Shown here piece by piece: positions 1 through 64,000 of a DNA stretch of 64,000 nt. This DNA comes from Natronorubrum thiooxidans (GTDB taxonomy: Archaea; Halobacteriota; Halobacteria; Halobacteriales; Natrialbaceae): positions 1 through 64,000 of the forward strand of contig NZ_FTNR01000001.1 of assembly GCF_900156475.1 (NCBI RefSeq), read 5' to 3'. A program made the position numbers and the translations under genes. The notes beneath the pieces were generated by a model. The model saw nothing but the letters and a program-made list of their open reading frames with translations. It searched no databases and was not told the origin of the DNA. The number at the start of each line of letters is the position of its first letter. Position 1 is the stretch's first letter.

Positions 1-121
1 CGCGATGAATGTGTGTCGAGTTCATCCTGTTTCACAGTACGGCGTGGTGTCAGTTGAACATATCGATAGAAATTCCAACAAAGTGGAATGCATGGAAATA
101 CTCACAAGTGACGGCGCGTAT

Positions 122-140
122 CCACGGGCTGAAGCCGTGG
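122..140. repeat. Short hairpin resembling an IS200/IS605 element end
   Basis: CCACGG (122-127) and CCGTGG (135-140) form a perfect 6-bp stem around the loop GCTGAAG. Hairpins of the type CCACGG-CTGAAG-CCGTGG are typical of the ends of haloarchaeal IS200/IS605-family elements, from general knowledge of that family. No transposase lies beside it inside the window, so at most this is a solo end or relic. The rest of 1-278 holds no convincing gene; a TATA-like GTATAAATC lies near 159-167. Confidence 0.4.
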
Positions 141-278
141 TATTGCGCCTGTTCAGCGTATAAATCCTCGAGGACACTTCGGTTCATCGCTCGACGGCGA
201 TCCGGCCGAGTGCGACTGGCCAGTCGGTCTGCCTCGAGGACCAGCACTGCTAAGCCCGCCCAGTCTGACCTCTCGAGC

Positions 279-1295
279 GTGAGCGACCTCGGCAAAATCG
301 ACCGTTCGTTTTTCGACCGCTACGTCGCGCCAAACCTCGGTGCAGCGCGCAGCGACGTCGTAGTGGGACCCCAACACGGCGTCGACTTCGGCGTGATCGA
401 CGTTGGCGGACAGGCACTGGTGACCGCGACCGACCCGGTCTCGATCCTGCCGGCGCTCGGCTTCGAGCGCGCGGCTCGGTTCGCCCTCGATCTCATCCTC
501 GCGGACGTGGCTGTCAGCGGGATCGCCCCGTCGCATCTCTCGATCTGTTTTACCCTCCCCGAGACGATGACCGACGACGAGTTCGCGACGGTCTGGGAAA
601 CGATCCACGAGGAGTGTGCCGACCTCGGCGTCGCCGTCGTCACGGGCCACACCGCCCGCTACTCGGATTCGTTGCACCCGTGGGTCGGCGCGGCGACCGC
701 GATGGGTGTCGGCGACCACGACGCAATCGTCCGCCCCGACGGCGCACGCGTTGGTGACCGGCTCCTCCTGACGACTGGGCCCGCCGTCGAGTCGGTCGGC
801 CTCCTGAGCACCCTCTTTGGCGACCAACTCGAGCTCCCCGACGACGTCGTCGCCGACGCGCAGGCCCGCCTCGAGGAGGTCTACTGTACTCGAGACGCCC
901 TTACCGCGGCCGCGGCCGGTCCCGTCAGGGCGATGCACGACGTGACCGAGGGCGGCCTCGCCGGCGCACTCAACGAGATGGCCACCGGTGCGGACGCTCG
1001 GTTTGTCATCGACCACGACGCCGTGCCAATCCGGCCCGGCGTTCGCGAGGTGTGTGACGCCCTCGAGATCGACCCGTGGGCGGCGACCAGCAGCGGCTCG
1101 CTGTTGCTCGCGGTCGATCCCGACGGTGTCGACGCCGTTCGCGCCGCACTCGAGGACCGCGACACCGTGGTCGCTGAAATCGGGGGTGTCGAGTCTGGTT
1201 CAGGCGTGCTTGTCGACGGTGAGCGACTCGAGCACCCCGATGTCGACCCGTCGTGGGACGCCTACGCCGAACTGGCCGACGCGGAAGACGAGTGA
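279..1295 (+). CDS. AIR synthase-related (HypE/PurM-like) protein
   Basis: This 338-residue protein has the two-domain PurM/HypE fold pattern. The N-terminal part contains DVVVGPQHGVDFGVID and TATDPVSILPALGFERAA, the ATP/metal-binding AIR synthase-like region; the C-terminal part contains MHDVTEGGLAGALNEMA, the typical AIRS_C segment. Members of this family phosphorylate or dehydrate small substrates (HypE, ThiL, SelD and PurM are relatives); the haloarchaeal version has no assigned substrate. The open frame extends back to base 9, but the upstream part is arginine/serine-rich and unlike the family, so GTG 279 just before SDLGKIDRSFF is chosen. It stands alone, convergent with the next gene. 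The family call is strong; the exact reaction is unknown. Confidence 0.85.
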   Translation: MSDLGKIDRSFFDRYVAPNLGAARSDVVVGPQHGVDFGVIDVGGQALVTATDPVSILPALGFERAARFALDLILADVAVSGIAPSHLSICFTLPETMTDDEFATVWETIHEECADLGVAVVTGHTARYSDSLHPWVGAATAMGVGDHDAIVRPDGARVGDRLLLTTGPAVESVGLLSTLFGDQLELPDDVVADAQARLEEVYCTRDALTAAAAGPVRAMHDVTEGGLAGALNEMATGADARFVIDHDAVPIRPGVREVCDALEIDPWAATSSGSLLLAVDPDGVDAVRAALEDRDTVVAEIGGVESGSGVLVDGERLEHPDVDPSWDAYAELADAEDE

Positions 1296-1323
1296 CGTAA
1301 CTCGATTCCGGCCCCGCCGACGG

Positions 1324-1875
1324 CTACTCGCCGGTTTTCCACTCCTCGATGAGTTCGGCTGCGGTCGTGCGGTCGGCATTATAAACGCGCGCTAAGTAGT
1401 CGAGTCCGTCTTCGTACTCGTCTTCTGTGAACGCGTCAGTGCAATCTTCGGGGACCACGATCTCGTAGCCGTTGAAAAAGCCGGTCGCGGACGTGTGGCG
1501 AACACACATGTTCGTGTGCAGGCCGGTCATCACGAGCCGATCGACGCCGAGACTCCGGAGGTGCTGGTCCAGACCCGTCTCGAAGAACGCGTCGTAAAAA
1601 CGCTTCTCGAAGACGTGGTCGTCAGCCTCGGGCTCGAGGTCGTCGATCACCTCGGCTCCTTCCGTCCCGCGCATCGCGTGTTCGCCCCAGACCTCGAGTT
1701 CGAAGTCCTCCGGTCTGTGCGCGTCGTTGGCGTAGACGATCGGGACGCCGTGGTCGCGCGCCGCCGGCAGCAACTCGTCACGGAGCGTCGGAATGATGTT
1801 TTCAGCGCGGTCGGCGGCGATTTCGCCGGTCACGAAGTCGTTCAGCATGTCGAGAACAATGACAACGTCTCCCAT
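1324..1875 (-). CDS. Isochorismatase-family cysteine hydrolase
   Basis: A 183-residue single-domain cysteine hydrolase of the isochorismatase/nicotinamidase superfamily, cytoplasmic. The catalytic triad is visible: Asp9 (VLDMLNDF), Lys91 (EKRFYDAF) and Cys124 (TNMCVRHT), with the preceding TGLHTNMC matching the superfamily signature. Length is normal. The likely reaction is hydrolysis of an amide (nicotinamide, ureidoacrylate or similar); the sequence does not decide the substrate. It is convergent with the AIR synthase-like gene and divergent from thiDN, with about 150 bases between starts. Confidence 0.88.
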   Translation of the reverse strand: MGDVVIVLDMLNDFVTGEIAADRAENIIPTLRDELLPAARDHGVPIVYANDAHRPEDFELEVWGEHAMRGTEGAEVIDDLEPEADDHVFEKRFYDAFFETGLDQHLRSLGVDRLVMTGLHTNMCVRHTSATGFFNGYEIVVPEDCTDAFTEDEYEDGLDYLARVYNADRTTAAELIEEWKTGE

Positions 1876-2028
1876 ATGATCCGTTCGCTCGAGCGAACGA
1901 TATCGCTTGGGGGTACAACACAGTTACCTGGACTGTCACGGCGGCGTGAAACGACTGCAAGCGACAGCGCGACCGACGCCGACCCGCCGACCATCACCGC
2001 TTAGTATAACCGCGGAATACTCTCTGGC

Positions 2029-3384
2029 ATGAGAACGCCCGTACCCGACAGCCGACCCGTGGCGCTGACGATCGCCGGTAGCGACTCCGGCGGCGGCGCA
2101 GGGATCCAGGCCGACCTTACGACGATGGCCGCCCACGACGTCTTCGGGACGTCCGCGATCACCGCCGTTACCGCCCAGCACACCCGTGGCGTCGAGTCTT
2201 CGCACGTCCTCCCGATAGCGGAAGTCGAGGCCCAACTCGAGGCCGTCACGAGCGATTTCGACGTCGGCGCGGCGAAGACGGGGATGCTCGCGACGACCGA
2301 AATTGTCGAGACCGTTGCCGACCACGCCGCCGAGTTCGCGTTCCCGCTGGTCGTCGACCCTGTGATGGTCGCGACGTCCGGCGATCGCCTGCTCGAGCCC
2401 GAAGCCGAACGCGCCTACGAGACCCTGCTGGGAGAAGCGACGATTGCGACGCCCAACACTGACGAGGCCGAGGTCTTGACCGGGATCGACGTCACCGACG
2501 AGGCGACGGCTCGCGAGGCAGGCGAGGTGATCCTCGAGACGGGCGTCGACGCGGTGCTGATAAAGGGTGGCCACGTCCCCGGCGAGACGGTTCGCGATCT
2601 GCTCGTTACCGACGACGGGAGCCGATCGTTCGAGCATCCGCGGATCGACACCGACGCGACGCACGGCTCCGGCTGTACGCTCGCCGCCGCCATCGCAGCC
2701 CGGCTTGCGAAGGGCGAACCGCTCGAGGTCGCCGTCGAAGGGGCGACCGAGTTCCTCGCTCGTGCAGTGCGATACTACGCCGACGTCGGAGAAGGCCCCG
2801 GCGCGGTCAACCACACGGTCGAACTGCGGAACGCGGCCCACCGAGAGCCCACGGCCGAGGCAGTCCAGTCGACCGTCGACCGCCTCGTCGCCGCCGACGT
2901 CTCCGCGCTCGTTCCCGAGGTCGGGATGAACGTCGTCGGCGCGACGCCCTACGCCGAATCCGTCGCCGAGACGGCGGCTGTCGAGGGTCGCATCACGCGG
3001 ACGCTGTCGGGCATCCAGCCGAATCGCGGCGTCCGATTCGGGGCCTCGAGTCACGTGGCCCGATTCCTGCTGTCGGCCCGCGAGTTCGTCCCCGACCTGC
3101 GATTTGCGGTCAACTGCCGCTTTGGGCCCGACATCGAGGACGCCCTCGAGGCCCTCGAGTGGCCGGTCACCGAGTACGACCGGAGCGAGGAGCCAACCAG
3201 AGACGCGGAGGGGAGTACGATGGGGTGGGGCGCACGCCAGGTTTTCGAGGGCCGCACGGAGCCACCGGTCGCCATCATCGACCGCGGCGACGTCGGGAAG
3301 GAAGCGATGACGAAACTTGTTGCGAGCGATCCCGAGACGCTCGCCGAGTGGGTGCTGGCGCTCGATCGGGAGGTGACCGAATGA
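2029..3384 (+). CDS. thiDN: Bifunctional HMP/HMP-P kinase and ThiN-type thiamine-phosphate synthase
   Basis: A 451-residue fusion. Residues about 10-265 are Thi[16 protein letters not shown] binds hydroxymethylpyrimidine, DPVMVATSG and the anion hole [11 protein letters not shown] are present. Residues about 275-445 are ThiN ([17 protein letters not shown], then [18 protein letters not shown]), the archaeal replacement for ThiE that joins HMP-PP and thiazole phosphate. Together they cover phosphorylation and condensation in thiamine biosynthesis. A TATA-like AGTATAACC near 2003 lies about 25 bases before ATG 2029, suggesting leaderless transcription. The gene overlaps the next one by four bases (ATGA). 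No TPP riboswitch is apparent upstream. Confidence 0.93.
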
Positions 3385-4388
3385 CTGACCCTGAGACCGA
3401 GGCGAGGACCGATGCAACCGTGACCGATCTCGACGTCGGCGTCATCCTCCCCCAGTACGGGACCCCCTTCGAGACGGTTCGGGAGACGGCCCTCGAGGCC
3501 GAAACGCTCGGCTACGACGCCGTCTGGCTCGAGGACCACTTCCAGTCGTGGATCGGCGACCCGCGGCGAAACACCTACGAGTGCTGGACGACGCTCAGTG
3601 CCGTCGCCGAGGCAACCGACCGCATCCGCCTCGGCACGCTCGTCACGAGCCAGTCGTACCGCCACCCGGCGTTGCTGGCGAAGATGGCCGCGACAGTCGA
3701 CCACGTCAGCGACGGGCGACTCGAACTCGGCCTCGGCGCGGGCTGGTACGAAGCCGAGTACGACCGCTTTGGCTACGAGTTCCGGGAGCCGCCGGCCGAA
3801 CGACTCCGCCGACTCGCCGAGACAGTCGAAATCCTGCAGGGACTGTGGACGAACGATACCTACAGCCACGAGGGGCGGCATCTCGAGGTCGATCTCGAGG
3901 ACGCCTTCTGTGAGCCCCAGCCCGTCCAAGAGCCCCACCCGCCGATCTGGATCGGTGGTGGCGGCGAGCAGTTCACGCTCCGGTACACGGCCGAACTGGC
4001 CGATGGCTGGAACTACGGCACGCTCGAGCCCGAAGGCTTTGCGAACAAACTCGACGTGCTCCGCGAGCACTGCGAGAGCGAGGCGCGCTACGACGAGATC
4101 CGCAAATCCGCCGAGCTGTTCGTCTTCGTCGGCGAGACGACCGCCGAGGCCGAGCAAAAGCGCGAGCAGTTCAAACGCGAGGTTCTCCCCGACGAGCCCA
4201 GCGAGCCACGCGAGTTCTTCCTTGCGGGCTACCTCGAGACGGCTCCCACGGGGACCCCCGAGGCGGTTCGCGAGCGACTCGAGGCGTATGCGGCCGTCGG
4301 TATCGAAACCGTCATGCTCGCGATACCGAACGCAGCCGACGACGCGGACGACAGTTTGGCGCTGCTGGCCACCGAGCTGCTCGCGTGA
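3381..4388 (+). CDS. Luciferase-like (LLM class) F420-dependent oxidoreductase
   Basis: A 335-residue LLM-family TIM-barrel flavin/F420 enzyme. Diagnostic segments are LGYDAVWLEDHFQSW near the N terminus, LGTLVTSQSYRHPALLAKMAATVD, the motif DGRLELGLGAGWYEAEY and HPPIWIGGGGEQFTLRYTAELADGWN. Haloarchaea possess F420, so F420 is the probable cofactor. ATG 3381 overlaps the thiDN stop (ATGA), so the two are probably translationally coupled. A link to thiamine metabolism is therefore possible but unproven. An alternative in-frame extension into thiDN is not supported, because the family homology starts after the ATG. Confidence 0.87.
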   Translation: MTDPETEARTDATVTDLDVGVILPQYGTPFETVRETALEAETLGYDAVWLEDHFQSWIGDPRRNTYECWTTLSAVAEATDRIRLGTLVTSQSYRHPALLAKMAATVDHVSDGRLELGLGAGWYEAEYDRFGYEFREPPAERLRRLAETVEILQGLWTNDTYSHEGRHLEVDLEDAFCEPQPVQEPHPPIWIGGGGEQFTLRYTAELADGWNYGTLEPEGFANKLDVLREHCESEARYDEIRKSAELFVFVGETTAEAEQKREQFKREVLPDEPSEPREFFLAGYLETAPTGTPEAVRERLEAYAAVGIETVMLAIPNAADDADDSLALLATELLA

Positions 4389-4465
4389 GGGTGGGCCGCG
4401 GGTCGTCTTGCGTCGGGATGCCGGAACGGGAAGGCTCATTTTTGTGGCAGACAGTGCCATGATGC

Positions 4466-4795
4466 ATGGTCGAGAATCCGTTCGAGACGGAGATCCGTGT
4501 CGGCGAAGTCCTGGAAGCGCAGGCGTTCCCCGAGGCGAACAAACCGAAGATGACGAAACTCTGGATCGACCTCGGTGAGGACCACGGCGAGGTCCAGTCG
4601 GCGGGACAGCTGGACCACCACTACGAGCCCGCGGATCTCGAGGGCAGACAGGTGCTCTGTGCGACGACGCTCGGCTCGGTCCGGATCGCCGGCTTCAAAT
4701 CCGAGGTGTTGACCGTCGGCGTCCCCGACGAGGAGGGGTACCCGGTCCTCGTCGAGCCGGAGACAGACGTGCCACTTGGCGGGGTCCTGTTCTGA
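4466..4795 (+). CDS. CsaA-like tRNA-binding OB-fold protein
   Basis: A 109-residue stand-alone OB-fold of the tRNA-binding (EMAP/Arc1p/CsaA) type. It shows the sequence pattern of the MetRS C-terminal domain and CsaA: FETEIRVGEVLEAQAFPEANK, then KLWIDLGEDHGEVQSAGQLDHHY and the core ATTLGSVRIAGFKSEVLTVG. CsaA dimers are described as chaperone- or export-associated; free-standing archaeal forms probably bind tRNA or structured RNA. Length is normal. It is a separate unit between the oxidoreductase and the permease, with 81 bases to the permease start. Confidence 0.82.
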   Translation: MVENPFETEIRVGEVLEAQAFPEANKPKMTKLWIDLGEDHGEVQSAGQLDHHYEPADLEGRQVLCATTLGSVRIAGFKSEVLTVGVPDEEGYPVLVEPETDVPLGGVLF

Positions 4796-4876
4796 CTGCC
4801 GACGATGGCAGCGACTCGTTTCCACCCACCTGTAGTCAGCAGTAACAATATACGCCCGGCGTGAATCACAGCCAGT

Positions 4877-6298
4877 ATGGGTGACACGCCGCCGTCGGCG
4901 GAGGGAACCAACATCGAAGGCGAGTCTCCGCAGGTCGAGCCGACGATCGAAACTGACGAGGCGACGATCACTGATGACGCCGAACTCGAGCGAACGATCG
5001 GGCTCACTGGCGGGCTCGCGATCGGGATTGGGACGATGATCGGTGCAGGCATCTTCGTCTTTCCCGGGCTCGCAGCGGGTAACGCTGGACCGGCTGCGGC
5101 AGCGTCGTTTGCGATCGGAGCTGTCGTCGCCTTACTGGTCGCGTTACCGGCCTCCGAACTCGCGACGGCAATGCCCAAAAGCGGCGGCGGCTACTACTTT
5201 ATTTCGCGCGGGCTGGGCACGCTCGCGGGGGCCGTTGTCGGGCTGTCGCTGTGGTTCGGGCTGGTGTTTGCGACGGCCTTCTATCTCGTCGGCTTCGGCT
5301 TCTACGCCGTCGATACGCTCGCCGAACTCGGAATCGCGGTCGGCAACGGGCTCGTGATCCCGATCGCGCTGTTGTTCGGCGCGGGCTTTACCGTTCTGAA
5401 CGTCACCGGGACGGAAAACGCGGCGAAGCTCCAGAACGGGATCGTCGCCCTGTTGCTCTCGATTCTGGTCGTCTTCCTCGGCTACGGCGGCCTCGACGCG
5501 GCGGGAATCGTCGGCGAGCCATCCGCACCCGAGCAGTTCGCGCCGTTCGGGACGCTGCCCATCCTGACGACGGCCGCGCTCGTATTCACGTCGTATCTCG
5601 GCTTCGCACAGGTGGCGACCGTCGCCGGCGAGATGAAAGATCCCGGTCGGAACCTGCCGCTCGCGATGGTGGGTTCGGTGCTCGTCGTCGGCGTCCTCTA
5701 CGTGGTGACGATTTTCGTCTCGACGAGCGCACTCGGGAGCGAACGCCTCGCGGAACTCGGCGAGACGGCGATGGTCGAGGTCGGTCGCCACTATCTCGGT
5801 GCGGCCGGCGCGTTCGCGATCGTCTTCGGCGGCCTGCTCGCGACGATGTCAAGCGCCAATGCGTCGGTGCTGAGCACGTCTCGGTCGATCTATGCCGTCT
5901 CGAGGGACGCCCTGCTCCCACAGAGGGCGAGTCGGATCAACCTTCGGTACGGCACACCACACGTCGCACTGGGGATGGCCGGCGGGCCGATCCTCGTGCT
6001 GACGGCAACCGGGCAGGTGCAACTGCTCGCCGAAGTGGCCTCGTTCCTGCATCTCATCATGTACGGGCTCATCTGCGTCGCGCTGATCGCGCTGCGTCGC
6101 AACGAGCCCGACTGGTATGATCCCGACTTTCGGGTGCCGGGCTACCCCATTGTCCCGGTGCTCGGGGCGCTCGCTAGCTTCGCCCTGATCGGGTTCATGC
6201 AGCCTGCCTCACAGCTCATCGGCGTCGCGATCATGCTCGTCACCGCTGGGTGGTATTTCTACTACGCCCGAGACGTGACGCTCAAGGGGAAACTGTAA
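4877..6298 (+). CDS. APC-family amino acid permease
   Basis: A 473-residue membrane protein with about 12 predicted transmembrane segments after an acidic N-terminal tail of about 40 residues. The first helix contains the APC signature [20 protein letters not shown], whose unwound GAGIF region binds substrate. Further hallmarks are [20 protein letters not shown] and [20 protein letters not shown]. It probably imports amino acids by H+ or Na+ symport. The stop and the next ATG share one base (TAATG), so the downstream universal stress protein is made from the same message. Some haloarchaeal APC permeases carry a fused Usp domain, so this looks like a split version of that arrangement. Confidence 0.92.
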
Positions 6299-7047
6299 TG
6301 ACACGCATACTCGTTCCACTGGCGATCCTCGAGGGAGAATCGGTCTCGGCCGGTCTCACGACGTTGCTCGAGCCGATGAACGTGACCGTGCTGGGCTATC
6401 ACGTCCTGCCGGAACAGACGCCGCCGGACCAGGCGCGGCTGCAGTTCGAAGAGCGAGCCACCGACGCCCTCGAGGATCTCGCGGCCGAGTTCGGGGCCGA
6501 CGAGGGAACCGCCGACTATCGGCTCGTCTTTACCCACGACCGAAAACAGACGTTCGATCGGGTCGCCGCAGAGACGGCGTCGGACGTTTACGCCATCCCT
6601 GGCGCGACCGGCCCAGTCGAGAACCTCCTCGTGGCGCTGACCGGCGACGTCGCCGTCGACCGGATCGTCTCGTTCGTCACCGAACTGGTTGGCGACCGCG
6701 ACATCGGCGTCACGCTCTTTCTGGCGACCGACGACGAACACGCCGGTCGGGAGTCTCTCGAGGCTGCTGCCGTGACCCTCTTCGACGAGGGCCTCCACGT
6801 CCGGACCGAACTTGCGGTCGACGAACCGCCGCTCGAGGCGCTCGTCGACGCTGCCACCGACCACGACGCGATCGTCATGGGTGAACGAGCGCCGTCGCTT
6901 CGGTCGCTCATCTTCGGCGAGGAGACCGAACGCGTCGCCGCCGAGTCGGTCGGCCCGGTGCTCGTCGTCCGAAATATCGAGGATGCTGACGAGTCGGTCG
7001 AAGCTACTGAGCGGCCGTCTCCGTCCGACGTCGCCGACGACTCCTGA
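6298..7047 (+). CDS. Universal stress protein UspA-like, coupled to the APC permease
   Basis: A 249-residue Usp-fold protein starting [14 protein letters not shown]. The C-terminal half ends in the Usp pattern DHDAIVMGERAPSLRSLIFGEETERVAAESVGPVLVVRN, close to the ATP-binding motif G-2x-G-9x-G(S/T) but not an exact match, so ATP binding is uncertain. The final 25 residues are a polar acidic tail. The ATG overlaps the permease stop by one base, which points to co-translation and a regulatory role on transport. It is paralogous to the convergent gene at 7111-7947 (shared RLVFTHDR and TFxR segments). Confidence 0.85.
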   Translation: MTRILVPLAILEGESVSAGLTTLLEPMNVTVLGYHVLPEQTPPDQARLQFEERATDALEDLAAEFGADEGTADYRLVFTHDRKQTFDRVAAETASDVYAIPGATGPVENLLVALTGDVAVDRIVSFVTELVGDRDIGVTLFLATDDEHAGRESLEAAAVTLFDEGLHVRTELAVDEPPLEALVDAATDHDAIVMGERAPSLRSLIFGEETERVAAESVGPVLVVRNIEDADESVEATERPSPSDVADDS

Positions 7048-7110
7048 CTGACTTCGCAGACATCCCTGCGCTGTCGGTCATCGTGAGCCACCGAGATGGC
7101 TCGAGCGCGT

Positions 7111-7947
7111 TCAGGACTCGTTGTCAGGGCCCTCCGTTTCGTCGGCTGTCGGCTCGCTTCTGCCCGCATCGTCGTCGGTTGGGATCTCTGTGTCGTCGAC
7201 CGTCAGCTCGGTGTCGTCGGCCTCGAGGTACTCGCCCCGGATCACGAGCACCGGGTCGACTGTCCCCTTCGCCAGCGTTTTCGCCCGATCTCGGAAGATG
7301 AATCGGCGAATCGACGGCCGACTCTCGCCGACGACGAGGAGGTCGTGATCGGCTGCAGCGTCGAGAATCGCCGCTGTCGGTGAGCCGTCGACCACGAGCG
7401 AGCTATCGATCCGACCGCGGTCGACGCCGGTGTCGGCCAGCGCGGCGACGGCGGTGTCGAGGAGTTCGGTGCCACGCTCACGGTCCGTCTCGTCGTCGAC
7501 GACGTGAAAGAACGTCACCGTGAGGTCGGTTCCGGTGAGCAGCGTCTCGAGGTGCTGGGCGATGTGCTCTACGTTGACCTCGCCGCGGATCGCGACGAGT
7601 ACCGACTCGAGCACGGGGGCCGGGTTGAGTAGCAAGACTGCATCACACGACGCTTCGACCGCGATACGTTCGAACGTCTGGAGTCGATCGTGGGTGAAGA
7701 CGAGCCGCGAACTGACGTCAAGACAGCCGGCGTCTTCGAACGCCGTATGGAGTTCCTCGAGTTCGGCTCGAGCGCGCGCCCCGTACTGGTCACGCGCTTG
7801 GTCTGTCCCGGTCTGGTCGGGCAGTTCGCGATAGCCGAGCAAGACGATTGGGACCGACGCAAATGCACCGATGACTGTCGCCGGAACGCCTTGGCCGCCG
7901 AGGACATCAACTGGAATGAGTACGCGATGGTCGCGGGGAGCAGCCAT
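7111..7947 (-). CDS. Universal stress protein UspA-like, paralogue of the neighbour
   Basis: A 278-residue Usp-fold protein closely patterned on the preceding one: DHRVLIPVDVLGGQ at the start, SRLVFTHDRLQTFERIAVEASCD in the middle, and DHDLLVVGESRPSIRRFIFRDRAKTLAKGTVDPVLVIRG at the end. A roughly 45-residue acidic, disordered tail follows. It faces the permease-linked Usp tail to tail, 64 bases apart, suggesting an inverted duplication followed by divergence. Its promoter region is shared with mutS (7948-8064). Confidence 0.84.
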   Translation of the reverse strand: MAAPRDHRVLIPVDVLGGQGVPATVIGAFASVPIVLLGYRELPDQTGTDQARDQYGARARAELEELHTAFEDAGCLDVSSRLVFTHDRLQTFERIAVEASCDAVLLLNPAPVLESVLVAIRGEVNVEHIAQHLETLLTGTDLTVTFFHVVDDETDRERGTELLDTAVAALADTGVDRGRIDSSLVVDGSPTAAILDAAADHDLLVVGESRPSIRRFIFRDRAKTLAKGTVDPVLVIRGEYLEADDTELTVDDTEIPTDDDAGRSEPTADETEGPDNES

Positions 7948-8064
7948 TATGAGATACTATCCTCTAGGACAGGGTGCGTAATAGTCCTCAGTAGCCCCAT
8001 CGGTGACTGTCATCGCGGACGACCATACCAGTCGGTCCACCACGGATCCCGCAGGGTTTTAGCG

Positions 8065-10719
8065 ATGGAAGGACAGTCACCGGGTATGACAGAGGCGACG
8101 GGAATCGTCGGAGAGTTCTTTTCGCTCAAAGAGTCCACCGACGCCGACCTGCTGGCGATGCAGTGTGGTGATTTCTACGAGTTCTTCGGCGAGGACGCCG
8201 AGACCGTCAGCGACGAACTCGATCTCAAGGTCTCCCAAAAATCCTCACACGGCTCGTCGTATCCGATGGCCGGCGTTCCACTCGCCGATCTCACGCCGTA
8301 TCTCAAAGCGCTGGTCGAACGCGGCTACCGGGTTGCCGTCGCCGACCAGTACGAGACCGACGACGGCCACGCACGCGAGGTCGTCCGCGTCGTCACGCCT
8401 GGGACGCTCCTCGAGACGACCGACGCCGACGCCCAGTATCTCGCCGCGGTGGTCGAGGGCAGCGGCTCGGACTCCTACGGCCTCGCGTTCGCCGACGTAA
8501 CGACCGGCCGCTTTCTCGTCACGGAGGCCGATGACGCCGATGACGCGCTGACGGAACTATACCGGTTCGACCCGGTCGAGGTGTTGCCCGGTCCGGAGAC
8601 GCGAACCGACGACGACCTGCTGGGGCTGGTTCGCGAGCGCATCGACGCGGCGCTGACGCTCCACGAGACCGAGCGCTTCGCCCCGAAACGCGCGACCCAC
8701 ACCGTCCGCGAGCAGTTCGGCCGAGAGACGGTCGATCGTCTCTCGGTCGGCGAGCCAGCGCTGTCGGCTGCCGGGGCGATTCTCGACTACGTCGAGGAGA
8801 CGGGGACCGGCGTCCTCGCCTCCATGACCCGCATTCAGGCCCACCACGGCGACGACCACGTCACCCTCGACGCGACGACCCAGCGCAACCTCGAGTTGAC
8901 TGAGACGATGCACGGCGACAGCGACGGCTCGCTGTTCGAGACGATCGACCACACCGAGACCAGCGCTGGCGGCCGCCGCTTGAAAGAGTGGCTCCAGCGG
9001 CCCCGCCGTTCGCTCGAGGTCCTCGAGCGCCGCCAGGAGAGCGTCGCGGCGCTAGCCTCGGCCCCGCTCGCTCGTGACCAGCTTCAGGACGTGCTGAGCG
9101 AGGCGTACGATCTGGCGAGGTTGGCCTCGAAGGCGACCCACGGCAGCGCGGATGCGCGGGATTTCCTCTCGGTCCGGGACACGCTCGCCGTCCTCCCTGC
9201 GCTCACGGATGCTATCGACTCGAACCCCGATCTCGCGGCCTCGCCGCTCGCCGAAATCGTCGACCAACCCGACCGCGATGCCGCGCGAGACTTACAGGAT
9301 GCCCTTGCGACCGCAATCGCTGAGGAGCCGCCGTCGACGGTGACGCAAGGCGGACTGTTCCAGTACGGCTACGACGACGAGTTAGACGACCTCATCGAGC
9401 GCCACGAGGACGTCATCGAGTGGCTCGAGACACTCGCAGAGCGGGAAAAGCAAGCGCACGGTCTCTCCCACGTCACGGTCGACCGCAACAAGACCGACGG
9501 CTACTACATCCAGGTCGGCAAGTCCGCCGCCGACGGCGTCCCCGACCACTACGAGCAGATCAAGACGCTGAAAAACTCCAAACGGTTCACGACCGAGGAA
9601 CTCGAGGACAAAGAACGCGAGATCCTGCGCCTCGAGGAACGACGCGGCGACCTCGAGTACGACCTCTTCGAGGACCTCCGTGAGGACGTCGCCGCCCACG
9701 CCGAACTGCTCCAGGATGTCGGCCGAACGCTCGCGACCGTCGACGCGCTTGCGAGTCTGGCGACGCACGCGGCCGAAAACCGGTGGGTCAAGCCCGCCCT
9801 GCACGGTGGGGATCGCCTCGAGATCGAGCAGGGTCGCCACCCGGTCGTCGAGCAGACGACGGAGTTCGTCCCGAACGACGTCCGCTTAGACGAGGAGCGG
9901 GGCTTTCTGGTCGTCACCGGCCCTAACATGTCCGGGAAGTCGACGTATATGCGCCAGGTGGCCTGTATCGTCCTGCTCGCGCAGGTCGGAAGTTTCGTCC
10001 CTGCTAAGGACGCCGAGATCGGCCTCGTCGACGGCATCTTCACCCGCGTGGGCGCGCTCGACGAACTCGCACAGGGTCGCTCGACGTTCATGGTCGAGAT
10101 GAGCGAACTCTCGAACATTCTCCATACCGCGACCGAGGAGTCGCTGGTCATCTTGGACGAAGTCGGCCGCGGTACCGCGACCTACGACGGCATCTCGATC
10201 GCGTGGGCCGCCACGGAGTATCTCCACAACGAAGTGCAGGCGAAGACGCTGTTCGCGACTCACTACCACGAACTGACCGGTCTCGCTGAGAACCTGCCCC
10301 GCGTCGCTAACGTCCACATCGCCGCGGACGAACGTGACGGCGACGTCACCTTCCTTCGCACCGTTCGAGACGGGCCGACCGACCGCTCCTACGGCATTCA
10401 CGTCGCCGACCTCGCCGGCGTGCCAGCGCCCGTCGTCGACCGCTCGAGGGATGTCTTAGCGCGTCTGCGCGAGGAGAAAGCCATCGAGGCAAAAGGTGGG
10501 TCCTCGAGTGATCCCGTCCAGGCGGTGTTCGACGTCTCGAGCGGCCAGTTCCGCGGCCCGGCCAACACTGATGGCGGCGAGTCAGGCGAGAGCGGCGAGT
10601 CGATCGATCCCGAAACGAAGGCAGTGCTCGAGGACCTCGAGGGAATCGACGTGAACACGACGCCGCCAGTCGAGTTGATCGCGAAAGTCCAGGAGTGGCA
10701 AGCGCAGTTAGAGGAGTAA
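8065..10719 (+). CDS. mutS: DNA mismatch repair ATPase MutS
   Basis: An 884-residue MutS1-type mismatch sensor. The mismatch-reading Phe-x-Glu motif is present in MQCGDFYEFFGED near the N terminus. Connector, lever and clamp regions follow. The ATPase has Walker A GPNMSGKST (from residue 619), the Walker B/D-loop LVILDEVGRGTATYDG and the conserved FATHYHELT. The open frame reaches back to 7690, but that part lies antisense to the Usp gene and is not MutS-like. ATG 8065 (or 8086, MTEATGIVGEFF) is therefore the start. A linker rich in Gly/Ser/Glu precedes the C-terminal dimerisation segment. Its partner mutL lies 16.7 kb downstream. Confidence 0.95.
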   Translation: MEGQSPGMTEATGIVGEFFSLKESTDADLLAMQCGDFYEFFGEDAETVSDELDLKVSQKSSHGSSYPMAGVPLADLTPYLKALVERGYRVAVADQYETDDGHAREVVRVVTPGTLLETTDADAQYLAAVVEGSGSDSYGLAFADVTTGRFLVTEADDADDALTELYRFDPVEVLPGPETRTDDDLLGLVRERIDAALTLHETERFAPKRATHTVREQFGRETVDRLSVGEPALSAAGAILDYVEETGTGVLASMTRIQAHHGDDHVTLDATTQRNLELTETMHGDSDGSLFETIDHTETSAGGRRLKEWLQRPRRSLEVLERRQESVAALASAPLARDQLQDVLSEAYDLARLASKATHGSADARDFLSVRDTLAVLPALTDAIDSNPDLAASPLAEIVDQPDRDAARDLQDALATAIAEEPPSTVTQGGLFQYGYDDELDDLIERHEDVIEWLETLAEREKQAHGLSHVTVDRNKTDGYYIQVGKSAADGVPDHYEQIKTLKNSKRFTTEELEDKEREILRLEERRGDLEYDLFEDLREDVAAHAELLQDVGRTLATVDALASLATHAAENRWVKPALHGGDRLEIEQGRHPVVEQTTEFVPNDVRLDEERGFLVVTGPNMSGKSTYMRQVACIVLLAQVGSFVPAKDAEIGLVDGIFTRVGALDELAQGRSTFMVEMSELSNILHTATEESLVILDEVGRGTATYDGISIAWAATEYLHNEVQAKTLFATHYHELTGLAENLPRVANVHIAADERDGDVTFLRTVRDGPTDRSYGIHVADLAGVPAPVVDRSRDVLARLREEKAIEAKGGSSSDPVQAVFDVSSGQFRGPANTDGGESGESGESIDPETKAVLEDLEGIDVNTTPPVELIAKVQEWQAQLEE

Positions 10720-11160
10720 GCTGCGGGTCGTTCGTCGTCGTTCTTTCTCCGGCGCTCGAGGTACAACACCACCTTCCCACAGCGGCGTCTGTGACTCGAG
10801 TCTGCGGATCAATAATATAATCCTTCTGGCTGCTTACCGGATACATACTTCTACGTATATTATAGAGTCGAGTTTACTCTATCAGAGGGAAAGTCGAGTA
10901 GACTGACTTATAATTGATTGAATCACCGATTTAAGCGAACAAATTCTCGAGTTCAGAATGTGTCTGCCGCAGAGGCTTATCGAACCAGAACGGTCGGAAT
11001 CTGTGCTTAGAAGCGGCCTCAAGAGTTTTGCCTCATATGTGTCGAAACAGCTATAAAAATCAACATGTGTTTTTGGTAGCTATATATGATCTTCGATAGG
11101 TTTGTTTTCTGACTGCACTCTCAGACGATGTGCACTCGAGAGAGGGAGCCGTCTCGAGTG
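10720..11160. other. AT-rich intergenic region without a gene
   Basis: About 440 bases between mutS and the DUF1028 gene, clearly lower in GC than the coding DNA. No plausible ORF on either strand. It contains a small dyad, ATAGAGT (10862-10868) paired with ACTCTAT (10876-10882). Near 11050-11090 an imperfect inverted repeat has A and T runs (AGCTATAAAAA facing TTTTTGGTAGCT), which could be a terminator for the minus-strand operon. It also marks the left edge of the block that separates mutS from mutL. Confidence 0.6.
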
Positions 11161-11820
11161 TTACTCCGGATGGCGCTGGAGGTCGACCGCCGGGAACCGC
11201 TCCGCCCAGTCGGCACCCGTGGTGGTTGCGACCTCGTGAAGACGCCCGAGTTCGGCGACGGCGTCGTCGTGTTCGTCGACGCGCAGGTCGTGCTCGAGTC
11301 GCGGCTCGTCCGGATCGAACACCGACAGCGCTGCACTCTGTGCGTGGTCACGGCGTTTGTCGCCGCCTGCGTCCTCGCCGGCCCGAAGCGCGACGAGGAG
11401 GCGCTCGTCGAGCGACCGATCGGCGTTGTCTTCGAAGGCGTCGACGACGGCCTCGAGGACGCCCTCGCCGACGAGCATGTTACCCGCGACGGTGTACCCC
11501 TCGCCTTCACGGTCGCCGGCCCACTCCTCACACGCGTCGCCCGTCTTCGCGACGGTCGTGCCCGTGTGGTCGACGCCGTGGACTTGCCGGAGCGGGGCGT
11601 CTGGATCGGCCTCGAGCAACGCGGCGACGGCGTCGTCGACCGAGTCGCCGTCGGCGAGTCGGTGCGTCGTCTGAACGCCGATCGGGGTGTTCGTCATCGC
11701 TTGCGTACAGACCGCGCCGTAGCGGCAGACGAACGGGGCCGTCGAACCGACGCCGATCGCTTTCGTCGCGATGGCGGCCCCGTGACGACCGTCGACCGTC
11801 GCACAGAGCGAGAACGTCAC
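11161..11820 (-). CDS. DUF1028 family protein (Ntn-hydrolase-like)
   Basis: A 219-residue DUF1028 protein: MTFSLCATVDGRHGAAIATKAIGVGS at the N terminus, RYGAVCTQAMTN, then a segment with GEGYTVAGNMLVGEGVLEAVVDAF, all family hallmarks. The fold is Ntn-hydrolase-like, but the substrate is not established; genes of this family often sit with peptide transporters and peptidases. The GTG start overlaps the stop of the fused ABC ATPase (GTGA), making it the last gene of a five-gene operon. Together with the nearby M20 amidohydrolase this suggests hydrolysis of an imported amide or peptide (inference). Confidence 0.85.
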   Translation of the reverse strand: MTFSLCATVDGRHGAAIATKAIGVGSTAPFVCRYGAVCTQAMTNTPIGVQTTHRLADGDSVDDAVAALLEADPDAPLRQVHGVDHTGTTVAKTGDACEEWAGDREGEGYTVAGNMLVGEGVLEAVVDAFEDNADRSLDERLLVALRAGEDAGGDKRRDHAQSAALSVFDPDEPRLEHDLRVDEHDDAVAELGRLHEVATTTGADWAERFPAVDLQRHPE

Positions 11821-13940
11821 GGCTGTTCGACCGTTGTGTTCGACTGCTGGTGGGTGAGTGGCTCTGACATTTCCGCTTCGGAGAGGTGACAGGCGATCGT
11901 GTGGTCGTCGTCCCCGTCGACCGGCTTCGCGCGCGGTTCATCCCGTTCACACTCCCCGCCGAGTTTCTTTGGACAGCGGGTGTGGAACGGACAGCCCGAA
12001 GGCGGGTCCATCGGACTGGGCACTGTGCCCTCGAGGAGAATCCGCTTCGTCTCTCGGTTCGGATTCGGGTGGGGGACGGCCGAGAGCAGGCTCTCCGTGT
12101 ACGGATGGTACGGCGGTTCGAACACCTGCTCGACGGAGCCAAACTCGGCGATCTTGCCGAGGTACATGACGGCCACGCGGTCACAGATGTGCTGGACGAC
12201 GCTGATGTTGTGCGAGATGAACAGATACGAGAGGTCGAACTCGTCTTGGATGTCGTCGAGCAGGTTAAGAATCTGGGCCTGCACGCTCACGTCCAGCGCC
12301 GAGACGGGTTCGTCACAGACAATGAGATCCGGCTCGACGGCGAGGGCGTTCGCGATGGCGATCCGCTGTTGTTGCCCGCCCGAGAACTGGTGGGGATACT
12401 TATCGATGTCGCTCGCCGCCAGCCCGACGCGCTCGAGCAACTCCTCGATTCGCTCGCGTTTTTCGTTCCCGGTTGCGATGTTGTGCTTTTCCATTCCGCG
12501 GCCGATGATCTGGCCGACGGTTTTGCGCGGGTTGAGCGAACTCTTCGGGTCCTGGAAGATGATCTGCATCTCCTGGCGGAGACTGCGAATCTCGGACTTG
12601 CCGAGTTCGTGGAGCGGATGGCCGTCGAAGTACACTTCGCCGTCGGTCGGCTCGAGCAACTGCATGACGGTTCTGGCAACGGTCGACTTGCCACAGCCGC
12701 TCTCGCCGACGAGTCCGACCGTCTCGCCGCGATTGATCGTGAAGCTCACGCCGTCGACCGCCTTGACGTATTGGCGCTCGAGTGTCAGCCCGCCGCCGTC
12801 GGTTCGGGCAAGCGAGAGGTTGCCCAACAGCCCGTCACCCGCCGAAAAGTACTTCTTGAGGTCGGTGACCTCGAGTAGCGGCTCCGTCGTTTGCGTTCGG
12901 TGGCGACGTTCGCCGTCCGTCTCAGTGCCGGGCTCCGAGAGGTCAAGTTCGGCCGTCCGGAAACACGCCGCGTGCGAGCCCGCCGGGGCGTCCGGCACAG
13001 CCTCGAGTGCCGGATCGCCGCCGGAGTGGCAGTCATCGGTCGCGTGTGGACAGCGGTCGGCGAAGTTACAGCCATCCGGTAGCGACTGCAGGTTGGGCAT
13101 CGACCCGCCGAGGGCGTACAGTCGATTCCGGTCCGCACCGACTTCCGGAATCGCGTCGATGAGTGTCCGGGTGTAGGGATGTCTCGGCTGGTTGAAGATG
13201 GCCTCGACCTCGCCCGTTTCGATGAGGTTGCCGGCGTACATGACCCCGACGCGGTCGCAGGTCTGGGCGACGACGCCGAGATTGTGCGTGATCATCAGAA
13301 TCGAGACGTTGTGCGTCTCGCGGAGGTCGTTAAGCAACTCGAGGATCTTCGCCTGTGTCGTCACGTCGAGTGCCGTCGTTGGCTCGTCGGCGATGATGAG
13401 ATCCGGTTCACAGGCGAGGCCGATCGCGATGAGCACGCGCTGGCGCATCCCGCCGGAGAACTCGTGTGGGTACTCGTCGATGCGCAATTCGGGGTCCGGA
13501 ATCTCGACCTCTGCCATCGCCTCGATCGCGATTTCGCGAGCCTCGCTTTCGCCGACATCCTGATGCAGCTTGATCGTCTCGGTGATCTGCTGGCCAACCG
13601 TGAGCACGGGGTTGAGCGACGTCATCGGGTCCTGTGGGATAAGTGCGATCTTGTTCCCACGGACGCTTTGCATCTCTTTTTCGGAGCACTCGAGAAGATC
13701 CTCGCCGTCGAAGATGACCGAGCCCGAGGCGATCTCGCCCGGGTAGTCGATAAGGCGCATGATCGACTTCGCGGTCACGCTTTTTCCGGCCCCTGACTCG
13801 CCGACGATCCCCATCACCTCACCTCGGTCGAGAGTGAACGAGACGTCGTCGACTGCAGTGATGGTGCCGTTTTCGGTCTTGAACTGTGTGCGAAGCGATT
13901 CGACTGCGAGTAGTGGGTCGGTCGTAGCGTTGGTGGTCAT
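11817..13940 (-). CDS. Fused dipeptide/oligopeptide ABC transporter ATPase (DppD-DppF type)
   Basis: A 707-residue protein with two complete ABC ATPase domains. The first has Walker A GESGAGKS (about residues 47-54), signature FSGGMRQRV and Walker B LIIADEPTTALD. The second has GESGCGKST, FSGGQQQRI and LIVCDEPVSALD. Each domain is followed by the oligopeptide-transporter C-terminal extension with a cysteine cluster (CNFADRCPHATDDC and CPFHTRCPKKLGGEC), which in DppD-type proteins can hold an iron-sulfur cluster. Most relatives encode the two ATPases separately; here they are one chain. It overlaps the upstream permease gene by four bases and the downstream DUF1028 gene likewise. Confidence 0.93.
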   Translation of the reverse strand: MTTNATTDPLLAVESLRTQFKTENGTITAVDDVSFTLDRGEVMGIVGESGAGKSVTAKSIMRLIDYPGEIASGSVIFDGEDLLECSEKEMQSVRGNKIALIPQDPMTSLNPVLTVGQQITETIKLHQDVGESEAREIAIEAMAEVEIPDPELRIDEYPHEFSGGMRQRVLIAIGLACEPDLIIADEPTTALDVTTQAKILELLNDLRETHNVSILMITHNLGVVAQTCDRVGVMYAGNLIETGEVEAIFNQPRHPYTRTLIDAIPEVGADRNRLYALGGSMPNLQSLPDGCNFADRCPHATDDCHSGGDPALEAVPDAPAGSHAACFRTAELDLSEPGTETDGERRHRTQTTEPLLEVTDLKKYFSAGDGLLGNLSLARTDGGGLTLERQYVKAVDGVSFTINRGETVGLVGESGCGKSTVARTVMQLLEPTDGEVYFDGHPLHELGKSEIRSLRQEMQIIFQDPKSSLNPRKTVGQIIGRGMEKHNIATGNEKRERIEELLERVGLAASDIDKYPHQFSGGQQQRIAIANALAVEPDLIVCDEPVSALDVSVQAQILNLLDDIQDEFDLSYLFISHNISVVQHICDRVAVMYLGKIAEFGSVEQVFEPPYHPYTESLLSAVPHPNPNRETKRILLEGTVPSPMDPPSGCPFHTRCPKKLGGECERDEPRAKPVDGDDDHTIACHLSEAEMSEPLTHQQSNTTVEQP

Positions 13941-14860
13941 TCGATGATCTCCCCCTTCGGGTCGAGAACGTCACGGAGGCCGTCGCCGAGTAAGTTGAAG
14001 CCGATCACCGCGGTCGCGATAGCGAGTGCAGGGAAGAAGACGAGCCACGGGGCATCGCCCATGAACGCCCATCCCTGATTGATCATCAGCCCCCACGACG
14101 ACGTCGGTGGCTGGACGCCGAGGCCAAGGAACGAGAGGCTCGCTTCCAGCAACATCGTGAACGCGATGTTGATCGACCCCTGCACGAGCAACGGGCCGAC
14201 GCAGTTGGGCAACACCTCTCTGAAGATGATGTAGGTGTCGCTCTCACCGCGAGCGACGGCTGCTTCGACGAACGATTCGTTGCGAACGGAGAGTGCGGCA
14301 CTCCGCGCGACCCTGGCGATAAACGGCGTGTAGACGAACGCCAGCGCGAGGATCAGGTTGACGAGATTCGGCTCCATCACGGCAACGATCGTTAGCGCGA
14401 GCAGGATCGGCGGGAACGACATCATCGCGTCCATCGCCCGCATCAATCCCTCGTCGACCAGTCCCTGGTAGTAGCCAGCGACGATGCCGATCGTCGTCCC
14501 GAAGATCATCGCGATACTGATCGATGTGAAACCGACCAACACCGAGATTCGTGCCCCCGCAAGGACGCGACTGAAGATGTCACGACCGAGATTATCGGTT
14601 CCCATCAGATACTCCATCGACGGGGCCTGCTCTCGGTTTTGGACGTTCGTGGCCTCGGGATCGTGTGGCACGAGCGAGAACGGCTGTATCGTCACGTCGA
14701 TGTACGGAACGACGATCTTCTGTGCGAAGATGGCCACGAAAAAGAGCACGACGATTATGCCGAGCCCGATCACCGCTTTCTGGTTGTTGCGGAACTGACG
14801 GATGAACCGCCCGTAGTGAGCCTTGCGTTCCTCCGTCAGCTGGAACCGATTCGTCGACAT
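13937..14860 (-). CDS. Dipeptide/oligopeptide ABC transporter permease (DppC-like)
   Basis: A 307-residue inner permease with about six transmembrane segments. The N-terminal region RRFIRQFRNNQKAVIG-like and the MGTDNLGRDIFSRVLAGARIS segment are the DppC/OppC hallmarks. The coupling loop EAAVARGESDTYIIFREVLPNCVGPLLVQ carries the EAA motif that contacts the ATPase. It overlaps the DppB-like stop by one base (TAATG) and the ATPase start by four, so the operon is tightly translationally coupled. Confidence 0.92.
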   Translation of the reverse strand: MSTNRFQLTEERKAHYGRFIRQFRNNQKAVIGLGIIVVLFFVAIFAQKIVVPYIDVTIQPFSLVPHDPEATNVQNREQAPSMEYLMGTDNLGRDIFSRVLAGARISVLVGFTSISIAMIFGTTIGIVAGYYQGLVDEGLMRAMDAMMSFPPILLALTIVAVMEPNLVNLILALAFVYTPFIARVARSAALSVRNESFVEAAVARGESDTYIIFREVLPNCVGPLLVQGSINIAFTMLLEASLSFLGLGVQPPTSSWGLMINQGWAFMGDAPWLVFFPALAIATAVIGFNLLGDGLRDVLDPKGEIIE

Positions 14861-15819
14861 TATTCGGACCCTCCGTAGCGGATTCGCGGATCAACGTACG
14901 CGTAGAACGTGTCCGCGAGGAAGTTCGAAAGCATGTAGATGAGCGCGATAACGATGATACTGCCCTGTAACAGCGGGATATCTCGGTTCTCGATCGCCGT
15001 CAGCGTCAGTCGCCCGATACCCGGCCAGGAGAACACTTCCTCGAGGACGACGACGCCGCCGAAGGCGTAGCTAAACTGGAACGCGACCACCGTGATCACG
15101 GGGATCGCGGCGTTTTTCAGCGCGTGGCGAAGGACGACCGCGCGTTCGCTCAGCCCCTTTGAGCGGGCGAACTCGACGTAGTCCTCGCTCAGTTCGTCGA
15201 TCATACTCGAGCGTGTCATTCGCATAATGTAGGCCGTCAGCGCGACCCCCATCGCACTGGCGGGCAGAATGAGATGGTGGATCGACGCGATCGGGTCCAC
15301 CATCGGTGAGACGTATCCGCGAGTCGGAAACCCACCGAGTGTGAGTGCGAACACGTAAATGAACACGAGCCCCCACAGGAAGATCGGCAGCGAGAGGCCG
15401 ATGAACGCGAGCATCGATGCCGTGAGGTCTGCAGGCGTGTTCTTTCTCACTGCAGCGATAATCCCGAGCGGGATCGAGAGGGTCACCGAAATGATCGTTG
15501 CAGTGACGGCGAGCAGTAGCGAGCGTGGCAGCCGCAGCGCGATCAGGTCGAAGACGGGGACGTTGTACCGGAGGGACATCCCCATGTCGCCACTGAGCAG
15601 CCCGGCGACCCAATCGACGTACTGAACGTACAGTGGTTGATCGAGTCCGAGCTGTGCCTCGAGCTGTGCGATCGATGCCTCGGTCGCGTTGGGTCCGAGA
15701 ATCAACAGCGCCACGTTGCCCGGTAAAATCTTGGTGAGGCCGAACGTGATGAGCGTCACTAAGAACAACGTGACGAGCATGAAGCCGAACCGCTTGAGCA
15801 GGTAGTTAACGAACGCCAT
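14860..15819 (-). CDS. Dipeptide/oligopeptide ABC transporter permease (DppB-like)
   Basis: A 319-residue permease. LLKRFGFMLVTLFLVTLITFGL forms the first helix, followed by the periplasmic-type loop with QLGLDQPLYVQYVDWV and the signature GDMGMSLRYNVPV. The EAA coupling loop reads EFARSKGLSERAVVLRHALKNAAIPVI, and the C terminus has YAYVDPRIRYGG, the classic DppB ending. It is second in the operon, 72 bases after the substrate-binding protein gene. With the DppC-like partner it forms the translocation path. Confidence 0.92.
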   Translation of the reverse strand: MAFVNYLLKRFGFMLVTLFLVTLITFGLTKILPGNVALLILGPNATEASIAQLEAQLGLDQPLYVQYVDWVAGLLSGDMGMSLRYNVPVFDLIALRLPRSLLLAVTATIISVTLSIPLGIIAAVRKNTPADLTASMLAFIGLSLPIFLWGLVFIYVFALTLGGFPTRGYVSPMVDPIASIHHLILPASAMGVALTAYIMRMTRSSMIDELSEDYVEFARSKGLSERAVVLRHALKNAAIPVITVVAFQFSYAFGGVVVLEEVFSWPGIGRLTLTAIENRDIPLLQGSIIVIALIYMLSNFLADTFYAYVDPRIRYGGSE

Positions 15820-15891
15820 TTATATACATGACGGGGGTGAAAGTGTATGTCTCATGTCTCGGTGGTCGTGTGCACGTGTTTCCGAGAGATA

Positions 15892-17460
15892 TTATTCGAA
15901 CTGGACTTCGTCGAATCTGAACGTCGAGCCGTCGGGTGACATGACCTCGCCCGTCACGTTGGGCGTCCGAGCCATCAGCGTCGGCATCCAGTACAGCAGG
16001 ATGTGACCCGACCGACGCTCTTTGAGGAGTTCGGCAGCCTCGTGGTAGATCGGGGCTCGTTCATCGATGTCGTAGCTCAGTCGTGCGCTGTCGATGAGGT
16101 CGTTGTACTCCTCGTCTTCCCAGCCTGTAAAGAAGAACGCGCCCTCGGAGTGGAGTGGGCGGTGGAACCCGGCGTCGGGGAACCAGAGTCCCAGATACGA
16201 ACTGGTGGTTGCCTGGAACTCCTGGTCCGTGTAAACGTCGCTGAGCCAGTTACTCCACGTGATCATCTGGATGTCGAGGTCGATCCCGACTTCCGACGCC
16301 TGGGATTCGATCAACTGTGCCGCGGTGACCTGGTCGTTGTACTGTTGGGGGATCTTGAACGTCGCCTCGAAGCCATCTGGATACCCTGCCGCATCCAGGT
16401 GTTCCTGGGCCTTCTCGAGATCCCGTGGTCGCGGCTCGAGGTCGGGATGTTCCCACTCGCTGTCCGGTGCGGCGGGACTCGCGGCGACCTGTCCCTGTCC
16501 GTACAGCGCGGCCTCCATGACTTCGTCCTTGTCGATCGCGTACTCGAGTGCGAGTCGGGCGTCGCGGCTGTCGAACGGCTCTTCGGTGCAGTTGACACCG
16601 AGGTAGACGAGTGATTTCGGGAATCGCTCGACGAAGTCGATGTCCGGATCGTCCTCGAGGCTTTCGGCGTGTCGCGGCGGCACGTCATTGATGAAGTCCA
16701 GTTCGCCGGAGCGGAACGTGTTGAGTCGGTTGTCGTCGTCCGGGATCTCGGTTTTCGTAACGCGGTTGAGATACGGGAGGTCGCCGTCCCAGTAGTCGTC
16801 GTATTTGACCATGACGAACTCGGAGTCGATCTCCATGCTCTCGAACTGGAACGGGCCGGTCCCGATCGGCTCGCTGAACGCGCCCTGTTCCTGTTCGGCC
16901 TGTTCTGCGGGAAGGATGTGCATGTGTGACGTCGCCATTCGCGACAGCAGCGGCGCGAACGGTTCGGTCAGCACCATCTCGAACGTGTAATCGTCCGGTG
17001 CGTCCATCGAGTCGACCCGCGACATGTAATCGGCCGCGAGTCCCTCGCGTTCTTCGATGCGCTCGAACGAGGCCAGCACGTCCGAGGACGTGAACTCCGA
17101 CCCGTCGTGGAACGACACGCCCTCGCGAAGCGAGAACGAAACCTCCGTGTTGTCCTCGGAGTACTCCCAGGATTCGGCAAGCGCCGGCTCGAGTTCGTAG
17201 TCCCAGTTGACTCTGACGAGCCCCTGAGTGATGTTCTCGAGAACGCGAGCGGTTGCGGCGGCACTTTCAAAGTGTGGATCCAGACTCTGCACTGGAACGC
17301 TGCCACCCCACAGTAACTCTCCGTCCGTCTCGATGTCATCGACGTCGCTGGCACAGCCTGCGAGTGCGATCGGGACGCCTGCTGCAGCGGCTTTCATAAA
17401 AAGCCGCCGGCTCGGACCGTCTGAAGACGGCGTATCGGTTGGGTTGTCAGTATCTCCCAT
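15892..17460 (-). CDS. ABC transporter substrate-binding protein, Tat lipoprotein (SBP family 5)
   Basis: A 522-residue extracytoplasmic solute-binding protein of the peptide/nickel (SBP_bac_5) family. The N terminus has a twin-arginine signal (Arg18-Arg19 in SRRLFMK) and a lipobox LAGC with Cys36, so it is exported folded and lipid-anchored, the usual haloarchaeal arrangement. Family features include WGGSVPVQSLDPH, LREGVSFHDGSEFTSSDVLASF and FEMVLTEPFAPLL. First gene of the operon. A TATA-like AGATTTATC (minus strand, about 17490-17500) lies about 33 bases ahead of ATG 17460. Ligand unknown: dipeptides, oligopeptides or carbamoyl amino acids are all possible. Confidence 0.92.
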   Translation of the reverse strand: MGDTDNPTDTPSSDGPSRRLFMKAAAAGVPIALAGCASDVDDIETDGELLWGGSVPVQSLDPHFESAAATARVLENITQGLVRVNWDYELEPALAESWEYSEDNTEVSFSLREGVSFHDGSEFTSSDVLASFERIEEREGLAADYMSRVDSMDAPDDYTFEMVLTEPFAPLLSRMATSHMHILPAEQAEQEQGAFSEPIGTGPFQFESMEIDSEFVMVKYDDYWDGDLPYLNRVTKTEIPDDDNRLNTFRSGELDFINDVPPRHAESLEDDPDIDFVERFPKSLVYLGVNCTEEPFDSRDARLALEYAIDKDEVMEAALYGQGQVAASPAAPDSEWEHPDLEPRPRDLEKAQEHLDAAGYPDGFEATFKIPQQYNDQVTAAQLIESQASEVGIDLDIQMITWSNWLSDVYTDQEFQATTSSYLGLWFPDAGFHRPLHSEGAFFFTGWEDEEYNDLIDSARLSYDIDERAPIYHEAAELLKERRSGHILLYWMPTLMARTPNVTGEVMSPDGSTFRFDEVQFE

Positions 17461-17755
17461 ATACTCTTGCAGCGTTCCAAATGCTCATAGATAAATCTTG
17501 TCCTTATTGGTGGCAAAGGGTCGTTACTATTCTTATTATAATATTACCCATGCGGACAGTACCACAGTATCGACTGGGTCGCCACTGACGGTCTTGGTCC
17601 ATTACCGGTCGCCGAACGTGGGGTCACTCGTCGAGCAGTCGCCCTCCTCGTCGTCCGTTCGAGAACGACTCGAATACTATCTGTAGTACGATATTTCCGG
17701 TGGAACGGTCATCGTCGTGTCGTCCCGGGTGTCGACTCCGGCTGGCAGTCTCGGA
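17461..17755. promoter_or_regulatory. Promoter region of the ABC operon
   Basis: The 295 bases between the solute-binding protein start and the M20 stop hold the operon promoter and no ORF of note. An AT-rich tract (about 17525-17555, GTTACTATTCTTATTATAAT) lies upstream of the probable TATA box at about 17490-17500. It is a possible site for the nearby IclR regulator, though the CGAAATG motif found around iclR is not clearly repeated here. Confidence 0.45.
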
Positions 17756-19006
17756 TTATGAGTCGGCGAGGCGCGCGAGTCCTTCCGCGAGAACGGTGGT
17801 TGCCCGGGCGCAGTCCGACCAGTCGGTCCACTCCCGGGGATTGTGGGAGATCCCGTCACGCGACGGTGCAAACAGCAGTCCTGCGTCGGTGACGCCGGCG
17901 ACGTTCATCGTATCGTGGGCTGCCCCCGAGTGCATGAGCAACGTGTTGATTCCCGTTGCAGTGCCGGCGTCGACCAGCGTCTCACGACATCGCTCTGCCA
18001 TCGGTTCCGGCGGCACGTTGTACGGTCGCGATACGGTCGTCTCGACGGCTCGCTCCCGTTCGACTCGCTGTGCACTGTCCTCGAGTGCGTCGACGAGCGT
18101 CGAAATCGAGTCCGCCGACACGTCCCGAATGTCGATCCCGAGTCGGACTCGTCCCGGGATGACGTTCGTCGCGTTTGGCTCCACAACCGCCTTTCCGACC
18201 GTGCCCACGGCGGACGGGGATTCGTCGTCGACGAGTTGGTTTGCGGCTTCCTCGACGTCTAGAACGACTTCGCTCGCTGCAGCGAGGGCGTCCGCTCGGC
18301 CGGGCATCGGTGTTGAGCCCGCGTGGTCGGCTTCGCCGTCGACCTCGAGATAGCAGTGGGTGATTCCCGTAACGTTCGTGACGATTCCAGCCGCCGCGTT
18401 CTCCTCCTCGAGACGCGTCCCCTGTTCGGGATGCAACTCGAGCCAGGCGTCCCACTCGGCGGCGTCGATTCGTCCCTCACCACGGAAGCCGGTTTCGTCG
18501 AGGGCGTCCTCGAGCGTCGTTCCGGACTCGTCTTCGAACGCGAGTGCGTCGTCGACCGACCGCTGGCCAGTCGCAACGGACGAGCCGAGCAGTCCGTTGC
18601 CGAACCGTTGCCCCTCTTCTTCAGTGAAACAAACGACGTTTATTGGCTGCTGGGGTGTTCGATCGGACTCCTGTATCGCACGGACTGCCTCGAGGCCGCC
18701 GTAGACGCCGAGCGGACCGTCGAATATCCCACCGACCGGAACTGAGTCCAGGTGGCTGCCGGTCGCGACCGGCGCGGCGGCCGGATCGACACCCTCCGGT
18801 ACCCACTGGCCGACGATGTTTCCCACTGCGTCGATCCGAACGTCGAGTCCCGCCTGCTCGAGTCGGTCGACGAATCGCTCTCGAGCACGCCGGTTCGCGT
18901 CCGTCCCGGTGAGCGTCGTTCGTCCGTGGCCGTCCACGTCGGATAGTGCGCCAAACTGCGCGTTAGCTTCGATCTCTCGCCGAAGCCTCCCCTCAGAGAC
19001 ATGCAT
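17756..19006 (-). CDS. M20-family Zn-dependent amidohydrolase (N-carbamoyl-L-amino acid hydrolase/allantoate amidohydrolase type)
   Basis: A 416-residue M20 metallohydrolase of the carbamoylase (AmaB/HyuC/AllC) branch. Metal-site segments are visible in order: GSHLDSVP (His), GIFDGPLGVYGGLEAV (bridging Asp), CFTEEEGQRFGNGLLGS (Glu pair), LELHPEQGTRLE (His) and the C-terminal ISHNPREWTDWSD (His). The central dimerisation domain has DHAGSTPMPGRADAL. It probably cleaves an N-carbamoyl or related amide to a free amino acid. It lies just upstream of, and in the same direction as, the ABC operon and diverges from iclR, so uptake, hydrolysis and regulation appear as one unit. Confidence 0.9.
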   Translation of the reverse strand: MHVSEGRLRREIEANAQFGALSDVDGHGRTTLTGTDANRRARERFVDRLEQAGLDVRIDAVGNIVGQWVPEGVDPAAAPVATGSHLDSVPVGGIFDGPLGVYGGLEAVRAIQESDRTPQQPINVVCFTEEEGQRFGNGLLGSSVATGQRSVDDALAFEDESGTTLEDALDETGFRGEGRIDAAEWDAWLELHPEQGTRLEEENAAAGIVTNVTGITHCYLEVDGEADHAGSTPMPGRADALAAASEVVLDVEEAANQLVDDESPSAVGTVGKAVVEPNATNVIPGRVRLGIDIRDVSADSISTLVDALEDSAQRVERERAVETTVSRPYNVPPEPMAERCRETLVDAGTATGINTLLMHSGAAHDTMNVAGVTDAGLLFAPSRDGISHNPREWTDWSDCARATTVLAEGLARLADS

Positions 19007-19126
19007 TCCGATGCGTGATCGGAAGTCCGCTTTGTTAAATGTTTGCGTTCTTCGCAGCGGACCCGATATCGACAGCGACTCGGACTGAACCAGTGGAACA
19101 GAGCGCGATCACCGACCGACGAGTTT

Positions 19127-19147
19127 CCGAAATGAGAACACAGTTCC
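19127..19147 (+). promoter_or_regulatory. CGAAATG-type repeat, copy 1 (candidate IclR site)
   Basis: The core CGAAATGAGAACACA is followed by TTCC at 19144-19147. It matches copy 2 at 19351-19372 in 15 of 16 core positions and lies in the divergent region between the M20 gene and iclR, 121 bases upstream of the M20 start. TTTCCGAAA across its left side is itself palindromic. Confidence 0.45.
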
Positions 19148-19207
19148 TCATAAAACGGCCACTGGACGCGAGCGACGGTGCCGTCCCAGCCGAACGACGT
19201 AACACGC

Positions 19208-19242
19208 CACTGCACAGCCGTCATGCGATGTGGCGTGCAGTG
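19208..19242. promoter_or_regulatory. Dyad in the M20-iclR divergent region
   Basis: CACTGCAC (19208-19215) and GTGCAGTG (19235-19242) are a perfect 8-bp inverted repeat. GCCAC (19206-19210) and GTGGC (19230-19234) are a second, overlapping one. The arrangement sits roughly mid-way between the two divergent starts and could be a regulator site or a structured leader. The rest of the 387-base region 19007-19393 contains no gene. Confidence 0.35.
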
Positions 19243-19350
19243 ACGTTCAGAGATAATCATCGCTCGACGTCAGATCAGCACGCGTTCGGTGTCGCACTCG
19301 AGCGCTTTTCGTACATCGGTACCGAGATGCCACGCCAGCGACGTCCGTTC

Positions 19351-19372
19351 CCGAAATGCGAACACATATTCC
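19351..19372 (+). promoter_or_regulatory. CGAAATG-type repeat, copy 2 (candidate IclR site)
   Basis: CGAAATGCGAACACA followed by TTCC at 19369-19372, ending 21 bases before the iclR ATG (19394). It thus overlaps the place expected for the iclR core promoter, consistent with autoregulation. Copies 1 and 3 are at 19127-19147 and, inverted, 20281-20294. Confidence 0.45.
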
Positions 19373-19393
19373 GCTCGCAGCCTACGTGTGCGT

Positions 19394-20194
19394 ATGCGCG
19401 AGACAAACGATGCAGGCCCAAGGCAGCTCGAAACGGTCGCTCGAGCGTGCGACGTCATCGACGCACTCGAGGAACTCGACGGCGCTGGCGTGACGGAGTT
19501 AGCCGATTATCTCGACATCTCGAAGAGTTCAGCGTACTCGTATCTCTCGACGCTGCGGACGAAGCGACTCGTCGTGAAAGACGACGACACGTACCGACTC
19601 AGCCTCGAGTTTCTGTATCTCGGGAAGACGATTCGACACCGACACGTGCTGTTCGAACACGGCAAACAGCAGGTCGACCGACTGGCCGAGGAAACTGGGG
19701 AGTATGTCCACCTCATGTGCGAACAACACGGCCTCGAGCGGAATATCTACAAGGTCGCAGGCGAGAACGCCGTTGGCGACACCTACCACACGACCAAAGA
19801 GCGCAAGGCCGATTTCCTCCACTTCACGTCGACCGGCAAAGCCGTCCTCGCCTATCTGCCGGACGCTCGAGTCGAGGCGATCATCGACGAGTACGGCCTC
19901 GTCAAAAAGACCGAGAACACGATCACCGACCGCGACGCCCTCTTCGAGGAGATCCAGACCATCAGAGAGCGCGGCTACGCGGTGAACGACGAGGAGGAGG
20001 TGACGGGGATCCGGGCTATCGGGGCACCGATTCGCGACGCGAACGGAGCGATTCTCGGTGCAGTCAGCGTCTCCGGGCCGACGAGTCGACTCAATGGCGA
20101 CCGGTACTACGAGACGCTCCCGAAGCAGGTCATGGAGAGTGCGAACGTCACTGAAGCGAGCATCAACATGTCCAACGCGAGTCGATCGCTCTGA
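19394..20194 (+). CDS. IclR-family transcriptional regulator
   Basis: A 266-residue IclR protein. The N-terminal winged helix is RQLETVARACDVIDALEELDGAGVTELADYLDISKSSAYSYLSTL (residues about 10-55). The effector domain follows with FTSTGKAVLAYLP, GYAVNDEEEVTGIRAIGAPI and AILGAVSVSGPTSRL, all typical. The frame is open further upstream, but ATG 19394 gives the normal family length. It diverges from the M20 gene and probably controls it and the ABC operon. Repeats of CGAAATG(A/C)GAAC lie on both sides of the gene. Confidence 0.92.
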   Translation: MRETNDAGPRQLETVARACDVIDALEELDGAGVTELADYLDISKSSAYSYLSTLRTKRLVVKDDDTYRLSLEFLYLGKTIRHRHVLFEHGKQQVDRLAEETGEYVHLMCEQHGLERNIYKVAGENAVGDTYHTTKERKADFLHFTSTGKAVLAYLPDARVEAIIDEYGLVKKTENTITDRDALFEEIQTIRERGYAVNDEEEVTGIRAIGAPIRDANGAILGAVSVSGPTSRLNGDRYYETLPKQVMESANVTEASINMSNASRSL

Positions 20195-20917
20195 ACCCGG
20201 CGTTCACACACGTGCTTTTACAAGAATATTATTGTAAATCAGTCCCCATTTCTCTCCCTCTTACACGACTAATTCATGATCTGTTCGCATTTCGAAAACG
20301 CACTGTAGGGGACGTCTACACCAGGTCTCTTTCCGCCGAGGCAAACGGTTGCTGACTCGAGATCGAACTGGTCCGGAGCGAGTTACTCGAGGAACTGCGT
20401 GGCCGATCCACTGTGTGTCGCGAGGCAGTTCGGATGTCGCCGGCTGTTATTGATATTTGTCAGATCTTAGTTTCTCTATTTAAATAGACATTTTGGTATT
20501 CTCGACACTCCCCAAAAATCGAGGAAATAGTTACTATATGGGATAGAACACAGCAATTCACTATTAAACACTCTCTATTTAAAAGATACGTCGAAAAATC
20601 GCTTATACCACCTTGTTCTCTGGAGAAATATTAGTTATACTCAAATCCGCTTTTGAATTCTTGGATCCAATCCAATTGTAGTCGCGTACCGTCTTAACTG
20701 TCCTATATACGACTATTTAGTAGATGTACAGTACTTCTCTCGAGCGCTACCCGACCCATAATATACGAAATACAATATGATATTCTACATATGGTTAGTG
20801 AAATATAACAGTTACTAGTACATTTTGTTCCGTCGAATTGGCGTTGTGATCCGACGGGCCAGTGACGTTGAACCGAGCCACTGGCGAGCTTTTGATGTCT
20901 GGGCACGTATACGGCAT
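20195..20917. other. Long AT-rich intergenic region with repeats
   Basis: About 720 bases without a convincing gene, strongly AT-rich from about 20455 to 20820. It contains an inverted repeat just after iclR (TTTACAA 20217-20223 and TTGTAAA 20232-20238). It also holds an inverted third copy of the CGAAATG motif (20281-20294), a perfect 14-bp palindrome TCTATTTAAATAGA (20475-20488), and a 12-base direct repeat TCTCTATTTAAA (20473-20484 and 20572-20583). A minus-strand frame at 20703-20906 is open but has unlikely composition. Possibly a horizontally acquired or decayed stretch. Confidence 0.6.
20281..20294 (-). promoter_or_regulatory. CGAAATG-type repeat, copy 3, inverted
   Basis: On the minus strand this reads CGAAATGCGAACAG, 13 of 14 bases identical to copy 2. 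It lies 87 bases downstream of the iclR stop, so the gene is bracketed by the motif. TTCG-CATTT-CGAA within it is a short palindrome. Confidence 0.4.
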
Positions 20918-21577
20918 ATGCGAACTCGAGTCACCGCAGCCGTATCGATTCTCGTCGGCCTCCTCGCCGTCTGGATCGGCTGGGGACTGTACGTGATCAA
21001 GACGACCGAGCGCGTGCCGTTCGAGGCGCTTGAGCGCGACGGTGCGTTCGAACGGCGGCGCTATCCAGCCACGGTTCTGGTCGAGACGACGGCACCGGAC
21101 CAGCGAACGGCGTTCCGGCGGCTCTTCGACTATCTGTCGGGTGCAAACGAGACCGACGCCGACCTCGAGATGACCGCTCCCGTCGCGACGAGCGATGGGA
21201 CGCGTTCGATCCCTGCTCCAGCTCAGCCGAGCAACGGCGAGTCCGTGCCGATGACTGCACCTGTCCGCACTGCCCGCTCCAGAGAGGGCGTGACGATGGC
21301 GTTCTATCTCCCGTCGGCTGTCTCGCTCGAGGCGGCACCCATGCCGACCGATCCGACCGTTCACCTCCTCGCCGAACCGTCACGGACGGTCGCTGTGTGG
21401 CGATTCTCCTGGTACGCAACGGAGCGTCGCATCGAGCGCGCACGACAGGCGCTGGCTGCCACCCTCGAGGAGCGCGGCCTCGAGGCGCGTGACGAGCCGA
21501 CGGTGTTGCAGTACAACGACCCGTGGACACCGCCGTTTCTGCGCCGCAACGAGGTTGCCGTGACAGTCGAGTACTGA
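20918..21577 (+). CDS. SOUL heme-binding family protein, membrane-anchored
   Basis: A 219-residue SOUL/HEBP-type protein. MRTRVTAAVSILVGLLAVWIG gives one N-terminal transmembrane anchor, and the rest is the SOUL domain: PFEALERDGAFERRRYPATVLVETT, the repeated DLEMTAPVAT and SVPMTAPVRT segments, YLPSAVSLEAAPMP, VAVWRFSWYATE and LQYNDPWTPPFLRRNEVAV at the C terminus. SOUL proteins bind heme or tetrapyrroles in other organisms; archaeal roles are not established. The frame is open 93 bases upstream, but ATG 20918 begins the signal anchor. It follows the long AT-rich gap and stands alone. Confidence 0.87.
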   Translation: MRTRVTAAVSILVGLLAVWIGWGLYVIKTTERVPFEALERDGAFERRRYPATVLVETTAPDQRTAFRRLFDYLSGANETDADLEMTAPVATSDGTRSIPAPAQPSNGESVPMTAPVRTARSREGVTMAFYLPSAVSLEAAPMPTDPTVHLLAEPSRTVAVWRFSWYATERRIERARQALAATLEERGLEARDEPTVLQYNDPWTPPFLRRNEVAVTVEY

Positions 21578-21648
21578 CGGACGAGCGGTCGGGCCAGCCG
21601 TCGGTCGGCCCTCCGCTGTTGACGACTGTTTCCCCTCGAACAGATTTC

Positions 21649-21665
21649 ATTGAACGTCGTTCAAT
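21649..21665. promoter_or_regulatory. Perfect palindromic operator candidate upstream of the SDR gene
   Basis: ATTGAACG-T-CGTTCAAT is a perfect 8-bp inverted repeat with a single central base, the shape of a TetR/AcrR-family operator. It sits about 30 bases upstream of the TATA-like ACATTATA (about 21693-21700), which in turn is 25 bases before the SDR ATG (21725). No TetR gene is in the window. Confidence 0.5.
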
Positions 21666-21724
21666 ACTCGACGGCTTTACTTTCCACCGGTAACATTATA
21701 CTTTGATAGACGAGTGATAGCATA

Positions 21725-22522
21725 ATGCATAACCCAGACTACAGCGTGGCAGGTGAGACGGCAATCGTCACGGGTGCAAGCCAAGGAATCGGTCGAGCGA
21801 TCGCGGAGACGCTCGCTGCGGGCGGTGCGAACGTAGCGATCTGCTCGCGATCGATGGATCGCATCGGCCCGGTTGCCGACGAGATCAACGACGCCGAGGA
21901 CGCGGGTGAGGCCCTCGCCGTCGAGTGTAACGTTCGCAAGCGCGAGCAGGTCCAGCAGCTGGTCGACGAGACCGTCAAGACGTTCGGCGACGTCGACATC
22001 CTCGTCACCAACGCCGGCGGCGAGTTCGTCGCCAACTTCGAGGACATCTCGGCGAACGGCTGGGAGACGATTCTCGACCTCAATCTCACCAGCACCGTCC
22101 ACTGTGCCCAACTCGCTGGCGAGGTCATGCGCGAGGGCGACGGCGGCGTCATCATCACGCTCTCGAGTGTCAACGGCCAGCACGCAGCCCCCGGCGAGAG
22201 CCACTACGGGGCTGCGAAGGCGGCGATCATCCGTCTCACGGAGACACTCGCCGTCGAGTGGGCCGACGACGGCATCCGCGTCAACTGCATCGCGCCCGGT
22301 CTGGTCCAGACACCCGGCGTTGCCGAGACGCTCGGCATCGACAGCGAATCGATGCCATCACGCGAGAAGACCGACCGCCGGATCGGCCACGCCGAAGAGG
22401 TCGCCGACGTCGTCCAGTTCCTCTCGAGTCCCGCCGCCTCGTTCATGACCGGGGAGACGGTGACCGTCAAAGGTGTGCCACGCGCGGGTAACTCGATGAC
22501 ACAGGATCTGGGCCTCGAGTAA
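21725..22522 (+). CDS. Short-chain dehydrogenase/reductase (SDR)
   Basis: A 265-residue classical SDR with a Rossmann NAD(P) site TGASQGIG (residues 16-23), the structural motif TNAGG and the catalytic Tyr161-x-x-x-Lys165 in SHYGAAKAA preceded by a serine in LSSVNG. The C-terminal segment NCIAPGLVQTPG and the SxxASFMTGETVTVKG ending match the 3-oxoacyl-ACP reductase/glucose dehydrogenase group. Substrate not determined. The likely promoter holds a TATA box 25 bases before ATG 21725 and a palindrome at 21649-21665. It is convergent with the OsmC gene. Confidence 0.9.
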   Translation: MHNPDYSVAGETAIVTGASQGIGRAIAETLAAGGANVAICSRSMDRIGPVADEINDAEDAGEALAVECNVRKREQVQQLVDETVKTFGDVDILVTNAGGEFVANFEDISANGWETILDLNLTSTVHCAQLAGEVMREGDGGVIITLSSVNGQHAAPGESHYGAAKAAIIRLTETLAVEWADDGIRVNCIAPGLVQTPGVAETLGIDSESMPSREKTDRRIGHAEEVADVVQFLSSPAASFMTGETVTVKGVPRAGNSMTQDLGLE

Positions 22523-22627
22523 CAGGGTCGTCGTCTTCGCCGACGATCCACGGCACTGTTGTGGCACGCGTCGGATTGTGGCGTTCGACGAATCCGGGTA
22601 AACCGGATCGAACGACGGCACGGTCTG

Positions 22628-23230
22628 TTACGCCACGCTGACGACCGGCTCCATCTCGTGAGCAAGATGCATCAGATTCCACACGGGTGAGCGCTTGGCT
22701 CCGTCGGCCAGGATGTCCGCCTCTTCGTCCGTGAGATTCTCCCCGCTGACTTCGATCTCGATGCGGATATCGTCGAACATCTCGCCCGCTCGATCGACGT
22801 CGTGAATCGTGAGGATTACGCGCGGATCGAAATCGAGTCGGACGGTCGTTTCGAGCTCGTCGACGTCGATCTCGTTGGCAAGCGCGGTGACTCCGACGGC
22901 GACGTTCAGACAGCCAGTCAACGCGGCAAGGGCCACCTCGATCGGCTCCATGCGATCGGTTGGATCGACGAATCCGGCCGCCGCCTCGACCTCTTTCCAT
23001 GCACCGAGGGGCAGCGTGTATTCGCGGGTCTCGCGTTCGATCTCGTCGTCGCCAAGCGTGTAGGCGTCGATCTTCGCGAGGCTGTGGAAGAGCCGTCCCT
23101 CGTAGCACGAGCGAGCGCCGAGTTCGAACTGCACGTCGTCCGGGTTCTCCGTCGCATACTCGACGAACTCGTGGAACGCCTCGAGGTCAATACCGTGCGT
23201 TACTGTCGGTTCTGATTGCGTTTGTGCCAT
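22628..23230 (-). CDS. OsmC/Ohr-family protein lacking the second cysteine
   Basis: A 200-residue OsmC-fold protein, cytoplasmic. The first redox cysteine is in ALAALTGCLNVAVGV. At the place of the second cysteine (usually CPV in the C-terminal helix) it has AKRSPVWNLMH, a serine. A further Cys lies in ARSCYEGRLFHS near residue 42. Classical OsmC/Ohr enzymes reduce organic hydroperoxides using both cysteines, so this member either uses another mechanism or has lost peroxidase activity. Family assignment is good, function uncertain. Confidence 0.82.
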   Translation of the reverse strand: MAQTQSEPTVTHGIDLEAFHEFVEYATENPDDVQFELGARSCYEGRLFHSLAKIDAYTLGDDEIERETREYTLPLGAWKEVEAAAGFVDPTDRMEPIEVALAALTGCLNVAVGVTALANEIDVDELETTVRLDFDPRVILTIHDVDRAGEMFDDIRIEIEVSGENLTDEEADILADGAKRSPVWNLMHLAHEMEPVVSVA

Positions 23231-23482
23231 TGGTGATCACTTCCGGGAGCGATGTTGATGGGGCTCGTCATATCGTCCCCGCAAGCGACACAACGATGCC
23301 GACGGTCTTGTCGCTATTTTGTGACGTTTTGGCAGCGCTCGCCGTTCCTGCAGCGACTGGAATCGAAGCAGCAACTGCGCTCTCGAGACGTCGTGATCGA
23401 ACGCGGTCTCGCTTTGCACGCTATATCGAGGTCGGACGAGCAGCGATGGGAATACAACGGCACGGAACCGTCGCCGCGGGCG

Positions 23483-24307
23483 TCACTCCACGATCCGTCG
23501 TGGATCGATGTGTCGAGCATCGGATGCGTACCGCTCGTAGACCGATTCTGCCCACTCGCGGATGTCGGGGGCGGCAGTAACAATCAACGCCTGGACCGTT
23601 CCGCTGCCTTGCCCGTAGCAGCTGATGATGACACGTTCATCGAGCAGACCGATTCCGCATGCGGGTACGTCGTCGTGGGTGAGCACGGTGAAATTCTCCT
23701 GTTCCAGCATCGCCGCGCTGCGCTCCGGGTACGTCGAGAGAAAGTACGTATGACAGGATGGTCGGTCGACCAACGCGATGTCTGCGCCGTCGTCGATCAG
23801 TTGATCCAGAACCGAAAAGCAAGGCTCCATCAGGGCAACCTCGGGGTGGAGGAATCGTAACGTGGTCGTCTGCCGAAGCAGTGATTTGAATCGGTTCACC
23901 GGACGGTACGGAGAATCGGGCTCGGCGACGGTCACGCTCATCTCCGACCACGTCTCGATCGGGAACTCGCTGATCTCGTCGGGGAGCCAGTGCCAGACGT
24001 CACGCAGCTTCCGCTCAGTTTCGACCTGCTCGAGCAGGTCTTCTATCCCGGATGCGATTACTTCTCCGAGTCGGGTTGCAACGTACTGGTGTCCGTCTTT
24101 GCGGATCCAGACCCGGTCATCGAACTCGTCCAACGTCCGTCGCATCGTCGACGCAGACACGCCGGTCAACTCACAGAGTTCAGCGCGACGCTGCGGCCGC
24201 TCTGTCAGTGCGATGAGTGCTGGAATGCGGTGTTCTGACCGCGTGAGATACGCGATGTCACCGATCGGCGAATCGGCGGGCATATGTGCAGTGCTATCGA
24301 GGCTCAT
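23483..24307 (-). CDS. Winged-helix regulator with FilR1-like sensor domain
   Basis: A 274-residue haloarchaeal HTH regulator. Residues about 15-75 form the winged helix (SEHRIPALIALTERPQRRAELCELTGVSASTMRRTLDEFDDRVWI). The C-terminal part resembles the methanogen FilR1 middle domain: VNRFKSLLRQTTTLRFLHPEVALMEPCFSVLDQL and DVPACGIGLLDERVIISCYGQGSGTVQALIVT. ATG 24307 is preferred over the longer open frame (24379) because it starts just after a probable promoter and gives the usual length. It diverges from the DapA-family gene and may regulate it. Confidence 0.78.
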   Translation of the reverse strand: MSLDSTAHMPADSPIGDIAYLTRSEHRIPALIALTERPQRRAELCELTGVSASTMRRTLDEFDDRVWIRKDGHQYVATRLGEVIASGIEDLLEQVETERKLRDVWHWLPDEISEFPIETWSEMSVTVAEPDSPYRPVNRFKSLLRQTTTLRFLHPEVALMEPCFSVLDQLIDDGADIALVDRPSCHTYFLSTYPERSAAMLEQENFTVLTHDDVPACGIGLLDERVIISCYGQGSGTVQALIVTAAPDIREWAESVYERYASDARHIDPRRIVE

Positions 24308-24472
24308 AGGGTAGATACGCAAAGAAGCGAGAAAACTATTCGCACCTCTCATGTGGCCGTTCAGTAATTCCTGTGACACTCTCTGGGGAACTGTTCAGAC
24401 GGTAGCTTCAGTACCGTCGCGGTGTCACGACGAGCAGGTACGTTTTTGCAGTCGCCGCGAAACCACCATGGT

Positions 24473-25366
24473 ATGGAACTCCACCACGCGCTCTCCGGTA
24501 TCACCTGTCCGGTCGTCACGCCGTTCGACGACGCGGGCGCGATCGACGACGACGCGTTCGTTGACGTCCTCGAGCAGCTCCTCGAGGGTGGCATCGACGG
24601 CGTTTTTCCGTGTGGCACGACGGGTGAGTTCGCCAGTCTCACGCGCGAGGAGCGCCGGCACGTCCACGACCTCGCGGTCGAACACGCCGGTGGCGAGGTG
24701 CCGGTGCTCGCCGGTGCGGCCGCAACGAGCGTCGCCGAAGCGGTCACCTACACCGAAGACGCGGCCGACGCCGGTGCCGACGCCGCAGTCGTCACGCCGC
24801 CGTACTTCCATACGGCGAACGACCCGGCTGGGAACCGGCGATTCCTCGAGCAGGTCGCTGATCAGTCGCCGCTCCCCGTGTTGCTCTACAACATCCCGGT
24901 CTGTACGGGCGGGCGGATGGAGCCCGAAACCCTCGCGGCCGTCGCGACCCACGACAATATCGTCGGGCTGAAAGACTCGAGTGGCGACCTCGAGTACTTC
25001 CTCTCGGTCATGCGCCAGACGCCCGACGACTTCTGCATGCTGCAGGGGTACGACGCGCTGCTCGTTCCCGCTCTCCGGATGGGTGCCGACGGCGGACTGA
25101 ACGCGCTGTCGAACGTCGCGCCCCAGCAGTACGCTGAGCTGTACGAGACGTTCGACGAGCGCCGCGGCGAGGCGTTACAGGACGCCATCGCCCCACTGTT
25201 CGACGCCTGTGCCAGCCACGGCTTCGCGCCGGCGACGAAGGCTGCCCTCGAATATCGCGGCGTCGTTCCCACCGACGCCGTCCGGCCGCCGCTCGTCGAG
25301 GTCCCCGAAGCCGATCGCCCGGCGATCGCCAGCGCTGTCGACGACCTGCTTTTGCCAGCAAACTAA
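24473..25366 (+). CDS. Dihydrodipicolinate synthase (DapA)/N-acetylneuraminate lyase family aldolase
   Basis: A 297-residue class I TIM-barrel aldolase. Pyruvate-binding PCGTTGEFASL (residues about 45-55), Tyr139 in LLYNIPVC and Schiff-base Lys167 in IVGLKDSSGD are all in place. The family covers DapA, NanA, KDG aldolase and others; the context (beta-helix protein downstream, FilR1-like regulator upstream, no lysine genes) favours a sugar-acid aldolase such as a 2-keto-3-deoxy sugar acid lyase over lysine synthesis, which is inference. ATG 24473 fits the family start MELHHALSGITCPVVTPF. Confidence 0.88.
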   Translation: MELHHALSGITCPVVTPFDDAGAIDDDAFVDVLEQLLEGGIDGVFPCGTTGEFASLTREERRHVHDLAVEHAGGEVPVLAGAAATSVAEAVTYTEDAADAGADAAVVTPPYFHTANDPAGNRRFLEQVADQSPLPVLLYNIPVCTGGRMEPETLAAVATHDNIVGLKDSSGDLEYFLSVMRQTPDDFCMLQGYDALLVPALRMGADGGLNALSNVAPQQYAELYETFDERRGEALQDAIAPLFDACASHGFAPATKAALEYRGVVPTDAVRPPLVEVPEADRPAIASAVDDLLLPAN

Positions 25367-25544
25367 TATTTTTATTGCGGGTGAAAGGCGACTCGATGAC
25401 CGTCACCGAAACGCCTGTCGACTGCTCTGCCGACTCGAGGCCGTCGACGATATCCTCGAGTCGACGCGATGGCTGCCGTGTGAATCGCTGTCGCCCTGAT
25501 CGGTCTCTGATTATGTTCATGCAGTACCGAAATACCGTGCTACT

Positions 25545-25709
25545 ATGAACGGTACGGGGCTCCGGCGACGGGACGTCCTCGCCACAATCTCCGCCGGGTG
25601 CGTGACGGTCGCAGGAAGTACGGCCGACGAACTGACGGAGACGCCTGCAGAGGAGACGCCGGCCGCCCTCTACGGACTGGCGTACGGACGCGGATACGGG
25701 ACTGAGTAG
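25545..25709 (+). CDS. Small Tat-signal peptide ORF ahead of the beta-helix gene
   Basis: A 54-codon ORF. It begins MNGTGLRRRDVLATISAGCV, a twin-arginine signal (RRRDVLA) with a short hydrophobic core and a Cys, then an acidic Thr/Glu/Pro stretch and a tail LYGLAYGRGYGTE. Tyr-Gly tails of this type recur on small haloarchaeal secreted proteins. Only two bases separate its stop (TAG 25707-25709) from the ATG of the beta-helix gene, in a different frame, so co-transcription is likely. Whether it is exported by itself or is the detached signal of a former secreted protein is open. Confidence 0.65.
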   Translation: MNGTGLRRRDVLATISAGCVTVAGSTADELTETPAEETPAALYGLAYGRGYGTE

Positions 25710-25711
25710 CC

Positions 25712-27235
25712 ATGGCTGATCGAACACCGCGGCTCGGGCTCGGCACGTACGAACGAGGCGACGAGTGGGACCACACCGACACGGTCGAGGCGGTCGACGA
25801 GCACGCAATCGTCCGCGGTCCGATCGCCGAGCGACCGGCCGAGGGCGAGTACGACGACGAACTCTACCACGCGATCGATCAGGGGATTACCTGGCGCTGG
25901 GACGCCGAAAACGGCGACTGGACGTACTTCAGCGGTCGCGGCAGCCCCGACCAGCCGGTGCCGGGGACGAGCCACTTCGAGGCAGCACGCTTCGAGTCGG
26001 CACGGCTCGTCAACGCGCGGACCGAAGAGACTCCGGTGTGGAACGTCGAGGCCCACGGGATCGAGGGCGATGGGACAACCGAGGTCGGTCAAGCCGTCCA
26101 CGACCTCTTCGAGACGGTCGCCGAGGCTGGCGGCGGGATCGTCTACTTCCCGCCCGGGCGATACCTCCTCGAGCGGACGCCGCTGATCGGGGACGATACG
26201 ATCGTGCGTGGTGCAGGTCGTGCGACGGTTTTCGAGGGGCCACGGCCCGACGGTGAGGAGGGACGGGCCCTCCTCTCGAACCGAGGGTACGACGAATCGG
26301 GCTACGCTGGCGCGTCGAACTGGGCGGTCTGTGACGTCCGAATCGATGCCCCGAACGCGACGGGTATCATGCCCGCCCACGCGGAAAACGTTCGGTTGGA
26401 ACGGATCTACGGCGATGCCGTCTACTATCATCACATCGATGTCGTCTCCTGTAAGAACGTTACCATCGACGGCTTCTGGGCGACGTGTGGTGGCGCGGGG
26501 AACTCGGATGCGCCGGTGCAGTTCGACAGCCAACAGCCGGGAACCGCCTGGAACGGCGTCTGGAACGGCAAAACCGACACACTCGTCGCGGGCGATGACA
26601 CGCCGAGTGCGAACTGTACCCTGACAAACTTCGAGATCGATCCGACGAACGACCCTGACCACGGCGTCCACCTCCATCGCGGGAGCAACGACTCGATCAC
26701 GATCAAAGACGGCTACATCTCCGGCTGTCAGCACTCGGCGATCAGGGTCGACGCCGGTGAACTGGTCGACGATTTGATCATCGACGGCGTCTCGTGTCTC
26801 GAGAACGCACGCGGGATCTCGATCGGTCACCTCGAGAACGGCCGGCGGGCATTGACGATCGACAACGTCACGATCCGCACTGACGACAGCGAGCTGGCGT
26901 CCGGCTCGGGGCTGTACGCGTCCGGCTTCGCCAGCGCTGCGATCTCGAACGTCGTCGTCGACGGCGCGTTCACGAACGCGATCATCTTCGACGATATGGA
27001 CGACCTCAAACTGACCACCGTCACGGCGAAAGGAGCGGCCCATCAAGCGTTCCGATTCAGGGACAATGTCGACGCGACGCTCACGACCGCGCGCGCAGCG
27101 GACTGTGGCACTGCGGGGATCTACTCGGGACCCGGCAGCAGTGTCGCCTACGGCGGTGTCACCTTCGACGATGTCGGGACAGAGGTCGTCGTCGACGGCG
27201 AGACTCGAGCGTGGACCACGTCGACGTCGTCGTAA
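25712..27235 (+). CDS. Right-handed beta-helix (pectate lyase superfamily) protein
   Basis: A 507-residue protein. After an N-terminal module (residues about 1-115, with ITWRWDAENGDWTYFSGRGS) comes a pectate_lyase_3-type start, WNVEAHGIEGDGTTEVGQAVHDLFETVAEAGGGIVYFPPGRYLL. Many beta-helix coils follow, for example VRLERIYGDAVYYHHIDVVSCKNVTIDGFWATCGG and ISNVVVDGAFTNAIIFDDM. No signal peptide is present on this ORF itself. Probable role is binding or cleavage of a polysaccharide; catalytic residues cannot be assigned. It follows the small Tat ORF by two bases. Confidence 0.82.
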   Translation: MADRTPRLGLGTYERGDEWDHTDTVEAVDEHAIVRGPIAERPAEGEYDDELYHAIDQGITWRWDAENGDWTYFSGRGSPDQPVPGTSHFEAARFESARLVNARTEETPVWNVEAHGIEGDGTTEVGQAVHDLFETVAEAGGGIVYFPPGRYLLERTPLIGDDTIVRGAGRATVFEGPRPDGEEGRALLSNRGYDESGYAGASNWAVCDVRIDAPNATGIMPAHAENVRLERIYGDAVYYHHIDVVSCKNVTIDGFWATCGGAGNSDAPVQFDSQQPGTAWNGVWNGKTDTLVAGDDTPSANCTLTNFEIDPTNDPDHGVHLHRGSNDSITIKDGYISGCQHSAIRVDAGELVDDLIIDGVSCLENARGISIGHLENGRRALTIDNVTIRTDDSELASGSGLYASGFASAAISNVVVDGAFTNAIIFDDMDDLKLTTVTAKGAAHQAFRFRDNVDATLTTARAADCGTAGIYSGPGSSVAYGGVTFDDVGTEVVVDGETRAWTTSTSS

Positions 27236-27274
27236 CTGCCGGCACGCTCGACCGAGTCTGATCAGTAATCCACA

Positions 27275-27428
27275 GTTTAACTTCGGTTGACCACTACTGA
27301 ACCCGTATGCATCGAACGATCGGACGCGACGGACGATCGACGGCCGACCGACCGGATCGACTTCAAACGACCGGCACACGTCCCGATTCCGACGTTCACG
27401 ACCGCACCGACCTCGAGCGGAGCGAGCC
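27275..27428 (+). promoter_or_regulatory. mutL leader with TATA-like box and overlapping upstream ORF
   Basis: A TATA-like GTTTAACT (27275-27282) is followed about 25 bases later by ATG 27307, which opens a 41-codon hydrophilic ORF ending in a TGA (27430-27432) overlapping the mutL ATG (27429). GGAG at 27419-27422 is a Shine-Dalgarno candidate six bases before mutL. This would make mutL translation depend on a leader ORF and reinitiation. The leader peptide itself has no recognisable features, so chance is possible. Confidence 0.35.
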
Positions 27429-29543
27429 ATGACCGGCACCGACGACCAGCGAGCGAACACGGACATCCACCAACTCGACGAGGACACCGTCGCCCGGATC
27501 GCCGCCGGCGAGGTCGTCGAACGCCCCGCCAGCGCAGTCAAAGAACTCGTCGAGAACAGCCTCGACGCCGACGCCTCGAGCGTCGACGTCACCGTCGAGG
27601 AGGGTGGAACCGAGTCGATCCGCGTCGCGGACGACGGTGCGGGCATGAGCGAGGTAGACCTCCGGGCCGCCGTTCGCCAGCACACGACGAGCAAGATCGA
27701 CGGCCTCGAGGATCTGGCCTCGGGCGTCGCCACCCTCGGCTTTCGCGGCGAGGCGTTACACACCATCGGCTCCGTCTCGCGGCTGACGATCAAATCCCGG
27801 CCCCGAAACGCCGACGGCGCGGGCACGAAACTCGTCTACGAGGGCGGCGAGGTGACGAGCGTCGAGCCGGCAGGCTGTCCCGCGGGCACCATCGTCGAGG
27901 TCGACGACCTCTTCTATAACACGCCCGCGCGTCGAAAGTTCCTCAAGACGACGGCGACGGAGTTTGCCCACGTCAACCGCGTCGTCACCCGCTACGCGCT
28001 CGCGAACCCCGATGTGGCCGTCTCCCTGACCCACGACGGCCGCGAGGTGTTTGCGACGACGGGCCAGGGCGACCTGCAAGCCGCCGTCTTGTCGGTCTAC
28101 GGCCGCGAAGTCGCGTCGGCGATGATCCCCGTCGACGCCGACGGTGAGGAGTTGCCTCCCGGCCCACTCGAGTCCGTCTCCGGGCTCGTCTCTCACCCCG
28201 AAACCAACCGCTCGAGTCGGGAGTACCTCGCCACCTACGTCAACGGCCGCGCCGTCACCGCAGACGCCATTCGCGAGGGGATCATGGGGGCCTACGGCAC
28301 CCAACTGGGTGGCGACCGGTATCCGTTCGTCACGCTCTTTCTCGAGGTGCCCGGCGACGCCGTCGACGTCAACGTCCACCCGCGCAAACGGGAGGTCCGC
28401 TTCGACGATGACGACGCTGTCCGCCGGCAAGTCGACGCCGCCGTCGAGTCGGCGCTGCTCGAGCACGGCCTCCTCCGCTCGCGGGCCCCCCGCGGTCGAT
28501 CGGCTCCCGGCGAAGCGCGCCTCGAGCCCGGGGCTGCTCGAGGCGGCGACGGGTCGTCGAGCGACGAGCCTGCACGGGAGCCGCTCTCGAGTCCGGACGA
28601 CGTGAGCGCTGGCGCTGGCGCACGCTCGGAATCGACGGCCGCCACCGCCTCGGCTGGCACCGACTCGAGCGAGACCCCGGCGGGTTCCGAGTCGGGCGAC
28701 ACGGCAGCGGCTGCGGAGTCGGATGAGACGACAGCGACGGCAGACGCGAGCGAGGCGACGGCATCGACACCGTCCTCGAGTACCCGTGATCGAGACGCGA
28801 CTCGCTCGAGCGACGATTCCGCGACGGGTCGAGACGACTCGAGCGGGGCTTCCGAGCCGGACCGCAAGTTCGATGCTGGTACCGAACAGCAGACACTCAC
28901 TGGCGATGTCGCGACCGGCGACGAAACCGCGTTCGACTCGTTGCCGCCGCTGCGCGTGTTGGGGCAGTACACCGACACCTACCTCGTCTGTGAGACGGCC
29001 GACGGCCTCGTGTTGATCGACCAGCACGCCGCCGACGAGCGGGTCAACTACGAGCGGCTTCAGCAGGCGTTTGCCGACGACCCCGCCGCACAGGCGCTGG
29101 CCTCGCCGGTCGACCTCGAGTTGACTGCCGTCGAAGCCGAGGCGTTCGAGAGCTACCGGGAGGCGCTCTCCCGGCTCGGATTCTACGCCGATCGGGTCGA
29201 CGACCGAACGGTCGCCGTGACGACGGTGCCCGCGGTGCTCGAGGAGACACTCGAGCCCGAACAGCTCAGAGACGTCCTCGCATCGTTCGTCGAGGGCGAC
29301 CGTGAGGCGGGTGCCGAGACGGTCGACGCGCTGGCCGACGAGTTCCTCGGTGATCTGGCCTGTTATCCGTCGATCACCGGGAATACGTCGCTGACCGAAG
29401 GGTCGGTCGTCGAGCTGCTCGAGGCGTTAGACGGCTGTGAGAACCCCTACTCGTGTCCACACGGTCGTCCAGTGCTCGTCCAGTTCCATCAGACGGAGAT
29501 CGAAGACCGGTTCGAACGGGATTATCCGGGCCATCAGGGCTGA
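27429..29543 (+). CDS. mutL: DNA mismatch repair endonuclease MutL
   Basis: A 704-residue MutL. The N-terminal GHKL ATPase has IAAGEVVERPASAVKELVENSLDA, DDGAGM and GFRGEALHTI. A long acidic Ser/Thr/Glu linker (about residues 355-495) is typical of haloarchaea. The C-terminal domain holds the endonuclease motif DQHA-x2-E-x4-E, starting at Asp531 (DQHAADERVNYE), plus the zinc-site CPHGRP from Cys676. It therefore nicks DNA itself, as in MutH-less organisms. Its partner mutS is 16.7 kb upstream. A possible leader ORF overlaps its start. Confidence 0.95.
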   Translation: MTGTDDQRANTDIHQLDEDTVARIAAGEVVERPASAVKELVENSLDADASSVDVTVEEGGTESIRVADDGAGMSEVDLRAAVRQHTTSKIDGLEDLASGVATLGFRGEALHTIGSVSRLTIKSRPRNADGAGTKLVYEGGEVTSVEPAGCPAGTIVEVDDLFYNTPARRKFLKTTATEFAHVNRVVTRYALANPDVAVSLTHDGREVFATTGQGDLQAAVLSVYGREVASAMIPVDADGEELPPGPLESVSGLVSHPETNRSSREYLATYVNGRAVTADAIREGIMGAYGTQLGGDRYPFVTLFLEVPGDAVDVNVHPRKREVRFDDDDAVRRQVDAAVESALLEHGLLRSRAPRGRSAPGEARLEPGAARGGDGSSSDEPAREPLSSPDDVSAGAGARSESTAATASAGTDSSETPAGSESGDTAAAAESDETTATADASEATASTPSSSTRDRDATRSSDDSATGRDDSSGASEPDRKFDAGTEQQTLTGDVATGDETAFDSLPPLRVLGQYTDTYLVCETADGLVLIDQHAADERVNYERLQQAFADDPAAQALASPVDLELTAVEAEAFESYREALSRLGFYADRVDDRTVAVTTVPAVLEETLEPEQLRDVLASFVEGDREAGAETVDALADEFLGDLACYPSITGNTSLTEGSVVELLEALDGCENPYSCPHGRPVLVQFHQTEIEDRFERDYPGHQG

Positions 29544-29604
29544 TCCGACAGACGCCGCTGTGGCGCCTGCTGGCGTTTCTGTGGTGTCTTCGGCCAATTC
29601 AAGC

Positions 29605-29688
29605 TATAGTAGCCACTGAACGTCAATGCACACCTGATCGCACGACGACTATGCGATCAGTGTGTAAATCGTTTCAGTTGTTACTATA
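29605..29688. mobile_element. 84-bp palindromic MITE-like element
   Basis: The termini TATAGTAGCCACTGAA (29605-29620) and TTCAGTTGTTACTATA (29673-29688) are inverted repeats matching at 13 of 16 positions. The inside continues as a hairpin, with CTGATCGCA (29634-29642) facing TGCGATCAG (29652-29660). There is no coding capacity. Its right end includes TACTATA, which could serve as the TATA box of the small membrane protein that starts at 29723. From memory similar palindromes recur in haloarchaeal genomes; this was not checked. Confidence 0.6.
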
Positions 29689-29722
29689 TTCGCTTACCCC
29701 CTCCTCGACCGGAGTGGCTGGC

Positions 29723-29932
29723 ATGAACGTTCCAACCGATCGGCTCCTGTTGATGCTCGTTGCTGCGACTGGGTTCGCTGTCGTCGCTGGCGGGTGGGCA
29801 GCGGCTCTCGTCCACGCCGAGGCAACCGGATCGGAAGAACTCGTCCTCCGAGTGATCATCGGGGCAGTCTTCTTTGCCGTCCTGCTTGGCTTCTGGACCC
29901 TGCTTTCCAGTACGGACGACCAAACGGCGTGA
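29723..29932 (+). CDS. Small two-helix membrane protein, unknown function
   Basis: A 69-residue protein with two predicted transmembrane helices (LLLMLVAATGFAVVAGGWAA and VIIGAVFFAVLLGFWTLL) separated by a short polar loop, and a charged tail SSTDDQTA. No family recognised. ATG 29723 is chosen because the longer open frame upstream runs through the end of mutL and the palindromic element. Likely promoter at 29682-29690 within the element's right end. Confidence 0.65.
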   Translation: MNVPTDRLLLMLVAATGFAVVAGGWAAALVHAEATGSEELVLRVIIGAVFFAVLLGFWTLLSSTDDQTA

Positions 29933-29968
29933 GTGGTACTGACCACTTATACGGACCGCTGTACCTAT

Positions 29969-30009
29969 TTACCGCCGATCGCCAGCACGGGGTCGGCGAT
30001 CGGCGGTAA
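29969..30009. terminator. Strong hairpin between convergent genes
   Basis: TTACCGCCGATCGCC (29969-29983) and GGCGATCGGCGGTAA (29995-30009) are a perfect 15-bp inverted repeat around an 11-base loop. It lies between the convergent small membrane protein and MFS genes, so a bidirectional terminator or transcription barrier is the simplest reading. It lacks a flanking U-tract, so a repeat-element origin is possible. Confidence 0.5.
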
Positions 30010-30123
30010 TTGACTCCAGTAGACCGTATCAGACGGCCGTCGATGTGACACGCCGATTCGGTCTGCTCGAGCGTGCAGTCGCGCTCGAACGATTCGGATT
30101 GTACTCCGTCGGAAACGGGGGCA

Positions 30124-31398
30124 TCAGCGCTGCTCGTGCCGATACAGCCAGATCGCACAGAGAAACGCAATCGCGCCGGCGGCTGTCGCGATGGCAAACG
30201 CGATCTGGTAGCCGAGTTCGGTGTAAACACGGGTACCGCCGACGAGTTCTCCGGCCCAGTAATCATCGAGTGCCCACCCCATCGCTGTCGGAAGAATCGC
30301 TGCCCCGAAAAAGCTCGCGCCGTTGATCGTTCCCGTCGAGAGCCCGCTTGCATTGGCCGGGTGGCGTTCCTTGACGATCGCATACGCAAGCAGGAACGAT
30401 CCCATCAACAGACCACTGAGAACGTACACGAGGCCAACGACCGGCAGCGGCGGATCGCCAACGACGGCGATGATGCCCAGACTACCCGTAAACAGGCCCC
30501 CACCGGCGACGATCAACTCGACCCGTCGCTCGAGTCGATCGGAGAGCCAGCCGATCGCCGGCGGGCCGACCATGATGCCGACGCTGCCAGCCAGCGTGAA
30601 CACGGACGCATACGTGACGGAGACGTCGTATATCTGGACGATGTAGGGGACGCCCCAGAGTCCGAACAGGGTGAGGTTCACCCCGGTAACACAGAACAGC
30701 ATGACGCTGACGACCCAGACCAACGGATCTCGAAGGATGTCCGAAAGCGACGTCTTGAGCTGGGCGTTCGTCAGTGTCGACTGTCCTGGCACCCCCTCGA
30801 GCGGCTCGAAACCGGCTTCCGTCGGCGTGTCACGGACCAGCGCGAAGACGACGACAGCAAACAGCAGGCCGACGACGCCGAAGCCACCGATCGCCGGTCG
30901 CCAGCCGGCGCTATCGACGAGTATCGCAAGCGGTGTGGTCGCGAGGACGCCACCAAACCCAGAGAACGCGAAAGTGAGGCCGTTCATTGTTGCGAACTCG
31001 TCGGCGCGATACCAGTTCGCACAGAACCGAAGGATGCAGACGAAGATCACGCTGCCGCCGAGGCCGACGAGGCCGCGGGCCGCGACGGCGGTGAGATAGC
31101 TGTCGGCGAACGCAAACCAGATCACGCCGACGTTCATCACCGCTGCACCGGCCGTCGCTGTTCGTCGTGGCCCGATCCGGTCGGCGAGGATCCCCGTCGG
31201 GATCTGCATGACGGCGTACACCCAGAAGAAGATCGCGTGCAGCGTTCCCAGTTGTGTGCCCGTCGTCTCGAACGCGCCCATGAGCTCCTCTGCGAGCACC
31301 GCCGAGGAGAGCCGATTCATGTTGACGAGCAGAAAGACGACGCCGAGCGTCGCCCAGAGGAGCCACCGCCGTCTGAGTGGGTCCGTCCACAGTTGCAT
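30124..31398 (-). CDS. Major facilitator superfamily transporter
   Basis: A 424-residue MFS protein with about 12 transmembrane helices. The N-terminal half has the loop 2-3 signature GILADRIGPRRTATAGA, and the second half begins after a cytoplasmic loop containing DTPTEAGFEPLEG. The overall pattern resembles the anion:cation/sugar-phosphate type (NarK-like, glucarate-like) symporters. The frame is open to 32307, but that extension is antisense to rtcA; ATG 31398 (MQLWTDPLRRRWLLWATLG) starts right before the first helix. Substrate unknown. It diverges from rtcA with 120 bases between starts. Confidence 0.88.
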   Translation of the reverse strand: MQLWTDPLRRRWLLWATLGVVFLLVNMNRLSSAVLAEELMGAFETTGTQLGTLHAIFFWVYAVMQIPTGILADRIGPRRTATAGAAVMNVGVIWFAFADSYLTAVAARGLVGLGGSVIFVCILRFCANWYRADEFATMNGLTFAFSGFGGVLATTPLAILVDSAGWRPAIGGFGVVGLLFAVVVFALVRDTPTEAGFEPLEGVPGQSTLTNAQLKTSLSDILRDPLVWVVSVMLFCVTGVNLTLFGLWGVPYIVQIYDVSVTYASVFTLAGSVGIMVGPPAIGWLSDRLERRVELIVAGGGLFTGSLGIIAVVGDPPLPVVGLVYVLSGLLMGSFLLAYAIVKERHPANASGLSTGTINGASFFGAAILPTAMGWALDDYWAGELVGGTRVYTELGYQIAFAIATAAGAIAFLCAIWLYRHEQR

Positions 31399-31518
31399 TC
31401 GGTGACAGTCTCCGCTGACGGAGTGAAAAGTTTGGCCAAGCGGCACGCTGGGAACCGACGCCGCGGTGGAACCAGCTCCACCACCAACGGTAGGGCACTC
31501 GAGGCCGTACCGGCTGCT

Positions 31519-32625
31519 ATGACCGCCGTACACGAACTCGACGGCTCGGAGGCGGGCGGACAGTTCGTCCGAACCGCACTGGCGCTGTCGGTCCTCGAAA
31601 ACGAACCCGTTCGCCTCGAGCACATCCGTGGGAACCGACCGAATCCCGGGCTCGCCCACCAGCACCTGGCCGTCCTCGAGACGATGGTCGAACTCTGTGA
31701 CGCCGAGGTTTCGGGGGCAGAACTCGACTCGGAGACGGTCGTGTTCGATCCCGCTCTCGAGTCGACGACGGGGGCGACGGGCTGGCGCGGACAGGAGCGC
31801 GGCCGTCTGCCGGGTGGAGAGTACGCTGTTGACATCGGCACGGCCGGCAGCATAACGCTGCTGTTCGACACCCTCCTGCCGCTCGCGTCGGTGCTCGACG
31901 CGCAGCTTTCGGTGACAGTCACCGGCGGGACGGACGTCAAGTGGTCGCCGCCGCTCGATTACGTCCGCCACGTCAAACTCCCACTGCTTCGCCGGTTCGG
32001 TCTCACCGCGGCCTGTGAGGTCGACCGCCGCGGGTTCTATCCCAATGGCGGCGGTCGGGCGACGCTGCATCTCGCGCCCTCGAGTCTCGAGTCGATCACC
32101 CTCACCGAACGCGGGCCGCTCGAGGGAGTCCGACTCTATTCGGTCGAATCGGCCTCGCTCGCCGACCGCGACGTCGCTCACCGACAGGCCGAAGGCGCAC
32201 TCGAGCGACTGTCGCTCGAGGAGACCGACCTCGACCTGATCGAACGCCATGAGGCGACCGTGACGAGTCCCTCTCCGGGCTCGGCGATCGTCCTTCGGCT
32301 CGATCACGGGACCGGAATCGCGGGCTTTTCAGCGCTCGGCGAACGGGGCACGCCGGCCGAACGCGTGGGTGAGGACGCCGCCGACGCTGCGAACCGATTC
32401 CTCGAGCACGCGGGCGAGCGCGCGCCACCGGTCGACCGCCACATGGCCGATCAGCTGCTCGTCTACCTCGCACTCGAGGGCGGCCGGCTGCGCGTTCCCG
32501 ACGTCACGGATCACGTCGCCACGAGCTGTGAGCTCCTCGAGGCCTTCGGCGCGCGACTCGAGATCACACACGACGAGGCAGGGGAGCCGGCGCTCGTGAC
32601 CGTCGAGTCGACGGTCGATGCGTAA
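31519..32625 (+). CDS. rtcA: RNA 3'-terminal phosphate cyclase
   Basis: A 368-residue RtcA: converts RNA 3'-phosphate to a 2',3'-cyclic phosphate through adenylation of a histidine. Landmarks are ELDGSEAGGQFVRTALALSVL at the start, RPNPGLAHQHLA, the conserved GFYPNGGG and the catalytic His308 in VDRHMADQLLVYLAL. The length is somewhat above the bacterial norm. The open frame extends to 30073, but that region is antisense to the MFS gene; ATG 31519 fits the family start. It stands alone; RtcB is not in the window. Confidence 0.92.
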   Translation: MTAVHELDGSEAGGQFVRTALALSVLENEPVRLEHIRGNRPNPGLAHQHLAVLETMVELCDAEVSGAELDSETVVFDPALESTTGATGWRGQERGRLPGGEYAVDIGTAGSITLLFDTLLPLASVLDAQLSVTVTGGTDVKWSPPLDYVRHVKLPLLRRFGLTAACEVDRRGFYPNGGGRATLHLAPSSLESITLTERGPLEGVRLYSVESASLADRDVAHRQAEGALERLSLEETDLDLIERHEATVTSPSPGSAIVLRLDHGTGIAGFSALGERGTPAERVGEDAADAANRFLEHAGERAPPVDRHMADQLLVYLALEGGRLRVPDVTDHVATSCELLEAFGARLEITHDEAGEPALVTVESTVDA

Positions 32626-32697
32626 TCACGGTGCTCGACGCGTCGCTGACCCGTCATCGGTTCCCATACACTTTAGTAAATCAACATAACGTCACAA

Positions 32698-32774
32698 CTT
32701 ATACGATAGCCGTTCGTTGATCCGGGTATGGCCGACACACACAGCACCGGAGGCTCCATCTGGAGGACCGAGCC
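32698..32774 (+). promoter_or_regulatory. kdgK promoter and 16-codon leader ORF
   Basis: CTTATACG (32698-32705) is a TATA candidate about 25 bases before ATG 32728. That ATG opens a 16-codon ORF, MADTHSTGGSIWRTEP, whose TGA (32776-32778) overlaps the kdgK GTG start (32775). GGAGG at 32762-32766 is a good Shine-Dalgarno eight bases before the GTG. The message probably starts directly on the leader ORF and kdgK is translated by coupling. Confidence 0.5.
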
Positions 32775-33728
32775 GTGAGCGATATCGTCACCTTCGGCGA
32801 GACGATGCTCAGGCTGTCGCCGCCGGACAACGAGCGCCTCGAGGACGCCGCCACGTTCGAGGTCCGTGCGGCGGGCGCAGAGAGCAACGTCGCGATTGCC
32901 GCGGATCGACTGGGCGCGACGGCGACCTGGCTCTCGAAGGTACCGGAGACGCCGCTTGGCCGGCGCGCCGTCGGCGAACTCCGCCAGCACGGGATCGAAA
33001 CCGACGTCGTCTGGAGCCACCGCGGTCGACAGGGGACGTACTACCTCGAGCAGGCGGGCAAGCCTCGCGGGACGAACGTCGTCTACGACCGGGAAAATGC
33101 TGCCATCACGACTGCAGAGGCCCGCGAGTTCGATATCGACCAGATACAGGACGCCCGCGTCTTCTTTACGACCGGCATCACGCCGGCGCTCTCCTCGACG
33201 CTGCGGGAGACGACGATGAATATGCTCAAGGCGGCCAAACAGGGCGGGACGACGACCGCGTTCGACTTCAATTATCGGCGCAAGCTCTGGTCGCCCGAGG
33301 AGGCCAAACAGACGATGACGAAACTGTTTCCGGGGATCGACGTGCTCGTGATCGCCGCTCGCGACGCCCGGGACGTCCTCGGCTTCGAGGGCGACCCGCG
33401 ACAGCTCGCCCACAAACTCGGCTCCCAGTACGACTTCACCACCGTCGTCGTCACCCGCGGGGCCGACGGCGCTGTCGGCTGGCACGACGGCGTCGTCCAC
33501 GAACAGGCGGTCTATGAAACCGAGACGGTCTCCCAGATCGGCACCGGCGACGCCTTTACCGGCGCGTTTATCGCCCGCCGGCTCCACGGCGAGGACGTCT
33601 CCACCGCCCTCGAGTACGCCGCGGCGACGGCGGCACTCAAGCGGACGATCCCCGGCGACGTCGCGCTGGTCACCAAGGAGGAAGTCGACGCGGTTGTCGC
33701 CGACGGCGGGACGGCACTCTCTCGCTGA
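32775..33728 (+). CDS. kdgK: 2-keto-3-deoxygluconate kinase (PfkB family)
   Basis: A 317-residue PfkB carbohydrate kinase. N-terminal VTFGETMLRLSPP, substrate-binding AAGAESNVAIAADRLGA, and the C-terminal GTGDAFTGAFIARRL with catalytic Asp are present. The pattern fits KDG kinase of the semi-phosphorylative Entner-Doudoroff pathway, the main sugar route of haloarchaea: KDG + ATP gives KDPG, later split to pyruvate and glyceraldehyde-3-phosphate. GTG 32775 is the start, preceded by GGAGG and overlapped by a leader ORF. The E1 operon that oxidises 2-oxo acids starts 215 bases downstream. Confidence 0.88.
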   Translation: MSDIVTFGETMLRLSPPDNERLEDAATFEVRAAGAESNVAIAADRLGATATWLSKVPETPLGRRAVGELRQHGIETDVVWSHRGRQGTYYLEQAGKPRGTNVVYDRENAAITTAEAREFDIDQIQDARVFFTTGITPALSSTLRETTMNMLKAAKQGGTTTAFDFNYRRKLWSPEEAKQTMTKLFPGIDVLVIAARDARDVLGFEGDPRQLAHKLGSQYDFTTVVVTRGADGAVGWHDGVVHEQAVYETETVSQIGTGDAFTGAFIARRLHGEDVSTALEYAAATAALKRTIPGDVALVTKEEVDAVVADGGTALSR

Positions 33729-33943
33729 CGCCGTGAGCGCGACACGGTCACAGATCGACCGATTCGTGTTTGTCGTCACTTTCGTCCCGCAGCGGTCGCA
33801 TTTCTCGCCGTTCGCCCACCGGTCGTTTATCCGACGGCGTTCGACTCGAGCGCACTGTCGACTCCGACACCGTCGCGTGACTGTCAGGCTGTGAAGGTGG
33901 TGAACAACGTTATACTAGCTGGTGGGGTGTATCCGGACGGATC

Positions 33944-34999
33944 ATGGGAACTGTCACCACAACACAGCTACGGTCGATGTACGAGGATATGGTAACGGCG
34001 CGATACTACGAGGAGCGCCTGCAAGAGGAGTACATGGAGGGGAAGACGCCGGGGTTCGACATCAGTGCCGGGCCGATCCCGGGTGAACTCCACCTCGCGG
34101 CGGGCCACGAGGCGACCGCGGCCGGCGTCTGTGCGCATCTGACCGACGAGGATACCGTTACGGCACCGCACCGGCCACACCACATCGCCATCGCGAAAGG
34201 TGTCGATCTGAAACGGATGACTGCGGAGATTTTCGGCCGGGAGACGGGGCTCAGCGCCGGCAAAGGCGGGCACATGCACCTGTTCGATCCCGACGTCAAC
34301 TTCGCCTGTAGCGGCATCATAGCCCAGGGCTGTCCGCCCGCCGTTGGCGCGGCGCTGGCTGCCATGAAGCGCAACGAATCCAGCGTCGCGGTCGCCTACC
34401 TCGGCGAGGGCGCGATCAGTCAGGGGGCCTTCCTCGAGTCGCTCAACCTCGCGAGCGTCCACGACCTCCCCGTAATCTTCGTTGTCGAGGACAACGACTG
34501 GGCGATCAGCATGCCCAAAGGACGGATCAGCGCGCCACCGGATGGCTCGAGACGTGCCGACGGGTTCGACATGCCGGGAGTTCGGATCGACCACGACGAC
34601 GCCACCGCGGTCTCCGAGGCCGCCGCCGAGGCGGTCGGGCGCGCTCGAGACGGCAACGGACCGACGCTCATGTCAGTGCAGGTCCACCGCCGGATGGGTC
34701 ACTTCATGGGCGACCCGGAAACGTATCGCCCCGAGGCCGACCAACAGCGCCATCAGGAGCGGGATTCCATCGAGCGCCTGGCGTCCGATCTTGAAGCCGC
34801 CGGCGTTGACGAAGACGAACGGGAGACGATTCGTGAGGACGCCCACGAGCGCGTTGACGACGCCATCGAGTGGGCCAAAGACCAGCCCGAACCGGAGCCC
34901 GAGGCCGCCCTCGAGGACGTATTCTCGAATCCGCCGTCGGGTGTGACAGACGAGGATCCGACGCCCGAGTTCGCCGGTGACGGAGGTGCGAATCGATGA
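33944..34999 (+). CDS. TPP-dependent 2-oxoacid/acetoin dehydrogenase E1 alpha
   Basis: A 351-residue E1alpha. The thiamine-diphosphate motif reads GEGAISQGAFLESLNLASVHDLPVIFVVEDNDW; GLSAGKGGHMHLF and RMGHFMGDPETYR are the acetoin/pyruvate dehydrogenase markers. It forms an alpha2beta2 E1 with the next gene, overlapping it by ATGA. TATA-like TTATACTAG near 33909-33917 lies about 30 bases upstream. The organisation alpha-beta-lipoyl resembles acetoin dehydrogenase clusters, so acetoin or pyruvate is the likely substrate. A second, distant E1alpha is at 59108-60235. Confidence 0.88.
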   Translation: MGTVTTTQLRSMYEDMVTARYYEERLQEEYMEGKTPGFDISAGPIPGELHLAAGHEATAAGVCAHLTDEDTVTAPHRPHHIAIAKGVDLKRMTAEIFGRETGLSAGKGGHMHLFDPDVNFACSGIIAQGCPPAVGAALAAMKRNESSVAVAYLGEGAISQGAFLESLNLASVHDLPVIFVVEDNDWAISMPKGRISAPPDGSRRADGFDMPGVRIDHDDATAVSEAAAEAVGRARDGNGPTLMSVQVHRRMGHFMGDPETYRPEADQQRHQERDSIERLASDLEAAGVDEDERETIREDAHERVDDAIEWAKDQPEPEPEAALEDVFSNPPSGVTDEDPTPEFAGDGGANR

Positions 35000-36009
35000 G
35001 CGACGACGGCGGGCGACAGGCAACGATGAGCACGGCGATGGTCGAGGCCATCGCGACCGAGATGCGAGACAACGACGAGGTATTTTATATGGGCGAAGAC
35101 GTCGCCGACTACGGCGGCATCTTCGATTCGACGGACGGCCTCCTCTCCGAGTTCGGTCACGATCGGATCATGGACGTCCCGATCAGCGAGACGGCCTACA
35201 TCGGCGCGGCGGTCGGGGCCGCACAGGAGGGGATGCGGCCGATTGCCGAGTTGATGTTCGCCGACTTCTTCGGCGTCTGTATGGACCAGCTCTACAACCA
35301 GATGGCCAAAAACACCTACATGAGCGGGGCGAACGTGAGCGTCCCGATGGTCCTGACGACGGCCGTCGGCGGGACCTACAGCGACGCAGCCCAACACTCC
35401 CAGACGCTGTACGGCACCTTCGCCCATCTCCCGGGAATGAAAGTCGTCGTCCCGTCGACGGCCTACGACGCCAAGGGGCTGCTGCACAACGCCATCCGGG
35501 ACGACGATCCGGTCGTCTACATGTTCCACAAGCGCCTGATGGGGATCGGCTGGATGCCGGCCCCCGACGGCCCGAAAACCGCCGTTCCTGATGAACCCTA
35601 TACGATCCCGTTCGGGCAAGCCGACGTCAAACGCGAGGGTGCTGACGTCACCGTCGTCACGCTCGGCTTGCACGTCCACCGCGCGCTCGAGGCCGCCGCG
35701 AAACTCGCCGACGACGGCATCGACGTCGAGGTGATCGATCTCCGGACCCTCGTGCCACTTGACGAAGCGACGATCCTCGAGTCGGTTCAAAAGACCGGGC
35801 GACTCGTCGTCGTCGACGAGGACTACCGCTCGTTCGGCCTCACCGGCGAGGTCATCTCCCGCGTCGTCGAGGCCGAGCCGGACGCCCTCGAGGCGGTCGA
35901 ACGGCTCGCCATTCCCGACGTTCCCCTGCCGTACGCACGGCCGCTCGAGAACAGGGTGATCCCGGACAGCGACGACATCGAAGATGCGATTCGGCAGACC
36001 CAGCCATGA
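34996..36009 (+). CDS. TPP-dependent 2-oxoacid/acetoin dehydrogenase E1 beta
   Basis: A 337-residue transketolase-like E1beta: AMVEAIATEMRDNDEVFYMGEDVADYGGIFDSTDGL, RIMDVPISETAYIGAAVGAAQEGMRPIAELMF and KVVVPSTAYDAKGLLHNAIRDDDPV, followed by the C-terminal transketolase domain with VIDLRTLVPLDEATILESVQKTGRLVVVDED. The ATG overlaps the E1alpha stop and its own stop overlaps the lipoyl-domain gene, so all three are made together in a fixed ratio. Confidence 0.9.
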   Translation: MSDDGGRQATMSTAMVEAIATEMRDNDEVFYMGEDVADYGGIFDSTDGLLSEFGHDRIMDVPISETAYIGAAVGAAQEGMRPIAELMFADFFGVCMDQLYNQMAKNTYMSGANVSVPMVLTTAVGGTYSDAAQHSQTLYGTFAHLPGMKVVVPSTAYDAKGLLHNAIRDDDPVVYMFHKRLMGIGWMPAPDGPKTAVPDEPYTIPFGQADVKREGADVTVVTLGLHVHRALEAAAKLADDGIDVEVIDLRTLVPLDEATILESVQKTGRLVVVDEDYRSFGLTGEVISRVVEAEPDALEAVERLAIPDVPLPYARPLENRVIPDSDDIEDAIRQTQP

Positions 36010-36284
36010 GTGACGACGGATCGCGCGTGGCGCTCGATTCGGCCGACTTCTGGCCCGAGGATACGGACGAAGCGGAGGGACTCGTCCTCGACTGGTATGT
36101 TAGCGAGGGCAGTCAGGTCGACGACGGTGACCTGCTCTGTGAGTTCCAGGTCGAAAAGATCGACGTCGAGGTCGCCGCCCCGACGAGTGGGACCGTCGAC
36201 GAGATCGTCCTCGAGAAAGACGCGGAACTCGAGCGCGGCGACACGCTCGCGTATCTCATGCCGGAGAGGGAGTCCGAGCGCTGA
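36006..36284 (+). CDS. Free-standing lipoyl (biotinyl/lipoyl attachment) domain protein
   Basis: A 92-residue single lipoyl domain: LVLDWYVSEGSQVDDGDLLCEFQVEKIDVEVAAPTSGTVDEIVLEKDAELERGDTLAYL. Lys51 in the VEKID turn is the expected lipoylation site. No peripheral-subunit-binding or acyltransferase domain follows, so this is not an E2 but a separate swinging arm or carrier. Overlapping ATGA with E1beta. Which E2 or E3 works with it is not visible in the window. Confidence 0.87.
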   Translation: MSDDGSRVALDSADFWPEDTDEAEGLVLDWYVSEGSQVDDGDLLCEFQVEKIDVEVAAPTSGTVDEIVLEKDAELERGDTLAYLMPERESER

Positions 36285-36434
36285 CCTCGTCGGGAGCACC
36301 CGGCGGTTCCTCGACATCGAACCGGCTGTGCGAACTGAAACTGACGATAATTCTGTTAGACGGCCGGTTTCGTGTGCTAACTCACATCTAGTAATCCTTA
36401 TGCTTCCCAGTCGCCTAGAGATGTCCGATTCTCC

Positions 36435-36905
36435 ATGAAATCTTTCGATGAGATGAACCGCATGTTTCGCGAGATGGACCGCGCCTTCGACCAGCTCCGA
36501 TCGACCTGGCTGTCCGAGTTCGATACGCCCGGCTTCCGTCCCGCTCTCGAGAGCCGGTCCGAACACGAGCTGACCCCGATGCTCGGCGCGGACATGGCTG
36601 CGACCCTCGAGGACGAAGGCGACCGCTACGTCTACGTGATGGATCTGCCGGGGTTTGAGAAGTCGGACATCGAACTCACGTTCGACGACGGCCTCCTGTC
36701 GATCCGGGCCCAGACCGACGTCGAGGAGGGCTCCGACGCCTACCGATCCGTCCGCTCGCGTCGGGTCGGACGTCAGGTTCCCATCCCGAACGCGATCGTC
36801 ACCGACGAGATCACCGCCAGCTATCACAACGGCGTCCTCGAGGTGCACCTGCCGATCGTCGACGACGACCGTGAGGACGACAGCCACCACATCGAGATCG
36901 AGTGA
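36435..36905 (+). CDS. hsp20: Hsp20/alpha-crystallin small heat shock protein
   Basis: A 156-residue small heat-shock protein. The Met/Phe/Arg-rich N terminus (MKSFDEMNRMFREMDRAFDQL) precedes the alpha-crystallin domain with YVYVMDLPGFEKSDIELTFDDGLLSI and the hallmark YHNGVLEVHLP. The C terminus ends HHIEIE, containing the I-x-I oligomerisation motif. A holdase preventing aggregation. TATA-like CCTTATGC lies at about 36396-36403. A five-codon ORF (ATG 36421, MSDSP) overlaps its start by ATGA, which may be chance. Confidence 0.92.
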   Translation: MKSFDEMNRMFREMDRAFDQLRSTWLSEFDTPGFRPALESRSEHELTPMLGADMAATLEDEGDRYVYVMDLPGFEKSDIELTFDDGLLSIRAQTDVEEGSDAYRSVRSRRVGRQVPIPNAIVTDEITASYHNGVLEVHLPIVDDDREDDSHHIEIE

Positions 36906-36977
36906 GCCGATCGGTGGCGCGCTCGGACCCGTTCGGCACACCGGCCAGCGACCGTCCCGACCACTTTCTCGACGAGC

Positions 36978-37045
36978 GTTTCAGCATTTATACTTCTAGA
37001 CGGATGGAGTAATCTCCCACGTCCATACGACACCGACGCTGAAAC
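36978..37045. repeat. Spaced inverted repeat that can fold into a long hairpin
   Basis: GTTTCAGC (36978-36985) and GCTGAAAC (37038-37045) are perfect inverted repeats 52 bases apart. The interior can pair further (GGATGGAG around 37003-37010 against CTCCCACGTCC). It occupies the hsp20-GNAT gap; the remaining 36906-37129 shows no gene. Confidence 0.3.
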
Positions 37046-37129
37046 ATCCAGCCCCTGTTCACTGCCTCCCCATCATATCAGTATCCGTACAACCAATCAA
37101 CGGCTGGCCATGTCCTTTTCCCTCCCGAT

Positions 37130-37678
37130 ATGATACGGGTACACGTGACCCATGCGGTCCGACAGGCGACCGTCGACGATATCTGGGCTGTCCACGCGAC
37201 AGCGCGCCAGAGTTGGCACGCTGCGTACGACGATCTCCTCGGTGCCGACCGCGTCGACGACATCGTCGACGAGTGGTACGCGATCGGCGACCTCGAGTCG
37301 TCGATCAGCGATACGAGCGGCCGCGCTGACGCTGCCTTTCTGGTCGCCGAGGGCAGCGACGCCGCCACCGGCGACGGGTTCGCAAGCGACTGTCGCGGCT
37401 TTGCACACGTCGTTCCGTGGCCCGAGGACGCCACTGTGGGATATCTGACTCGACTCTACGTCCGGCCCGACATGTGGGGTGAAGGTGTCGGGACCACACT
37501 ACTCGAGGCGCTTGAGACGGCTCTCGGCGACACGTTCGATCGGCTGCGACTGGCCGTCCTCGCCGACAACGAGCGCGGGATTTCATTTTCCGAAGCTGCC
37601 GGGTTCAAACACGTCGCGACGCGGGAGACGGATCTGCCCAACGGCCTCGAGGAGTCCGTCTACGAGAAATCGGTTTAG
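37130..37678 (+). CDS. GNAT-family N-acetyltransferase
   Basis: A 182-residue GNAT protein. VRQATVDDIWAVHATARQSWHAAYDDLL at the start, then the acetyl-CoA-binding core GYLTRLYVRPDMWGEGVGTTLLEALE (motif A, R/Q-x-x-G-x-G/A) and LAVLADNERGISFSEAAGFKHVATRETDLPNGLEESVYEK (motif B with the AxxFYExxGF-type segment). Acceptor unknown: small amine, amino acid or protein N terminus. Convergent with the Bat-type regulator, four bases apart. Confidence 0.87.
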   Translation: MIRVHVTHAVRQATVDDIWAVHATARQSWHAAYDDLLGADRVDDIVDEWYAIGDLESSISDTSGRADAAFLVAEGSDAATGDGFASDCRGFAHVVPWPEDATVGYLTRLYVRPDMWGEGVGTTLLEALETALGDTFDRLRLAVLADNERGISFSEAAGFKHVATRETDLPNGLEESVYEKSV

Positions 37679-37682
37679 GCGT

Positions 37683-38330
37683 TCACCGCCCGAGTGCCGC
37701 GTCGACAAGCGCTGACTCGGCAGTGCGAAGCAACGTCGACGCCGCGCTTTCCGAACAGCCGAGGTCGTCGGCGACCCTCGCCAGCGACGCCGTCCGCGGG
37801 ACGTCGTAGTAGCCGAGGTCTTGAGCCGTCTCGAGCGCCTCGAACTGGCGGCCGGTCACCCTCCCGGCGAGCGTTTCCGCCCGCCGGTGATGCTCACTGA
37901 CGCGCTCGACCTCGACACCGACGTCGTCGGGAACGCGCTCGAGGACGCCCGCTAACGCGTTCGGTTCGCCGAGGATGCTGAGCTGTGCCGTTTGCCGGCC
38001 GGTGTAGACGATCGGTGGGACGATCACGAGTCCGAGGTCGTCGAAGATTCCCATCAGCGTCGCATCGACGGTACGGAGATCCAACACCGCGTAGCCGTAG
38101 TACGTCCCTTCCCCGACGGGCGTGAGTTCGTACCGGCGGACAATCTCGAGGTCGGCGGCTGCGTCGCGGGCCGCTTCGGGATCACCGACGAACCGCGAGA
38201 GAAACCGCAGTGTTTCGCTACCGGTGTCGATGTCCCAAGACAGCAGCTCCTCTCGGTAGACCGCGTCCGCGTCGGGCGTCGGGAGTTGCATCGACTGCGG
38301 GAGTCGCAGGGTGAGATCCGCCGAGTGCAT
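37683..38330 (-). CDS. Bat-type HTH-10 transcriptional regulator
   Basis: A 215-residue haloarchaeal regulator of the bacterio-opsin activator type. Residues about 1-150 are the sensor-like N-terminal part. The C-terminal HTH-10 domain reads AGRVTGRQFEALETAQDLGYYDVPRTASLARVADDLGCSESAASTLLRTAESALVDAAL, with the usual LGYYDxPR motif. It diverges from the P450 gene with 81 bases between starts, so control of the P450 is the natural guess. Confidence 0.88.
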   Translation of the reverse strand: MHSADLTLRLPQSMQLPTPDADAVYREELLSWDIDTGSETLRFLSRFVGDPEAARDAAADLEIVRRYELTPVGEGTYYGYAVLDLRTVDATLMGIFDDLGLVIVPPIVYTGRQTAQLSILGEPNALAGVLERVPDDVGVEVERVSEHHRRAETLAGRVTGRQFEALETAQDLGYYDVPRTASLARVADDLGCSESAASTLLRTAESALVDAALGR

Positions 38331-38411
38331 ATCCAGTCGTCCGTCACCCAGTATAATGAAGTTCAGTGCTTCGCGGAAACGACGACATCAGTGTCGATCG
38401 ATTGCTCGAGT

Positions 38412-39779
38412 ATGATCGATTCACGCTCGCCGGCGATCGACACGACGCACGATCTCGAGGCGACAACGCCGCCGCGACTCGACGGAGTACCGGTGATCGG
38501 GAGTTCGCTCTCGATCATGCGTGATGCGCTCGCGTTCACAGAGGCGGCACGCGAGCGCGGCGACGTCGTGGCCTACGAGGCGTTCGGCGCCGACATGGCC
38601 GCCGTCTTTGATCCCGACGTCGTCGAGCAGGTACTGGTTTCGCGCAGCAACGAGTTCTGGAAAGGCGAACTCGACAGGGAGTTCGGCGATCGCATCGCCC
38701 ACGATGGCGTGGTGTTCACTGAGGGTGAGCGCTGGCGTCGCCAGCGGACCGTCCTCCAGTCGTGGTTCACGCCAGACCGGATCGAAGCGTACGCTGACTG
38801 CATGGTCGCGGAGGCCGCGACGCTCGCCCACGGCTGGGACGACGGCGACATCGTCGACGTAGGAGACCCGCTCTCGGCGTTCACCCTCCGGGTGCTCACG
38901 AAGACGTTATTCGACCTCGAGTTCGACGACGAGCGGGCGGCCACGGTCAGACGGGCGACCCGCGCGCTGTCGACCTACGCCAGTCCTCGCGGCTTCGCGC
39001 TCCGCACGCTCTTGCCCTCGTGGATTCCAACGCCGGCCGAACCGGCGTACGAGCGCGCGATGGACGACCTCGACGCCCTCGTCTCGAGGCTGGTCACCCA
39101 GCGGCGCGAGGCGGACGCAGACGGTGAGGATCTCCTCTCGTTGCTCGCGAGCGTGGAATATCCTGACGGCACTCGGATGGACCCCGAGACCGTCCGCGAC
39201 CAGCTCGTCACCCTCCTCGTCGCCGGTCACGAGACGAGCGCCACCGCGCTCACGTTCGCCTGCTGGTGTCTCGCCGGCGACGACGCGGTTCGAACGCGTC
39301 TCGAGCGCGAACTCGAGGCCGTCTGTGGCGACCGCGATCCGACGATCGTCGACCTCCCGGATCTCGAGTACACTGACGCGATCGTCAACGAGACGCTTCG
39401 CCTCTATCCGCCGGTGACGGACCTCTACCGCGAGGCCGGCGAGACGACGACTCTCGGTGGCTACCGGATCCCAGCGGGGACGACCCTCCAGCTTTCTGCC
39501 TATGGGATTCACCGCGACGAGCGGTGGTGGGACGCACCCGAGACGTTTCGACCGGGCCGGTGGCTCGAGGACCGTGACCGTCCCGAGTACGCGTACTTCC
39601 CGTTCGGCGGCGGGCCGCGCCATTGTCTCGGGATGCGTTTTGCGACAGTCGAACTGAAACTCGCGCTTGCAACCCTCGCTCGGCGACTCGAGTTCGAGCG
39701 CGTCACTGAGTCGCTGTCGCCTGCGGCCGGCCTCACGCTCGATCCCGGCACTGTCGAACTGCGGATCAACAAACGGTAG
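38412..39779 (+). CDS. Cytochrome P450
   Basis: A 455-residue soluble P450. The heme-thiolate loop is FPFGGGPRHCLGMRF with Cys405 as ligand; the I-helix oxygen-activation motif is AGHETSA and the ExxR motif is NETLR. The N terminus has no membrane anchor. The pattern recalls the CYP102/CYP4-like bacterial class that hydroxylates fatty acids or terpenoids, but the substrate is unknown and no ferredoxin or reductase gene is adjacent. The frame is open from 37992, but that part is antisense to the regulator; ATG 38412 gives the family length. Confidence 0.92.
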   Translation: MIDSRSPAIDTTHDLEATTPPRLDGVPVIGSSLSIMRDALAFTEAARERGDVVAYEAFGADMAAVFDPDVVEQVLVSRSNEFWKGELDREFGDRIAHDGVVFTEGERWRRQRTVLQSWFTPDRIEAYADCMVAEAATLAHGWDDGDIVDVGDPLSAFTLRVLTKTLFDLEFDDERAATVRRATRALSTYASPRGFALRTLLPSWIPTPAEPAYERAMDDLDALVSRLVTQRREADADGEDLLSLLASVEYPDGTRMDPETVRDQLVTLLVAGHETSATALTFACWCLAGDDAVRTRLERELEAVCGDRDPTIVDLPDLEYTDAIVNETLRLYPPVTDLYREAGETTTLGGYRIPAGTTLQLSAYGIHRDERWWDAPETFRPGRWLEDRDRPEYAYFPFGGGPRHCLGMRFATVELKLALATLARRLEFERVTESLSPAAGLTLDPGTVELRINKR

Positions 39780-39783
39780 CCGA

Positions 39784-41082
39784 CTACAGCGTTTTCTCTG
39801 CTTCGTCCTCGTCGACGACTTCGATCCCACGGTTGTTGACCGCCATCGGATCGAGGCCGACCTCCTGGAGGAAGGTCTTGTACTCGCGTTCGCACTGCTC
39901 GGCGTCTTTTTGCTTGTCGCTGGCCCGATCACAGAGTTCGATGAGGTTCTCCGGGACGTCGTTCTGGTAGACGATCCAGTGGTTGATCAGGTCGCTGAGT
40001 CGGCGGATCGGGCTCGTGAAGTGGCCGTAAATCTCGAAGTTCAGCGCGTGGTGGCCGCCGAACGGGTCGTTCATGTACTTCGCGCGGGGCATCACCTTCA
40101 TCACCGCCCACTGGATCTTATCGAGTTGGCGGGCGGGCGCGTCCTCGAGCGTCGCGTTAACGGCCTTTCGCGGGTCATCCCAGGTGCTGCCGGGGATCGA
40201 GACGCCATCCAGGTCCTGAATCTCCTGCAGGGCTTCAGACCACTCGTCGGGGCTTGGCTGTGGGTGAACCCGGTACATCGCCTCGACGCCGCGATTCCAC
40301 ATGAGCTCGTGCGTGACGGCCTTGTTGGCCTTGAGCATGCACTCCTCGATGATCGTGTGGGCGCGGTCTCGAGCGGGATTCAAGACGAGCGAGCCGTCCT
40401 CTTTGCGCTGTTCGTGCATCCGGTCTGCGACCTTGTGCACCAGTTTGTTCTCCTCGTGCAACGGTGCGTCGGGGTCCTCGAGGCGATTCTCGGCCTGGGA
40501 GTAGGTGAGTCGCTCGTCGGATTCGATGACCGACTTGTAGATGTCAATGGTCTCATAGCCAAGATGCTCTTTGTCCAGGTGCATCTCGACGGTGTGGGCC
40601 AGTCGATCCTCGTTGGGGACCAGTGAACAGACCGTCTCGGCCAGCACGGGCGGGAGCATGTGGATCGTATAGCCCGGGAGATAGACCGTGTTCCCGCGCT
40701 CGACGGCTTCGTCCCACATCGCCGTCTCAGGGTTGACGTAGTGGGTCACGTCGGCGATGTGGACCCAGAGGACGTACTCGTCCTCGCGTTCCTCGATCGA
40801 CAGCGCGTCGTCGAAGTCCTGTGCGTCGATTGGGTCCGTCGTCCACGTCGTCAACTCTCGCAGATCTTTCCGTTCGTCGAGTTCGTCCTGGATCTCCGCC
40901 TCGACGCCTTCGGTTCGTGCCTCGGCTTCCTCGAGGACTGCTGGCGGAAACTCGCCGCGAATCTCGAGTTTTTCGAAGAGTTCCTCGCGTTTGTTCTCGA
41001 GATGTCGTCCGAGTTCCTCACTGATCTCGACTGGGCCCTGCCCGTCGGCCGTACCGGCTTCGGCCTGTGCGTCGTCACTCAT
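39784..41082 (-). CDS. rnr: RNB-domain exoribonuclease (RNase R type)
   Basis: A 432-residue protein that is essentially only the RNB catalytic domain. The metal-binding core TDPIDAQDFDDALSIEE supplies the conserved aspartates, and the late signature YGHFTSPIRRLSDLINHW is intact. Bacterial RNase R/II adds cold-shock domains in front and S1 behind; both are absent here, replaced by a short acidic N terminus. Reduced forms like this are known in haloarchaea. It degrades RNA 3' to 5'. Convergent with the P450, only four bases between stops. Confidence 0.9.
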   Translation of the reverse strand: MSDDAQAEAGTADGQGPVEISEELGRHLENKREELFEKLEIRGEFPPAVLEEAEARTEGVEAEIQDELDERKDLRELTTWTTDPIDAQDFDDALSIEEREDEYVLWVHIADVTHYVNPETAMWDEAVERGNTVYLPGYTIHMLPPVLAETVCSLVPNEDRLAHTVEMHLDKEHLGYETIDIYKSVIESDERLTYSQAENRLEDPDAPLHEENKLVHKVADRMHEQRKEDGSLVLNPARDRAHTIIEECMLKANKAVTHELMWNRGVEAMYRVHPQPSPDEWSEALQEIQDLDGVSIPGSTWDDPRKAVNATLEDAPARQLDKIQWAVMKVMPRAKYMNDPFGGHHALNFEIYGHFTSPIRRLSDLINHWIVYQNDVPENLIELCDRASDKQKDAEQCEREYKTFLQEVGLDPMAVNNRGIEVVDEDEAEKTL

Positions 41083-41181
41083 ACAGATGGGTACGAACGA
41101 AAGCGTAAAAGTCGTGTCGGGACGGCCGGCACAGTCAGCCGCCGGTCGCGACGCCCCGAAACTGACAGACGGTCGCCGGGA

Positions 41182-41475
41182 TCAGGATTCTTCCTCCAGC
41201 GTTCCGTACCGTTCTTCGACGAGCGCCAGATAGCCCGAGAGAAACGCCTCCTGATCGATATTGCCGGCCTCGCTCTCGATGAGCAACTCCTCGAGTTCGT
41301 CCCGTGGCTGGCGACACAGCGCCTCGTGACAGGGTGTACACAGATACTCGAACGTCTTGTCCTCGCGATCCCAGCGGTCGCCGTGTTTGTCGTACTCGCG
41401 GGCTGCCGACCGGGCGACCTGCTCACCACAGGACAGGCACGTGACCGTCTCAGTGCGGCTCCGTGAGGGCCACAT
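41182..41475 (-). CDS. Small zinc-ribbon-like protein, unknown function
   Basis: A 97-residue protein, start ATG 41475 (MWPSRSRTETVTCLSCGEQV). Two CxxC pairs, CLSC and CTPC, spaced about 36 residues apart, suggest one zinc ribbon; the C-terminal half is an acidic helix (DELEELLIESEAGNIDQEAFLSGYLALVEERYG). It resembles conserved haloarchaeal hypothetical proteins. It lies upstream of and in the same direction as the RNase R gene, with about 100 bases between, and may be co-transcribed with it. Confidence 0.75.
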   Translation of the reverse strand: MWPSRSRTETVTCLSCGEQVARSAAREYDKHGDRWDREDKTFEYLCTPCHEALCRQPRDELEELLIESEAGNIDQEAFLSGYLALVEERYGTLEEES

Positions 41476-41598
41476 AGCTACCACGACGTCATGAGAATAC
41501 TTAGCAATTGTCACATTCGTCGCCAACACCGACTGTCACGGTGGTAGATCGGTCGGCGGAACGGGCCTTTTATTTCTGGACCGCCCGTTTGGCCGCGT

Positions 41599-42078
41599 AT
41601 GCAGGTCAAATCTCGCCATCATCTCCGCAGCGACGCCGTCTCGGATCTCGAAGCAACTCTCGAGGAGCAACTCGGCGTCTCGCCCGACGGTGACGCCTAC
41701 GAGCGTGTCGAATTCGAGAACACTGACTGGGAAGTCATCCTCATCGATGGCGAGCCACAGGTCGCGTACTTCGACGAGGAGCCGTTCCTGACGGTTAGAG
41801 GAGCAAACGCCCACGAGCCCGAGCGGCGACTGGTCACGGTCGATGCTGGGGCAATCTCGTTCGTCAGCGACGGTGCAGACGTGATGCGCCCGGGTATCAC
41901 GACGGCCACCGATGACATCTCGCCCGACGATCTGGTCGTCATCGCCGAGGAAACCCACGGCAAGGTGCTTGCCGTCGGCCGCGCCCGCGTCGAGGGCACG
42001 GAGATGGTCGGTGACGAGGGCAAAGTCGTCGAGTCGCTTCACCACGTCGGCGACGATCTCTACGAGTTCGCCGGGTAG
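41599..42078 (+). CDS. PUA-domain RNA-binding protein
   Basis: A 159-residue archaeal PUA protein. The N-terminal half (MQVKSRHHLRSDAVSDLEATLEEQLG to VAYFDEEPFLTVRG) is the pre-PUA domain of MCT-1/Tma20-like proteins. The C-terminal PUA domain has LVTVDAGAISFVSDGADVMRPGITTATDDISPDDLVVIAEETHGKVLAVGRA. Such proteins bind structured RNA, and eukaryotic relatives act in translation initiation and recycling. It diverges from the zinc-ribbon/RNase R pair. Confidence 0.87.
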   Translation: MQVKSRHHLRSDAVSDLEATLEEQLGVSPDGDAYERVEFENTDWEVILIDGEPQVAYFDEEPFLTVRGANAHEPERRLVTVDAGAISFVSDGADVMRPGITTATDDISPDDLVVIAEETHGKVLAVGRARVEGTEMVGDEGKVVESLHHVGDDLYEFAG

Positions 42079-42162
42079 TCACCCGTCTGCTTCTGCGAGT
42101 GACCCCGCCTCGAGGGCGTCGTCGACGGCGGCGTGTTCGTTGACGAACGGACAGCGTTGTCA
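42079..42162 (-). pseudogene. Possible short coding relic
   Basis: Between two in-frame stops on the minus strand lies a 26-residue frame reading CPFVNEHAAVDDALEAGSLA in its centre, with strongly protein-like composition but no start codon. It could be the tail of a decayed haloarchaeal gene. The evidence is composition only. Confidence 0.15.
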
Positions 42163-42267
42163 CTCTCTTTTCGATCCGTTCAGGGCGTTCGTTCCAGCGA
42201 TCAGTACCGGAACACAAGACTGTGTCTGACGTAAGAACTATACTGACGGCGGCGGTGGGTTACGCCA

Positions 42268-42630
42268 ATGGGATTTATGAGCAAAATTCTCGGCGGGAGT
42301 CAGTCGCGGACGGCCGAGGATTACGTCGAACTGAATCTCGACGACGTATCGGCGAGTTCGGCTGACGCGGCGATGCAGGTCCATATCGCCGAGGTCAGCG
42401 GACAAGCCGACGCCATCGACATCAAAGACGCCGTCTACGACGGCGATATCGTCATCGCGGACATCACGCGCCTGCGGACCGAAGACAGCACCGTCGAACA
42501 CATCATCGACGAACTCCGCCAGGTCGCCCACGAGGTCGACGGTGACATCGTTCGGAAAGGCGACGATCAGATGATCATCACGCCGACCGGTGTCCGGATC
42601 AGCCGCGAAAAACTGGGGCAACGAGCGTAA
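42268..42630 (+). CDS. sepF: Cell division protein SepF
   Basis: A 120-residue archaeal SepF, the membrane anchor for FtsZ at the division site. The N-terminal MGFMSKILGG is an amphipathic membrane-targeting helix. The core has AMQVHIAEVSGQADAIDIKDAVYDGDIVIADITRLRTEDSTVEHIIDEL and the C-terminal GDDQMIITPTGVRISREKL, matching archaeal SepF throughout. Length is normal for archaea. It is a single-gene unit; a TATA-like ACTATACTG (about 42236-42244) lies about 28 bases upstream. Confidence 0.93.
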   Translation: MGFMSKILGGSQSRTAEDYVELNLDDVSASSADAAMQVHIAEVSGQADAIDIKDAVYDGDIVIADITRLRTEDSTVEHIIDELRQVAHEVDGDIVRKGDDQMIITPTGVRISREKLGQRA

Positions 42631-42712
42631 CCCGCGGTCCCTGCTCTGACGAGTTTTCACCGGCCGGGAATTCTGGCGGCTGGTTATTGTAACTGAGACC
42701 GAAGCGATGCGT

Positions 42713-43363
42713 ATGAGTGGGTTTCGAGCAACAGTCGTCGTCGACGATCCGACAGGCTGTCCGATTGCCGATGTTTCTTCGACTACTGATACCATTACCT
42801 CCGTCACGCGCTCGAGTGCGTCGACGGACGGAGGTGTTGTCGAGGAGTTCGGCGTTGCTGATGGGTCGTCGACGGAGACGGTCGACGCCAGCACCGAGGC
42901 CGAACTGACGCCGATCCAGACGACCGAGCAGGAAGACATCTATCGGTTCGAGCGGGATGCTGACGCTGGGTGTGCGTGTGAAATCATCGAACAAACTGGA
43001 ACGCCGATCTCGGCCGTTCGCGCACAGAACGGCTCGCTGCTGTTGACGTTTCGGACGCTCGACCTCGAGGTAGTGGCCGAAATCGTCGGCGACCTCCGTG
43101 CCGAGTTCGACGGCGTCCTCGTGGAGGACCTCACGCAAGACCAGGACGACGAATCGACGGATCCCGTCATTGTCGACCGGGAGCTGTTGACGACGCGCCA
43201 GCGGGAGATCATCGAGGCGGCCCACGAACTGGGCTATTTCGAGTATCCAAAAGGGGCAAACGCGACCGACGTCGCCGAGGAACTCGACATCGCTCGCTCG
43301 ACGTTGACCGAGCATTTGGCTGCTGGACAGACGAAGCTGTTGAACGCCATTCTCGAAAAATAA
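42713..43363 (+). CDS. Bat-type HTH-10 transcriptional regulator
   Basis: A 216-residue HTH-10 regulator. The N-terminal part starts MSGFRATVVVDDPTGCPIA, as in other haloarchaeal members. The C terminus is LLTTRQREIIEAAHELGYFEYPKGANATDVAEELDIARSTLTEHLAAGQTKLLNAIL, the HTH-10 domain with LGYFEYP. The ATG at 42707 is two codons longer; 42713 is preferred because of the conserved MSGFRA start. Target genes unknown. Confidence 0.87.
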   Translation: MSGFRATVVVDDPTGCPIADVSSTTDTITSVTRSSASTDGGVVEEFGVADGSSTETVDASTEAELTPIQTTEQEDIYRFERDADAGCACEIIEQTGTPISAVRAQNGSLLLTFRTLDLEVVAEIVGDLRAEFDGVLVEDLTQDQDDESTDPVIVDRELLTTRQREIIEAAHELGYFEYPKGANATDVAEELDIARSTLTEHLAAGQTKLLNAILEK

Positions 43364-43532
43364 TGTAAAATACTCCACCCCGAAGATTAAACAGTGAACG
43401 TATGTCTATTCCAGGGCCGGAACTCCCCGTTCAGTTTTTGAATCATCCCAACGAAACGGCGACATCACACGTGTTCGGCCGTGACAGCGAACAAACGACA
43501 ATACTTTTCCATCGGGGTGCGAAATGCCGAGT

Positions 43533-44681
43533 ATGGTTGACGATCTCAAGAAAGGATTGGAGGGAGTCCTTGTTGCAGAGTCCGGACTCAGCTCGATCGA
43601 CGGCGCCGAAGGTCGGCTGATCTATCGCGGCTATACGATCGAAGATCTCGCCCGTGGCGCGAGCTACGAGGAAGTCGTCTATCTCCTCTGGCATGGTCAT
43701 CTCCCGGACGAAGACGAACTCGAGGCGTTCACCGCGGCGCTCAACGAGGAACGCGAAGTCAGCGACGACGTGCTCGCGACGATGGAGCGGCTCGCGGCAG
43801 CCGACGAGCAGCCGATGGCCGCACTCCGGACTGCGGTCTCGATGTTCTCAGCCACCGAACCCGAACGCGACGCCGACCCCGAGGACCTCGAGGCAACGCT
43901 CCGGAAAGGGCGACGGATCACCGCCAAGATCCCGACCGCGCTCGCGGCCTTCGAGCGCTACCGGCTCGGCGAGGAGCCCCTCGACCCGCACCCTGATCTC
44001 GGACTCGCAGCGAACTTCCTGTACATGCTGACCGGCGAGGAACCGAGCGATGTCCACGCCGAAACCTTCGATCAGGCACTCATCTTGCACGCAGACCACG
44101 GCCTGAACGCCTCGACGTTTACCTCGATGGTGATCGGGTCGACGATGGCCGACATCTACAGCGCCGTGACCGGCGGTGTCAGCGCGCTCTCCGGCCCGCT
44201 CCACGGCGGCGCAAATCAGGACGTCATGGAGGTCCTAAAAGAGATCGACGAGAGCGATCTCGACCACCGCGCGTGGGTCGAACAGGCCACCGAGGACGGC
44301 CGACGGATCCCCGGCTTCGGCCACCGCGTCTACGACGTCAAAGACCCCCGGGCGAAGATCCTCCAGGAACGCAGCAAGGAACTCGCCGACAACGGCGAGG
44401 ACAAGTGGTACAACTACACCACGACCATCGAACAGTATCTCTCCGAGGAGAAAGGGCTCGCGCATAAGGGGATCGCCCCGAACGTCGACTTCTACTCGGG
44501 CTCGGTCTACTACCAGCTCGGCATCCCGATCGATATGTACACCCCGATCTTCGCGATGAGCCGTGCCGGCGGCTGGGTCGGCCACGTCCTCGAGTACCAG
44601 GAGGATAACCGTCTCATTCGCCCACGTGCACGCTACACCGGCCCGCAGGACAAGACGTTCGTCCCGCTCGAAGACCGATAA
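43533..44681 (+). CDS. citZ: Citrate synthase
   Basis: A 382-residue type I citrate synthase, first step of the TCA cycle (oxaloacetate + acetyl-CoA). It starts MVDDLKKGLEGVLVAESGLSSIDG, as in other haloarchaeal enzymes, so ATG 43533 is preferred over ATG 43524. The catalytic triad is His224 (LHGGANQDV), His264 (GFGHRVYD) and Asp319 (NVDFYSG). The C-terminal arm with RARYTG is complete. A six-T tract follows the stop by 31 bases (GTTTTTTGCG). Confidence 0.95.
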   Translation: MVDDLKKGLEGVLVAESGLSSIDGAEGRLIYRGYTIEDLARGASYEEVVYLLWHGHLPDEDELEAFTAALNEEREVSDDVLATMERLAAADEQPMAALRTAVSMFSATEPERDADPEDLEATLRKGRRITAKIPTALAAFERYRLGEEPLDPHPDLGLAANFLYMLTGEEPSDVHAETFDQALILHADHGLNASTFTSMVIGSTMADIYSAVTGGVSALSGPLHGGANQDVMEVLKEIDESDLDHRAWVEQATEDGRRIPGFGHRVYDVKDPRAKILQERSKELADNGEDKWYNYTTTIEQYLSEEKGLAHKGIAPNVDFYSGSVYYQLGIPIDMYTPIFAMSRAGGWVGHVLEYQEDNRLIRPRARYTGPQDKTFVPLEDR

Positions 44682-44711
44682 CGGCGGGTCACTGCCGTGT
44701 CCGTTCGGCTC

Positions 44712-44721
44712 GTTTTTTGCG
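44712..44721 (+). terminator. T-tract terminator of citrate synthase
   Basis: GTTTTTTGCG, 31 bases after the stop. A weak stem (ACGGC/GCCGT) precedes it. The identical 10-mer follows the thermosome and glnA genes. Confidence 0.55.
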
Positions 44722-44795
44722 GCTCCCTCACACGCGACGTGTTGTGTCACACAGAGCCACTCGAGCGACCTGCTCGAGTCGCCAGCCACTGACCG

Positions 44796-45245
44796 GTGAG
44801 CAGCACGGACAAGACGATCGAACCCGAACGGTCGGCCGTGCTGGTCTTCGTCTACGGAACGCTGACCGATCCGGATCGGGTCGAGGTGCTGCTGGGCGAC
44901 GGCCCCGGTGAGTACGAACTCGGTAGCGACGCCATCCTCGAGGGGCTTCACCGCGTCGATGGCCGCTATCCAACGCTCGCACCTGGTGGAAGCGTCGAGG
45001 GACGACTGCTCGCAGTCGATGAACCGGCACTCGAGCGACTCGATCGGTACGAGGGCGTCGACCGCGGGCTGTATACACGGGTTGCTGTGTCGCACACAGA
45101 CCGGCAGTCGGTCTGGGTCTACGTCGGCGAGCCGGAGCGACTCCATATCGAGGCCGAGACGTCGTGGCCCGACGAACCGTCGTTTCGCGAGGCCGTTCGA
45201 TCGCATCTCGAGCGAGCAGCGGTCGAGATTCGACCGTCCGAATGA
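44796..45245 (+). CDS. Gamma-glutamylcyclotransferase-like (AIG2/BtrG fold) protein
   Basis: A 149-residue GGCT-fold protein: VFVYGTLTDPDRVEVLLGDG (the YGTL substrate loop) and LDRYEGVDRGLYTRVAVS, whose Glu is the expected catalytic acid. GGCT-like enzymes release 5-oxoproline from gamma-glutamyl compounds; haloarchaea contain gamma-glutamylcysteine, which would be a plausible substrate (inference). GTG 44796 is the start. A hairpin overlaps the stop. Confidence 0.82.
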   Translation: MSSTDKTIEPERSAVLVFVYGTLTDPDRVEVLLGDGPGEYELGSDAILEGLHRVDGRYPTLAPGGSVEGRLLAVDEPALERLDRYEGVDRGLYTRVAVSHTDRQSVWVYVGEPERLHIEAETSWPDEPSFREAVRSHLERAAVEIRPSE

Positions 45246-45265
45246 CGTTCGTCTGCCGAACGTCA
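45243..45265 (+). terminator. Hairpin overlapping the stop of the GGCT-like gene
   Basis: TGACGTTCG (45243-45251) and CGAACGTCA (45257-45265) are a perfect 9-bp stem with a five-base loop. The TGA stop is the first part of the stem. There is no long U-tract after it. Confidence 0.45.
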
Positions 45266-45323
45266 GACATCTCTGGTACCACCGTCCAGGCTTGCGATTT
45301 CACTTTCGCTCCGGAGCCATGAG

Positions 45324-45411
45324 CTTTATATGCTACGCGTTCCCCTCTACACTCGCACGTCACACGCCGTGCATTCCTGTATTCCCTGTCGTGTTGCCGA
45401 TACGGCAACAC
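45324..45411 (+). promoter_or_regulatory. ilvA promoter and hairpin-bearing leader
   Basis: CTTTATATG (45324-45332) is the best TATA candidate before ilvA. It lies about 170 bases ahead of the ATG, implying an unusually long leader of about 145 bases. Inside that leader GTGTTGCCG (45391-45399) and CGGCAACAC (45403-45411) form a perfect 9-bp stem with a three-base loop, flanked on both sides by CCTGTCGTG. This could be a regulatory RNA hairpin, an operator or a remnant repeat. Confidence 0.45.
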
Positions 45412-45498
45412 AGTCCTGTCGTGGGATTTGGTAACCGCCGGGGCGACTGGCTGCCCAGTCCCCGACAGTCTTACAACACCTGCCGAGTAGTCGGGCGT

Positions 45499-46710
45499 AT
45501 GCTCGAACTTGCCGACGTTCTCGAGGCACACGAACGGGTCCGAGAAACGTCCAGACACACGCCACTCGAACACGCACACACGTATTCGGCGATGACTGGC
45601 GCTGACGTCCATCTGAAACTGGAGAACTTCCAGCGAACAGGGGCGTTCAAGATCCGTGGGGCAACCAACCGGATCGCGACGCTCTCGGCGGCACAAAAGG
45701 ATGCGGGCGTCGTCACCGCGAGTGCGGGCAATCACGCCCAGGGCGTCGCGCTCGCAGCGACACGATCGGGCGTCGATTCGAAGATCGTCATGCCCGAACA
45801 CGCGCCGATTTCGAAGGTCAAGGCGACGAAAAGCTACGGGGCCGAGGTCGTCCTCTCGGGCCGAGACTACAACGAAGCCGCCGAGCGCGCCCACGAAATC
45901 GAACGCGAGGAGGGCCGGACCTACGTCCACGCCTTTGACGACGAAGACATCATGGCCGGCCAGGGGACTATCGGCCTCGAGATCCTCGAAGACTGTCCCG
46001 ACGTCGAAACCGTCGTCGTCCCCATTGGCGGCGGGGGACTCATCAGCGGAATCGCGACGGCGATCAAAGAACAGAAACCCGACACGCGAATCGTCGGCGT
46101 GCAGGCCGAGGGTGCCTCGAGCGCTGCAGCCTCCCTCGAGAAGGGCGAACGCGTCTCGCTCGAGGGGGTCGACACCATCGCGGACGGGATCGCGACCCGC
46201 AGTGTCGGTGAGCAGACGTTCCCCTACATCCAAAAGTACGTCGACGAGGTCGTCACCGTCTCGGATCCCGAGATCGCCGTCGCGCTGGTCTATCTCCTCG
46301 AGCGCTCGAAGACGCTCGTCGAAGGCGCTGGTGCAGTGCCGCTTGCGGCAGTGCTCTTCGAGCAGTTCGACTACGACGATGACGAGACGATCGTTGCTGC
46401 CCTCTGTGGCGGCAATATCGATCTCAACACGCTGACGAACGTTATCGTCCGTGGCCTCGTCGAAACCGGCCGCTATCTCAAGATCAGAACCGTCCTGAAA
46501 GATCGGCCGGGTGCCCTAGAAGACCTGCTCGATATCTTTACGACTCATCAGGCGAACATCTACGCGATTCACCACGACCGGACCTCCCGTGAGGTCGAGA
46601 TGAGCGACACCGAAGTCGAGATCGAACTCGAGATGCGCGGCCCCGACCACGTCGATGCCTTCCTCTCCGATCTCCGCGACGCCGGCTACCCAGTCGACAT
46701 CCTCGCGTAG
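45499..46710 (+). CDS. ilvA: Threonine ammonia-lyase (threonine deaminase)
   Basis: A 403-residue PLP enzyme converting threonine to 2-oxobutanoate and ammonia. Lys51 in GAFKIRGA holds PLP; SAGNHAQGVA and the phosphate-binding VVPIGGGGLISGI follow. Residues from about 325 form an ACT-type regulatory domain (KIRTVLKDRPGALEDLLDIFTTHQANIYAIHHDR). The frame extends upstream to 44908, but ATG 45499 gives the family start. The next gene is ridA, which handles the reactive enamine/imine intermediate of this enzyme. Confidence 0.93.
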   Translation: MLELADVLEAHERVRETSRHTPLEHAHTYSAMTGADVHLKLENFQRTGAFKIRGATNRIATLSAAQKDAGVVTASAGNHAQGVALAATRSGVDSKIVMPEHAPISKVKATKSYGAEVVLSGRDYNEAAERAHEIEREEGRTYVHAFDDEDIMAGQGTIGLEILEDCPDVETVVVPIGGGGLISGIATAIKEQKPDTRIVGVQAEGASSAAASLEKGERVSLEGVDTIADGIATRSVGEQTFPYIQKYVDEVVTVSDPEIAVALVYLLERSKTLVEGAGAVPLAAVLFEQFDYDDDETIVAALCGGNIDLNTLTNVIVRGLVETGRYLKIRTVLKDRPGALEDLLDIFTTHQANIYAIHHDRTSREVEMSDTEVEIELEMRGPDHVDAFLSDLRDAGYPVDILA

Positions 46711-46753
46711 GCTTTCGCCCCGTTTTAAGCCCGGGCGCGCCGAGGGGTGAGAT

Positions 46754-47134
46754 ATGAAACGCATTATCCAGACTGACGACGCACCTGCCGCAGTCGGGGC
46801 GTACAGTCAGGCGACGACTGACGACTCGCTGTTGTTCACTGCCGGTCAGATCCCGCTGACGACCGACGGCGAGTTGCTCGCCGACGAGTCGATTGAGGCC
46901 CAGACCGAACAGGCGCTCTACAACCTCGATGCCGTCCTCGACGAGGCGGGTGCGACGTCGGCAGACGTCCTCAAAGTCACCGTCTTCCTCGACGATATCG
47001 GCGACTTCGACGCGATGAACGAGACCTACGCCGACTACTTCGACGACGAACCACCGGCCCGGAGCGCCATCGAGGTCGCCGCCCTCCCCAAAGGCGTCGG
47101 CATCGAACTCGAAGCCGTCGCCTCCCTCGAGTAA
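46754..47134 (+). CDS. ridA: RidA family enamine/imine deaminase
   Basis: A 126-residue RidA (YjgF) protein with the core pattern APAAVGAYSQATTDDSLLFTAGQIPL, VFLDDIGDFDAMNETYADYF and PPARSAIEVAALPKGVGIELEAVA, including the conserved Arg in the PARS segment that binds the substrate carboxylate. It hydrolyses 2-aminoacrylate/2-aminocrotonate formed by threonine or serine dehydratases. It sits 43 bases after ilvA, so the two act in sequence. Confidence 0.93.
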   Translation: MKRIIQTDDAPAAVGAYSQATTDDSLLFTAGQIPLTTDGELLADESIEAQTEQALYNLDAVLDEAGATSADVLKVTVFLDDIGDFDAMNETYADYFDDEPPARSAIEVAALPKGVGIELEAVASLE

Positions 47135-47137
47135 GGA

Positions 47138-47413
47138 ATGCGAGCGACCGTTGCCGGGCTCTCCCCGCGGCTCATCTCCGCGCTGTTGTGGGGCGCTGTT
47201 GGCGTTTTGGCCTTCCTCGTGCTCGTCCAGGGCTATGCGCTGGTCGTCGAGCCACTCGTCTCGATCACCCAGAGCGCCTTCATTGCCCTCTTCGTCGGCG
47301 GTGTGACTGCGGGCAGTGCATACGTCCTCGAGTATCGGATCGCGACGTGGTCGGCCCGCCGCGTAATGGATGAAACCAAGCCACAGGACGGCGACGACAA
47401 AAGTAAGAGTTAA
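47138..47413 (+). CDS. Small two-helix membrane protein, unknown function
   Basis: A 91-residue protein starting three bases after the ridA stop, so probably in the same transcript. Two predicted transmembrane helices (LISALLWGAVGVLAFLVLVQ and AFIALFVGGVTAGSAYVLEY) and a basic-then-acidic cytoplasmic tail (RIATWSARRVMDETKPQDGDDKSKS). No family recognised. Confidence 0.75.
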   Translation: MRATVAGLSPRLISALLWGAVGVLAFLVLVQGYALVVEPLVSITQSAFIALFVGGVTAGSAYVLEYRIATWSARRVMDETKPQDGDDKSKS

Positions 47414-47440
47414 ACGACCGACGTGGTTACAAAGAGGTAG

Positions 47441-47522
47441 GCCAGGATGGCCGAACGGTAAGGCGCACGCCTGGAAAGCGTGTTCCCTTTCGGGATTCAG
47501 GGTTCAAATCCCTGTCCTGGCG
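47441..47522 (+). tRNA. tRNA-Ser (anticodon GGA)
   Basis: An 82-base tRNA without intron. The acceptor stem GCCAGGA (47441-47447) pairs with TCCTGGC (47515-47521), with discriminator G at 47522. The anticodon loop CTGGAAA (47471-47477) carries GGA. A long variable arm (about TTCCCTTTCGGGA) marks a type II tRNA, and the T-arm GGTTCAAATCC is canonical. CCA is not encoded. Confidence 0.95.
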
Positions 47523-47670
47523 TCTTCTACTGCGAGCAAGACTGCGAGCCGCTCGGCTGTGATTTTGAGACTCGACTCGAGACGCGTCTCTTGTGGGCGC
47601 TGGACAACGAGCAGTAGCCGAGCAGTAACAAAAAACGATGGCGCGATGAGCGACCGCGGAGGCGAGACGG

Positions 47671-47784
47671 TTATCGCTCTATTTCGGCCGGCGAGTCGGT
47701 TGCGAGCCAGCAGTTGGGGTCGTCCGGATCTCGAAGCTCTAGCTTGCCGTTTTGACACACCACCAGTTCGTATTGATCCGTCAT
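47671..47784 (-). CDS. 37-residue small haloarchaeal protein
   Basis: An ORF too short for standard calling: MTDQYELVVCQNGKLELRDP, then DDPNC, and ending WLATDSPAEIER. The pattern (short beta-strand start, then LELRDPDDPxxWLATD) resembles small haloarchaeal proteins that carry a conserved W(I/L)ATD core, from memory. It is convergent with tRNA-Ser and divergent from the SRAP gene. Codon composition is consistent with a real gene. Function unknown. Confidence 0.55.
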   Translation of the reverse strand: MTDQYELVVCQNGKLELRDPDDPNCWLATDSPAEIER

Positions 47785-47933
47785 CGTGACCCCATGGAGC
47801 ACTCCGGCGGGATCGGATATCGTAACAGGGCGCTTACCACCGGCGTTTGCGGGAGTACGGGGAGCCTACTCGAGTGAGCACCCACACGCCGACGAGCGGA
47901 CAACGATTTATTCGGGGCCACCGACTGGTCGGT

Positions 47934-48647
47934 ATGTGCGGACGGTACACACTGATGGTCGAGCCGGCGGCGCTCGAGGACCGTTTCGACAGTGAAATCA
48001 CGGACTCGGCGGCCGTCTCCACACCCCGATACAATATGGCACCGGGACAGCAACTGCCAGTGATCACGGGCGACGACCCCGAGACGATTCGGCACCTCGA
48101 GTGGGGGCTTGTGCCGTCGTGGGCCGACGACGACAGCGGTGGGCTCATTAATGCGCGTGCGGAGACGATCGCCGAGAAACCGAGCTTTCGGGCGGCATAC
48201 GAGCGCCGCCGGTGTCTGGTTCCGGCGGATGGCTTCTACGAGTGGGTCGAGACGAGTGGGGGAAAACGACCCTACCGTGTCGCGTTCGAGGACGACCGGG
48301 TCTTCGCGTTGGCCGGCCTCTGGGAACGCTGGGAATCCACCGACGAGACGACCCAGTCCGGCCTCGAGGCGTTCGGTGGCGGCCTCGAGGATGCACCCAC
48401 GGACGACGGCCCGCTCGAGACGTTCACGATCGTTACCACCGAACCGAACGCCCTCGTCTCGGAGCTTCATCACCGAATGGCCGTGATTCTCGACCCCGAG
48501 CGCGAACGCGAGTGGCTGACGGCTGACGAGCCACAGGACCTGCTCGAGCCGTACCCGGCCGAGGAGATGCGTGCGTATCCCGTCTCGCGGGCGGTCAACG
48601 ATCCGTCGACCGACGAGCCGTCGCTGGTCGAGCCGGTCGACCTGTGA
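47934..48647 (+). CDS. SRAP/YedK-HMCES family abasic-site DNA-protein crosslink protein
   Basis: A 237-residue SRAP protein. It starts MCGRYTL with the catalytic Cys2, which after Met removal crosslinks to abasic sites in single-stranded DNA and shields them. Further active-site segments: RYNMAPGQQLPVI, INARAETIAEKPSFRAAYERRRCLVPADGFYEW (catalytic Glu) and LHHRMAVIL (catalytic His). The frame is open 29 codons upstream, but the N-terminal Cys mechanism demands ATG 47934. It stands alone. Confidence 0.93.
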   Translation: MCGRYTLMVEPAALEDRFDSEITDSAAVSTPRYNMAPGQQLPVITGDDPETIRHLEWGLVPSWADDDSGGLINARAETIAEKPSFRAAYERRRCLVPADGFYEWVETSGGKRPYRVAFEDDRVFALAGLWERWESTDETTQSGLEAFGGGLEDAPTDDGPLETFTIVTTEPNALVSELHHRMAVILDPEREREWLTADEPQDLLEPYPAEEMRAYPVSRAVNDPSTDEPSLVEPVDL

Positions 48648-48813
48648 CTGCAATTCCAGTTACTCTTAAATATGTCGGAGCATCCCATTCGATCAGCGCT
48701 GTAGTAGCGTGTTAACGCACACCATATAGGGGTCTATATCGGCCCGCAGTACGGGGGTTTTGACGGTATTTAATCTGTGTCTGACCGTTGCCCTGAACAG
48801 CAGATACCGGTGT

Positions 48814-48823
48814 ATTTATATAG
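48814..48823 (+). promoter_or_regulatory. Thermosome promoter TATA box
   Basis: ATTTATATAG about 30 bases before ATG 48850 is a strong archaeal TATA box. It makes the upstream in-frame ATG 48835 an unlikely start. About 80 bases further up, ATATAG (48724-48729) and CTATAT (48734-48739) are a small inverted repeat. Confidence 0.65.
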
Positions 48824-48849
48824 AAGGACAATCAATGAATCAGTTGACT

Positions 48850-50511
48850 ATGAGCCAGCGAATGCAGCAGGGTCAGCCGATGATCGTGATGAGCGAGGAT
48901 TCCCAGCGCGTCAAGGACAAGGACGCGCAGGATTACAACATCAGTGCAGCCCGTGCAGTCGCCGAGGCTGTACGCTCGACACTCGGTCCGAAAGGGATGG
49001 ACAAGATGCTCGTCGACTCGATGGGATCGGTAACGATCACCAACGACGGCGTCACCATCCTTCAGGAGATGGACATCGACAACCCGACGGCCGAGATGAT
49101 CATCGAAGTCGCCGAAACCCAGGAGGACGAAGCTGGGGACGGCACCACGACCGCCGTCGCGATCGCCGGTGAACTCCTCAAAAACGCCGAGGACCTTCTC
49201 GAGCAGGATATCCACCCAACGGCGATCATCAAGGGCTTCCACATGGCAAGCGAGCAGGCCCGTGAGGAGATCGACAACATCGCGAGCACCATCGACACCG
49301 ACGACGAGGAACTCATCCGCAAGACGGCCGAGACCTCGATGACCGGGAAGGGCACTGAGGTCAACAAAGAACACCTCGCCCAGCTTATCGTCGACGCTGT
49401 CAGCCAGGTCACCGTCGAAGACGCAGACGGCAACAACGTCGTCGACCTCGAGTATCTCAACATCGAGACCCAGACCGGCCGCGCCGTCGGCGAGTCCGAT
49501 CTGCTCGTGGGTGGCATCGTAGACAAAGACCCCGTCCACGACAACATGCCGACGGAGGCGACCGACGCCGATATTCTGCTGCTGAACGAAGCCATCGAGG
49601 TCGAAGAGACCGACGTCGACACCGAAGTCTCCGTCACCGACCCCGACCAGCTCCAGAAGTTCCTCGACCGCGAGGAGAAACAGCTGCGTGACAAAGTCGA
49701 CACGATCGCCGACCTCGGCGCTGACATCGTCTTCTGTCAGAAAGGCATCGACGACCTCGCCCAGCACTATCTCGCAAAGGAAGGCATCCTCGCCGTCCGC
49801 CGCGCCAAGAAGTCCGACCTCGAGTTCCTCTCGGAAGTCGTCGGCGCAAACGTTGTCTCCGATCTCGAGAGCGCGACCGAGGCCGACCTCGGCTTCGGTG
49901 ACGTCACCCGTGACGACGAGGGCGAACTGTTCTACGTCGAGGGCGACGACGCCCACGGCGTCACCCTCCTGCTTCGCGGATCGACCGACCACGTCGTCGA
50001 CGAACTCGAGCGCGGTGTCAACGACGCACTCGACGTCGTCGCCCAGACCGTCTCCGACGGCCGCGTGCTGGCTGGTGGCGGCGCAACCGAAGTCGAACTC
50101 GCCTCGCGCCTCCGTGACTACGCTGACTCCGTCTCCGGGCGCGAACAGCTGGCCGTCGAGGCCTTCGCCGACTCACTCGAGCTCGTCCCACGCGTGCTCG
50201 CCGAGAACGCCGGTCTCGACTCCATCGACACGCTCGTCGACCTGCGTGCAGCCCACGACGACGGCGACGTCCAGGCTGGGCTGAACGTCTTCTCGGGCGA
50301 CGTCGAGAACACCTTCGACGCTGGTGTCGTCGAACCGGCTCACGCCAAAGAGCAGGCCGTCACCTCCGCGTCCGAAGCCGCAAACCTCGTCCTCAAAATC
50401 GACGACATCATCTCCGCTGGAGACCTGTCGACCGACAAGGGCGAAGACGAAGAAGGCGGTGCACCCGGCGGCATGGGTGGCATGGGCGGCGGCATGGGCG
50501 GCATGATGTAA
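48850..50511 (+). CDS. Thermosome subunit (group II chaperonin)
   Basis: A 553-residue thermosome subunit. It starts [21 protein letters not shown], then the nucleotide-binding [29 protein letters not shown] and the ATPase motif [10 protein letters not shown]. The C-terminal equatorial domain has [20 protein letters not shown]. It ends with a GGM repeat tail ([14 protein letters not shown]), the chaperonin cavity tail. It folds proteins in the cytosol as a double ring with paralogous subunits encoded elsewhere. ATG 48850 is preferred over 48835 because of the TATA position. Confidence 0.95.
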
Positions 50512-50578
50512 GCTCGGCCATAGCCAACTTTCACCACCCACGCTGCGGTTTCGCGTCGTATCGTCGACAACTGCTGCC

Positions 50579-50588
50579 GTTTTTTGCG
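50579..50588 (+). terminator. T-tract terminator of the thermosome gene
   Basis: GTTTTTTGCG, 68 bases after the stop, identical to the tracts after citrate synthase and glnA. Confidence 0.55.
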
Positions 50589-50715
50589 TGTGTCCTCGTG
50601 CGGCCAGCGATCGCTGCCTCGAACGAGAGTCCGGTGTGTCCACACGTTCGTTGCCCTGACTCACACTGGAAATGACAGGCACACGACCTATTGTGCTGGC
50701 CGGTGTACGACAGGT

Positions 50716-50856
50716 ATGACATACCGAACGACCATCGGCTGGTCGCTGTTTTCCTCCGGTGTCGTCACGCTCGTCCTGAAAGTCCTCCCCGGCGACTCGC
50801 TGTGGTGGGGGCTCCTGTTGCTCGTCCTCGGCATGGTGTTCCTCTATCTCAGATGA
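50716..50856 (+). CDS. 46-residue two-helix membrane protein
   Basis: A very short membrane protein: MTYRTTIGWSLFSSGVVTLV, a small turn with PGDSLWW, then GLLLLVLGMVFLYLR. Both hydrophobic stretches are long enough to span the membrane. The longer frame upstream (50584) has no membrane pattern, so ATG 50716 is chosen. It resembles conserved small haloarchaeal proteins; function unknown. Confidence 0.65.
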   Translation: MTYRTTIGWSLFSSGVVTLVLKVLPGDSLWWGLLLLVLGMVFLYLR

Positions 50857-50976
50857 CATTCTCCTCCGGCATGAACGGAGACCGCGAATCGACGTGCGGT
50901 CGCGCCGGCACTGACAGACAGCAGTCCGTCTGATGGGATCGTGGCGGGAGAACGAGTGACTGGCTAAACGGCTGGC

Positions 50977-51438
50977 TCAGGAATCGTCGACTTCGAGTTC
51001 GAACTGTTCGTTCTCGGAGACGGCATTGAGAACGACGCTCGTGTTCGAGGCTTTGATATCCGGGTCGGTTAGCAACTGTTTGATCTGGTCGTTCATTCCA
51101 TCGGTGTCTTTGAATTTGCCGATGGCGATCACGTCGTAGTCGCCCGTGACTTCGTAGACGCTGGTCATCTGGCGGTGGTCACGTAGCGTGTCGGTGATGT
51201 CCGGAAGCGCGTTCCCTTCGACCTGTAGCTGGATGACGGCCGTAACGTCGTAGCCGACGGCATCGTAGTTGACTCGCGGCGTGTAGCCTTCGATTACGCC
51301 CTCTTCCTCGAGATCAGAAAGGTGGTTCGAGATGGTCGTCACGGAGACGTCAAGCTCCTCGGCGAGGCTGCGGAGGCTGGCTCGGCCATCGCCCAGAAGT
51401 GCATTCACTAATTTTGCATCGAGATTTTCGTACGTCAT
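50977..51438 (-). CDS. lrp: Lrp/AsnC-family regulator next to glnA
   Basis: A 153-residue Lrp. N-terminal [56 protein letters not shown]-terminal RAM/ACT-like domain with [21 protein letters not shown] and [30 protein letters not shown]. It diverges from the glutamine synthetase gene with 126 bases between starts, a pairing known from other haloarchaea where Lrp affects glnA, so it probably responds to glutamine or nitrogen state. ATG 51438 is preferred over an upstream TTG. Confidence 0.9.
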
Positions 51439-51564
51439 CACATCCAACCTCTCACTGGAGCCTTTAGAACTTTACGAATATACAGTTTCCAGCGGTGGAG
51501 AGAAGATTTGCTTGGAGCAGTAGGGTTTTAGTAGCAGAGTTACTTGGATAGCACGACGAGAAAG

Positions 51565-52920
51565 ATGACAAGCGGAAACATCACTGAGACCGAGCAGGCC
51601 GTACTCGACGAGATTGACGAGAAAAATATCGACTTCCTTCGACTGCAGTTTACGGACATTCTGGGGACGGTCAAGAACGTCTCGGTGCCGGCCCGCCAGG
51701 CCGAGAAGGCGTTTACTGACGGAATCTACTTCGACGGCTCTTCGATCGAGGGCTTCGTGCGTATTCAGGAATCGGACATGCGACTCGTCCCTGATCCGGA
51801 CACCTTTGCTGTGCTTCCGTGGCGAGACCGTGAGGACGGCTCCTCCGCTCGAATGATCTGTGACGTCTATAATACGTCAACCGGTGAGCCGTTCGAGGGC
51901 GACCCACGCTACGTGCTCAAGCAGGCACTCGACCGTGCCCACGAAATGGGGTATCTGGTCAACGCCGCCCCCGAACCGGAGTTCTTCCTCTTCGAGGAGG
52001 ACGAGGAGGGCCGCGCGACGACCAAAACGAACGATGCCGGCGGCTACTTCGACCTCGCACCCAAAGACCTCGCGAGCGACGTGCGCCGTGACATCATCTA
52101 CGGCCTCGAGAACATGGGCTTCGAAGTCGAGGCCAGCCACCACGAGGTCGCCGAGGGCCAACACGAGATCAACTTCGAGTACGATGACGCGCTGACGACG
52201 GCGGACAACGTCGGGACCTTCCGAACCGTCGTCCGAGCGATCGCCTCCCAGCACGACTACCACGCGACGTTCATGCCGAAACCGATCCCGGAGATCAACG
52301 GCTCGGGGATGCACACCCACATTTCGCTGTTCACCGAGGACGGCGAGAACGCCTTCCACGACGCGGACGACGAGTTCGATCTGTCCGACACCGCCCACTC
52401 GTTCCTCGCCGGGATCCTCGAACACGCGCCCGCGATCACCGCGATCGCGAACCCGACGGTTAACAGCTACAAGCGCCTCGTGCCGGGCTACGAAGCACCC
52501 GTCTACGTGGCCTGGTCCGACCGCAACCGCTCGGCGCTGATCCGCAAACCGGCCGCACGCGTCCCAGCGGCCTCGCGAATCGAACTGCGCTCGCCCGATC
52601 CCTCGTGTAACCCCTACCTCGCCATCGCTGTCATGATCCATGCCGGTCTCGACGGCATCGAACAGGACCTCGAGGCCCCCGACCCGGTTCGGGACAACAT
52701 CTACGAGTTCGACGAGGCCAAACGCGACGAACACGGTATCGACACGCTGCCGTCGAACCTCGGTGCAGCCGTCGACGCCCTCGAGGAAGACGAGGCGATC
52801 TACAGTGCGCTCGGTGACCACATCGCCTCGAAGTTCGTCGAGGCCAAACGCCAGGAGTTCGAGGAGTACCTCATCGACGTCTCCCAGTGGGAACTCGACC
52901 GCTACCTCGAGACGTTCTAA
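51565..52920 (+). CDS. glnA: Glutamine synthetase (type I)
   Basis: A 451-residue GSI: glutamate + NH3 + ATP to glutamine. Key regions in order: [21 protein letters not shown], the metal/glutamate site EPEFFLF and [63 protein letters not shown] (ATP and glutamate binding) and [15 protein letters not shown]. No adenylylation-type KPLMYNLPPEE loop is seen. Length is typical of the short GSI-alpha form. A T-tract terminator follows 72 bases downstream. Confidence 0.96.
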
Positions 52921-52991
52921 CGGCTCAAGCGTCTCGGTTCGCAGGCTCTTGCCCGAGAAGTGCTGTCCCGTAACTCACGGTTGTTGTTGCT

Positions 52992-53001
52992 GTTTTTTGC
53001 G
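52992..53001 (+). terminator. T-tract terminator of glnA
   Basis: GTTTTTTGCG, 72 bases after the stop and four bases before the stop codon of the convergent phosphoesterase gene. Confidence 0.55.
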
Positions 53002-53004
53002 TCG

Positions 53005-53676
53005 TTACGATCCGTCGCCCGTCGATGGAGCGTCGGGACCGAACTCGTGGTCGTGTACCTCGAGAGAGAATCCGTCGGGATCGCCCTCGAGCGTATAGTA
53101 GCGCTCCCAGGCGGGGGCGAGGCTGACGACACGCGTGCCGTCGATCTCGGCTTCGCGGTGGCGGTGGTGGTGGCCCACTAGACAGAGCGCCGGCGACAGC
53201 GACTCGAGCAGGTCGTCGACGTGTTTACAGCCGGGGTCGTAGCCGTACCACAGCAGGCCAGTCGGTGCTTCGTGGGTGACCAGCATGTCCACGTCGGACA
53301 GCGCAGCCGCCAGCTCGACGTCTTCGTGAGTGAAGTGGCGACGCCGGTCGCCCTCGAGTTCTGTTCGCGCACAGTCGTATTTTGTCGGCGCGAAGTTCCC
53401 CGAGAGCCCGGCGACGCGCCAGCCGTCGACGGTCGCGGCCGTGCTTGCGAGCAGGGTGGCCGTCACCCGCGTCGACGGGTCCTTGCCAGCCCGAAGCGCC
53501 TCGATGACGTCGAGATCCTCGTTGTTACCCGCGACGAACCACGTCGGCGCAGGCAGGTCGTACCGTTCCAGATCGCCGGCTTGGAGCACGGACGCGGGCT
53601 CGAGAGCGCGGTAGAGTTCGAGCAACGTCTCGCGGCGGGCCGGATCGGACGCGTGGGCGTCACCGAGGACGAGCAT
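53005..53676 (-). CDS. Calcineurin-like metallophosphoesterase
   Basis: A 223-residue metallophosphoesterase. The five motif blocks are visible: LVLGDAHASDP (GDxH), VLQAGDLERYD (GD), WFVAGNNEDLD (GNxE/H), MLVTHEAPTG (H) and LVGHHHRHREAEIDGTRVVSL (GHxH), giving a two-metal site. YfcE/MJ0936-like phosphodiesterases are the closest in pattern; the physiological substrate is unknown. Convergent with glnA. Confidence 0.88.
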   Translation of the reverse strand: MLVLGDAHASDPARRETLLELYRALEPASVLQAGDLERYDLPAPTWFVAGNNEDLDVIEALRAGKDPSTRVTATLLASTAATVDGWRVAGLSGNFAPTKYDCARTELEGDRRRHFTHEDVELAAALSDVDMLVTHEAPTGLLWYGYDPGCKHVDDLLESLSPALCLVGHHHRHREAEIDGTRVVSLAPAWERYYTLEGDPDGFSLEVHDHEFGPDAPSTGDGS

Positions 53677-53817
53677 ATCGGTCTAGACGAACCCGATAGG
53701 CAAAGAACCGGTGCCGTCGAAGGCTGCCCGGGCTCTGCTCGAGCGAAACGCATCATCGGATGAGCGTCACAGAACCCGTAACGAACGCTTATTATCGGCG
53801 ACGTGGGCCGCATTCGC

Positions 53818-54336
53818 ATGGTAGATAGTCGACAGTACGCGTTCGAAGGGACGACACCAACGATCGACGACGATGCATCGGTCAGCCAAGAGGCAACGCT
53901 CGTCGGGGATGTCCACGTCGACGCCGACGCGAGCGTCTGGCCGGGGGTCGTACTTCGGGGTGATATCGGTCCCGTTCGGGTCGGACAACAGGCACACGTT
54001 GGCGACAACGCGACGATTCACGCCTCGACGATTTCGGACCGCGTCATGGTCGGTCACGGGGCCGTCCTCAACGAGGCGACCGTCGACGAACAGGCGCTGG
54101 TCGGATTCAACGCGACGATCAACACGGGTGCGACAATCGGCTCGAGCAGCGTCGTTGCCGCCGGAACGGTGATTCCCGACGAGTACGATATCCCGCCTGA
54201 ATCGTTCGTTCGCGGTGTCCCCGGCGAAATCACACCGCTCGAGGAGACGACGATCGATCCCGACGAGATCTTCGAGATGTTCTCCTCGGGCGAGTACACG
54301 GACCTCGCGAAACGGCACAAAGAGCTGTTCGAGTGA
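53818..54336 (+). CDS. Gamma-carbonic-anhydrase-like left-handed beta-helix protein, one zinc ligand missing
   Basis: A 172-residue hexapeptide-repeat protein of the gamma-CA/YrdA/PaaY family: DASVWPGVVLRGDIGPVRVGQQAHVGDNATIH, then VMVGHGAVLNEATV, and a C-terminal helix. Of the three zinc histidines, His68 and His80 are present, but the third, expected five residues after His80, is Asn85. The loop between the first two is also short. The protein may therefore bind zinc weakly or do something else. ATG 53818 rather than 53803 fits the fold start. Confidence 0.85.
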   Translation: MVDSRQYAFEGTTPTIDDDASVSQEATLVGDVHVDADASVWPGVVLRGDIGPVRVGQQAHVGDNATIHASTISDRVMVGHGAVLNEATVDEQALVGFNATINTGATIGSSSVVAAGTVIPDEYDIPPESFVRGVPGEITPLEETTIDPDEIFEMFSSGEYTDLAKRHKELFE

Positions 54337-54369
54337 CCGATCGGCGATGGACGAACTCGAGCGACCGTC

Positions 54370-54819
54370 TCACTCACTGATCCGGATTCCGCCGCTGTCG
54401 TCGGCGTCGATCCGCATCGGGTCGTCCTGCCACTCGATCTCGAGTCGGGTCCGTGAGAGGTACGGCGCGAGCCTAGACGCGGAGACGAGCCCACAGTAGG
54501 CCCCGCCGTCGACGACCGGCAGGTGGCTCACGCCGTTTGCGCGCATCGACTCGGCGGCGTCGACGAGCGATTCGGTCGGCGAAACCGTCGTCACCGGCGA
54601 GGACATGATCGTGTCGACGGGGTGGGGCTCGAGCGTCTCGGCGACGAACGCGACGATATCCGACTCGGTGATCATACCGACGACTGACTCGTCCTCGAGG
54701 ACGACCAGTGCCGGGACGCTCGGATCACGAAGCATCGTCGCAGCTTCGGTCGTGGACGTTTCTGGCGAAACCGTTCGTGCAGCGTGCGACAGCGCGTGTT
54801 CGACTGGAATGGGAATCAT
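54370..54819 (-). CDS. Two-CBS-domain protein
   Basis: A 149-residue pair of CBS domains (ALSHAARTVSPETSTTEAATMLRDPSVPALVVLEDESVVGMITESDIV and VDTIMSSPVTTVSPTESLVDAAESMRANGVSHLPVVDGGAYCGLVSASRL), a Bateman module binding adenosyl ligands. No fused catalytic domain. Start ATG 54819 is chosen because a TATA-like AGTATATAT lies at 54843-54852 on the same strand, about 25 bases upstream; the longer frame would place the TATA inside the gene. Confidence 0.85.
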   Translation of the reverse strand: MIPIPVEHALSHAARTVSPETSTTEAATMLRDPSVPALVVLEDESVVGMITESDIVAFVAETLEPHPVDTIMSSPVTTVSPTESLVDAAESMRANGVSHLPVVDGGAYCGLVSASRLAPYLSRTRLEIEWQDDPMRIDADDSGGIRISE

Positions 54820-55017
54820 CGGTTGAACATTGGTACCACTACACAGTATATATGCGCTGTGGGAGTACACTCGATATCTGCTAGAATACTGGCTGTATGT
54901 CTATTTATTAGGCGATATTAGTTATATATAGGTGGAAAGTCTGCGACCAAGTAGACGGGTGGCATATCATATCAGATGGCGCTATCGGCGCGGCTGCACG
55001 GCTGTCGCCAGCGTCGT

Positions 55018-55039
55018 AAAAAACGGACGGAGCGTCCGT
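55018..55039 (-). terminator. Intrinsic-type terminator of the small zinc-ribbon gene
   Basis: On the minus strand ACGGACG (complement of 55033-55039) and CGTCCGT (complement of 55023-55029) form a 7-bp stem with a three-base loop, running straight into a T tract (55018-55023). It overlaps the stop region of the 47-residue gene. Confidence 0.6.
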
Positions 55040-55182
55040 CAGCTCCCCGTCGTTTCGCCGCCACCATAGCGTGTCGCAGACCGAAGCGCGCCACCGCAGT
55101 TCAGACAGTTCGCTCGATAGGAAACGGGATAGACTTCTATCGAACAATCGCGACACTCGTAGCGGTTCTCATATTGTTTCAT
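55039..55182 (-). CDS. 47-residue zinc-ribbon (rubrerythrin-like) protein
   Basis: A small ORF: MKQYENRYECRDCSIEVYPV, then SYRANCLNCGGALRSATR and a Gly/Thr tail. Two CxxC knuckles (YECRDC and CLNCGG) about 16 residues apart make a compact zinc ribbon of the rubredoxin/rubrerythrin type common as tiny haloarchaeal proteins. A TATA-like ATATAATTA at about 55204-55212 on the same strand lies about 25 bases before the ATG, and a terminator hairpin sits at its end, so this is a complete small transcription unit. Confidence 0.75.
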   Translation of the reverse strand: MKQYENRYECRDCSIEVYPVSYRANCLNCGGALRSATRYGGGETTGS

Positions 55183-55333
55183 TCGGTACTCACCCGTCCT
55201 CGCTAATTATATCGTCCTAAATAACCGTTTTCTCGACTATTTGTCCACTTCCTTTCGATAGCAGTCGGCCGATCAGGACCACGTTAGCGCGATCCGTCTC
55301 CGTCTCTCCAGACGCAAGCGGAGGTTGGGCTCG

Positions 55334-56521
55334 TCACGATACGTCTCGACGGATGACACCGGACTCGAGGAGCGACTCGATCTCCCCATCGTCGTATCCC
55401 ACTTCGGCGAGATACTTGTGAGTGTGTTCGCCGTGGGCCGGCACGGCCTCGTCGGTTGTCTCCGGGACGTCGCTGCCACAGGCAGGGAAGCCGAGCCGCG
55501 GTGGCGCGTCGTCGGGTCGAACGACGAGGTCTCGAGCCCGAAACTGGGGATGGGCGACCGTTTCCGCGGGCGCGTAGACGCCGGCGAACGCCGCGTCGAC
55601 GTCGCCGAGCATCGTTTCCCACTCGTCTCGCGTTCGTTTGCGAAAGAGATCTCGGAGTTCGGCCTCGAGGGCGGCGAGCACGGCCGGATCCTGTGAGCCG
55701 TGTTTGTCGACGAGGTCGTCCCGATCGACAGCGTCACAGAACGCTCGCCAGAACTTCGGCTCGAGCGCGCCGAGCGTGACCCACGTCCCGTCGGCGGTCT
55801 CGTAGCTGTCGTACCACGGGACGCCGCCGGTCAGCGGCGTCTCCCCCGGTCGCGGTTCGGCCGGGTCGCCGGTCAACGACTGGTAGGCGACCGACTGGGA
55901 GAACGAGGCGACGACGTCGGCCATCGCGACGTCGATGTACTCGCCGCCAGTGTTACCGAGTTCTCTCGAGAGCAGTGCGCCGACGATGGCGAACGCGGCG
56001 AACAGCCCGCCGGCCATATCGCCGATCTGGTAGCCGGGAACCTGTGGCTTTTCGTCAGTTGAATCGCGGGTCAGATCCATCAATCCAGCCAGCGAGACGT
56101 AGTTGAGGTCGTGGCCGGCCCGGTCTGCCCAGGGGCCGTCTTGTCCGTAGCCGGTGAGCGAACAGTAGATCAGGTCCTCGTTGTACTCGGTGAGCGTCTC
56201 GTAGTCGATCCCCAGTCGATCGACCACGCCCGGGCGGAAGCTCTCGAGGACGACGTCGGCATCTTCGACGAGGCGATAGAACGCGGCTCGTCCGTCCTCG
56301 TCTTTTAGATCGATCGCAACGCTTCGTTTGCCCCGGTTGACCATCTCGAAGATCGCCCCGATGTCGCGGGACGTAAGCGGCTCCATCGCCCGCGCGTAGT
56401 CGCCCGCGCCGGTATCCTCCACCTTCACCACTTCGGCACCCGAGTCGGCGAGCAACTGTGTCGCGTAGGGGCCGGGCAACAACCGCGAGAGATCGAGTAC
56501 ACGAATGCCATCGAGTTGCAT
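55334..56521 (-). CDS. CaiB/BaiF family CoA-transferase (class III)
   Basis: A 395-residue class III CoA-transferase/racemase. LDGIRVLDLSRLLPGPYATQLLADSGAEVVKVED, NRGKRSVAIDLKDEDGR and the segment RAGHDLNYVSLAGLMDL, whose Asp is the expected acyl-anhydride carrier, are all present. AMACR, FRC and CaiB all belong here; substrate not determined. It may work with the acyl-CoA dehydrogenase and acyl-CoA synthetase that follow within 6 kb. Confidence 0.88.
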   Translation of the reverse strand: MQLDGIRVLDLSRLLPGPYATQLLADSGAEVVKVEDTGAGDYARAMEPLTSRDIGAIFEMVNRGKRSVAIDLKDEDGRAAFYRLVEDADVVLESFRPGVVDRLGIDYETLTEYNEDLIYCSLTGYGQDGPWADRAGHDLNYVSLAGLMDLTRDSTDEKPQVPGYQIGDMAGGLFAAFAIVGALLSRELGNTGGEYIDVAMADVVASFSQSVAYQSLTGDPAEPRPGETPLTGGVPWYDSYETADGTWVTLGALEPKFWRAFCDAVDRDDLVDKHGSQDPAVLAALEAELRDLFRKRTRDEWETMLGDVDAAFAGVYAPAETVAHPQFRARDLVVRPDDAPPRLGFPACGSDVPETTDEAVPAHGEHTHKYLAEVGYDDGEIESLLESGVIRRDVS

Positions 56522-56695
56522 ACTGAACGCATACTCGTATCAACACTTTACGTTACGGGACAGTCGTGAGTGCGTTCGGTGGCACACCCCTGCCTCGAGA
56601 ATCGGCATCCGACGAACCAACAGCCGGGATCATCTTCCCCTCGAGTTGTCGTCTCTGTCCGACGCATTTATTGGCGGTTTCAGAAATAGTGTGCT

Positions 56696-57076
56696 ATGCA
56701 CAGGGCATCGTGGTGGTACGGCATTGCGCTATTCCCTGTCGTCGTGCTGACAGCAGTGACCTCCCGATTCGCAGCCACTGCGTTTTTTTCTGCGGCGTCG
56801 GCCCCTGACGCACCGCTCGGTCTGGACGTTGCGTGGTTCGTCCTCCAGACGCTCTCGTTCTGGGTCGGAATCGGCGTGGCCGTCGTCGTCCTCGGGTGTT
56901 TGCTCGCCGATCTCCGGGCGCTCGGCGGTAACGAGACGTGGTCGCCGAGTCCGTTGTGGGGCCTCGCGGGTGTCGTCCATTTCGGCGGGGTCGTCTTCAC
57001 CGAACTGTTACTCGTGTCCGTTCCGGCGCTCTCGTACTATCTGTACCGGCGCCACGTCCACGTGGGCAGCCCGTAA
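56696..57076 (+). CDS. Membrane protein with about three helices, unknown function
   Basis: A 126-residue protein with hydrophobic segments at residues about 8-32, 45-70 and 88-118 and a basic C terminus (YYLYRRHVHVGSP). No family recognised. Convergent with the acyl-CoA dehydrogenase gene. The region 56522-56695 before it shows no gene. Confidence 0.7.
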   Translation: MHRASWWYGIALFPVVVLTAVTSRFAATAFFSAASAPDAPLGLDVAWFVLQTLSFWVGIGVAVVVLGCLLADLRALGGNETWSPSPLWGLAGVVHFGGVVFTELLLVSVPALSYYLYRRHVHVGSP

Positions 57077-57147
57077 CGTCTCGCCGAAGTCGTTCCGAAT
57101 CGCATACCGAAGCGACAGGACTGACAAACGGGCCTCGAGCACGCCGA

Positions 57148-58368
57148 TCAGTCCCTAAGCCCCAGCTCGTTGGCGATCGTGTTGAGTTGAATCTCGTCCG
57201 TCCCTTCGACGATCCGCAGCATACGCGCCTGATGGAGCAGGTCCATGTAGGGATTCTCCTCGGCGAGGCCGTTCGCCCCGTGGACCTGCACCACGGCGTC
57301 GGCGACCTCCCACATGACAGTCGTGGCGAACCACTTGAACACGGACGCGTCCATCACGGTCCGCTCGTCGGTGGCCATTTTCCAGGCGAGTTTCAATCCG
57401 GCCGCGTCGGCCGCGTACGTCTTGGCCTTCCCGCGAGCGAGACTCGCCGACACCTGCTGGAAGTTCCCGATCGACTGCCCGAACGCCTCGCGCTCGGTGA
57501 CGTACTCGCGGGCCTGCTCGAGGGCGTACTCGCTGTATCCGACGGCTTCGGCGCCCAACTCGAGGCGACCGAGCGAGAGAAACTCCATCGCCGCGTAGAA
57601 GGCGTTGTCGACCTCGCCGAGCACCCGGTTTTCCGGAATCCGGACGTCGTCGAGGACGATCTCGGCCTGTGTCCCCACCGCGCCGACGGCGTTGTTGTAC
57701 GAGCCGAGGTCGTACTCGTCGTGTTCGACGAGAAAGCAGGTGATCCCGCCGTAGCGCCCGGCGTCCGCCTGTGGCGTCGTTCGCGCGAACAGCTGGACGA
57801 AATCCGCGTAGGGTGCGTTCGTGATCCACTGCTTGCGCCCGTTGAGCACCCATTCGTCGCCGTCTTTCCTCCCGACTGTCTCCATGTTCGGCGAATCGGA
57901 GCCGACGCTCGGCTCGGTCTGGGCGAACGCCGTGGATTTCTCGCCCCGGACGGTCGGCTCGAGGTAGCGCTCGATCTGGTCGCCCTCGGCCTGCAACAGG
58001 AGCGGTTTCGGCCCTTCCGGCCCGGCCAGCACGTAGCGCGGTAGGCCGGGACCATGAGACGCGAGATGCTTTTTCGCCCGATACCAGGTCACCGCGGAGA
58101 CGTCCTCGCCGCCGACGGCCTCGGGCAGGTTCATCGCGTAGAAGCCCGCGTCTGCGGATTGACGCCGGATCTGCGCTCGCGCCTCGAGGATGTCGTCCGT
58201 CAGGCGACCGTTCTCGTGGTGGCCCTTCCGCGGATTCGTGTCGACGTCGCCGAGGTCGTCGACGAGTGGGTCGACCTCTTGCTCGAGAAAGTCGTCGAGG
58301 CTGTCGAGGATGAGCTGTGTTTCGTCGTCGACGCTGAATCCCACACCGCCGGTGGTGTCTGTTGACAT
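57148..58368 (-). CDS. Acyl-CoA dehydrogenase
   Basis: A 406-residue FAD enzyme: alpha,beta-desaturation of an acyl-CoA. Landmarks are AFAQTEPSVGSDSPNMETVGRKDGDEWVLNGRKQWITNAPYADF (FAD/substrate site), REAFGQSIGNFQQVSASLA and the C-terminal VQVHGANGLAEENPYMDLLHQARMLRIVEGTDEIQLNTIA with the catalytic Glu in VEGTDEIQ. Start ATG 58368 (MSTDTTGGVGFS) fits the family; the longer frame is not conserved-looking. Electron acceptor genes (etfAB) are not in the window. Confidence 0.92.
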   Translation of the reverse strand: MSTDTTGGVGFSVDDETQLILDSLDDFLEQEVDPLVDDLGDVDTNPRKGHHENGRLTDDILEARAQIRRQSADAGFYAMNLPEAVGGEDVSAVTWYRAKKHLASHGPGLPRYVLAGPEGPKPLLLQAEGDQIERYLEPTVRGEKSTAFAQTEPSVGSDSPNMETVGRKDGDEWVLNGRKQWITNAPYADFVQLFARTTPQADAGRYGGITCFLVEHDEYDLGSYNNAVGAVGTQAEIVLDDVRIPENRVLGEVDNAFYAAMEFLSLGRLELGAEAVGYSEYALEQAREYVTEREAFGQSIGNFQQVSASLARGKAKTYAADAAGLKLAWKMATDERTVMDASVFKWFATTVMWEVADAVVQVHGANGLAEENPYMDLLHQARMLRIVEGTDEIQLNTIANELGLRD

Positions 58369-58532
58369 GCGTGAACACGTGTCTGTCGAGTGGCTTAACT
58401 GTCGGCCACGAAAGTCAGTGTGAGCCATCAGTTCGATACCTCACCCGATTCGTCTGCGGTGTATTCACCCCATTCGGCCCGCGCTTGCGCACTCGAGACC
58501 TCAGTTGCCGTTGTGACCGCGAAGATCGAAAC

Positions 58533-59030
58533 TCAGGCCCGCTGTGGCGTCGCACCGATCTCGAAGATTTCCTCGTAGAGGCTGTCCGCGAGCGCGTCGA
58601 GATTGTCCGCCGCCTCGCTTGCATCTATCGTATCGCCGACGCCCTGCCACTCGACCGAAAGCTGGGCGATCGGGACCAGTGCGATCCCGCCGACTGTCAC
58701 GTCGCCGTCCGGCGTGTGGACGGTCCACTCCGTCCGCATCCCGTCGGCCGACCGTGTGACGTCGTTGATCTGCCCGCCGGCCGCGGCCCACCGCTCGACG
58801 AGTCCGTCGGTGATCCGGCGCAGTTTCCGTTCGCCGAGTACGTGGACGACAACGCCGCCACCGACGAGCACGACGAACGCGGCGAGCGCGACGGGCACGC
58901 CGCCGTAGGGAATGTTCACCGACGCGGCCAGCCCTGCCGTGACGACGACGAGACCGAGCACTCGGACGTCGATGGCGCTGGGGATCGTCCCGCTCCAGCC
59001 GGATTCCTGTGTCGGCTGCTCGAGTTGCAT
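58533..59030 (-). CDS. Membrane protein with soluble C-terminal domain, unknown function
   Basis: A 165-residue protein: two hydrophobic segments (VRVLGLVVVTAGLAASVNIP and VPVALAAFVVLVGGGVVVHV), then about 95 residues soluble with WAAAGGQINDVTRSADGMRTEWTVHTPDGDVTVGGIALVPIAQLSVEWQG. No family recognised; a conserved haloarchaeal hypothetical is likely. It follows the orphan E1alpha gene in the same direction after 77 bases. Confidence 0.7.
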   Translation of the reverse strand: MQLEQPTQESGWSGTIPSAIDVRVLGLVVVTAGLAASVNIPYGGVPVALAAFVVLVGGGVVVHVLGERKLRRITDGLVERWAAAGGQINDVTRSADGMRTEWTVHTPDGDVTVGGIALVPIAQLSVEWQGVGDTIDASEAADNLDALADSLYEEIFEIGATPQRA

Positions 59031-59107
59031 CGTATGCGAACGCAGCGACGACCAGGAAATAGCCGTTGCCCTGTCCTATTGCCGATTTTATATACGACCT
59101 GTCAAAC

Positions 59108-60235
59108 TCATTCGTAATCGAGTAATTCGTCGTCACCGTGAGTGTCTCGGAGGGTTTCAAGGTCAGCTCGCTGTTCCTCGAGTCGCGGCGTCGGCTCGTC
59201 GTACGTGTACTCGAACATCTCCAGTGGATCACGCTCGCCAGCTTCGGCACGGTCGATCAGCGCCGCGAGGGCCTCGTCGATTTCGGTCTCGATGGCGTCG
59301 ATCCGCTCGTCGTCGAGAACCCTGTTGTTCCGCAGGTAGGCCTCGAACCGATCGATTGGGTCTTTCGCGCGCCAGCGGTCGACCTCCTCGTCGTCCCGGT
59401 AGACCGACGGATCGTCGGCCGTCGTGTGCGCACCGTAGCGGTACTGGACCGCCTCGATCAGCGTCGGTCGCAGCTGTTCGTCGCCGGGCTCGAGCGCCCG
59501 CTGTCGGGCTGCGTTCGTGACGACGTAGCTCGCGAGGGGATCCATCCCGTCGACCTGGATGCCGTCGAAGCCGTAAGCGTGGGCTTTCTGGGCGATGGTC
59601 GCGCTCGCGGTCTGGTCCTCGCGCGGGATCGAGATGGCCCACTGGTTGTTGTTACAAAAAAATATCGTCGGCGTATCGAAGACGCCCGCAAAGTTCATCG
59701 CCTCGTGGAAATCGCCCTCCGAGGTGGAGCCGTCGCCAAAATGCACGACGCTGATGCGCTCGTCGCCGTTCAGTTTCGCGGCCCACGACCAGCCGACCGC
59801 GTGCGGGAGGTGGCCGCCGATCGAGATATTCAGCGGGAAGACGTTGATATCGGCCAGCGCGGCGTTGCCCTCCTCGTGGCCCATCCAGTAGTGCAGGTAC
59901 TCCCACGGCATCCCCCGCGCCGCGACCGCGCCGTGTTCCCGGTACTGAAACGACAGCAGGTCGTCCTCGGCGAGCGCATATGTCGACCCGATCTGGCTGC
60001 CTTCCTGGCCGGCCAGCGATGCGTAGGTGCCGAGTCGTCCCTGCCGCTGGAGACTGATCATCCGTTCGTCGAACCGCCGAGAAAACCGCATATCGCGGTA
60101 CATCGATCGCAACGTTTCGGCCTCGAGGTCCGGTTCGAGGGCGGGTGCGACGACGGTCCCGTCGGCATCGAGGATCTGCAATCGATCGTCCGGTTCCCGA
60201 TCGAAAACGGCGTCCTCGAGGACGTCTTGTGACAT
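59108..60235 (-). CDS. TPP-dependent 2-oxoacid dehydrogenase E1 alpha without an adjacent beta gene
   Basis: A 375-residue E1alpha of the pyruvate/branched-chain type. The TPP motif reads GDGSTSEGDFHEAMNFAGVFDTPTIFFCNNNQW, and YRYGAHTTADDPSVYR is present in place of the RMGHF segment of the other E1alpha. No E1beta, E2 or E3 gene is adjacent, so it must pair with subunits encoded elsewhere or act separately. The long frame to 61804 is antisense to the acyl-CoA synthetase gene; ATG 60235 is the start. Divergent from that synthetase gene. Confidence 0.87.
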   Translation of the reverse strand: MSQDVLEDAVFDREPDDRLQILDADGTVVAPALEPDLEAETLRSMYRDMRFSRRFDERMISLQRQGRLGTYASLAGQEGSQIGSTYALAEDDLLSFQYREHGAVAARGMPWEYLHYWMGHEEGNAALADINVFPLNISIGGHLPHAVGWSWAAKLNGDERISVVHFGDGSTSEGDFHEAMNFAGVFDTPTIFFCNNNQWAISIPREDQTASATIAQKAHAYGFDGIQVDGMDPLASYVVTNAARQRALEPGDEQLRPTLIEAVQYRYGAHTTADDPSVYRDDEEVDRWRAKDPIDRFEAYLRNNRVLDDERIDAIETEIDEALAALIDRAEAGERDPLEMFEYTYDEPTPRLEEQRADLETLRDTHGDDELLDYE

Positions 60236-60352
60236 GCATGCACTGTTGGACGCTCGATACATATACTGATCGCCGTCTTGGTGTGCTGGCGTCTCTCCGT
60301 CACGCAGCGGCGTGTCGAAAAACGCTATGTGCTGGCCCAACAACCCCCACGC

Positions 60353-62023
60353 ATGACATGGACGGTGATGCCGACGTTCGACGAGTACGAACGGGCCAGA
60401 GAGACGTTTCAGTGGGACCTTCCCGAATCGTTCAACCCTGCCGTCGACTTCCTGCGGAAACACGACGATACGAGTCGCACGGCGCTTCGATACGAACAAC
60501 CCGACGGCGGCCTCGAGACCTACTCCTTCGACGACCTCGACGAGCGCTCCGACCGGCTCGCAGCTGCCCTCGCCAACCTCGGTGTCGAGGCGGGCGACCG
60601 CGTCGGCGTCGTCGTCCCGCAGAAACCCCAGAACCCGCTCACGCACCTCGCAAACTGGAAGGTGGGAGCCGTCTCCGTCCCGCTCACCGTACTGTTCGGC
60701 CGCGACGCCTTGCAGTACCGACTCGCCGACAGCGAGGCCGTGGCCGTCGTCGTCGATCCGAGCGTGCGCGAGACGGTCGAGGAAATCCGTGGTGAGTGTC
60801 CCGACCTCGAGCACGTGATCGAACTCGGCGACGGGGCGTCGGTCGACGGCGACGCCCACGCCTTTGAGGACCTGCTCGAGGCCCACGAACCCGGCATCGA
60901 CGTCTACGACGCCACACCGGAGACGCCGACGGCGATCATGTATACGAGCGGCTCGACGGGCCCGCCAAAGGGCGTCCGCCATAGCCACGCGCTCTGGCTC
61001 GGCCGGGCCGCTGCGGCGTACAACTACTTCGATCAGGGCCTCGAGGCGGGTGAGACCACGGTGTGGACGCCGGCCGACTGGGCCTGGGGGGCCGCCCTCG
61101 GCGGGACGCTCTTTGCGGCGTGGCACCACGGCTGTACCGTCGTCGGCTGGCCCCGCGACGGGTTCGACCCGGAGGCGGCATACGACCTCATGGAACGCCA
61201 CGGCGTGACCAAGGCGTTCATGCCGCCGACGGCGCTTCGGATGCTGATGGCCGTCGACGACCCCGAAGGGGAGTTCGACCTTTCTCTCGAGACGTTCGCC
61301 TCTGCTGGCGAACCCCTCACCTCGGAGGTCGTCGACTGGGTTGACGAGACGTTCGCAGACGTCGCGGTCAACGAGTTCTACGGCCAGACCGAACTCAACC
61401 TCGTCGTCGGCAACTCCGAGGCGTGGTTCGACACACGTCCGGGGAGCATGGGGAAACCCTTCCCCGGCTACGAACTGGCGGTGCTCGACCCCGACACCCA
61501 CGCGGAACTCGCAACCGGCGAGGTCGGCGAACTCGCGGTCAAGCCGGGTGATCGCCGCGTGTTCTTCGACGAGTACTGGAAGCTGCCCGAGAAGACGGCG
61601 AACAAACAGACGGAATCGGGGTGGTTCCGCACCGGTGACCTCGTCAAACGCGACGATGACGGCTATCTGTGGTTCGTCTCCCGGACCGACGACGTGATCC
61701 TCACGAGCGGCTACCGCGTCGGGCCGATGGAAGTCGAGGAGGCGATCCTCCACCATTCCGAGGCCGAACAGGCGGGCGTCATCGGTGTTCCCGACGAGAC
61801 CCACGGCGAGGCAATCAAGGCCTACGTCCAGCCCGCAAGCGACGACTACGACCCCGAGCGGCTCCGTGAGGAGATCCGCGACCTCGTCCGGGACCGACTC
61901 GCCGAGTACGAGTATCCACGACGGATCGAATTCGTCGACGAACTACCGACGACGACCACCGGCAAGATCCAGCGCCGGTCGCTGCGCGACCGCGAAGGAC
62001 TCGTCGACGCCGCCGACGAGTAA
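60353..62023 (+). CDS. Acyl-CoA synthetase (AMP-forming)
   Basis: A 556-residue ANL-superfamily ligase: fatty/organic acid + ATP + CoA to acyl-CoA + AMP + PPi. P-loop AIMYTSGSTGPPKGVRHSH, the A5 motif VNEFYGQTELN, GWFRTGDLVKRDDDGYLWFVSRTDDVILTSGYRVGP (hinge) and the A10 lysine in TTTGKIQRRSLR are complete. ATG 60353 is used; 60368 is an alternative. Chain-length preference is not visible, but the medium-chain/acetyl-like subgroup is plausible. Confidence 0.92.
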   Translation: MTWTVMPTFDEYERARETFQWDLPESFNPAVDFLRKHDDTSRTALRYEQPDGGLETYSFDDLDERSDRLAAALANLGVEAGDRVGVVVPQKPQNPLTHLANWKVGAVSVPLTVLFGRDALQYRLADSEAVAVVVDPSVRETVEEIRGECPDLEHVIELGDGASVDGDAHAFEDLLEAHEPGIDVYDATPETPTAIMYTSGSTGPPKGVRHSHALWLGRAAAAYNYFDQGLEAGETTVWTPADWAWGAALGGTLFAAWHHGCTVVGWPRDGFDPEAAYDLMERHGVTKAFMPPTALRMLMAVDDPEGEFDLSLETFASAGEPLTSEVVDWVDETFADVAVNEFYGQTELNLVVGNSEAWFDTRPGSMGKPFPGYELAVLDPDTHAELATGEVGELAVKPGDRRVFFDEYWKLPEKTANKQTESGWFRTGDLVKRDDDGYLWFVSRTDDVILTSGYRVGPMEVEEAILHHSEAEQAGVIGVPDETHGEAIKAYVQPASDDYDPERLREEIRDLVRDRLAEYEYPRRIEFVDELPTTTTGKIQRRSLRDREGLVDAADE

Positions 62024-62143
62024 CGACGCCACTCGAGCGACCTGGGCCGCTCGAGTCGACACCATGCAAACAGCGCCGACGCACCTTCTACGAGACCGAC
62101 AGTCACAGTCGGTTTTATTAGTGTAACATGTGAACATGTCTGC

Positions 62144-62569
62144 ATGCATCGTGTTTTAGTGCCCGTCGACACGAACGAGGACCGAGCGATCACACAGGCC
62201 AGATACATCGCATCGCTGCCCGACGCAGCTGATTCGGTCGAAGCGTATCTGCTGTTTATCTTCACCGACGAAAGCGAGGACCTCCCGAAGGATTTCAAGC
62301 AGTTCAAATCGGCGTCGCGGATCGGCTCCGTTCGCCGGGCGAAAGAACACCTCGAGGACAACGGTATCGACGTGACGGTCCTCGAGGGCAGCGGTGACGT
62401 CGAGAAGGGCGACATCCTGACGCGGGCCGACGAGTACGACGTCGATTCGATCGTTCTCGGTGGGCGGAAACGCTCCCCGGTCGGAAAAGCGGTGTTCGGC
62501 AGCGTCACCCAGTCCGTGATCTTGAACACTGACCTCCCGGTCGTCGTTACGGGCGGCAGCGGCGACTGA
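62144..62569 (+). CDS. Universal stress protein UspA family
   Basis: A 141-residue single Usp domain starting [16 protein letters not shown]. The ATP-binding motif G-x2-G-x9-G(S/T) is recognisable in [31 protein letters not shown], so ATP binding is likely, unlike the larger Usp pair at 6.3-7.9 kb. A TATA-like TTTTATTA at 62113-62120 lies about 25 bases before the ATG. Single gene. Confidence 0.9.
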
Positions 62570-62816
62570 ATCGGCTCCCGAGCGGTTCTGAAGCGATTTC
62601 TCCCCAGACGTAGCGTCGTGCGGGTACATGCCCAGACCGTTCTCTCGACCGCCACACCCCTTCGCCATCGTTCGCCGTTCGCTGTTTGATACTGTGCTCA
62701 ATGATTGATGCGCCGCGCATTGTCACACGTTCGCTAACCGGTCGGTGCGATGATCGAGGCGTCGCCGCTGTCTAACGCCCTGTCGGCCGAGTTCGCACAC
62801 CGTCGGGACTGTGCGT

Positions 62817-64000
62817 TCAGTGCCCGTCCTCGTCCAGGTTCACGGCGATGTTTTTCGTCTGAAGGTACGAATCGAGCGCCTCGAGGCCTTTCTCACGGCC
62901 GATCCCGCTCTGTTTCATCCCGCCGAACGGTGTCTCGATTGAGCCGCCGAACCACTCGTTGACGTAGACGCCACCGGCGTCGATGTCGCGGGCCATCCCG
63001 AGCGCTTGTGCGACGTCTCGAGAGAACACGCCGCCGGTTAGCCCGAACTCGACGCCGTTGGCGATCTCGATCGCCTCCGCGCGGTCCGCGAACGGAATCA
63101 CCGCAAGCACCGGACCGAAGATCTCTTCCTGTGCAATCTGCATCTCCGGTTCGACGTCCGAAAAGACCGTCGGCGGGACGAAATGGCCATCTCCGTCGAG
63201 CGGTTCGCCGCCGGTCTCGAGCGTCGCCCCTTCCTCGAGGCCGGTCTCGATGTAGTCGACGACCGTCTCGAAGTGCTCGGCGTGATTGAGCGGCCCCATG
63301 TCCGGATCATCCGTGCCTGGACCGAGTTCGTACGACGCTGCGTGGTCGACGAGCAACTCGACGAACTCGTCGTAGATCGATTCGTGAACGAGTGCCCGGT
63401 CGGCCGCGGAGCAGATCTGGCCGGCGTTCGTAAAGATGCCCGTCGCGATCCAGAACGCCGCCTCGTCCAGATCCGCGTCGGGCATGACGATTGCCGGGTT
63501 CTTGCCGCCGAGTTCGAGCGTGACCGGGGTGATCGTCTCCGCCGCAGCTTTCATCACGGCCCTGCCCGTCGGCACGCTGCCGGTGAACGTGAGCTGGTCG
63601 ACGCCGTCGTGGGACGTCAGTGCGACACCGGGTTCTGTCCCGCCGGTGACGACGTTTACGACGCCGTCGGGAACGCCGGCATCCCGACAGAGCGCCGCCA
63701 GGTGAAGCGCCGACAGCGGCGTCGTCGGGGCCGGTTTCACCACGACCGTGTTACCGGCCGCCAGGGCGGGTGCAACCCCTCGAGCAGTGATGCTCAGCGG
63801 GAAGTTCCACGGAATGATCTGGCCGCTGACGCCGTAGGGTTCTCGAACGGTCATATCGAGCGTCTCGTCGCCGCGCGGGACGCTTTTGCCCTCGAGTTTG
63901 TCGGCTGCGCCGGCGTAGTACTCGAAGTACCGGACCGCGTCTTCCACGTCGCTTTGGGCCTGTGTCAGCGGTTTCCCCTGATCGCGGCTTTCGATTCGCG
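62817..64000 (-). CDS. Aldehyde dehydrogenase, truncated by the window edge
   Basis: The C-terminal part of an NAD(P)-dependent ALDH; the reading frame stays open to base 64000 (upstream segment reads ESRDQGKPLTQAQSDVEDAV), so the start lies outside. Visible features: PWNFPLSITARGVAPALAAGNTVVVKPAPTTPLSA (cofactor site), FTGSVPTGRAVMKAAAETITPVTLELGGKNPAIV (general base Glu) and NAGQICSAADRALVHE (catalytic Cys). The C terminus PFGGMKQSGIGREKGLEALDSYLQTKNIAVNL is typical of the succinate-semialdehyde/betaine-like group. Substrate undetermined. The 62570-62816 gap holds nothing recognisable. Confidence 0.9.
   Translation of the reverse strand, partial: RIESRDQGKPLTQAQSDVEDAVRYFEYYAGAADKLEGKSVPRGDETLDMTVREPYGVSGQIIPWNFPLSITARGVAPALAAGNTVVVKPAPTTPLSALHLAALCRDAGVPDGVVNVVTGGTEPGVALTSHDGVDQLTFTGSVPTGRAVMKAAAETITPVTLELGGKNPAIVMPDADLDEAAFWIATGIFTNAGQICSAADRALVHESIYDEFVELLVDHAASYELGPGTDDPDMGPLNHAEHFETVVDYIETGLEEGATLETGGEPLDGDGHFVPPTVFSDVEPEMQIAQEEIFGPVLAVIPFADRAEAIEIANGVEFGLTGGVFSRDVAQALGMARDIDAGGVYVNEWFGGSIETPFGGMKQSGIGREKGLEALDSYLQTKNIAVNLDEDGH

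Follow-up and report, generated by a model that had tools for sequence, protein, structure and literature searches.

An 84-bp palindromic repeat next to mutL, probably an IS630/Tc1-mariner-type MITE of the Natrialbaceae

The dinucleotide TA is the target of IS630 and Tc1/mariner elements. Among the closest described small repeats, RUP of pneumococcus shares its ends with an IS630-family element and is present in around 100 copies, and the Correia or NEMIS elements of Neisseria are about 105-155 bp long (both according to the part of PMC2229807 drawn on here). Correia elements include tested promoters and lie mostly upstream of genes, as stated in the portion of PMC10969869 used. In haloarchaea, PATEs are known from Haloquadratum and are described, in the sections of PMC3119063 used here, without terminal inverted repeats or target duplications. 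In the window (the whole stretch of DNA that was analysed, 64,000 nucleotides), a palindromic element following mutL had been singled out in a sequence-only reading as a MITE-like repeat that provides the promoter of a small membrane protein gene. The repeat part of this reading is borne out by the copy number, the empty sites, the TA duplication and the link to IS630; the promoter part did not hold. We consider the element to be, with a probability of roughly 0.88, a non-autonomous MITE of the IS630/Tc1-mariner type belonging to the Natrialbaceae, and a passenger just upstream of a promoter-like box that was already in place.

Inspection of the sequence confirmed an 84-bp near-palindrome at positions 29605-29688, devoid of coding capacity as had been proposed and located after the end of mutL (29543). 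Its inverted ends (TATAGTAGCCACTGAA and TTCAGTTGTTACTATA) and the inner arms of its internal hairpin (CTGATCGCA and TGCGATCAG) were found where they had been placed before (Table 1). The 84 bp are made up of an 80-bp MITE proper and a duplicated TA on each side. The copy alignment holds 144 full-length copies at distinct loci, representing 133 distinct sequences; its 84-column table excludes copies of other lengths as well as matches starting after base 6 or ending before base 79. Length is near-constant, most copies having 84 bp, and so is the architecture: a 17-bp outer stem that pairs except at columns 8 and 10, forming the terminal inverted repeats with two steady mismatches, a conserved middle part in which columns 18-22 and 63-67 are unpaired in most copies, and a central hairpin.

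Table 1 Features of the element and its surroundings (window coordinates)
Feature	Position	Strand	Evidence
mutL	27429..29543	+	Pfam MutL_C and DNA_mis_repair
AATTCAAGC, upstream of the small gene, conserved in most relatives having it	29596..29604	+	alignment
Target TA, left copy, preceded by C	29605..29606	.	sister empty site caagc-TG-ttcgc
Left terminal inverted repeat, TATAGTAGCCACTGAA	29605..29620	+	sequence, copy alignment, reading-frame analysis
MITE proper, 80 bp, TAGTAGCC...GTTACTA	29607..29686	+	sister empty sites; 144-copy alignment
Non-pairing internal loop, left side (GTCAN), conserved	29622..29626	+	columns 18-22 vs 63-67
Central hairpin, left arm, CTGATCGCA	29634..29642	+	covariation with right arm, 133 distinct copies
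Hairpin loop	29643..29651	+	GC-rich array of 34-340 bp here in long forms elsewhere
Central hairpin, right arm, TGCGATCAG	29652..29660	+	alignment, covariation
Non-pairing internal loop, right side (AATCG), conserved	29667..29671	+	copy alignment
Right terminal inverted repeat, reverse strand TATAGTAACAACTGAA	29673..29688	-	sequence, copy alignment, reading-frame analysis
Target TA, right copy	29687..29688	.	sister empty-site comparison
Promoter-like box TTCGCTTACC, -34 from ATG 29723	29689..29698	+	alignment, motif scan
Gene for small hydrophobic protein of 69 aa	29723..29932	+	frame opened by ATG 29723; no Pfam match

Far from being a single copy, the element occupies 40 places in the host genome (threshold E < 0.001; 41 rows, two of them being the two strands of one place). 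It is present in 20 of the 41 sampled genomes, namely in 10/10 of the genus, 9/15 of the rest of the family and 1/16 from other families. Three of the genomes of the genus show complete identity, over kilobases, with Natronorubrum sulfidifaciens, N. bangense and N. texcoconense, so that the host is probably a Natronorubrum; N. bangense and N. sulfidifaciens do not have the element at the window site. A pattern scan returned at least 116 stretches with the element among named genomes, nearly all of them Natrialbaceae, a few of the matches listed being from outside this family (Halostella, a Halovenus MAG); no viral contig had a copy matching the pattern. While MITEs are a known kind of object, this family was not found described in the literature searched: the open-licence literature gave no earlier description, and one may exist in ISfinder or in a subscription journal.

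Both the target-site duplication and the empty sites that a mobile repeat should leave were found. The mutL region is collinear without the element in two sister genomes, which carry two bases (TG) at the site, and comparison with the window indicates a duplicated TA and 82 added bp. As these sister sites read TG and not TA, this interpretation requires that a base has changed in one of the lineages. When the joined flanks of 16 further insertions of the same genome were searched in 10 genomes of the genus, two-base empty sites (TA, TG or CA) were obtained for five of its insertions in all, i.e. the window copy, L014 (CA), L019 (TG), L020 and L024 (both TA), and every two-base empty site observed is TA or one transition away from it. 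The sister site of L010 was read at the protein level, L021 gave no clean two-base site (1/6 sister alignments), and for the remaining insertions there was no sister stretch spanning both sides among the loci compared. The base preceding the element is C in 105 and the base following it G in 92 of the 144 full-length copies. The target is thus TA, preferably in the context C-TA-G, and is duplicated on insertion.

This target bears on where the copies lie relative to genes. In the analysed loci, the word CTAG was counted 208 times in intergenic DNA, 116 times inside genes and 23 times at stop codons; since it is mostly intergenic, and sometimes a TAG stop preceded by C, copies build up in intergenic regions and at the ends of genes. 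At 24 of 100 stop-facing ends the gene terminates within the element, in most cases 5 or 15 bp from its edge. Among the 271 element ends with enough flank, 28 are entered by a coding frame, 19 times in frame 1, 8 times in frame 3 and once in frame 2. Frame 1 corresponds to an insertion at the first two bases of a TAG stop, and the ends then read TAT AGT ARC MAC TGA, so that both ends of the element restore a stop after four codons: the left terminal inverted repeat of the window copy gives Y S S H stop from its first base, and the right one, read in frame, Y S N N stop. A copy landing in a TAG stop would have its new stop supplied by its own end, four codons further on. Sister genes confirm such a landing in both of the cases examined (2/2). 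At L020, the protein ends DEHLG-YSND in the host genome and DEHLG in sister G002 (TAG stop), and at L010, whose product we take by eye to be glutamine amidotransferase-like, it ends ENFLESV-YSNN compared with ENFLETV in the sister (TGA stop).

The evidence for an IS630-type mobiliser is good as far as sequence comparison goes, and the link is strong for type and target, though less so for the exact partner element. The TA duplication agrees with what defines the IS630/Tc1-mariner group. With part of a DDE_3 transposase from a related genome as query, IS630-family transposase matches were found in 74 of 125 Natrialbaceae genomes, and 29 of the 30 transposase loci fetched contain an element of 1056-1059 bp with TATAGTA-type ends, preceded by C in 24/29 cases and followed by G in 26/29. 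The first 8 bases and the C-TA-G target are common to these elements and the MITE. Past the first 8 bases, the 3' end of the IS agrees with the left end of the MITE at 12/21 positions, the best of four comparisons, a score reached by a fraction of 0.00135 of random 21-mers; the other three comparisons are weaker, with 11/21 between the IS 5' end and the MITE left end and 10/21 between the IS 5' end and the right end. Which IS end corresponds to the left and which to the right end of the MITE is not clear, and these comparisons give no support to the MITE having descended end for end from the IS630-family element. No transposase-bearing element with the exact 16-bp ends of the MITE was present among the named loci listed and the IS630 loci examined, and the IS630-family transposase had no match in G008 and G009, closely related genomes that hold many MITE copies. 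Pairs of ends 0.6-2.5 kb apart (L235, L260, L195, L221 and L234) showed, by eye, no IS630-like transposase among their frames. L117 was considered as a parent IS with matching ends and rejected, as it consists of half a MITE with an IS630 fragment inside the loop of the degraded copy (1379-1430 of that locus). The MITE would be moved by cut and paste, by an IS630-family transposase acting in trans on the common TATAGTA ends.

The proposal that the right end of the element drives the small membrane-protein gene was weighed against a promoter motif (AACGTTTATA) learned from 510 upstream regions of family loci, the start of which peaks at -34 from the start codon with its AT-rich part at about -30 to -26. 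Most genomes of the genus conserve this gene downstream of mutL, and the sisters without the element keep both the gene and a promoter-like box starting at -34 (TTCGCTTAAT, GCCGCTTAAC or CGGGCTTAAC; in L082 and L083 the box would be at -34 or -33 only if the GTG nine bases upstream of the anchor is the start). The window counterpart of the box, TTCGCTTACC, lies directly downstream of the element, which is accordingly situated between AATTCAAGC and the -34 box. The sequence named earlier as a TATA box, TACTATATT, does exist, but at -41 to -33 from the ATG it is not in the right place: with family boxes starting at -34, it would have to lie roughly 8-10 bp closer to the gene to fit the common leaderless layout, and it scores at most about 1, no better than background. 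What speaks for a mobile promoter is that the element ends 34 bp upstream of the ATG, that an internal AATCGTTTCA at -56 scores 6.1 on the learned motif and would start transcripts near 29701, and that, of the native -34 boxes, TTCGCTTACC of the window is weaker than TTCGCTTAAT of its two closest sisters. However, 16.6% of random intergenic 84-mers score as high as AATCGTTTCA, and weak CTTAC versions of the -34 box occur in sisters without the element too. In a set of 111 named loci, which hold 104 elements, the interval 0-45 bp before a called start contains just 1 of the 87 ends that face a start, compared with 13.8% of control positions (8248/59578 uniform intergenic positions; p = 6.5e-5), the gene caller being a crude one that missed the 69-aa gene of the window, so that small genes are under-counted around elements and in the control alike. 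Element ends are therefore depleted from the promoter position, and a location upstream of genes like that of Correia elements was not found. A mobile promoter is thus quite improbable, and the gene next to the element is most likely not driven by it. At mutL, the insertion would have taken place just upstream of the pre-existing promoter-like box of the small gene, and this copy is probably a tolerated passenger.

The hairpin and the position at gene ends raise the question of whether parts of the element are under selection. The plus-strand RNA is predicted to fold at -38.4 kcal/mol (z = -7.3, 0/200 shuffles as strong), and three pairs of the central stem covary, being paired in 113 copies vs 58 after permutation, 119 vs 87 and 104 vs 72. 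These values, obtained with the 133 distinct copies, were reached by 0 of 5000 permutations, a procedure that ignores shared descent, and the outer pairs 15/70 and 7/78 are also above all permutations. Pairing in palindromes could also be regained by template switching, with no selection involved, yet the middle loop stays unpaired and is nevertheless conserved. In about 16 of the 23 long pairs the loop is extended, each time at the same point, by a modular GC-rich array of 34-340 bp, and several of the remaining ones are tandem copies. Such long forms are found at L161 (7674-7924), L175 (3056-3282), L179 (5447-5755), L237 (1641-2060) and others, and their loop arrays are built of modules such as GCGCGGTTCGGAGCG and GAACGGGGAGGAACGACCCGTGAGC. 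Besides the array on C43, the host genome has three short matches to it, two inside a degraded MITE on C23 and one not. A structured RNA or processing signal, with the hairpin acting in the 3' part of transcripts, would fit the covariation, the strong folding predicted for both strands and the enrichment of copies at gene ends. Against it stand the lack of any Rfam family above threshold, a balanced orientation (among the ends no more than 50 bp from a stop, 20 are left and 22 right), a gene-end placement in line with the occurrence of CTAG, and the decay of copies, the most diverged of which in the alignment share 62% identity with the consensus, all of which make this explanation unlikely; the sole sub-threshold Rfam match, STnc450, reached 17.6 bits for a cut-off of 37 and was taken as chance. 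A palindrome of the REP or PATE kind, moved by a Y1 (IS200/IS605-type) transposase, would likewise be non-coding and present in many copies, and PATEs do exist in a haloarchaeon, but the true terminal inverted repeats and the TA duplication, features that PATEs are described as lacking, leave it hardly any probability. A more novel but tentative idea is that the ends of both the MITE and the IS630-family elements have been selected as safe in stop codons; the element would then be adapted to landing in such codons, and its hairpin, with a GC-rich loop that can expand, would be a second selected part and perhaps a cruciform or RNA switch. It is worth testing because both ends of the IS630-family elements carry TAG at the position where those of the MITE have TGA. 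Target choice together with selection against damage may nonetheless account for the gene-end pattern, no special adaptation being needed.

A second palindromic element, with the ends TACGG...CCGTA, is located nearby at window positions 29950-30028, flanked by TTA (29947-29949) and TCA (30029-30031), and is present at roughly 30 places in the host genome. TNA is the target of IS5-type elements. In the flanks of many copies of the second element TNA is repeated, which suggests a 3-bp duplication. The core of its central hairpin (CCGATCRCC/GGYGATCGG) is similar to the one in the 84-bp element. The site of the window's second element, downstream of the small gene, is occupied at L079 of genome G008 by a copy of the 84-bp element and is empty in genome G007, and at L013 / L355 (G000:C21:12592-12757) a copy of the 84-bp element is interrupted by the second one.

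With the MITE, the Natrialbaceae gain a small mobile element defined by clear ends, a target and empty sites, which is of use for the annotation of intergenic regions and of small C-terminal extensions: products ending in YSSH, YSNN or YSND beside such a repeat probably have tails made by the MITE. The landings in stop codons illustrate how a transposon can be guided to nearly harmless places by a short target word, and the covarying hairpin allows a test of which part of a MITE is under selection.

The element is comparable to RUP, paired with IS630-Spn1 in pneumococcus, which is likewise non-coding, about 100 bp long and inserted at TA (in the part of PMC2229807 drawn on). The two differ in host domain and sequence, and in the present MITE a covarying hairpin and landings in stop codons were seen, its exact IS partner not having been found in the loci examined. 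Correia or NEMIS elements also have TA ends and a short and a longer form, the latter with an internal insert, together with strongly paired transcripts (same part of PMC2229807), but the Natrialbaceae MITE, unlike them, avoids the position upstream of genes. Among haloarchaeal repeats, the MITEs, PATEs and SMRs of Haloquadratum walsbyi are likewise free of a transposase, and the element fits the definition of MITEs given there (transposon-related inverted repeats, a target duplication and a length too short to code; the sections of PMC3119063 used); this comparison is by description, and IS630 has 0 occurrences in the main text of that source. The haloarchaeal IS630-family elements (L277-L306, 1056-1059 bp) have the same TATAGTA ends and C-TA-G target as the MITE, from which they differ in carrying a transposase gene and in the inner part of their ends.
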